This document shows positions 1 through 64,000 of a stretch of DNA of 64,000 nt, piece after piece. The position numbers and the translations under genes were made by a program. Each line of letters begins with the position of its first letter. The stretch's first letter is position 1. Below the pieces are notes generated by a model. It worked only from the letters and a program-made list of their open reading frames with translations, made no database searches and was not told where the DNA came from. Source of the DNA: Quercus robur (Eukaryota; Streptophyta; Magnoliopsida; Fagales; Fagaceae); assembly GCF_932294415.1 (NCBI RefSeq), contig NC_065538.1:81047834-81111833 (forward strand). Direction: 5' to 3'.

Positions 1-8365
<8,365 letters not shown>

Positions 8366-8544
8366 GGGCTAAACCTTAATTACAATTTTACTCAAATATT
8401 TTGTAGGTTTGATCAATTGGTTAAACAACAGGAACCAGATATGGGTCAGAAAACTGACTTCTTGATAAATCTAAGAATTTTCTATGAGGAAAAAAACAAA
8501 GAAGTTGGGAGAGGAGCTCATGATGTAAACACAAGCCGCCTGTA

Positions 8545-8560
8545 TTGACCTTGAAGTCAA
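8545..8560. promoter_or_regulatory. Inverted pair of W-box cores upstream of gene A
   Basis: TTGACCTTGAAGTCAA contains TTGACC on the plus strand and TTGACT on the minus strand, back to back, 180 bp upstream of the gene A start codon. TTGAC[CT] is the core bound by WRKY factors. A role in gene A expression is inference from position only. Confidence 0.4.
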
Positions 8561-11192
8561 TGGTTTGTACAGGAAGTGAACATGGGTTCCTTCTTCTAGC
8601 AGTAATGGGAACGCTATTAAGTATTGGTTCATAAATCTTTGGAGTGGTTATGACCAATTGATTTCTCTCCATGACATTTGCGTACATGAGGGGTTTTACT
8701 TCTGGAGCGCATTAAACAGAAAACTTGTTGGAACCTATCTAATAAAATATTTATGAGACCAAAGATATCTGGCACTGAGTTTTATTTTTTGTTTGGCTGG
8801 CTGAGCAAGCAATGATGCTGACAGAACTTTAAACTAATATATTTTGGCCATTTAAATGAAACTTTGAAGCTTTGTGTCACTACACAAATGGGCTACATAA
8901 ATAAATCTTTGAGGATCTTTGTAGTCTTATGTCATAATATTGCGTCCCATGGCTTCTTATGGCTGACGCATAACTAGAATGAATTCACAAGAGAAATAAG
9001 AGATGTCATCAAAGCTCATGCGTTCAAGGTTGTTATATAGTCCTTGTATTTGTGGGTGACGAAACTAAAGCAAGAATGAAAAATGTAGCTGCAAGTGTAT
9101 GGTTTTTACTTAATTATTAAGTGATGGCCTCAAAGATGGCATATTCCAATTCCATGGTTTGATAATATTTTCTTAGTAGTTGATTTTCCTCATTACATAG
9201 CGTGTTCTCATCTCAATATCCTTTCCTCAATACATAGTATGTTATTTTGCATTTTCCTTGTTAGCTTTTCTCTTGAATCATCCTTCCTATTTGTGATGTC
9301 CGCCTGGGAACATTTGGTTCCAAATTATCATTCTTTAACCCAATATTGTTCAACTGGTCTTTGTTGGGTAAGGAGATATGCTTCTTTCCTTTGGTTCACA
9401 TTGTCAAGTAGAATTGGCTAGAAGCAATAGACAACATATGGCTCTGTTTATTACATATGCAGAGAAGTGTTAAGAGTCATGACACAACCTATACTTCTAG
9501 AAACTACAGAGGATTTGTATTCCTGTCACAATAGTACTACTCAGTCATTTTCCCTCGCAATCAAAGAAAAATTTGTCTATTAAATTTTCAATACACGTTT
9601 TTTTTATTTTGACATTCCAAAATGAAATAGTTAGACAAACAAGATTAAATGAAAAAAATTTAATGATTAATTATGATCACCCCTTAAGATGTTTGGTGAC
9701 CAGGAGAACACTAAGCCTTGCACGTGTTGAGTCTCTGTCCAGTAAACAATACCGTGTTGTTTCTTCTAGTTTCGTATTCTTCCTACTAAAGCAATACGGT
9801 GCCATTTTTATATTCTCTTATTCTTATCACTAAAATAAACGACATCGTGTGGTACTTCAACACAACTAGAATAGTCACCAATTTGGTGAATCAAAACACG
9901 TTTAAAATAATATGGGCATGGTCTTTATTTCCAACTAACCGCGAACCCACACGTTGAGCGTAATAATTAGTTTTATGGTAGTTTTATTAAAAAAAAATTT
10001 ACAGTTTAAACTAATCTAATAATGAGTAATGTATTTCGTAATTATATTTTTATTTATTATAACAACAATCATAAATGTAATATAAAAACAATCCAAAACA
10101 CCAAAAAAACGTAAACTTAAAAAATTAATAAAACTTAACAATGATTAATTGAACCAATATTAGAATAAAATTTTGTTTTTGATAATCTATTAAGGTTATT
10201 TTCTTTGAGGAAATTATAATTTCGGCCACCCAAAACATATTACCAAATAAAAAATTATTAGCAAAATCTAAGAATTAAATTTCTATACATGCATTGTTAT
10301 AAAATAATAATAATTAAAATAAAATTGTAAAAGTTAAAATTTGTCACCTATCTGATTATTTTCGTTTTGCTAACCTTTGCTTTTCTTTAAATAAATGGCA
10401 TTATAGAGTACTTTTCCCACCACAAAGGATTAGAAAATAAACAAAAATTAGTAAAGTCTCATAGTTTAACATTTAAATTGAATACTATAAAAAATCATGC
10501 TATGTAACAGAATAAATAGCAAATTATAAATCATTCAAATCATGCTATGTAATAGAATAATATTATATTTGTATATGCTATATTAATTTTTTAGAACACA
10601 ATAGGATAACATTTAACAATCAAAGAGAATAAAAAATTTATAAAAATAAATAAATAAATCTCATTAACCCAAAATAGAGTTTTAAAGAATATAAAAAATT
10701 ATCAACCTAAAGTAGAGATACAAGAAAAATAAAAAAAATCCACCAAAAAATTTAAAGAGAGAGAGAGAGAGAGAGGGAACCCTTTTTTTTTTTTTGTGAG
10801 GGAAAACTATGCATAGAATAGAAGAGATAGTGGCAAATTTATAGTAAGAGAGTGTGAATAAGAAAAGACAAAAATAAAGGAAGATAAAGGGAAGAGGAAG
10901 AATGATATTAATGTAGAGGGTAGTGGGGAGATGAAAAGGTAAGGGAGGAAGAAAGATTAAAGAAGTAGTGGGGAGATGAAATGGTAAAAGAGAGAGAAAG
11001 GTTGGAGAAGTGTAAATATTAAAAAAAATAAATGTTAAAATAATTATATATAAAAAAATAAAAAATAAAAATAAAAACCCTAAAGCTTGAAAGGCCTCAA
11101 CTTTCTTTTTCTTTTCTTTTTTTTTTCTTTTTTTAAGCTGAAAAGGCTCACACAAAACTTTAAAGCTGAGCTGAAAAAGTTTTGGGTTGGGC

Positions 11193-11343
11193 TTGATAGT
11201 GGAACTAAATAAATAAGAGATGAGCTAGATTAATTATACAGATTTATTATAGGGTAATAGTGGAAGTAAATAAATAAGTAGTGAGCTGGATTTATTATAG
11301 GGTGATAGTGGAAGTAAATAAATAAGTAGTGGGCTGCATTTAT
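11193..11343 (+). repeat. Short tandem repeat, about 50-bp unit
   Basis: Three successive copies of a unit containing AGTGGAAGTAAATAAATAAG followed by a GAGCTGGATTTATTATAGG-type segment. The first copy is the most diverged, and the second and third are nearly identical. No coding role is visible. Confidence 0.7.
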
Positions 11344-11611
11344 AGAGCAGAAAATTGTAAAAACCATTTTAAAATTGTAGGACAATTTTTTTTTTTTTTT
11401 TTAAATGACGTGGCAGCTAATGTGACGCAACATGAGAGCAACAGCAACATTAAACACTACACTTTAGCTTTTAGTAATATATAGATTTAATTGTGAACTC
11501 CTAACCAATCAAAATGCAAAATATATCACAGTCAAAACACTATCTCCAAATTTCAATATCATCATTGAAATTTTTCAAGGAATAATTATGATAAACTTCA
11601 TAAGGAAAGAT

Positions 11612-11654
<43 letters not shown>

Positions 11655-11655
<1 letters not shown>

Positions 11656-12185
11656 CCTAATTGTAATCTATTGCAATTACTTTTGTCAATTATTTTGCAA
11701 TCTCATGACAATAGGATATTGTTTCATGGCTATTATTACAATATATTATATTATATTTATTATAATAATATATTATTGATCAACAAAAAATTATTACAAT
11801 ATATTAAAATAATTGACAAAAATAATTCGAGTCAAGTTATTGCAATAATATCTATGTTGTAATTGTTTATTGCTTCATGTTTGTCATTGTAATAAATTGC
11901 TATTAGGTTATTGCAATGAAATCTTTGTTGCAATAGGTTATCACTTCAAAATTTTGTGGCAATAAATTGCAAAAAATAATTAGTATCAATTTATTACAAT
12001 GATTTCTTTGTTTTAAGTTATTGTAACAAAATTTCCTAGTACAGTAAGGTAATAAGTCATATACTGCAATAAAAAATAAAAATTATCAGATCTAATTATT
12101 GTTGATGCAATAACTTACCACTTTTAAGTTACTATTACAACAATCGTAATTTTTGTTGCATGAGAACTTAATGTAATAGAATTTG
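11655..12185. mobile_element. Degenerate CACTA-type subterminal repeat array
   Basis: The stretch is filled with short words such as TTATTGCAAT, TTGCAATAGG and ATTGTAATAAA on both strands. The same words fill the ends of the well-defined CACTA element at 13154-13969. Near 12029-12046 the minus strand reads CTGTACTAGGAAATTTTG, which may be a decayed CACTA terminus. No matching second end or target duplication is visible, so this is called a fragment. Confidence 0.5.
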
Positions 12186-12189
12186 TTTT

Positions 12190-14202
12190 GAAATATTGGG
12201 GGAGCTAAAATTGATTTCCCTTGCCATATGTAGCCGATACCATTGACTTCACCATATGCAGTGCATGAACAATTATGGAGACATATGCTCTCACAATTGT
12301 CATTTGAATCCTCTACCACCACCTTCGATTCCACAAAATCAAGTAGGTTCACACCCTTAAGTCAAGAAACACATCATCTTGATTAATTTCTTGTGTTAAA
12401 TTATGGTATTAATTCCTTTGAAAATTTAGTTCAACTCTCCTTTGACACCAACTTGCCCAGTTGCCCTTAGACCATTGGCCAAGGTTTATTGGAACAAAGT
12501 CATCTATGCAACGATAGATAGATGAGTTCAATGAATTGCAAATCAGAATTTTCCACAATTGTTGTAGATGTCACATTCTTCTGGTGGCAAAGACTTATTT
12601 CCAAAATCGATTCCCCATAAGTGCTTTAGATACCCATCCCAACTAATCTGAAACTTTGACATCTTCGATGCATTGAATTATGTATAAACAAAATATTTTT
12701 TCCATTATGTAGAGTAATTCTAAAACCATACTTATAGTTGGGTATCAAACTTGGAACACTAGTAAATACATTTCCATCCCAATGCCTGTTTCTCCACCTC
12801 ATATGCTTTACCTCCCATATCACCAGCTATGATGAGGCTTGATTATCAATCCCCATGGTGTAATTTCCTGGTGATAGATCACTGGGAGACTTCCATGAAG
12901 TGAAAACACAATTCTCACCCATTTTGACTTTCACACTCATGTAAGCCATAAATGTATCTGTTGGCCGGATGAAAGAAGCTATGCCACAAGACTGATTCTT
13001 CGTTGCTATTGTACATAACGAAATCTTAGTATTTGGAAAGAAAAGCTAATGAAATCTCCATATTAGTTGACCAGATTTCTTTCTTCTTTCCATCAAAAAT
13101 TTTTATATTTCCATCTTCTGTAATGGCCAAAACTCCAACTTTTCCCATGATTGCACTACACAAAGAAAGACATGTCATAACAAGTATTATTGCAACAAAA
13201 ATATATATAGGTAATATATGTAGTATTGCATTTCTAGATTGTTTTTTTTTTTGTTGTAATAGTAACTTAAATTTATATATCAACATAAGACTATTGCAAG
13301 AATTAGTTATGTTACATCTATATGTGTTATTATAATTATTAATCTTTATTTAACAAAGAGATATTGTCGGACCGTGAGTTGTGCCATTCCACCTCAAAAC
13401 CAATTGGTGTTAAGAAAGACACTCAAATCTTTTATAGCTTTCGACATCACACCACACAGGCCTTTTTTAGAGTGGTTGTAGGGAGTTAAATTGTGGCCCC
13501 CCTAACAAATATGTTACTACAATAAGTAACCACTTATTTCACATCAATTTATATTGTTGTAATAGGTTAAACCTTTAATTCACACCAAACTAAGGTGTTG
13601 TAATAAGGGTGAACCCTTATTTAATTTCTAGCGTATACTATTGCAATATAATGTTGCATGAGATGGGGAAAATTGGACATACCTTTATTGAACTTATTTT
13701 TTTTTCACTTATTGCAATGAAATATTTGAAGCAATAAGCTATTGCCACGGAGTTCTTCATTGTAATAGAGAAGTCATTGCATTAACCTAACTATTGCAAT
13801 ATGTGGAATTTAATGCAACAAGATCTTATGTTGCATAAACCTATTGTCTCAAAGTTTATTACAAATGCTCCCAAAAACTTTTTTGTTGTTGCAATGACAT
13901 CTTATTACAACGACTTCGTTATTATTATAACGAATTTTTCCGTTGTAATAAGCATTTTTTCTTGTAGTGTTGGATTCTCTCTATATGCCACCTATGTAAC
14001 TTCTTGTTAATGAATGTTGTAAATCCATATTCCAACTTATCTTGATGTTGAATCCAAGCTCGAAGCTTCTGTATTCTAACCTCAATGTTTTACCATCTTT
14101 CAAAATTCGGCCTTATTTGATTCTATAAGCCACAAGGCTAACAGAACTAAGTATGCACGAAACAAAAATGAAAGAGAAAAGAAAAACACAAAGAGAACCC
14201 AT
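12190..14202 (-). pseudogene. S-RLK locus B: S-domain pseudogene, kinase lost, split by a CACTA element
   Basis: Minus-strand remnants appear in the correct order of an S-RLK ectodomain. A start codon and signal peptide lie at 14202 (MGSLCVFLFSFIFVSC), then a B-lectin start (ILKDGKTL, FELGF) to about 13973, broken by TAA and TAG stops. After the CACTA insertion come ITEDGNIKIFDGKKKEIWST (13130-13071), SPSDLSPGNYTMGID near 12850-12900, an S-locus motif (NRHWDGNVF) near 12780, and a PAN-like Cys cluster (CESICLHNCSCTAYG) near 12260-12300. Intervening pieces are missing or frameshifted, and no kinase exons are found downstream. The SWKSPSD..PGNYTMG signature points to a different S-RLK subfamily from genes A, C and D. 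No function is expected. Confidence 0.85.
13154..13969 (+). mobile_element. Non-autonomous CACTA (En/Spm-type) transposon
   Basis: The element is 816 bp. It starts CACTACACAAAGAAA and ends TTTTTTCTTGTAGTG, the classic CACTA terminal inverted repeat. It is flanked by the 3-bp duplication TTG (13151-13153 and 13970-13972), as expected for this superfamily. Both ends carry subterminal words such as TATTGCAACA and CGTTGTAATAA. No transposase is visible; the interior (about 13370-13500) is an unrecognised fragment. It sits inside the first part of pseudogene B's S-domain, so it inserted into that locus. Confidence 0.88.
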
Positions 14203-16599
14203 AGTGAGAGATATTCAACTTTTAAAAAAAAATAATAATAATAATAAATACTTAAGAGAAAGTAGATGGGTTTTTTTTGGGGAGGAGTAGATAGATTGTA
14301 ACACAAAAGCATATCAGAAACTCAATATTTTGATCACTTTTAATAGTGATATTCTCTAAAATTATTAATCTTAAAGTGAAATTTGTGATGTGTTTTTGTG
14401 TATCATTAAGTGCCCACCTTTTTCATGTTGTCAACTAATCTTTTCAATGTTCAATTTTTCTCTATGTTAGAAGAATGTGGCTACTCTTAAATTCTTAAGT
14501 CCACCTCACAAATTAGTAAATTAGTGCCTGATGAAGCTTCCTTTCATTTTCCAAATTAAATTTGTACCTCTAGTATTTTCCATTAAAGTTTCATCCAATG
14601 GTAAAGTCCACGCCACTAGTTTAACTAGTCCTTAATTTTGATTATAAAATAGGATTCCATTAAGAACATCATGGTGGGTCATTTAGAGGCTAAAGTTAAC
14701 ACGTTTTAGAGTCGAAAACTATACAAGTTGATGTGTGACAAGTGAGGTAATCCAATAAATAATATGTGATTTAATGTTTATCTTTATAGCAACTTGAGTC
14801 ATCACTATCACACCATGCATGTAATTGGTGTGATCTGTCCTCATAGTAGAAAATTGTTACTTTGAAGTATGAATGTGAGGAATGACATTTTCTTCCACAA
14901 AAGAAATCTAAAAATAAAAAAACTTAATTAACTTTTCAAGTCATAATAGTAAACAATTATATTTGAAAGTTAGGAAGTGTTATTCAAATTAAAATTTTCC
15001 TTCTTCAATAAGAAAATTCAATTAACTTTTCAAGTCATAATAAGAATTTGAGAAAACTTGATTTTCAACCAGAAAAGGGGAGAAAATATTATATTTGAAA
15101 GTTAGGAAGTAGAATATTAATCACTTGCATTCAAAAAATGAACAATAGTTTAGTACATGCCATTGCATTTTAAAATATTAATCACTTGTATATATAATTA
15201 ATGTCTAACTAAAAGTTACTCAAACATGCACTTGTACAATCTAACGTGTTTGAGTAGCTTCTTTAGTTACAAAAAATTATCCAAAAAATTTGCTACATGT
15301 GCAATCAGTTATCTAAGTTGTCAAATACACTGTTCAAAAAACTGTCTACCGTGCAATATTAGCCATGTCCATTGTGCAATATACTCTTAGACAACCGGCC
15401 AAAAAATGTTGTCCAAGCCATGTCCACTGTGCAATATTAGCCATGTTCACTATGCAATATACTCTTAGACAAACAATCAAAAAATATTGTCCTTCATACT
15501 ACAAAATTAATATTAGCCTGAAACAAAATCAAGTTACGTTTTGAACTTAAACAAACATAAGAAAATTTCACTATAATTGAACTTACCATTCATTACTTTT
15601 TTACATACCAAAAAAGTTTTGTGTTTGCAAGCAAGCATTTATATTTTCAACACATGGAGTTAGTGCATAATTGAACCTAACTTCATTTCCCTGTGTATAT
15701 ATATAAACAAATAAATTTATTTGATAAATATGTAAGAGAACATTTATTTTTTACTTAACCAATATTTACAAGATTTGATACTTGAGACGACAATGGAGTG
15801 AAGGTGATAGTAATGAATGCTATCAATGTAATCACAATGATTATAAGAGTAAAAATCTAAGAAATATTCTAGCTACTTACGACTACAAAACATAAAAATT
15901 ATAAACAAATAAGTTTATTCAAAATTTCATGTATGAAAACATTTACATGTTACCTGACAGACATTTGCATCATTTGATACTTGAGACAATGATGGAGTTA
16001 ATGGTGCCTATGTAATCACATTGATTATAAGAGAGAAAATTTACATAATCATCTAATTACTTATAAATTATAATTGCAAAACAAGTAAAAATGTAAATTT
16101 ATTCAAAATATGACAACGTTTACATTTTATCTGACCAACATCCACATAATTTGATACTTGAGACAATAATGGAGTTAATGGTGCCTAAGTAATCATAATG
16201 ATTATGAAAGAGAGTTTAAGAAATCATCTAATTACTTATAAGTGCAAAACATGTTAACAAGTAAGTTTACTCTTAAGAATGATGTGAAACTAGTTTGGTA
16301 ACTATGAATTGGTCCTAATTCAGAGGTCATCATTGGTGTGGAAAGGTTAACAGGATAAGTCAGCTATATCAAAAAAAAAAAAAATGAAAATCTTATTAAT
16401 AAATTCACAAATGAAAAGGCAAGTGTAGTACAACTTCCAATTGCACAAATTATCTATAAGTTATTCCACAACAACAACAACAACAACAACAACAAAACTC
16501 TTACTTTATGTAAATAATGTTCTCCATGTGAGCCATAATTATTGTATTGTATGTTAGGAGTAAAACTAGGTTCCTATATGAAAGACATAAATATTATTA
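14203..16599. other. Intergenic DNA between pseudogene B and the FAR1-like pseudogene
   Basis: AT-rich with no supported gene. It contains a locally duplicated GTGCAATAT/CCATGTCCA(T/C)TGTGC segment near 15355-15460, the three-copy repeat at 15721-16275, and a CAA microsatellite at 16469-16495. Confidence 0.65.
15721..16275 (+). repeat. Three-copy diverged tandem repeat, about 180-200 bp unit
   Basis: The marker TTGATACTTGAGAC recurs at 15775, 15974 and 16151 (periods 199 and 177). Each copy continues into an AATGGAGT block, a GTAATCACA.TGATTATAA block and an ACTTA(C/T)..(A/T)..GCAAAAC block. The copies differ by small indels. The array lies just downstream of the FAR1-like pseudogene and may once have been part of a transposon carrying it; that link is speculation. 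Confidence 0.75.
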
Positions 16600-16696
16600 T
16601 TAGCCAAAACAATATAAAAGTTTTACAAATAATGGAAACTTAGTAGAGGATAAAAATAAATAAATAATATTTGCTTTGGAAAACTGTTTACTAACC

Positions 16697-18858
16697 TCAT
16701 CATTTAATTCAGCTCTACCCTTCTTCTTCTTTTGCTTCTCAACCCAACTTTTCTTTCGTTTTCCACCCTTGCGACCTTCTTTTTTCTTAAGACCTTTAAC
16801 CCTTTCAACCAATTTTTCCAAATGTTGGTTAGGATCAAGATTTTTATTACTACTACACAATGGCATTTGATGGGACAATTGATGATCAGCCATATTTTTT
16901 GTCACAATATCTTCAACATTTTTTTCATATTCCTCTATCATCTTCTCTATTAAAGTAAATGCCTCTTCATTGTCTGCTGCTCGAGAAGCTAACCGAACCA
17001 ACTTGGAACACAATCTTCTATACCGTTGTACAGCAGTCAAGTTGACATCCTCTTCCACATTTATTCTTCTATTGTCCAAGATACATCCACTTTTTGCCTC
17101 TCTTGTCCATCTTTTCAAAATGTATATATCAGAAATTGTCTTTATATCAAGGGAATCAAAGACTTTCAGAACATGACAACATAAAATCCCAATTATTTCA
17201 AACTTTCTATAACTACATGAAAATGTCTTATCTTCAGTATCATAAGATACTATGTACTCACCAAGCTTATGCAGAAACTCAATAGTGTATGTATGCACTA
17301 ATAAGTTCTCTTGGAGATTTTTTATCCTTGCTGCTGATGCCAAGTCATATTGATCATGAAGCATTCAAAATATTGTAGGTGTGTACATTTGTACTGCTTG
17401 CTTCAACAAGGGAGAATTTTTCAAGCCCAACTGGGGAAATTTTTGTCTAGCATTAAATTTAGCTTGTAACTATTTTTCTCATTTTTGCTCAATCACCCGA
17501 TCAAAATGTGCAAAAAATTATGCTACATCCAAATCAAATTTCAAATAATCTTTCGAATCTCCATTCAAACTTTCACTGAGGTACTTCACATTCCTAATGT
17601 AAATTCATTTTTCATGTAACGCTTTGTCCATTTTCCTTTCAATTTGTAGATACTATCCAACCAACTACGATCATGAATAGTATAAGTGTCAATCATGTCC
17701 TCCCATGTTTTTTCAAACTCAATTTCATCATTAAACTCAAACATACAAGTTTTTAAAAACTTGAAGAAAAGAACCATCTTTCATCAAATTCCCCAAATGT
17801 TTTATCCCATTCTGCATTATGTGCCAAGTACATAATCCATGGTAAGTGTTAGGCATTACCTCATTCAATGCCTTTACCATTGTAGGATCTTGATTTGTAA
17901 AAATTGTTTTAGGTCTTTTAACTGCATGTGCAACTAGAAAGCTTTCGAAAAGCCACTTAAATGAATCCACCGTTTCATCATATAAAAGAGTAGCCCCAAA
18001 AACCGTTAACCCTCTAGGGTGATTAAAACCGATAAACACCCCTAACGGTCTTAACTCTTTATTAGTATCATATGTAGTGTCAAATGTCACCACATCACCA
18101 AAATTAGCATAATTAATAATCATTCTAGCATAAGCCCAAAAAATGTTTGTAATCTGCTCAACATTATCTAATTGTACTGCATATTAAAAGAATGGATTTG
18201 TAGTCAATTGTTCCTGAAAGTATCCTAATAAGCATGCAGCTTGACCATATATCAAATTTTTTTGCCGTCTTGTTCTAAGATAATTATGCTGATCAAGCCC
18301 AGTGAATCCAAGATTAGCTCTCCCACCAACCTCTCTACTCATTAACTCATGTGCTACTTTTGGCTTGATTCCAGAAGAGGATACTAACTCAATCAATCTT
18401 GCATGAACTTCTGAGATTTTCCGTTGATATCTCATCATATAAACTGTTTCTGATAGATGAAGAGTGTGATTATGTTCTTTAATAAAATCAACCACTTTAT
18501 ACTTTCCAGTTTCTCGCACTAATGAAACATATAGCTTTACAGGACAATTAGTCCTTGTATCATCTCGATTACAAGTGCGAATCATATCTTCTTTTTCTGG
18601 ACCTCGAATGCCCTGCTTTGCACATACAAATCCCCATGATGTTATCTTTCCATCCTTCTTACTTTTATTTATGTAATGTTTTCTAACATCAAAGCCCATT
18701 TGCCTTCCATATTTTAGCCAAAATTCTCATGCATCTTCTAATGTATCGAATTCCATACCAACTCTAGGACTCAAATCTTCATTGGCATCCATGACTCTAG
18801 AACTCAAATCTTCATTGACATCCATGAATCTAGGACTCAAATTTTCATTGGCATCCAT
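16697..18858 (-). pseudogene. FAR1-related (FRS)/MULE-type gene, decayed
   Basis: The minus-strand domain order is that of FAR1/FHY3-related proteins. An N-terminus at 18858 has three in-frame 11-residue repeats (MDANENLSPRF-like). A FAR1 DNA-binding region spans about 18750-18470 (CNRDDTRTNCPVKL, EHNHTL). A MULE transposase core spans about 18120-17600 (VVTFDTTYDTN, FTNQDPTMVKALNE, HGLCTWHI). A SWIM-type zinc finger lies near 17240-17170 (FSCSYRKFEIIGILCCHVL), followed by a Lys-rich tail. Family members are either transcription factors of phytochrome signalling or the transposases they derive from. Breaks include an in-frame TGA at 18729-18727, TAA at 18186-18184, a frameshift near 17755, and several mixed stops at 17600-17370. 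A possible splice donor (GAG|GTTAGT) lies at 16697. No terminal inverted repeats were found, so host gene and transposon origins remain open. Confidence 0.85.
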
Positions 18859-19794
18859 GTTTTGAGAGAATTCTCTTGACACACTATGCAATGAATTAAA
18901 AAAATACTCATGTAATTAACAAACAAATGTACAAAATATCAACTATTATAAATATAGAAGAATGAATGTTTTTCATTAAAAATAAAGGCTGAAAATTTGT
19001 GTACCAATATTGTGCTTATCATATATAAGAATTACAACAAATCAATATATGATCATGAGAGATGATGACCCATTTGATAGAGGGAAATTTCAAGCTAAAT
19101 TTTTTTAAGAAACTGTTAAAGTGTATCATACCTATACAAAGACAAACTTTCAATTATCAAAATTTTATCTCAAAAAAAAAAATTTATCAAAATTTTCTAT
19201 CCCTATGACAATAAATTTTTATCACTAAATTCTGACTGCAAACTTTAAAGGCAAAGATTAAAACACTACAGTTTAAATAAAATGAGGACCTAAAACCATA
19301 GAATTCAAGCAATGTAGTAGTAAAATAGGGATTTTATACATCTGGGTTTTATCCATACAAGCTTTAGCAAGCCAATTTATTGAATCAATCATCTTCTTTG
19401 GTTTATTCCTTATTGTCCATTTTGTTCTTGTAAGAAGGTTCCTATCATTTTATGAAAACACTTTTTTAATGAATATTATTCTGTATAAGGAACCTAAAAC
19501 AACACGAAGAATCCAATGCAAACAAGAATGAACATTTATGTCTCTCTTTTCTTTTGTTGTGAACTTGTGATGGCTAAGTATTTTACTATTGTTAAAATAA
19601 AATTAATCAGACAAAACCTAATACGTTAAAGATTTTTATGGAGGAAGTGAAAGAAAAGGTCAAGGCTGTAGAAATGCAAAGGTGCAATAGCCTCATAAGG
19701 CAATTGGAAATAAAAATCAGAATTTCAAGAGCTTGGTTTCAATAGCCCCAACTATCTTAACCCCTGACCCAACTCTCCTTTTACCCAAAAAATA

Positions 19795-19827
<33 letters not shown>

Positions 19828-20844
19828 TTTTTTTTTTTGATTCAATGTATACAAAAGAGAGAACTCACCTCCTTGAGTTAGTTGATGTCGGAAGCAACCA
19901 ATCAAAGATGGACCTGCGATGACTATCACAAAGGGGATTTTGGGGATTTTCCAACGATACAATGGCCAAGTACCGTCGAAACCACAAATCCGGCCAGTGG
20001 CTTCGTTGCTTCAAAGAGACCTTCACTCTATGAGAGTTGGGACTTGGGACAGCTTCACACACGAGAAAAAGGGAGTGTGAGTGTTTGGGGGTTTGGTTTC
20101 AAATGCTAAGTTTCAGTGTTTAGGTATGAGCTGGAGCTGCTGTGACAATGGATTGATAGGGAGGCAGAGAATGGGTTAAAGGAGAGGCAGAGAGCGGCAG
20201 CTGCGCAGGGGAGAGAGAGAAATTTTTTTTTTTGATTTTATGAAAGTTTACTCAAACTTACAAGAAATAGTGGGCGTGCTGTGAAATTTTTTAAGGGTAA
20301 AATAGTCTTTTTGTTATTTGGTGAGGTGTCAAAGATTTAAGCCATTAAATTAAATCTATGGCTGAGAATTTAGGTATTGTATGAGATATGAATCCATATA
20401 TATATATAATAGGAAAATTGATTAACACGTGTTGTGTGTAACATATACCTTTATAAATTTGGAAGGAAACTTTGTGAGCTAACTATGTCAATCTAGCGCA
20501 TTTTATAGAAAATAATTCGAATGACATAAATACTTTCCATTCTAAGTGAAAGTATAATGGATTTGACTTCACAAATAATGAATAACTCTAGTAATAATAC
20601 TTTCCATAAAAGTGAAAACCACACTCATGTTATAATGAAAAACCAAATATTTGGCAACCATATGAGCCCAAATAAGATAACCCATTATCTCTCAAAATAA
20701 ATAAACCAAATATCTATATATTTTTTCCATGTTTGGTGACCGTGAGGACTCTATATATAATAATCTTCATCTTCTTATTAGGTCAAGTGATCAGACAGAC
20801 AAGTTTATCGGCTTTCATCTTCCCAATATTGTTGCTATGCTCTA
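18859..20844. other. Intergenic DNA between the FAR1-like pseudogene and the plantacyanin locus
   Basis: Mostly AT-rich. A more GC-rich island at 19860-20220 could be the promoter or 5' exon zone of the FAR1-like locus, but I see no convincing coding frame there. An ATT microsatellite lies at 19804-19826. No gene supported. Confidence 0.55.
20752..20761 (+). promoter_or_regulatory. Possible TATA box of plantacyanin-like locus
   Basis: CTATATATAA lies 84 bp upstream of the ATG at 20845, a plausible distance for a plant TATA box plus short 5' UTR. The region is AT-rich, so chance occurrence is possible. Confidence 0.4.
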
Positions 20845-22357
20845 ATGGCCCAGGGAAGAATTAGTTTGATTTTTGCCACAGTTCTATTATTGGGTTTGTT
20901 CTTTCACTGTGAGAACGTTTGGGCAAAAACCTATTTCGTTGGATATGATCCAACTAGTTGGACCTTCAACATGGAAGATTGGCCCACTGGACAAAACTTC
21001 AAACCTAATGACACACTCGGTAAGTATGAACCATCATTTTCCTTTTTCTTTTTCTTTTTTTATTAAAGGAAAATTAGTTGGTACATAGTTGTATTAATAA
21101 TCATATTTTAGATTAGATAATAAAAATTATGTCCTACACATTGTGGTTGAACTAAATGACTTAGTGTAATCCTTACTTATATTGTATTTGCTTTCACTAT
21201 GTGGCTCACAAATTATTAGTCAATAGCCTCAATACTAATTATTGTTGACACTCTATTACGAAAGTTTTAACAAATTTAAAATATTATTTCAATTAAAATT
21301 TTTCTATTCATTTTTAACTTATTATGACATCCCAATCTAGTAACATATAAGATTAGATTAGTTCTATAATTTTTGTTCAAGTTGATTTTGTCTCTAAGTG
21401 CCCGTTTGTTTGCACTTTTATATGACAAAAAGCACTTTTTACTTCAAAGTTCAAAATATTAGGTGATTGGTGGGTATTAAAAAGTTGTTTTAGCAAGAAA
21501 GTTGCTTTTTCAAAAAGTGCAAGACTCCCAAAAATCCAAAGGACCTTCGGTCAGCTTTTGCAAAGAAGCTACTTCAACTTTTAGGAATTGTAGGTTCAAT
21601 TACCAAATTGTCCACTTGTTTTATTAAAAACCCAACTTTACCCTTTGAAATCCCTTTAGACCATTATGCCAGAACGGATAACACCATATTCAATGAGACA
21701 AAAATATTATTAAAATAGTGATATTTATATTATTAAAAATAGATAACATTATTAAAGTAAGATAACATACTTGGTTCAAAAATTTTAGAATAACAAATAA
21801 TTGATGCTAAAAAAACTAACATTATTAAAATAATACCAATAATAGTAATAGTAATAACAAATAATTATGACAATAATATAGTCATTATTATTAAGTAGTT
21901 TTTTTTTTTTTTAGTAAGTATTATGAAGTAGTTGATTTAAAAATGAAATTACCTCCCTTATATATACATTGTTCTTTTTGATAATTTACCACTCAAACCA
22001 CCACTTTTATAAGTGCTAGTAAAATACTCGGATTTTTCAAAAAACACTTTTTAACAGTTTTTACCAAATACTTAATTTTTTCAAAAAGTCCAATTTCATA
22101 CTGACCTTTTTGAAAGACTCAGTATTTTGTCCTTGTTTCAATGCTACAGTGTTTTCATACAATTGAGGAGAGCACAATGTGATCGTTGTAGACAAACAAG
22201 GTTACGAACTTACGATACATGCAAAGCACCAGAAAATGCTTACGTACAAAGTAGTGGATTCGATTACATAATCCTTAACAAGGGAGAAAACTATGTCATT
22301 TGCAATTTTACTGGACATTGCGAGGCCAAAATGAAGATGGCTATTAATGTCTTGTAA
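20845..22357 (+). pseudogene. Plantacyanin (basic blue copper protein)-like gene with stop and frameshift
   Basis: Phytocyanins are small secreted or wall-associated type I copper proteins. Exon 1 (20845-21019) encodes a signal peptide (residues 1-27, ending VWA) and the start of the plastocyanin-like fold (FVGYDPTSWTFNMEDWP). It ends at a GTAAGT donor. Exon 2 (22150-22357) follows an ACAG acceptor and preserves phase. It has the expected copper ligands: His in GEHNV, Cys in ICNF, His in FTGHC and Met in the terminal KMKM stretch, plus the disulfide Cys in TCKAPEN. Two breaks disable it: an in-frame TGA at 22164-22166, just before the first ligand, and a frameshift between about 22200 and 22220. 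The break pattern means full-length protein is not made from this allele unless the assembly is wrong. Its 1.1-kb intron is AT-rich. Confidence 0.85.
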
Positions 22358-23623
22358 TCTGAGGAAAAAAAAAAAGATCTTTTTTTTTTTTTTTTTTTTG
22401 AGAAACAAAAAAAAAAGATCTTTGAATTGCCTTTTTTTATTTTTTTATTTTTTTGGTTGTCAACAAGATTATCCAATGGAGTGATCAGTAAAAGTAATTA
22501 ATGCTATGTTTTGAATATGTGAATTTGTGTGTGTGTGTGTTTTTTTTCTTTTTCAATAAGTGGTAGTTTATATGATCTACAAATCATTATTTGATTTTTT
22601 GGGTTTAATGGTGTAGTGTTTAGGTGAAGAAGGCCTTCACTGTTGAATATATTGGGAGTTTTTATGTAGAGTGGACTGGGCTTTAAGGATCTGTAGAGTT
22701 TGAGTCTCAATTGAAGTTAAATCTTAGTTGGGCTTTTGTGGTGTATTGGGTGAGTTTAATTGGGCTCGTATTTTAACCCAAAAAATTTCTTGACCGGGTT
22801 AATTTTAGTTGGATTTGAGAGGAGACTTTTGATTTTTTTTTTTTATAGAGTTTCAATTTATGGCGTCCGTTCCTAATGATAGCCATTGATCTTCAGACCA
22901 AAATACCAATCAGTTTTTGGTGTAGGCGGGGATTGAACCCCAAATCTCTTATTCAACCATTAACAACTTTAATAGTTGAACTAATTAGAACCTACAGGGA
23001 ACTTTTGATTTTAAGGCTGGGCTTAATAAGAAAAGTGTTATTGGGGTAATTTTCAAAGTTGGGCTGAGGGTGTTGACTATTTCAGATTGGGCCCTAATAC
23101 TGAAAAAAATAAATAAATAAATAAATACAATATTGTTCGGGAAAAAGTTCTCTCCATGTATCATGATTCATTTGTATAGTAGAGGCACAAAAGAAGAAAT
23201 AATAAAAAGTTCTTCGCTTGTGGGGATGAATATAGAAAACATTGAAAATCAAAAGAAAGATACACAAAATGTGGAAGAAAAAGTAGAGGATCCTAAGGTG
23301 GGGATATCAAGTCAGCAATTCATTGAGAGTATCTAATAATTTTTCATTCTATTGACCCATATATGGTGATCACAGTCAACAAGGACCCAAAATTCAAAAC
23401 TTTATGAGATGTGACACACAACTGCCCTACCTGTGAGTGCTCTAAATGTTGATTGTCATGTACCAATCTTAAAAATTATGAAGTAATTAGTTTTGCTACT
23501 CTGTGGAGAACTGTACAACATAAAATCTGCAAAACATTTGTGAGGATTTATAACCAAAACAATTCTTCTATCATGCAAATCTATAAATAAAATCTATAAA
23601 CATTTGTAACCCAAACACCTCTT
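22358..23623. other. Intergenic DNA between plantacyanin locus and gene C
   Basis: Holds poly-A/poly-T runs at 22362-22460, a GT run near 22528-22539, the SINE at 22837-23000, and otherwise no supported gene. Confidence 0.65.
22837..23000 (-). mobile_element. tRNA-derived SINE with 12-bp target duplication
   Basis: Read on the minus strand, it starts near GGTTCTAATTAGTTCAACT (A-box region), has a clear pol III B-box in GGGGTTCAATCCC, and ends in ACTCTATAAAAAAA. The direct repeat ACTTTTGATTTT flanks it at 22825-22836 and 23001-23012. The right duplication is preceded by about 8 bp (TACAGGGA on the plus strand) that may belong to the element's start. I recall near-identical repeats from oak-family sequences; that recollection is not checked. 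Confidence 0.85.
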
Positions 23624-28018
<4,395 letters not shown>

Positions 28019-28115
28019 CTTTGTTCAAGTTAAAATGGAGGAGTTCTTTTAACGATAATATTAAAATCATAGTGTGTATCATATGGCTTCTGGGTTCAAC
28101 TTCTTGAGCTGGAAA

Positions 28116-28379
28116 AGTCAAAATAGACGAAAGCCAGTCGATAAATTGGGCTTAATAACTTCTCTAGAAAGTCAAACACGACTTTATGGTACTTATCACT
28201 TGTCAGTAGTGAGACCTGAGAGACGCCAGGAAACCTGTTATATGGATGGCAATGATTCCGTAGCTTTCTGTTAGGTTCTTTTCATTGGTCAACATAAGAC
28301 CATTTCTCTGTAGACTCTTAAATATTCAATTAACAACTACTTTTGATAGATGCCCACATTCAATCAACCACTATTGACT
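28116..28379. promoter_or_regulatory. Cluster of four W-box cores upstream of gene C
   Basis: TTGACT on the minus strand at 28116-28121 and 28170-28175, TTGACC on the minus strand at 28287-28292, and TTGACT on the plus strand at 28374-28379. All lie within 360 bp upstream of the gene C start. WRKY factors bind TTGAC[CT], and such clusters are common in defence-responsive promoters. Function here is inferred. Confidence 0.45.
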
Positions 28380-28452
28380 AATGTCTCTCAAAAAAAAAAA
28401 AAAAAAACTTTTTTTTTCTTGGGTTTGATATTTGAATAAGCATAAGTGAAAC

Positions 28453-28702
28453 AGACGGTCTGTTTGGATAGAACTTATTTTGCTTAAATTAAAAATTGAA
28501 AATACTGTAGCAAAATAATTTTTAAATGTGTGAATAATGCCGTGAGACCCATTTTTAATGAAAAAGTTGCTGAAAAGTGGAATTTGTAAGTCCGTGAACA
28601 GTGCACGGATGTACTATTCACCGTGGAAAAGTCAACAAATGCTGCTGAAAAAAAAATGTAGAAAACGTAAACACAGTTTCAGTGCTATCCAAACCCCCTC
28701 TC
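28453..28702. mobile_element. MITE-like repeat with GTTTGGATA termini
   Basis: The ends read GGTCTGTTTGGATAG on the left and, in complement, GGGGGTTTGGATAGC on the right. The interior contains AATACTGTAGCAAAATAATT and GTGAACAGTGCACGG, words I recall from a repeat widespread in Fagales-type genomes. It has no coding capacity and no clear target duplication. Confidence 0.5.
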
Positions 28703-30269
28703 AATCAATTTTATAACATTTGTCTTTAAATATATATCATTAAATTTTATACTAAAATAACTAAAAAATCATTCAATTGAACTAATGAAATTTTCAAAAA
28801 CTTGAATGATGCAAAGCTTGGAGGAATAAGTTCAACTCTAAACATATTTGAAGCTATCTTGCTCTAACCTATTATGTGGCAACTAAAAACACATTTCATG
28901 TGTAGTTTTAGTAACAAGATTTTTTTTAATGAATTAATAACTTTTTAATCGCCACACAACAAGTTTAAAAAGATAAATTCAAGCTTGTTTGATGTCAAAT
29001 TTTATCAAATATTTAACAAATATAAGAGCATATTTTACAATAAAAAACAGAATTGTGAAAAATAAAGTTATATCTCTATAACTATTAGACCAATTTTATT
29101 TTTTTTAAAACATCATTAGACTAATTCAAATATTTGGGGGGAACTCTTATTTTTAAAGACTAAATTTTGAAAACATTAAAATAATTATATATATTTAAAA
29201 ATTTTCAATATTTTGGGGGGCCATGCCCCCCTACCCTTCAACATAGCTCTACCTTGAGTATGACTACATTCATGAGCACAAATAGCTAATAATTCACTAT
29301 TCGAGATAATATAGAGTTACAACAATGTTTATCCATTTATAACAATGTTTATCCAAAATATAGAGTTAAAATACCTCTATTTTGTTTCACTTGTTGTCAT
29401 TTAACAACTCAAAAAGCCACTTTATAACATTTAACATCTCACTTTATAATACACTCAATATCAAAACTTCTATTTTTTTTACAACTTCATTTAAATATTT
29501 TTTCTTTATTATTTTTTATTCCTTTTTTGTTTTTATTTTTTTCATCCTCTCTTCCTCTCGATCTCACTGTTTCTCTCTCACTCTCTCCCTTTCAGTCTCA
29601 TTGTCTCAACCCAGCAATCTTACCCACTGCCAACCACCAGCCACCACAATTCCAACGACCACCACAACGATCAGAGACCCACGCCGATCAACCACCACAA
29701 TCCTACCAATTTTTTATTCTTCCTCTCTTTGTCTCTCTCTCCGCTGTGTCTCTCTTTCTCAACCCAGCGCCGCCGGCCACCATACCCACCCATATCACAA
29801 CCACCACCTACACCCACCATTGCCGTCACCAGCCAGATCCACCACAACCACAAACAACAATAGAGAAAAAAAACTGAGAAAAACCCAGATCACAGATAGC
29901 TCCAAACAATACAAAAATCCATTTAGTTGTGCTAAAAACAAAAACAAAAACAAAAAACAAAAACTAGAGGATCAAATTAACTTACCAAATTTCTACAGAT
30001 CAAGACCAATTTTGTTTAGGAAAGAACGGACTAGAGAGAAAAAAAGGGAGAGAATGAAATTTTCAAACAAGCAAGAATTGAAATAAATAGCTTACAGAGA
30101 TTTGGAAGAGATAGGGAAGATGAAGGAGAGATGAGGTATGGTTTGACATACCTAAGGAAAGCTTGAGTCGGATGAGAGAGAGAGAGAGGAAAGCTTGGGG
30201 AGAAGAAACACGCACAACATATGAGAGAGTGGGAGAGAGAAAAAGAAAAAAATATATTAAAAAGTTTTA

Positions 30270-30696
30270 GGTTATGTTTGGTAATCGTTTTTGTTTTCTA
30301 TTTTCAAATTTTTGTTTTTGAGAATATATAAAAAAAAAAAATTTCTTGTATTTTTGAAATCAAAAACATGTTTGGTTAGTTGAAATTAAAAAGATAATTT
30401 TTTGAAGAAAAAAATAGAAAATACTAAAATATGTTGTTATCAGGATTTAAACTCTAATGCTAACTCATTAAATGAGATAGATTCATTAAATTAAATGCAT
30501 GTTTTCATTGACTTTTGAAAATTAGAAACTGAAAACAACATTTTGTATATTTTCAAATTCCTTCACAAATTGAGTTTTGAGAATAATTTTTGTTTTCTAT
30601 TCATTTTGAGTTGCCAAACAAGTTTTTTAGTCTCAAAAATAGAAAATTATTTTTGAAAACAGAAAATAAAGAGAAAAAACAGTTACCAAACATGCC
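30270..30696. mobile_element. MITE-like element with ATGTTTGGTAA termini
   Basis: The left end GGTTATGTTTGGTAATCG pairs with GGCATGTTTGGTAACTG (complement of the right end), followed on both sides by TTTT(G/C)T-type stretches and TTTTC. The interior is AT-rich. The ends resemble non-autonomous hAT elements, but the target duplication is not clear. Confidence 0.5.
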
Positions 30697-30708
30697 TTTA
30701 GCATCTTG

Positions 30709-30744
30709 CTATAGTAGAGTCTCAAAAATGAGATTCTACTATAG
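30709..30744. repeat. Short perfect-stem hairpin
   Basis: CTATAGTAGAGTCTC and GAGATTCTACTATAG form a 15-bp stem with one mismatch around a 6-nt loop. It sits between two larger repeat structures and is probably part of a MITE. Confidence 0.6.
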
Positions 30745-30988
30745 CTCAATACTAAAAATTTTAAGATTTAGCATATTTGATGTAGGTGAGTTTTTATCAT
30801 TTAAGGTGCTAAAATGTTTAAAAATAGCATTTAGTATTTTTAGCACATTTGATAAGAATACTCTAACTGAGTTGCTAATAACAAATATGATCTAACTCCA
30901 ACCATCCGCAAATTATTGAGTGATGTATTGATTTGTATAATATCAATTTCTTTAGGATTATCTAAAAGGATCCGGTTAATGTGTACCC

Positions 30989-31111
30989 TAAGGACATACA
31001 TTAAGCCACCTATATTTGGAAATATTTTCTCGGGAATTGAAAAAGTATTGATAGCTTTTTCAATTCCCGAGAAAATGTTTCTAAAATTAGATGGCTTAAT
31101 GTGTGCCCTTA
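30989..31111. repeat. Long hairpin (fold-back repeat), 57-bp arms
   Basis: The left arm (30989-31045) and the complement of the right arm (31055-31111) match at about 50 of 57 positions, including a perfect 22-bp block nearest the loop (ATTTTCTCGGGAATTGAAAA). The loop is 9 nt. The structure resembles a fold-back MITE. If transcribed it would make a dsRNA long enough for Dicer-like processing. Confidence 0.7.
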
Positions 31112-31739
31112 TTGGTAAAATCCTATCTACAATATTACTTTGTACGCTAGTCAAAATATGTCATTTCAGGCAGTTATAAAATTTATGGTATCTTTATATT
31201 TTGATTATTAAAAAAAAAAAAATTGTATCTTTATATTTTTCTATGCACGTAGTTTAATGTTTATAGAAGTTTTGGCTACCCACCTATGTAATCTCTAAAA
31301 CACATAATTTTCCTTCCCATGATGTCAGATAATGGTCGGAATTAATCACGTGAGAATAATCACCAAACAAATGCTTCATGATGCACTTAAACGTGACTGA
31401 CTCAAAGACCTGATTGAGTAAATCCTTGGGATCTTAAATTCAACTTATAAATTTTGCTATGTGATCCACCAAATAGCGTCAAACCCTCGTGTTTTAGACT
31501 TTTAGATAGCACTTTTATACAATTAGTGCTTTATGATTAGGAATTTAACTAAATTTTTGTTTGATTAGGTGTTTGAAAACTTCAATTTAAAAAGAGAAAT
31601 TAGCAATTTCAAAATGTGCTTTTTCAAAACATAAAATTCAAAAATGTAATTGAAGGTTTTTAAAGTTTTAAAAAATTATTGCTATGAAAGTCTTGTGTTG
31701 TGAATAGGCAATTTAGTTGCCCATTATATTATCTTGCTA

Positions 31740-31880
31740 GATCATCAAAGATAGGTGCAGGTTTGGCACGATTCAGTTCCTGATGATATAGCCCCCCTAG
31801 TTACACGGGACACTTTGTAGTTTTTTGTTTTATTCAATAATACAAGACCTCATGGTCTGCTTCCTCAAAAAAAAAAAAAA
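31740..31880 (+). mobile_element. LINE 3' end fragment
   Basis: The sequence CACTTTGTAGTTTTTTG, then TTTATTCAATAATACAAGACC and a terminal poly-A (31866-31882), has the form of a 5'-truncated plant L1 LINE 3' UTR. No reverse transcriptase coding remains and no target duplication is clear. Confidence 0.4.
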
Positions 31881-31895
31881 AATCTTTACATTGTC

Positions 31896-32153
31896 ACAAA
31901 TTATTAAAAAAAGTAATTCAAATATTCATTTAGTATGTTTTGAAGCCCACTAATCACAGCATTCTCACACCAGTTTACAATAAAAATAAAAAATTTGTAA
32001 CTCCAACATGTTTTTTTTAATAATACAAATTATTAAAAAAAGTAATTCAAATATTCATTTAGTATGTTTTGAAGCCCACTAATCACAGCATTCTCACACC
32101 AGTTTACAATAAAAATAAAAATTTTGTAACTCCAACATGTTTTTTTTTAATAA
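31896..32153 (+). repeat. Near-perfect 129-bp tandem duplication with decayed extra copies
   Basis: Two copies, starting ACAAATTATTAAAAAAAG at 31896 and 32025, are almost identical over 129 bp. Partial, more diverged copies continue to about 32345 (AATCACA.CATTCTCACACCA, CTCCAACATTTTTTC, CTCTAACATG). The near identity of the first two suggests a recent duplication within an older array. Confidence 0.8.
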
Positions 32154-32483
32154 TACATCCCATTTCACGTTAGTTTATAATAATACAACTAATCACATCA
32201 TTCTCACACCAATTTAAAATAATAATAAAAAATTTGCAACTCCAACATTTTTTCCTTTTTAATAATACATCCCATTTCACCGCCAGTTTATAATAATAAC
32301 AATAATTTTGTAACTCTAACATGTTTTTTTCTTTTTTTAAATATATCCCATTTCCCATTTGAGTGTGCATTTTTGCCCAGTTTCATTAACACAATTTAAA
32401 AATAAAAAATAAATTAAAAGGCCAAACACCAACTTTTCATGATTATTATTTATTTAAAGTGACTCGTTTTCCTTATGAAATTA

Positions 32484-32612
32484 TGGTCCGTTTGGATTGA
32501 GAGAGAATGAGGTGAAGTAGAGTAAATTTAATACAAAATTAGTTTATTTTTAGCTAACTCTACTCTACTCCCCTTCACTCTCCCTCCTCCTCCCTTCTAT
32601 CCAAACAAGCCA
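32484..32612. mobile_element. Tourist-like (PIF/Harbinger) MITE with TTA target duplication
   Basis: A 129-bp element with termini TGGTCCGTTTGGAT and, in complement, TGGCTTGTTTGGAT. It is flanked by TTA at 32481-32483 and 32613-32615, the 3-bp duplication typical of this superfamily. The subterminal parts continue to pair (GAGAGAATGAGGTGAAG against GAGTGAAGGGG). Confidence 0.7.
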
Positions 32613-33497
32613 TTAAAGAAGTTACATGTATCCATCCACCTATTTATAGTTGAGAGAATTGACAAGTTTGAAAAGGCGCCCTCATGCTAAACTATGACTG
32701 AGGGAAGTGTAAATGGACATTTCGTTGTAGTCATTATTTTGGTTGTTTCTCGATCCTATATGTATTTCTCTTTTGTTTAATGCTAATTTCTTCTATTTGT
32801 GTACACACTCCAAAAAAAAAAGAAAAAAAAAAGTTTTTTCTTAATAAAAAATAAAAGAAAAAGAAACCAATAGTTTTTTTTTTTTTTTTTGGGGGTGCAG
32901 ACAAAAAATATAAGAACAAGAGGCTGATTATTGATTAAGATTTAAGATTCTGTTGGAGTTTTGATACAAAGCAAAGACCTAATTTGTTTGAATAATGGGT
33001 AATTCAACCAAATCGTGTAAATCATTTTAATCAATTTATAAACTATAGGCCGACATTTTTTTTCTTCTAGGTGGTACAAGTCACAGGCTCACAATACTCA
33101 ATTTTTCTAATCATTTTTATAGGGGAGAGATATAGTCGTAAATATACAAGGGTTGTAGTTTTTTTGCTTGTTTTTTTTTTCAGAAGTGGGTGGCTAGAAG
33201 AATTTCAGACATTTTGACCATTATAATATGATGTATATGGTATAGGTTCCTTGGTTTTTCACCCATCCCTTTCATTGAATATTATGAGAGGACTATAAAT
33301 AATAAATAGCACTAACTATGATCCATTTTTGACAATATCAATACCATGATCAATTGGAAATGTGTTCAAAATTTCTATGCTATTTATGCTGCAGTAAACA
33401 TCAATCCCACTCCCACTTCAATTATCTATAATCTATAGAGTAAAATAGTACTAATCTCCATTAAAATTGAATAATAGATTCATTTCATGATTTAGAT

Positions 33498-33728
33498 TTA
33501 ATATTTCAAATCTAAAAGTATATCTAGTGCCATGTTATTTAAAGTTTTATATTCAGGGTCCTCTCCGATTCTACTCTTCAGTTCCTTGTAGTTTATGGCA
33601 CTCAACATGTCACGGGGCCTCGCAGTGTTGGCTCCCTTCAACTGTCTATAATTTTGGGGTGACAGTGGCCTATCCACGGAACATTTCACTAGCATGAATA
33701 AGACATGAGAGAAATAGTTGTTCCCCAA
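33498..33728 (-). other. Unrecognised short open frame downstream of gene D
   Basis: A 76-codon frame whose second half (RPLSPQNYRQLKGANTARPR onward, then charged residues) has balanced, protein-like composition, unlike the biased shadow frames nearby. I do not recognise it. It begins about 300 bp beyond the gene D stop and could be a leftover of another gene or chance. No promoter, splice sites or partner exons are evident. Confidence 0.2.
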
Positions 33729-34034
33729 ATATCCACACAGGATTTTGCATTTTTATTTCTGTCAACGCTTCAACTGCAAGAGATTATGACTGCATGTGTA
33801 TGAATTTTATTTTTCTTGTACACTTTGACAATATAGAATTTGAAAGATATGATGTATATTGTATTAAGTGATATAAATTAAGATGGATATCTCTTACAAG
33901 TTAAATAAAAGAAGGTTGATTATGCTCAAAACTGTGGGAAAAAAAAAAAAAAAAAAAAAATCACAGACGATGTACACAAAATTTCTTTAGTGTATGAGAT
34001 ATACAAACATGCCAGACTAGACCTTTACCTTTCA

Positions 34035-42239
<8,205 letters not shown>

Positions 42240-42372
42240 TGTTCAGCCTGGGGATTTTCCTGTGAAAGCATTTGGGTTGGGATGTTGTATTTGGTTTCTT
42301 CTATGTTGTTGTTGTTGTTGTTGTTGAAGGCTTTTGGTTTTGTTGGATAGTTAGAAAAGAAAGCTGAACATA

Positions 42373-42494
42373 TTGACCTTTGCCTTTCTTGTCTGTTCCT
42401 TCTTTTGAAAAAGCAATTATAAAATGTGATTACAAAATTTATAAAAAAAAATAAAAATAAAAAAAAAAAAAAAAAAAAAATACACGTTTTTATA
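42373..42494 (-). promoter_or_regulatory. Possible promoter elements of gene D
   Basis: On the minus strand TATAAAAA lies at 42494-42487, about 250 bp upstream of the start codon. A W-box core TTGACC lies on the plus strand at 42373-42378. Between them and the ATG are a poly-T/A tract and a GTT microsatellite (42305-42324). Promoter function is inferred from position only. Confidence 0.3.
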
Positions 42495-43868
42495 CTGGCT
42501 TGGACTTAAAAAGTTCAACTTGGCCGGCATTGAAATGGCTTTGCTAGATCATATCATAGCTAAAAGATGACCTGGCTGTTTTTATTAATGTTAGGCACCT
42601 AACTATTTTTTTCCTACACATTGATAAATTATTGGAGGTGTTAAGTTGCGAGTAGTACAAGAACATTTTCACATGGTCTTACTAAACTTTTATCATGCGC
42701 TGATCATAATATGCCATTTCAACTGTGAATTTTATGTCACTAAATTTCTTAAATTTTTTTTGTCCTTTTTGTTATTGTTTAGGTAGTCATTTTAGTACAA
42801 ATGTTTTTTTGTTTATTTTATTTATAAAAAGGGGGGGGGGGGGGGAATACTTTGGGTATAGGTTGGTTCAATTGTCAAAGTGTTTTTTTTCTTTTCTTTT
42901 TTTTTTCTTTTTGGTTGTTGGCTGTTGAATAACAGAATAAGGGATTTTGCTGAATCTGAAACTTCATATCTATATGAGGAAGAAAGCTTTAGGTAGAGAG
43001 GACTGTCTAGCTTCTAGAATTATTGGACTTCCAATGAAATTGAAATAAAACAAAACCAAAAAATATATAGATATTTGTAATTCTAATTTTTTTATGAGAG
43101 AATTTTATTTATAATATGAGTAATGCTAGGAATATAATTTTTGCCACAACTTTTGTCATAACTTATTTACGTTACAAGGGTGGTGAGCGATGAAGTTGTG
43201 ATCCTAACATTTTCTTTATAATATTGCACATGGTTGCTCATGATATGGCCTTGGATCATATAAAGAACTAGACCTACTTTGAGGTTCTTTTTTAGGCATA
43301 GACATGGAATATGCTTCAAATGCCAATGGGTTTTAAGCTTTTAATATAAATGGGATTTTCTCTCCCTATGAAAATGAAATAAAGGATGAGGTCTTATTAC
43401 CTCTTATGTTTAATTTACCTTCTTCTCAAATTAAAAAAGTTTTAAAAGGTCTTAGGTTAAGAACGTAATAGACTATTTCCTAAATCGTAGCTTTTCATAC
43501 GTAAAAGTATAAAATATTATATATGCAAATGTAATTAACTAAATATATATTTATATATAATTACACTATTGTTTTCACTTTTTAAGAGTGGTGATACATT
43601 GTTATTAAGCAACTGTATACACCGAAAGAGCATGACACTAATATTTATGTGTATGTTTTAATAAGTATTACTGTTTATTAAAAAAAAAAAGTAGGGATGT
43701 TTATCCCACATTGGTTATGTGTGTCTAGTGTTTGCTGTTTATAACCTCATTTTATAACTACAAATGTTAGACTCTTTTATAGTTGTACCCTAATTATATA
43801 ATGTATTATAAATCCGATTTAAAACACTAATATTACTATTTTTGTGTGTATTCTAATAAGTATTATCG

Positions 43869-44117
43869 TTTGTGCCTCCTCATCCTTCACCAATTGGTCG
43901 TTGGATGGATCGGTAAGGCACACGGTCTGACAAGTGGTATCAGAGCCCGGTTATATGTTCGAGTTGTTGGAGCCACATTGTGAAGGAGGGATTGTGAGCG
44001 ATTTCATAATTTGCTCTAATACCAATGGGCTTGGTCTACGATCGAATACTATAAAAGATTTGTGTCTCCTCATTCTTCACCAATTGGTCGTTGGATGGAT
44101 CGGTAAGGCACACGGTC
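43869..44117 (+). mobile_element. TRIM-like LTR retrotransposon remnant
   Basis: Two 59-bp direct repeats (43869-43927 and 44059-44117, containing CCAATTGGTCGTTGGATGGA) flank a 131-bp spacer that starts with TGGTATCAGAGC (43935-43946). That is the primer site complementary to initiator tRNA-Met, used by many plant LTR elements. The spacer encodes nothing. A terminal-repeat retrotransposon in miniature with a truncated second LTR fits. The start of the first LTR may lie near 43690 (TAGGGATGTTTATCCCACAT). Confidence 0.55.
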
Positions 44118-44125
44118 CAATACAT

Positions 44126-45649
44126 AATAATAATAATAATAATAATAAAATGAAATGTGACAAATCAAAAGAGAAAATATAGGAAATTAACCCATAGTAG
44201 GATATTTATAGTAAACAAAATTCTAGACTAGAGTTACAAGACTTGTAGTCCAAATACTATTAACGCTCTATTTGTTTTGTTGGAAAACTTTCTATAAAGA
44301 TAATTTTCCACATTTTCCAATTTTTGGTAGCATAAAAGAAAAAAAAAATCAGTCAACGGAAAACTACTTTTAGTTAATGGAAAACTCTAATAAAATTAAG
44401 GCTATTTTCTATTGCTTGTTTTCCAATAAAAATATTTGGAAAACAAACTCTCTCCCTCATAGCTCTTAACTACTATATATATTCTCTTTTGTTTGCCACG
44501 AGAAACAATATTGATTTGGTGCTCTTTCACTCTTTTTCACGATAAGCACTCACAAAATTGTTTTTCTTGCATACTAGGCGAAATTTCTTTGCTTATACAC
44601 TAGTAGGATTGGACGTGAGCCTTGACACCCTTGCCAATGAGTTCATTTGTACAAAACTTCCAGAGAATTCTTTAGAGCACCAGAGTTCTAGGTCATTGTA
44701 GACAAGGTTCATTCACATAAGAAGTTGGTGTAGAATAATTTAGAGTAGTGTTTATTAATTATTATACACAAACTATTTTACACACTCTCAAAAGCAATTG
44801 AAATCATGACTTGAAATTACTAATCTTTGCTTCTTCTTTTTAAAGAATGCCTTATAGGTACTATCATTTTTATTTTAGAATGTACATAGGGCACATGACT
44901 TTGTATTTTTTTTTTTTTTTTTTTTAAACTTTTGTGCCCATGTATCATTTTGTTTCATTTAAATAAAAATTTTAGATATTTTTCTTGCAATAAATTAAGT
45001 AGGGACTCTAAAAGTAAGCTCCTCATCTAGGTGATATTTATCTACAGTTTGAATCACTACATAAAATCCACAATCTACTAGATCATGGTTATCATAGCCA
45101 TCGAGGTATTGGTGGTAACTTTTTCGGGTGTCCATTGTGGGCAAGCAAGTGAATGGCAACATTTCTGGTTCCGGAGGTAGTGGATCAAATACCTTTGATG
45201 TGATAGCAGTTGTGGACAAACTTAATATTTTTGTCAATTTCAGGTAAAATCTCTTTTTGCTTTGTTTTAAGAGGGGCACATGTATGTACTATATAAATGG
45301 TCATTTTCAAATTTTGGAGTCGGTTTGGGCTAATTGTTTTTGTTTTTTTTTTGGGAGAGATCATGTGTGATCTTTATTGCCAAATTTTAAAACTCTTATT
45401 TTATTATATATATTATTAAAAAAAAAAATTTGGGTATTTGTTATTAGTATCGTCTTTAATTCTTCACAATTATATAATTTTCCCCCCTTTCAGTTTAATT
45501 CACTATGTGTGCTGGTTTGGTTTAACCATTTTTTTTTCATCATAAAAAAGAATGTACGTGTTTTTAAAAACTAAGTTTTTAATGTACAATTATACTTTTG
45601 TCTAATTTATTTTTGAAGTAAAATAAACCAAAATGAAAATAAGTTTTAT
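44126..45649 (+). repeat. Copy A of a 1.5-1.9-kb direct duplication
   Basis: From an AAT microsatellite (44126) to AAATAAGTTTTAT (45649), this segment matches 46176-48101 in the same order and strand with many substitutions and indels. Shared markers include AGAGTTACAAGACTTGTAGT, AGGATTGGACGTGAGCC-type sequence, and GTGTCCATTGTGGGCAAGC. A short plus-strand frame near 45127-45246 (VNGNISGSGGSGSNTFDVIA) reads protein-like but is broken in copy B. I do not recognise the parent. Confidence 0.75.
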
Positions 45650-46175
45650 CAAGCAAACACAAGAAGTTAACTTGTATGCAGTCTAAACTTGATGAAGTAA
45701 ATACCCAGCCAATCAGCTTGAAATATACGCTTGATGCCAGTTTTATGACAGTATGTTTAGTAGATTATAACAGGTATTATAATCTAATAGTTATTTTTAT
45801 GGTTTAGCTATTCAATAGTTTGATTATGTTTTTATTACAGAGAATAATTATTCTTTATGAATAATTATTTTTTTAAATGAGGAATAACTATTCATCTCTA
45901 AAAGGGATGTAATAATTATTCCTTAGTAAGTGTATTAATTTCTACAATTAATATATTTCTAAATAAATAAAATTTTCTACAATTAATATATTTCTAAATA
46001 AACAAAACTTTCTATATGCACATAAAAATTATGAAAATAAAAAATCATAAAAAATAGCTAATCTCTCTTTCGAATTTTAAAAAATATATCTTCACAAAGC
46101 ACTTTATGTTAAAAAAAAAAAAAAAAAAAACTAATTATGCTACCAAGTGAAAATAAATGGAAGAATTTCCCATTC

Positions 46176-46208
<33 letters not shown>

Positions 46209-46618
46209 TGAAACGAGACAAATCAAAAGAGAAAATATAGGAGATTAACTCTTGGTCTGACGACTTATGTTCATAACAAAAAAACCCTTAATTATTACAT
46301 CTTTACTATTAAAACAATGTGTTTTATTTTATAATGAACCCATAGTAGGATATTTATAGTAAACAAAACCCTAGATTAGAGTTACAAGACTTGTAGTCCA
46401 TATAATATTAGTGCTCTGTTTGTTTCACTGAAAACGCTCTATAAAGATAGTTTTACACATTTTACAGTATTTAGTAGCATAAAAAAAATCAGCCAACAGA
46501 AAACTATTTTTAGTTAATGGAAAACCCTAATTAATAAAAATAAAGTTTATTTTCTATTGCTTGTCTTCCAATAAAAAAATATTTGGAAAACAAGCTCTCT
46601 CTCTCACAGCTCTTAACT

Positions 46619-46651
<33 letters not shown>

Positions 46652-48101
46652 TCTTTTGTTTGCCGCTGGAAACAATATTGGTTTGGTTCTCTTTCACTCT
46701 TTCATGGTAAGCTCTCACAAATTTGTTTTTCTTGCATACTGGCAAAATTTCTTTGCTTATACACTGGTAGGATTGGATGTGAGCCTTGACACCTTTGCCA
46801 ATGAATTCATTTGTACAAAACTTCCAGAGAGTTCTTTAGAGCACTAGAGTTCTAGGTCATTGTAGACAAGGTTCATTCATATAAGAAGTTGGTGTAAAAT
46901 AATTCTAAGTAGTGTTTATTAATTATTATACACAAACTATTTTATACACTCTCAAAAGAAACTGAAATCATGACTTGAAGTTACGGTTTCTAAGTTGGAC
47001 AAATTAGGATTATAAGATTGTACAATCCCATAACCCGGATCGCCATTTTGATAACCTTTTGCCTAACACTTTTCCATCTCATAACTTTACCCATTTGAAC
47101 CAAAATTGCAAATGTAAACTAGGTTACTTATCTTTGCATTTTTGTTTTAAAGAATACCTTATAGTTACTATCATTTTTATTTTAGAATGTACATAGGGCA
47201 CATGACTTTGTATTTTTTTTTTTTTTTTTTTTTTTTAACTTTTGTGCCTATGTATCGTTTTGTTTCATTTAAATAAAAATTTTAGATATTTTTCTTGCAA
47301 TAAATTAAGTAGGGACTCTAAATGTAAACTCCTCATCTAGGTGATATTATCTACAGTTTGAATCACTACATAAAATGATAAAATCCACAATCTACTAGAT
47401 CATGGTTATCACTTATCATAGCCATCGAGGGCTTCTGGTGTCCATTGTGGGCAAGCTAGTGAATGGCAACACTTCTGGTTCTGGAGGTGGTAGATCAAAT
47501 ACCTTTGATTTTTTTTAAAATTTTTTTTTTAATTTTTTATGAATCAAATACCTTTGATGTGATAGCAGCTGTGGACAAACTTAATTAATATTTTTGTCAA
47601 TTTCAGGTCAAATCTCTTTGTTCTTTGTTTTAAGAGGGGCACATGTATGTGCTATATAAATGGTCATTTTCATATTTTGGGTTCGGTTTGGGCTAATTAT
47701 CTTTTTGTCTTTTTGTTTCTGTTTCTGTTTTGTTTTGTTTTTTTTTTTTTTTGGGGGGGGGGGGGGGGGGGTGGGGTGGGAGGGGATGGGGATGGGGATG
47801 GGGGATCATGTGTGATCTTTTTTTGCCAAATTTTAAAACTCTTATTATTTTTTTAATTATATATAAACATATTATTAAAAACAAAATTTTGGGTGTTTGT
47901 TATTCGTATCATCTGTTATTCTTCACAATTATATAATTTTTCCCCCTTTCAGTTTGTGCTGGTTTGGTTTAACCATTTTTTTTTTTTTCATCATAAAAAA
48001 GAATGTACATGTTTTTAAAAATTCAGTTTTTTAATGTACAATTATACTTTTGTCTAATTTATTTTTGAAGTAAAATAAACCAAAATAAAAATAAGTTTTA
48101 T
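46176..48101 (+). repeat. Copy B of a 1.5-1.9-kb direct duplication
   Basis: Homologous to 44126-45649 but longer. It carries an extra block near 46250-46320, about 130 bp at 46982-47120, and a small poly-T-rich insert near 47509-47540 bracketed by a repeat of ATCAAATACCTTTGAT. It also has an expanded TA run (46621-46648) and G-rich run (47752-47805). The many indels show the duplication is old. Confidence 0.75.
47752..47805 (+). repeat. G-rich run with quadruplex potential
   Basis: An uninterrupted G tract of about 18 bases (47752-47770) is followed by GGGGTGGGAGGGGATGGGG and two more GATGGGG units, giving well over four G-tracts within 55 bp. Copy A lacks it at the equivalent place, so the run expanded in copy B. 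Confidence 0.7.
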
Positions 48102-48257
48102 GAATAAAAATATAGAGATGCAAATTTTTTTACAAAAAAATTTACAAACTGCTAATATTGTGAGTGATTATTGGTAAATGAAAAAGTGATGTTAATGGTG
48201 GATTTAGATGAAAACTAATAAGAAGTTAGTCACATTAACAATTTGTAAAAATGTTAT

Positions 48258-48718
48258 TGATGGGATTGACGAAAACACGTTACCTTGACGAGGTCAACGT
48301 AATGACGAGGGTACCCCCTAATCACGAACAAGTCATCAACGACGAGGAAAGGAAGGTCATTCAATGATGCCAGCAAGTAACCTGGGCAGTTACGAAACCA
48401 GCCAAGCAGACCGTTGGAGACTAATAAAAGCCCCATAATTGGGCTTGAGGCGTTATGAAAGAAGGGCATTTACACTCCAACGGCTAGCAGTCAGGCTTAC
48501 AGATATAAAACTCTCACATTTGCAGCATAAGGTACGATACTAAGATTCTGAAAATATACTTCTTACTTTCTAGTTCTGCGAACAGCTTGATTGTTCTAAC
48601 TTTGGCATCGGAGACATTGTGGCAGGCACCACACCGGTGACCACCTTCCTTGAAGAGAACCAGGCGCTAGCAGGGAGTTCCATCTGCCTACTGAAACTGA
48701 CGATTTTGCACCTCATCA
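48258..48718 (+). repeat. 5' LTR of gypsy element
   Basis: 461 bp, TG...CA, followed within 4 bp by the primer binding site. The copy at 58581-59041 has the same length and differs by 10 transitions and 1 transversion. Confidence 0.95.
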
Positions 48719-48721
48719 GTT

Positions 48722-48739
48722 TGGCGCCGTCTGTGGGGA
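48722..48739 (+). promoter_or_regulatory. Primer binding site of gypsy element
   Basis: TGGCGCCGTCTGTGGGGA lies 3 bp after the 5' LTR. Its first nine bases match the complement of a plant tRNA-Asp 3' end (...ACGGCGCCA). The tRNA assignment is from general knowledge; the position is as expected for minus-strand priming. Confidence 0.7.
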
Positions 48740-51700
48740 CGATATTTTCAGATTCATATCTGAGAGCATAGTTCCCATCAACCCTCTACATTCAGATGGA
48801 ATCCAACCCAGACTCAGCAGCCTTGGCCCAGCAAGTCCAGGCCCTTGCAGCCACCATTGAAGAACTCACCAAACAGAACCAGGAAATGAAACTATGGCTT
48901 CAGCAAGTCCAACAGGCTCAACAGGAAGAGAACCGGTCCAAAGATAACTTGGAGGAAGAAGGAGATAGTCAACGGAGAGGAACCCTTCACAGACCAACTA
49001 CTCCTGACGAGCAAAACTCGGACCTCCTTCGAGAAATGAGGAAGGAAATGGACGAGCTGAGGAGCGCCATTAAAGAAAAGACAGACCGAAGCGTGGACAA
49101 AATGGTAAGAGCCACGGATTCACCCTTCACCGCCACGGTACTAGAATGCCCTGTGCCTTCAAAATTTCGCTTACCTTAGCTTGAGCCGTTCGACGGGCTA
49201 AAAGACCCCCAGGATCACCTTAATACCTTCAAGACAACTCTGAGACTTCAACAACCACCTGACGAAATACTGTGCCGTTCCTTCCCGACAACTCTCAAAG
49301 GAGCTGCGAGAGAATGGTTTACTAAGTTGCCAAACTCGTCCATAGACAATTTCAATCAGCTGAGTAGTGCCTTCTTGCGCCACTTCATAGGGGGACAACG
49401 CCCAAGGAGGCCAGTAGACTACTTACTCACCATAAGACAGGGAGAGAAGGAGACTCTGAGGTCATATGTCAAGCAATTCACCCGGGAAACTCTGGAAGTA
49501 GACGAAGCTGATGACAAGGTACAGCTGACGACCTTCAAAGCAGGATTGAGATCCAGAGACCTCGTGGCCTCTCTTGCAAAGAACCCCCCGAAGACGATGG
49601 CGGAGATGCTCCTGAAGGCACAAAAGTATATGAACGCGGAAGATGCCCTAGCTGCCATAAAAGATACCGAGAGGCCAGGAGACAAGGCCAAGAGGGAAGA
49701 CGACTGTAGGGGGCAAAAGAGAGACAGACCAGAACGTCGGAACAATGACGGGAATAGGAGGAAGGACGATAAAAATTCTCGGACGGTAAAATTTACTCCC
49801 TTGGTTATGCCTGTTGACAAGATTTTTACGCAGATCAAGGACGAGCACTATCTCAAATGGCCCAGACCATTACACTCATCCCCCAACGTACGTGACAAGA
49901 GCAAGTATTGCCGGTTCCATAGAGACCACGGCCACAACACAGAAGATTGCAGAGACTTGAAGGAGCAAATAGAGGAATTAATACGGAAAGGGAAGTTACA
50001 GAAGTATGTGAAGAAAGGAGAATATAGCAAGTTCAGAGATGACAACAGGACCCAGCGTGAATCCTTCACTCGAGATGACGACCATCCGTCCCAGCCTCCA
50101 CGCAAGGTGATCGGGGAGATAAACACGATAACAGGAGGACCATTCTCAGGAGGATCATTTAGATCACTCAAAAAAGCATACCATAGATAGGTGAACAGCG
50201 TCCATACCATGCCTCCGTCCAAGCACCGACGAACATGCCAAGACATGTCCTTCAGTGAAGGAGACGCCAGGGGAGTAAAGCAGCCCCACAACGATCCCCT
50301 GGTCATAATGCTGAATATAGAAGGGTTCAATACCAAAAGGATCCTCGTTGATAACGGGAGCTCAACGGATATCATCTACTTCCCAGCCTTCCAGCAGCTG
50401 AGATTAGATCCAAAAAGGTTTCGCCCTTTTGACTCTCCACTCGTCAGCTTTAGTGGAGACAGGGTCTACCCCAGGGATATAGTGACACTGACGGTGACGG
50501 CAGGGACCTACCCATTGCAGTTGACCAAACAAGTAGACTTCCTGGTGGTAGACTGCCCTTCATCCTACAATGTCATCATTGGGAGGCCCACCCTCAACAA
50601 ATGGAAGGCGGCGACGTCAACCTACTGTTTGAAGGTGAAATTCCCGACACTCAACGGCGTGGGTGAAGTGAAAGGTGATCAAGTCCTGGCAAGGGAATGC
50701 TATCAGGCCGTACTGGCAGGAAAGGAGAACCACACGTAGACGATTGAAGAAAAAGAGGAAGACGGGATGGAGACCTTGGAAACAGTGGAATTGGTAGAAG
50801 GAAATGCGGACAAGACGACCAAGATAGGGACGACGCTAAGCCCCGAGATGAGAACAAGACTCATAAAGTTCCTTAAGGGGAATCTGGATGTCTTTGCATG
50901 GAGTCACGAGGACATGCCGGGCATATCTCCAGAAGTCATCCAGCATAGGCTGAATGTGGACCCCAGCAGGAAGCCCGTTCAGCAACGACGAAGAACCTTC
51001 GCCCCAGAGCGAGATCAAGCGGTTACAGAGGAAGTAACCAAACTCTTGACGGCTGGATTCATCTGGGAAGTGTATTATCCTGAATGGCTCGCCAACGTCG
51101 TCCTGGTAAAGAAAGCGAACGGAAAATAGAGAATGTGTGTAGACTTCACCGATCTAAACAAAGCATGCCCAAAGGACATCTTCCCTCTACCAAGGATAGA
51201 CCAGCTCGTGGACTCCACCGCCGGACACAAGTTACTGACGTTCATGGACGCCTTCTCAGGGTACAACCAGATAAAGATGGTTGAAGAAGACCAGGAGAAG
51301 ACAGCCTTCATCACAAGTCAAGGACTCTATTGTTACAAGGTGATGCCTTTTGGGCTGAAAAATGCTGGAGCGATGTATCAGAGAATGGTAAACAAAATGT
51401 TCAGCCAACAGATTGGCAGGAACATGGAGGTGTACGTGGACGATATGCTCGTCAAGAGTAAGGAAGAGCTCACACATCTGGACGACTTGGAGGAAACTTT
51501 TGCAACCCTTAAAAAACACCAGATGAAGTTGAATCCAAGTAAATGTGTTTTTGGGGTAGCCTCGGGGAAGTTCTTGGGATTCATGGTGTCCCAAAGAGGA
51601 ATAGAAGCAAATCCAGAGAAAGTACGAGCTATCATTGACATGGCCTCACCCAAAACCGTCAAGGATGTTCAAAAACTCACGGGAAGAATAGCAGCTTTAA

Positions 51701-53585
51701 ACAGGTTCGTCTCTAGGGCCACAGACAAATGCCTGCCCTTTTTTAAGACATTGAAGCAGGCTTTTGCTTGGACTAACGAGTGCGAAACAGCGTTCCAAGA
51801 GCTGAAGCAATACCTGAGCAGTCCGCCTCTCCTAAGCCCGTCCAAAGAAGGAGAAAACCTATACCTGTACCTGGCGGTGTCAGCCTCGGCAGTAAGTGCA
51901 GCTCTGATTATAGAAGAGGACAAGAAGCAACTCCCGGTTTACTACGTCAGCCAAGCTTTCCAAGGGGCTGAGTCCAGATACCCAAGGATCGAAAAGATTG
52001 CGTTTGCACTAATAGTGGCCTCGCGCAAACTCAGGCAATATTTCCAGTCAAATCCTATTCTCGTAATGACGGACCAACCAATCAAGAAGTCAATGAGCAA
52101 GCTAGAAGCAGCAGGGAGAATGGTCCAGTGGGCAATTGAACTTAGTCAATTCGACATCGAGTACCATCCAAGAACGGCGATCAAGGCACAAGCTCTGGCA
52201 GACTTCATCGTAGAATTCACGTTCCCTGACGAAGACAGGAATACCGACGAAGTAGATAAACTAATAATACAGACTGATGGTTCGTCAACCCAAAAGAAGG
52301 GGGGAGTAGGGGCCGTCATAACCACCCCCGACGGAGAAGTGCTAAAATATGGTGTCCAACTAAAGTTCCTAGCCACCAACAACGAAGCTGAATACGAAGG
52401 AATACTGACGGGACTGAGGCTTGGAAAAGCTCTTGGTGCCAAAAACTTGTTGATCCAAAGTGATTCAAAGCTAGTGATTGGACAGATCAAGGGAGAATAC
52501 GAGGCAAAAGAAGAAAGGATGCAGAAGTACCTCAAGTTGGCAAGACAACTAGCTCAGGAATTCGATACAGTGGAGTTCATACAAATCCCAAGAAGTCAGA
52601 ATATGGGGGCTGACGAAGTGTCAAAGCTAGCGTCATCAAGAGAAGAAGGGACTAGCACGGACCTGGCGATGGAAGTCCAAAAACACCCTAGTATCGAGGA
52701 AGTTGCAACATTCACCATCTAGAGCACTGATACCTGGATGATGCCCATAATGTCCTTCCTCCAGGACGGGCACCTACCTCAAAACACTGAAGAAGCCAGA
52801 AAGATCAAGCAGAGGGCAGCCAGATTCACGATCCTGAATGACGTCTTGTACAAGAGAGGCTTCTCTATGCCCTACTTGAAGTGCGTCGATGAGGAAGAGG
52901 CCAAATACATCTTGGAGGAAGTACACGGAGGAATTTGTGGCGACCATGCCGGCTCCAAATCCCTAGTAAACAAAGTGGTAAGGGCAGGATATTTTTGGCC
53001 AACCATGCAGGTGGACGCTGCTGAGATCGTCAGGAGGTGCGACAAATGCCAACGATACGGGAATGTGCAGCGGCTTCCAGCAGAGAAAATGACGACCATA
53101 GCTTCCCCATGGCCGTTTGCACAATGGGGAATCGATATCGTTGGTCCTCTGCCCCAAGGTAAAGGTCAGGTAAAATTCCTTCTTGTTGCTATTGACTATT
53201 TCACAAAATGGGTTAAAGCAGAGACCCTAGCAACGATCACTGAGGCTCGGATCCAGAACTTTGTGTGGAAGAACATAATCTGCAGGTTCGGGATTCCTTC
53301 GACGATCATATCAGACAATGGAAGGCAGTTCGACAGTCAAGGCTTCAAGGAATTCTGCACAAACCTTGGGATCAAGAATCAGTTCTCATCCCCAAGGCAT
53401 CCTCAGGCAAACGGGCAGACGGAAGTGACGAACCGGACGCTGCTCAAGATTATCAAGACCAGACTGGACGATGCGAAAGGTGCCAGGCCAGAAGAACTAC
53501 CAAATGTCCTGTGGGCTTACAGAACCACCGCCAGAACCCCAATAGGAGAAACCCCCTTCAGGCTTACCTATGGTATAGAAGCAGT

Positions 53586-54556
53586 CAGTGGCGGAGCCAG
53601 GAATTTATGTTAGGGGGGGCAAGATTAAAAGACAAAATTAGAAATAAAAAATTAATCTAAAAAAATTAATCAATATTAATAACAAAATAAATAAACAACT
53701 ATATGATAATATAATTGTCATGTAGAATCTAACATAATATGTAAACTTTAATTTATTTTTTCACACCTAACTTATTTTACTCAATTGCCCTCAACGATTT
53801 TTTATATTTTGAAACCGCTGCATGATTTCTTCACACTTAATAGTTTTGAATATATCTTTCTCAATATATGTGACTAAGCAATCATTTATCCATTGATCTC
53901 CTATTTGATTGCGTAATCGATTTTTAATTATGTTCATTGCTGAAAAAGCTTTTTCAACAGTAGTTGTTGGCTTGTTGCAACTAGTAAGATCAATACCAAA
54001 GTCACTAATGAGTAAACCAATGAATATGAAACATTCTTTTTCATTTCTACCATCTTTTCAACAAACTGTCCAATTCCTCTAAATGCTGAAAACTCTTCAG
54101 TAAACTGCATATCGTGGATGTATGTCTCAAGTTGGTTATCCAAGAAAGAAACTTGAGACATAAAAAAATTCTAGGCTGTTTGGTCTAGTCCATCAAATTT
54201 ACTAAGTGGGACCCATTAATATTTTATATATAGAGAATTGTACTAGGAGTAGAAGTCTACTACTGCTGGGAAAGCTAGAAAGAAAGAAAAAGAATGGAAG
54301 AGCTTTTGTTTTGTTTTGTTTTTTTTTTTTAAGGAAGCTGTCTTTGCTTTCTACTTTTGTCGTTTGTTTGTAGCATGGACATGAGAACGCCATGTTGTAA
54401 CCGTTGAACCAGTTTTCTACTTTCACTTCGCTCTTTCAAGTGTGTTGGGAATGGGTGGCTTTTTTTTTTTGGGGGGGGGGGGGTGGGGTGGGCAAAACAT
54501 TTGAAATTTCAGGGGGGGCAGGTGCCCCCCCTCGCCCCCCCCTCCCTCCGCCCCTG
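53586..54556 (+). mobile_element. hAT-superfamily transposon nested in the integrase region
   Basis: 971 bp with ends CAGTGGCGGAGCCAGG and, in complement, CAGGGGCGGAGGGAGG, typical of Tip100-like hAT elements. The 8-bp duplication GAAGCAGT is at 53578-53585 and 54557-54564. The gag-pol frame resumes exactly after one copy of it, so this insertion is younger than the gypsy element. It has a T/G-rich run at 54461-54495 and C-rich right end. It is not autonomous: only a transposase C-terminal remnant is present. Confidence 0.92.
53791..54161 (-). pseudogene. hAT transposase C-terminal dimerisation remnant
   Basis: The minus-strand frame from 54161 carries FRGIGQFVEKMVEMKKN and a hydrophobic stretch. 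After a one-base frameshift near 53965 it continues as VEKAFSAMNIIKNRLRNQIG and WINDCLVTYIEKDIF, ending at TGA 53793-53791. This is the conserved C-terminal dimerisation motif of hAT transposases. The N-terminal and catalytic parts are absent, so it is an internally deleted derivative. Confidence 0.85.
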
Positions 54557-55049
54557 GAAGCAGTAATCCCAGTTGAAGTAGGGGTCACAAGCTTCCGGCA
54601 TGAAACTTTCAACAAAGAGGTCAATGACGACGAACTACGACTGAACCTAGATTGTCTGGACGAAGTAAGAGTCAACGCATCCAACAAGATGACGAAATAT
54701 CAAAGAAAGATGGCCGAATACTATGAAAAAAGGGTCAAACTGAGACGCCTGGACATAGGTGACCTCGTCCTATGCAGGACCACCATGGCAACTAAAGACC
54801 CTACCCAGGGAAAGCTAGGTCCTACGTGGGAAGGTCCCTACCGAGTCATTCACTACTCAAGACAAGGAAGTTATCACCTGGAAACCATGGACGGACAAAG
54901 GCTTCCTCGACCATGGAATATTGAGCATTTAAAAAAGTACCACCAGTAAATGTAATAGACAAAAGCAATCGTTCCTGAATTCAATGAAAATTTCTTATCC
55001 TTTGATGTCCTTATGCAGACAGATCCAGTCAATTGTAAGTCAAACTAAC

Positions 55050-55430
55050 AAGAGTCCACCTTGACGAGTGTATGTCACTGACGACAACACCAACGAATAT
55101 GAGAAAAAGGCTGAGTGATAAGATTCCGCCAAGACGGATGTAAATCACTAACGAAGTCCTAAGTGACGAGATTCCTTAATGGATGTGAGTCAAAAAAAAA
55201 AAAAAAAAAATTGGAAAAGGGCCAAGTGATAAGATTCCGCCAAGACGGATGTAAATCACTGACGAAGTCTTAAGTGACGAGATTCCTTAAAGGATGTAAG
55301 TCACCACAAAAAAAAAAGGGAAAGCGGCCAAGTGATAAGATTCCGCCGAGACAGATGTAAATCACTGACAAATCCCTAAGTGATAAGATTCCGCCGAGAC
55401 GGATGTAAATCACTGACGAAGGCACACGAG
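55050..55430 (+). repeat. Tandem repeats between pol and the antisense gene
   Basis: At least four full copies and several partial copies of a 45-50-bp unit: AGTGATAAGATTCCGCCAAG, then ACGGATGTAAATCACTGACG. Copies start near 55112, 55223, 55331 and 55378; alternate half-units read AGTGACGAGATTCCTTAA. GTGAT and ATCAC arms make each unit a potential hairpin. Poly-A tracts interrupt the array at 55191-55210 and 55309-55318. Such arrays are common in the untranslated part of large gypsy elements. Confidence 0.85.
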
Positions 55431-55852
55431 ACGTGCTGGAGAATGGCAAAGTCCCACTGAATGAAATAAGGGCACTGACGAACCTGAAAGGAAAAGAGAA
55501 AGAAGAAGAAGAAGGACAGAAACCCACAACAAGGATAAAAAAAAAAAAAAAAAAATGACGAGCAAATCACAAGGAATTTGCACTAAGTACCAACCAGATA
55601 CAAGGTACGCTAAGAAGTTTATGCTAAATCACGCACATGTGCACAAACATAGACAGTAGTGTAACCACAAAAGCAGGTAAACATTAAATCATAAAGAAGC
55701 CCAAAAACATAGGGCAATTATCCTTGTTCTCTTAACAGGGCCAAAAGATATTGTTCTGAAAATTGAAATAAAAACAAAAAATATGCATACATCTCCAAAA
55801 AAGGGCCTAAAACATAATGGGCAAATAATAAGTGATAAAATTTTTCTAAGGA

Positions 55853-58063
55853 TCAGGCTCGGGCGTCTGGAGCGTCAGTAACCGGGTCGTCAGCAGCAGA
55901 AGCATTCTCAGCATTAGGGACGTCGTCATTAGGAGCATCACCTTCAGGCGCAGAGGATTGGGCAGCCTCGTCAGCAGCCATCTCTTGATCCACCACTTCC
56001 AAGTCCAAATTCAGCAGATCAACCCCTGAAGGATGCTTGACGAGGTATCTACGGAGAAGTTCGAAACCCTTGAAGTACCAACTGAAGAGTACTGTGGAAT
56101 ACTCCTCAATTTGCTGAAAGGCCTCGACGGACCTAGCCGCAATCGTCTTCAGTTTTTCCTTCGCCGCCTGAAGCTGGTCGTCCTTCTCCAAATTCAGCTG
56201 ACGCTCAACCCTAAGATCAGAGTTTAAAGCCTTGACTTGCTCCTTCAAGGTTGCAGCCCCGTCCATGGACTGAATGAGGTCCTTTTTTAGTGCGGAATTC
56301 TCCTTTTCCAGAGCCTCCATCCTGGACGTCAATGAAGCCACCTTGGCCTTTTGAGTAAGATACTCAGAGGCAAGGTGAAGGCTCTCACCCAACACCTGAC
56401 GAAGGAAGATAAGTGCATCAATAAAAAAGGGGGAAAATTGATATGAGAAGAAACCAAGGAAAACGTGTGGACGACCTTACCTGTACAATTTTATGGACGT
56501 GCTAACCCGCAACCACGCTGACAGGCACTCCAGAAAAGACCCTAAGGTCCTCAGCCCTCACAATACTATGTGCCCGCTCCACAGCCGCCCCCTCGTCGTC
56601 AAAGATGGACGAACCAACCCTTTCCTTCTCTTTGTCCTTGGCAGACAATCTCGGCCTCTTCGACGACGGGGTAGGGATTTCCTCAACTGAAGTAGCTGGG
56701 GAAGCCACCCTAGCGCCTTCAACTCCTGAGACGATGGGAGTGGCATCCGTAGGGCAGACGACAGATGGCCCCTTCCCCGTAACGCGAATTACCTTCTTGC
56801 CAAGATTGGACAGGGGTTCATCCTTCTTGGCCCTCATCTTGGCGTACATGTCCTTATTAAACTTGGTCGTCATCTCTAAAAAAAAAAAAAAAAAACTAAG
56901 AAATCCAAAGTATGCGGGTAAAGGACAGTACTGACGAAGCAAACACTTACTCTTTTTCTCTTCAATGGTAATACTGCGCAGAACGTAAGGAGACGGATCC
57001 GGGCCTAAACAATAGAAAGAGAGTGTCTGCGGATCAAGAAGATCGTCCCAGCTCTCAATCGTCTTCGCGTATTCAGTCGCCTTCTAGACACGACCCCGGT
57101 ATTTGCTCTTCAACTTTGGGCATTTCTTAACTGTAAAAGAAAACGAGCAAGTGGTTAGTGACGACCAAACGTGCAAGACAGAAATAAACAGATAAGAAGA
57201 AACATGGACGCACCTAAGTTTGGGGTTCCCCACCGACGAAGCAACCTTGGGATATCACCCCAAGCCTCGCTAGAAGGGGTCTCAAAGTCATCCCCGGACA
57301 CGAAAATGAAACGTGACTTCCAGTACCTGAATGACGAGGCTAAACCCTTAATGATTCTATTCCCCCTCGTCCAAGGAACTAGTTCATAATATCCATACTC
57401 CTTTGATTCCTTCAAACGGTAGATATGGACGAGCTCACTTACTTTGATCATGTCCTCATTGGCCGCTAGCCAGATCTCCATACAATTAATAACTATCCTC
57501 CAGGAGTTAGGCATAAGCTGCCCGGGGGCAATGCCAAAGTAATCCAGGAGCTCCATCACAAAAGGATGGATGAGTAACCTAAGTCCTGAAGTGAAAGCGG
57601 CCTCGTAGAAACACACTTCACCAGGAAAGAAATGACAAGCCCGATCATCAGGACCAGGCTGACGAACGCGAACCCGTGCAGGGAATTGAAACCTATCCTT
57701 AAACCTGGCCACTGTATTAGCGTCCAGCCCACACTCTTCGTTGAGAGCGTAAAAAGCCCTAACCTGACGAGGGATAGAAACGGCTGTATCACCCTCGACC
57801 GGGCCGCCGCTAGACGACAACCCAGTGTCTAACTCACTGGATCTCACCTCAGACATCCTCTTCGTCTCTCTCTCAAACCAAGCCAATGACCGACCCAAAA
57901 TCGGAGATAGCTCCCCTAAAACCACACTCAAACCACTACCTTCAAAGAGATAATCCCCAATCAAAGGAAAAAAGTCCCCAGAAACACCCAAAGCCGCCCC
58001 TAAGCGAGCAAAAAAGAAAGAAACTGAGGGGCAAGCTTCCCAAACCTCAGAGGAATCAACCAT
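55853..58063 (-). pseudogene. Spliced antisense gene inside gypsy element (putative gypsy-type transposon protein), two TAG stops
   Basis: Four minus-strand exons, 58063-57214, 57130-56951, 56875-56481 and 56395-55853, join through GT-AG introns with matching phases into 656 codons including the stop. Exon 1 has a conserved globular region (FYALNEECGLDANTVARFKD, FYEAAF, GLRLLIHPF, NSWRI), resembling the plant family labelled putative gypsy-type transposon (PF04195, from memory). Exon 3 is basic. Exon 4 is a long coiled coil (EALEKENSALKKDL) with an acidic Ala/Asp-rich end. In-frame stops lie at 57086-57084 in exon 2 and 56504-56502 in exon 3, both TAG. An antisense gene here is known in some Tat-lineage elements; its role is unknown. 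Its transcript would not overlap gag-pol unless it ran past the repeats. Confidence 0.85.
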
Positions 58064-58570
58064 GAAAAGGGATACCCAATCCTAAACGCCCAAACACAAA
58101 AACAACAAAAATAAAAAGACAAAGGGAAAATCAGGAATTTATAAAGAAGTTCATGAAGAAAAAAATCTGAGAAATCGAAGGGATAGCGTACCTTAAAAGG
58201 AAGAACAGTCGAGGCCGGAGAAATTGGTTGCCGGAGCAAGGTCGAAGTCACCGGAATAAGAACGGAATGATGGCAGAAACGAAACAAAAGGAACAAATGC
58301 TCGGAGTAGGAAGAGAAAGAAAAACCAGAGTGAAAGAAAGGAAAAGTTTTTTTGAACCCAAAAACCCAAAGAAACTGAAAAGCAACGGGAAACCCAAGGG
58401 TCATGCCATTAATACCCTCAATCAGCATATGCCATGTGGCCACGTCCCATACCGCGCCGCCATCCCTCATTAAATTCGAAACGAAACCCCAAGCGTCACA
58501 AACAACTCGAAGAACGAAACTTTTCACCTTCTATGACCCTCATGACACGTCACTGACGACCACAGAACTT

Positions 58571-58580
58571 GGGGGGCAAC
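58571..58580 (+). promoter_or_regulatory. Polypurine tract of gypsy element
   Basis: GGGGGGCAAC immediately precedes the 3' LTR, preceded by ACTT. Its position and G-run fit the plus-strand primer, although the last four bases (CAAC) are not all purine. Confidence 0.6.
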
Positions 58581-59041
58581 TGATGGGATTGACGAAAACA
58601 CGTTACCTTGACGAGGTCAACGTAATGACGAGGGTACCCCCTAATGACGAACAAGTCATCAACGACGAGGAAAGGAAGGTCATTCAATGATGCCAGCAAG
58701 TAGCCTGGGCAGTTACGAAACCAACCAAGCAAACTGTTAAAGACTAATAAAAGCCCCATAATTGGGCTTGAGGCGTTATGAAAGAAGGGCATTTACACTC
58801 CAACGGCTAGCAGTTAGGCTTACAGATATAAAACTCTCACATTTGCAGCATAAGGTACGATATTAAGATTCTGAAAATATACTTCTTACTTTCTAGTTCT
58901 GCGAACAGCTTGATTGTTCTAACTTTGGCATCGGAGACGTTGTGGCAGACACCACACCGGTGACCACCTTCCTTGAAGAGAACCAGGCGCTAGCAGGGAG
59001 TTCCATCTGCCTACTGAAACTGACGATTTTGCACCTCATCA
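58581..59041 (+). repeat. 3' LTR of gypsy element
   Basis: 461 bp, TG...CA, followed by the GTTAT target duplication (59042-59046). Aligned by eye to the 5' LTR it has 11 differences, ten of them C/T or G/A. Confidence 0.95.
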
Positions 59042-59046
59042 GTTAT

Positions 59047-61322
59047 AAAATAGTTAGTGGCTATAGCATTATTCTTTTTTTTTTTTAATAACTTTTTATA
59101 TTTCTCATTAAAGTGGTATCAAAACTTTTCTAAAATTGCTCATTAACAAATACCCTAAGTGCATTCGTTAACGCAATCCTAAAATAAAATAGAAAAATTT
59201 TAATACTATTTTTATGAAAAATATAAAAAATTGTTAAAAAAAAAAGTCAATTATATTTTTTTTCCCCAAAAATATTTCCTAAGAATTAGTTAACTTTTCT
59301 TAATAAAAAAAAAAAAAAAAAAAAAGGAATGCAGATCTCACACCTATAATTCTTATAACTTTCATTTTCTCATGGCAGTACTTTCACTTTTCACACCTAG
59401 AATGCAGGTTTCACACCAACAATTCTTATAAGAAGGCATTAATTATTTTTAAAACTGTCATAGTCCTCTAATTTAATAAGTGAATAAACTAATTTTAAAG
59501 CAGTTCAATTTCACCAATTAACTCTTGCTTCGAGATACTATATATATTTTAAAGAAGACTTTGAAAGAGCTGAAGAGATAGGAATCCGTGAATTCTTATA
59601 TGTTTTTTGAAAGGGAATTCTTAAATGTTAAACCTAACATTTGGGAATTATTAATGAAAGAACATTTGGAATAAGCAAGGGTGCAATCATCAAATAATTG
59701 AAATTCTCTATCTTATTTTTTGTATTTTACTTTATATTGTAAAAAAAAAAATACACAAATTGTACAGACAATATACCAATAAAATGCAAGAGCTGTCACG
59801 TACAAGTTGTGCGGTGGCAAGGGACCATATAATTTTCAGTGCATGCATTGAACTAACGCACAGAAAGTAATGAACCTGAAAGGAAACAAATCATGTAAGC
59901 CCAAAAGCCTGTAGCTTTTTAAATATTGGATCCCTGTCACACTTTTTTCTTCATTATAAAAATAAAAAAGAAGTTGAAATGTTATTGCACAGGAACTGAT
60001 TCACACAATTTTGCACACACACCCCCAAAATACTAGAGATTTATTTAAGATTTGAAATCGTGAAGGTTCTATTGTTTTCACTTTTGAGGAGTGCGAAAAA
60101 CTGTGTGGAATAGAGTGTGTTTAATAAACACCTCTAAAAATATGTTGGGAATATACATGAATTTTTAAATTTATGAAAGGTTAAAAACTGATAAAAAAAA
60201 AATACACGCACAAGACAATCACATGACACAAAAAAATTATGTGATTTGATAATTTGTTTATGTCTATGGAGATGTAGTAATTTCATTATTTTCAAGGAAT
60301 AATACAAAATGCGATAGTATAATTTTTATTTCAAAATAACACACCCAATCCTAATATGAAACGATAATATTTATATCCTACATAGGCCCTAGTGAATTTA
60401 CAATGGACTAAAAAAAGGCCAAAAAATTTATCAACCTAAGCCTTCGCTCTATGAACTAATAAGCCTCATAAAATATTTCATTTACACCGAAATACTTTTA
60501 TATCTAATCGGGTAATAAAGGAAAAGTCTAGGATCATAAACTTTTTCACAGCTTTTTGTCACAATTATGATGTGATAGAGTATGATTAGTAAATAAAAAA
60601 TAATGGATTCATGTGTAAGTGATAATTAACTATTTACAGTCTATCACGTAAGAATTATGTCAAAAAGTTGTGAAATAATTTATCATAATGCAAACTAAAC
60701 TCCACGTATCCAAAAAAGAAAAGAAAAAAAAGGGCCTTCATTCCCTATTTCCCTTCACATTACGTACGACGTTTTTTCACTCTTTCATATTGAAAAAAAA
60801 GAGGAAGCCACGATCACCAAAAAAGTAGGTGGTATGGTGTGGTGGAAGATAACGTAGATAAAGTGATTTTGCTTTGCACCAGAAAAAGCCTGATCGTGTT
60901 GCGCGTATCTTTCAGCTGTTTCTTCGTCAAAATGCATTTGTTTTTCTTATCTTTTACCCTCTACCAACCCTGTAGATATCGATGGATTTTTCATTTTAGT
61001 TTAGTGCTTCATTCCTTTGTTAATTTGGTGTTTCTAGTATTATTATTTGCCAATACACTGACCTGCTCACCTATTCTCATTCAATTTCAAAGATCAAATA
61101 TGTTAATCATAGTCAATCAGGATTTGATAATGATTACACCAAAAGATGTCCGATCTGGCTTAGAAAAAGACCAAGGCTAAAGAATATTATTCTTAATGAC
61201 GAAAAACTTGTTGAAATCTGTGGACTATTTGATGGAACATAGGAAAAAATATTCAAACAAGAATATATAGTTGTTGGACTAAATACACACACATAGTAGA
61301 AAAAGACATAATAGAAACTAAT
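59047..61322. other. Non-genic stretch right of the gypsy element
   Basis: AT-rich with several poly-A/T tracts and one MITE (60536-60683). The sequence directly left of the gypsy element (about 48118-48257) and right of it (59042-59080) reads as the two halves of an older MITE-like repeat, so the gypsy element may have landed in one. An open frame at 60839-61180 is Phe/Leu-rich and unsupported. No gene. Confidence 0.6.
60536..60683. mobile_element. Fold-back MITE, 148 bp
   Basis: The left arm ATAAACTTTTTCACAGCTTT..TGTGATAGA (60536-60579) pairs with the complement of the right arm (60640-60683; ATAAATTATTTCACAACTTT..CGTGATAGA) over about 44 bp with several mismatches. No coding; superfamily not assigned. 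Confidence 0.65.
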
Positions 61323-61333
61323 AGAAAATATTG

Positions 61334-61552
61334 CCAACGGGGGCTTGGCTGAGTGCGTAAGACTCGGATGCTTCGTGCAACACACCTAGGTTCGAGTCCC
61401 ACTGCCCGCAGGAGTCCGTTGGTAAGCATCCTTGGTGAGGTAGCCCCTCACACAGATTGGCTAAAACGGCTTGAGTCTATGTCAGACTGGCGCCTTGCCT
61501 GGGGTGTAATATAATCATAAAGACCTCCATTTTCGTAAACCACACAAAAAAA
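61334..61552 (+). mobile_element. tRNA-derived SINE with 11-bp target duplication
   Basis: It has an A-box-like TGGCTGAGTGCG (from 61346) and a textbook B-box GGTTCGAGTCCC (61391-61402). The tRNA-unrelated body ends in ACACAAAAAAAA. The repeat AGAAAATATTG flanks it at 61323-61333 and 61553-61563. It is not a functional tRNA gene: it lacks a cloverleaf 3' half. Confidence 0.88.
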
Positions 61553-61751
61553 AGAAAATATTGTATTTGAATTAGTTAATATATGGTTATGATACTTCCT
61601 TGAAAATATGCAATCACAAAATTGAAATTTGAGGAGTTTCAACCAAGCAAAGTTTGGTCATCAAAATAATCTATTGCTAATGCTATATTATTATTATTTT
61701 TTTTAAAAAATTGGTGGGCTTCTAATTCACACGGATGACGCCTCACCATTT

Positions 61752-62262
61752 TCTTCTTCTTCTTCTTATTATTATTTTCTTTTATTCTTTTTAGTAAAGT
61801 GAAATTTCATTAATCATTCAAAAGAAAATAGCAACAAAATCCCTCTTCCACTATTCCCAGACAAAATGGGGAAGGGAAGAAAAATTACAACTTAAAACAA
61901 TGCGTAGCTAAACTATGAGCAACAGAGTGAGATTCTCTTCTAATCCAATTTAGCATGTAGCCTAAGAAGCACTTCTTCAGCACTAGGATATTCAACAAGA
62001 TGCTGGTGATAGACCAAATCATAGCATTGCAATACATAGCTTTGAGTCCCCTTCTATCATAACATTCTGATGCTCTTCTTCCAAGGCTAGTTGAAGAGCC
62101 CATAGTATAGCACTTGCCTCAGCTATAGTAGGATCACATGGAGGAATGCCTTCAGCCCAGGCTTTAAAAATAATATTGCTATCACTATTTTTTTAGCAAC
62201 AACTGCATTGGTGGTGCTTGGGGGATTAACAGCAGCATAAATTTTGGTTCTAAGGCTTGATT
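61752..62262 (-). mobile_element. LINE 3' fragment with RNase H-like domain
   Basis: On the minus strand the RNase H-like (RVT_3-type) domain shows PTIAEASAILWALQLALEEE (catalytic Glu), MIEGDSK (catalytic Asp) and, in another frame, LNWIRRESHSVAHSLATHCF. It is broken by a stop after GDSKLCIAML and by frameshifts. A 3' UTR follows, containing TTAATGAAATTTCACTTTAC, typical of plant L1 LINEs, and ending in an AAT/AAG-rich tail near 61752. Reverse transcriptase is absent, as expected for 5' truncation. Confidence 0.75.
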
Positions 62263-62392
62263 GTTACTATTATTGTAAATATAATGTAATTTTAGACTTT
62301 CTACTATGAAAAATAGAGGCATATATGTATATATAGTACTTATACCCCAATGAATATTTCAGATAAGTTACGGTTTTGGATACATGTGTAAT

Positions 62393-62554
62393 TTTTTTTT
62401 TTTTGATACAAGATAGAATTTTACTCTAGCCTAATCTAAGTATATATGTGTGTGAAGCTCCCTCTTGGAGACTTGAACCCGGGCCCTTGCCCCCCCACAT
62501 TCCACAAGCACTTATACTTGTGGAGTGACCATCGCACCAAGGGTGTGTGGTGGT
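62393..62554 (-). mobile_element. tRNA-derived SINE with 15-bp target duplication
   Basis: Minus strand: TTGGTGCGATGGTCACTCC (A-box), GGGTTCAAGTCTCC (B-box), body ATTAGGCTAGAGTAAAATTC, and an A tail (poly-T at 62392-62404 on the plus strand). Flanks GGATACATGTGTAAT (62378-62392) and GGATACATATGTAAT (62555-62569) differ at one base. Confidence 0.85.
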
Positions 62555-62569
62555 GGATACATATGTAAT

Positions 62570-64000
62570 TATATGTAAGAAAAATGAAAATTTCCCACTT
62601 TAATTGTTCTTTCTATCCATCTTAATGTGTCTAAAGCCTTAAACTTATCCAAAATATTCATTGAGGTATAATTAATATATATGCTTCCATTTTTCACAGC
62701 AAAAAGTCTAAAAGCATACATATAAATCAGCCAAATATATACATATAATATATAGTTACACCAACAATATCAGCCAAGCCTTAATATCAAAATTTTGAGA
62801 TCGGCTATAATTCTCTAATAAATTAATCAGATTTGGCGACATGTAAATGCCTATCATATTTGGAATCTCAACACACACTTCGGGATTTACCTTTCATGCT
62901 CAAGTTTAAGTTGTTTTTTTTTTTTTTTCAGTGGGCTGGTTTGGGTTTTTATATTTTTATAAAGTGGATGGGCTAGAACTTAAGTTGGGCTGGGATTTTT
63001 TTAAGTGTGGGCCGATATTTTGTTCAAATAATTTGGACCTTATGTTCTGGACTTTGTTTTAGTTTTCTTTCATATTTAATTAGCTTAGTTGGGCTTGTTA
63101 GAGAGTTTAATTGGACCTAGTTTAACACATTTTGTAAAGGGATAGCATGGAATTGGGCTTAATCATTGGCAAGGAACTGTCAGGCAGGTCTCAAGCATAG
63201 AAGTGGGCTTAGTCCTTCGTGTAAGGCAGTATTTAAAACGGGTTACAATTCTCTTCCTCCATTACTGGAGCTTGTAAACGCGTGACAATATGCCATTGTG
63301 TGCTTGTGCGTGTGTGATAGTGTGAATATGTTATTTAGCCTCTGAGCACGCGCTCACAGGCTAGTGTTAGTTGAGTCTAGGTGAGAAAAGAAGTTAAAAC
63401 TTGCATGCTTATGCACAACTCCTTAGTAATTCTTTATTTTTTAAAATAAATAATTGCTTTATTATGTCTAAGTTTATTGATATGTGTAACACTTACATTC
63501 TTTAATTAGCTTATTTTTGGGAATTAGTTCTATAATTTTTCACTTATTTCAATGTGAGGTTTACATTTTTTGATAGATCAATAATTGCACATTTAGAACC
63601 ACTAATACTAGCAAAAGTATCATAAGGCTTCTCTAAAAGAATGAACAAATTCACACCTGAATATATGATTTCAATGCTATTTTGGTGTCATGTCCCCTAC
63701 CTGCTGTGTAAAGGGTCTATGTATATGAATTTGTGCATGTACTATATGAGTTGTATGAAATAATATGCTTTGTGGGTGTGTGTTGATGACTTTATGGCAA
63801 CAATTTTGCAAAAACAATGCTATGCGTACAGAGTATGATGCAGTAGACTGTAGATACAAAGGAAGCGATTTTTAGTAGAATATCAAAGAATTTTGAGGTC
63901 ACCTTTGTGTTCCTTTGACTTTGTTTTGGTTCTGTTCCTCTCCGTGTCCCTGGTTCAGTTGTTCTTTGTTTGTTGTTGGGCCTTGCTTAAAGCTATATAT
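62570..64000. other. Non-genic right edge of window
   Basis: AT-rich, with GGGCT-rich stretches at 62930-63190 and alternating GT near 63295-63325. No domain, splice-consistent exon or RNA gene recognised. It could include the flank of a gene beyond the window. Confidence 0.5.

What the first reader, a model, noticed from the sequence alone, without database searches (positions are those of the whole stretch)
48796..58063. Every premature stop in both genes of the gypsy element is TAG
Seven in-frame stops break the two genes: 49177, 50188, 50737, 51127 and 52720 in sense gag-pol, and 57086-57084 and 56504-56502 in the antisense gene. All are TAG; no TAA, TGA or frameshift occurs across more than 2,200 codons, apart from the hAT insertion. 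If the three stop codons were equally likely, seven of seven TAG would be about 1 in 2,000. CAG-to-TAG is a C-to-T change in a CHG context, the plant-specific methylation context kept by CMT3-type enzymes on transposons. The other route, TGG-to-TAG, also fits cytosine deamination on the opposite strand; 51127 looks like this type from its RT context. Ten of the 11 LTR differences are transitions too. The element seems to be dying by methylation-driven deamination, which leaves a readable stop-codon fingerprint.
Basis: partly seen in the sequence, partly recalled or inferred. Interest (0 to 1): 0.75.

Follow-up and report, generated by a model that had tools for sequence, protein, structure and literature searches.

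The report
Methylation-type decay of a plant retrotransposon
A plant jumping gene is broken by seven premature stops that are all TAG; comparison with sister copies in the same genome points to the ordinary wearing-away of methylated cytosines, which favours TAG, plus some luck, and not to a special code or a strict rule.

Summary
All seven premature stops in the two genes of this 10.8-kb Retand-type Ty3/gypsy element are TAG, with no frameshift. From this element's codons TAG takes 0.41 of one-step nonsense changes and 0.48 of C-to-T ones.

The host genome could be searched, so I read 12 sibling copies. Their premature stops are 35 TAG, 13 TAA and 12 TGA of 60. TAG is enriched in this sample but is not the rule. 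Private changes (882 in 13 copies) are 599 C-to-T. The rate per site is 4.9% in CG, 4.3% in CHG and 1.6% in CHH, as expected if methylated cytosine deaminates. CG is hit as hard as CHG, so the process is not CHG-specific. Measured rates predict 55% TAG; 7 of 7 in one copy then has p = 0.016, and TAG share does not differ significantly between copies (p = 0.16).

At none of the seven sites do more than one of the 10-12 siblings read carry a stop: the copy decayed individually. The mechanism is supported in kind and already described for plant transposons (PMC7385966, PMC3567156; passages). The "TAG fingerprint" is a bias, not a signature.

The parts
48253..48257 (.). target-site duplication GTTAT (left); right copy at 59042-59046
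48258..48718 (+). 5' LTR (461 bp, TGATG..CATCA)
48796..53585 (+). gag-pol up to the hAT-like insertion: gag, protease region (by position only, no Pfam hit), RT, RNase H, a second RNase H-like domain (RVT_3), integrase; five in-frame TAG (49177, 50188, 50737, 51127, 52720)
53586..54556 (.). hAT-like insertion, 971 bp, 8-bp duplication GAAGCAGT at 53578-53585 and 54557-54564 (the name hAT rests on the 8-bp duplication and end sequences; no transposase was found or sought)
54572..54949 (+). end of pol after the insertion, natural stop TAA
55096..55421 (.). short tandem repeats between pol and the antisense gene
   Evidence: self-comparison
55853..58063 (-). antisense gene with Transposase_28 (TRP28) domain, four exons by my model; TAG at 57086-57084 and 56504-56502, natural stop TGA
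58581..59041 (+). 3' LTR (461 bp), 11 differences from the 5' LTR

Best explanation
This is one copy of a many-copy Retand-type Ty3/gypsy retrotransposon family. Since a single insertion (intact target duplication) it has decayed mainly by C-to-T changes at sites that plants methylate (CG and CHG about three times CHH), seen on both strands. Because CAG codons are common, CGA codons are rare and CAA codons sit in the slower CHH context, such decay makes TAG the commonest new stop (about 55-58%). Seven of seven in this copy is that bias plus sampling luck and selection of a striking case. Shown: the stops, the stop spectrum of 12 siblings and the context dependence. Inferred: that methylation, rather than another cause with the same contexts, drives it, and that most of the window copy's private changes came after insertion.
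For: Seven TAG and no frameshift. Intact target duplication and 2.4% LTR divergence. At 5 of the 7 stops none of the siblings read has a stop; the other two are shared with one sibling each (10-12 siblings read per site). Sibling stops: TAG 35, TAA 13, TGA 12 of 60. Test of TAG share against 1/3 gives p = 9e-5, against 0.415 p = 0.012, against 0.48 p = 0.12, against 0.58 p = 1.0, against 0.66 p = 0.22. By distinct site, CHG C-to-T routes to TAG 30 against CAA-to-TAA 5, with 53 and 41 majority CAG and CAA codons, binomial p = 0.0004, Fisher p = 0.002. Private changes: 599 of 882 C-to-T, CG 143/2921, CHG 165/3806, CHH 291/18585. A local duplication (44.1-48.1 kb; direction of change unknown there) shows the same tendency, CG+CHG against CHH p = 4e-5. 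The stop number fits neutral decay: 3.4 expected over 2,042 codons by the LTR clock, 3.8-4.6 over all coding sequence, 7 seen, P(n>=7) 0.09-0.18.
Against: In the window copy alone neither LTR contexts (CHG against CHH p = 0.39, CG+CHG against CHH p = 0.50) nor private changes (CHG against CHH p = 0.11, CG against CHH p = 0.12) show the effect significantly. Trinucleotide rates for CAG and CAA differ only 1.6-fold (0.0385 and 0.0235), less than the stop counts suggest. Seven of seven stays somewhat improbable under the measured rates (p = 0.016). A decayed FAR1/MULE-like gene in the same window has 4 TGA, 2 TAA and 1 TAG by my reading; 7/7 against 1/7 gives p = 0.005, so TAG is not a local rule, and the element's excess over that gene is not fully explained; its frame assignment is approximate and its codons differ. 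There is a weak strand asymmetry, G-to-A 310/11680 against C-to-T 289/13643, p = 0.006. No methylation data.
Confidence: 0.86

Rival explanations
1. Pure chance: substitutions without any context bias happened to give seven TAG.
For: TAG is already the largest class of one-step nonsense routes (393 of 947). Only seven events. A flat C-to-T share of 0.48 is not rejected by the 60 sibling stops (p = 0.12).
Against: P(7/7) = 0.002 under uniform substitution. Sibling TAG share exceeds 0.415 (p = 0.012), and context rates differ strongly.
Confidence: 0.05
2. The TAG codons are read through: a recoded or leaky UAG used by the element to make its proteins.
For: All stops are one codon. One (50188) lies between the gag domain and the RT. 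A plant retroelement with stop suppression exists (SIRE1, seen only as a reference title).
Against: At 7 of 7 sites at least 11 of 12 (or 10 of 10) siblings read have no stop. The six bases after the seven stops match the leaky-context motif CARYYA (recalled, from no call) in 0 of 7. Siblings carry TAA and TGA as well. One stop lies at the edge of the RT domain and two in the antisense gene.
Confidence: 0.01
3. An enzymatic cytosine deaminase or RIP-like process hypermutated the element, not slow decay of methylated cytosines.
For: C-to-T excess (599 of 882 private changes); weak strand asymmetry.
Against: The window copy has 44 C-to-T among 70 private changes over 4,562 sites, not a burst, and 21 against 23 on the two strands. 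Preference follows CG and CHG, the plant methylation contexts.
Confidence: 0.03
4. Some copies (this one 7/7, one sibling 9/9, one 8/9 TAG) decayed under CHG-dominated methylation while others did not.
For: Per-copy stop tables. The 9/9 and 8/9 copies have CHG rates of 0.059 and 0.086 against CHH 0.015 and 0.021.
Against: Heterogeneity of TAG share over 42 private stop sites is not significant (p = 0.16). The window copy's CHG rate is ordinary, 10/297.
Confidence: 0.1

Closest known systems
Retand lineage of plant Ty3/gypsy (Tat clade) retrotransposons, e.g. Grande, RIRE2, Cinful, Retand (PMC11963269: abstract and passages seen; PMC6317226: passages seen)
   Same: Ty3/gypsy domain order with the extra RNase H between RNase H and integrase (shared with Ogre), long pol-3'LTR region with tandem repeats, antisense gene encoding Transposase_28/TRP28
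   Different: This copy is broken: seven TAG and a hAT-like insertion. Its antisense gene reads best as four exons; a search of the text of PMC11963269 gave 0 occurrences of 'intron' and 2 of 'splic', of which one shown was in a reference title
Decay of plant transposons by deamination of methylated cytosine (PMC7385966 and PMC3567156, passages seen; mutation-accumulation data PMC8145854, passages seen)
   Same: C-to-T dominated; faster in CG and CHG; affects individual silent copies
   Different: Here it is seen through stop-codon identity. None of the titles and abstract starts listed uses TAG share as the readout (searches listed nothing; open-licence library only, listings seen)

Membership tests
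Retand lineage (Ty3/gypsy, Tat) | gag, RT, RNase H and integrase in Ty3/gypsy order (integrase after RNase H) | tested here: met
   Pfam hits in order; best solved relative Ty3 RT 4ol8
Retand lineage (Ty3/gypsy, Tat) | additional RNase H between RNase H and integrase (shared with Ogre) | tested here: met
   RT_RNaseH at 243-341 and RVT_3 at 382-500 of the same segment, integrase in the next; criterion from PMC6317226
Retand lineage (Ty3/gypsy, Tat) | antisense Transposase_28 gene between pol and the 3' LTR | tested here: met
   PF04195, E = 8.9e-9, minus strand; criterion from PMC11963269
Retand lineage (Ty3/gypsy, Tat) | pol-3'LTR region of 2,933-6,566 bp | tested here: met
   54950-58580 = 3,631 bp (range)
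Retand lineage (Ty3/gypsy, Tat) | placement in the RT tree | not tested
   no tree was built; no named plant reference elements were fetched
5-methylcytosine deamination decay | excess of C-to-T among derived changes | tested here: met
   599 of 882 private changes
5-methylcytosine deamination decay | faster C-to-T in CG and CHG than in CHH | tested here: met
   siblings only: CG 135/2695, CHG 155/3509, CHH 265/17123; p about 5e-23 (CHG) and 3e-25 (CG). Not significant in the window copy alone
5-methylcytosine deamination decay | no strand bias | tested here: inconclusive
   weak G-to-A excess, p = 0.006 pooled; window copy 21 against 23
5-methylcytosine deamination decay | measured methylation of the element | not testable with these tools
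   no bisulfite or long-read methylation data held
   CG and CHG not different (p = 0.28); 25 of 60 sibling stops are TAA or TGA

The most novel reading that the evidence does not exclude
Copies of one family differ in how strongly CHG methylation, relative to CG and CHH, drives their decay, so that some copies (this one, and siblings with 9/9 and 8/9) die almost only by TAG; stop identity would then be a fossil record of which methylation pathway silenced each copy.
Probability: 0.08. Interest if true: 0.55.

Novelty: new member of a known kind. Interest (0 to 1): 0.28.

Why it matters
It shows from sequence alone that this plant family decays with C-to-T changes about three times faster at CG and CHG than at CHH. 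It also gives a corrected expectation (about 55-58% TAG, not one third) against which stop-codon identity in dead plant transposons should be judged. By inference such context bias also matters when LTR differences are used as a clock. The underlying process is already known.

Tried and rejected
Relatives were sought first in viral contigs (one weak locus, L001, not used) and genome contigs (none). The 200 kb fetched around the window (100 kb each side) hold no match to the element's LTR, coding pieces or RT and integrase proteins at E 1e-8. A readthrough or recoded-UAG reading was rejected. A chance-only reading is disfavoured. A FAR1/MULE-like pseudogene in the window served as a local comparator; its stops are mixed, but its frame is uncertain and its codon content differs, so I give it little weight. 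The absence of frameshifts looked odd against the indel share in Arabidopsis mutation-accumulation lines (8 indels to 31 SNVs in control lines, PMC8145854, passage; P of no frameshift 0.001 at an indel share of 0.1). But 4 of 12 siblings also show no frameshifting indel in the stretch compared, so it is not special to this copy; why indels are so few in the family is not explained.

Limits of the counts: the 12 siblings come from 40 scored LTR matches out of 1,041 first-look candidates, chosen because two LTR matches lay about 8-10 kb apart; they favour intact, close copies. gag-pol was compared over 48796-52955 and the antisense gene over 55853-58063; the pol 3' end was not compared. Sibling B was compared only to 52300 in gag-pol and sibling F has a large deletion. 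The two insert calls of sibling B near 52253 are, I think, artefacts of its truncated end. Private-change counts drop columns where the other copies disagree or fewer than 8 are read, so repeatedly hit CG or CHG sites are under-counted. At stop sites the assumed earlier codon was the commonest one-step codon seen in other copies, not a proven ancestor; 3 of 57 distinct site-and-type entries had none. In the earlier nine-sibling count, which used only the majority codon, 13 of 41 entries were unresolved and one of the window's seven with them.
Full report
What it is. The region 48258-59041 is a Ty3/gypsy LTR retrotransposon flanked by the duplication GTTAT. Its two 461-bp LTRs differ at 11 sites, 10 of them transitions, with no gaps. 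The sense strand carries gag, RT, RNase H, a second RNase H-like domain and integrase; the best solved relative of its RT is Ty3 RT, 4ol8. The minus strand carries a gene with the Transposase_28 domain, readable as four exons with GT..AG introns. With the tandem repeats before that gene and 3.6 kb between pol and the 3' LTR, this matches the Retand lineage as described in PMC11963269 (abstract and passages seen) and PMC6317226 (passages seen). The extra RNase H position is shared with Ogre elements; RT tree placement was not tested. A 971-bp hAT-like insert with an 8-bp duplication splits pol.

The observation. All seven named stops are TAG, and no other premature stop or frameshift is present in the 2,380 codons counted. 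The natural stops are TAA and TGA.

Is it more than chance? One-step nonsense routes from this element's codons are 393 TAG, 337 TAA and 217 TGA; C-to-T routes are 86, 51 and 42. P(7/7 TAG) is 0.002 for uniform substitution, 0.006 for flat C-to-T, and 0.02-0.08 for the weighted C-to-T settings tried. The number of stops is not unusual: 3.8-4.6 expected from the LTR clock over the coding sequence, P(n>=7) 0.09-0.18.

Siblings. The own genome (786 Mb) gave 1,041 first-look LTR candidates, of which 40 were scored, and 2,315 first-look coding candidates, of which 40 were scored, all matching at 90-100% identity (the 100% one is the window copy). I read 12 sibling elements, chosen because two LTR matches lay about 8-10 kb apart, and projected them onto the window copy (6-10% different in gag-pol). 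At five of the seven stops none of the siblings read has a stop; at the other two exactly one sibling each has a stop (10-12 siblings read per site). The stops are therefore decay of this copy, or recurrent hits, and not a family trait. All 12 siblings carry premature stops of their own in the stretch read, 2 to 9 each.

Stop spectrum. The 12 siblings have 60 premature stops: 35 TAG, 13 TAA, 12 TGA; stops shared by copies are counted in each. The TAG share of 0.58 rejects one third (p = 9e-5) and 0.415 (p = 0.012), and fits 0.58 (p = 1.0); flat C-to-T, 0.48, is not rejected (p = 0.12). Counting each site and stop type once over all 13 copies (57 entries), C-to-T in CHG giving TAG occurs 30 times and CAA-to-TAA 5 times, with 53 and 41 such majority codons (p = 0.0004); 4 entries are CG routes to TGA, 7 are CHH routes to TAG or TGA, 8 are transversions and 3 have no one-step codon. 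The window's seven are 5 CHG and 2 CHH routes. I give these only in aggregate. Counting only stop sites private to one copy, the siblings have 21 TAG of 37. Two other copies are almost pure TAG (9/9 and 8/9), but TAG share over the 42 private stop sites does not differ significantly between copies (p = 0.16; chance that some copy with six or more private stops is all TAG 0.09).

Context. Changes private to one copy, where at least eight others are read and agree, number 882 in 13 copies: 599 C-to-T, 142 T-to-C, 141 transversions. C-to-T per site is CG 143/2921, CHG 165/3806, CHH 291/18585. In the 12 siblings alone CHG against CHH gives p = 5e-23, CG against CHH 3e-25 and CG against CHG 0.28. 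CCG outer cytosines (0.049) are as mutable as CTG (0.046) and CAG (0.039); CAA is 0.024. The window copy alone gives CG 8/226, CHG 10/297 and CHH 26/1462, in the same direction but not significant (p = 0.12 and 0.11). Its LTRs give CG 2, CHG 3 and CHH 5, not significant. Strand counts are 289/13643 C-to-T against 310/11680 G-to-A (p = 0.006), and 21 against 23 in the window copy, so there is no strong strand bias. A separate repeat in the window (44.1-48.1 kb) has the same CG+CHG excess among transitions, direction unknown (p = 4e-5).

Reading. With the rates measured in siblings, 55.5% of new stops should be TAG and 7 of 7 has p = 0.016. Since the case was picked out because it looked striking, I take it as the family's moderate bias plus luck. 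[quoted passage not shown] in its control lines significant for CG and CHG, p = 0.08 for CHH). It is wrong in two details: CHG is not special over CG, and TAG-only is not a family signature. Methylation was not measured; that step is inferred.

Noticed in passing
18729-16600 (minus strand): Decayed FAR1/MULE-transposase-like gene (FAR1 and MULE Pfam domains) with mixed stops (by my reading 4 TGA, 2 TAA, 1 TAG) and apparent frameshifts.
   Followed up: partly
44119-48101: Direct duplication, 85-93% identical in segments, immediately left of the retrotransposon; beyond these two copies a search with 46600-47600 found only short matches of about 100 bases or less (20 candidates scored).
   Followed up: partly
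6947-8368, 26732-28024, 40713-42242 (minus strand): Cluster of S-locus lectin receptor-kinase-like gene parts (B_lectin, S_locus_glycop, PAN_2) at lower window coordinates than the element.
   Followed up: no
55853-58063 (minus strand): The antisense TRP28 gene reads best as four exons with GT..AG introns; length differences between siblings fall mostly in introns 2 and 3, which supports the splice model.
   Followed up: partly
48796-52955 and 55853-58063, 13 copies: Within CHH, CAA, CTT, CAT and CTA mutate at 1.8-2.4%, CAC and CTC at 1.3-1.5%, CCA, CCC and CCT at 1.0-1.2%.
   Followed up: no
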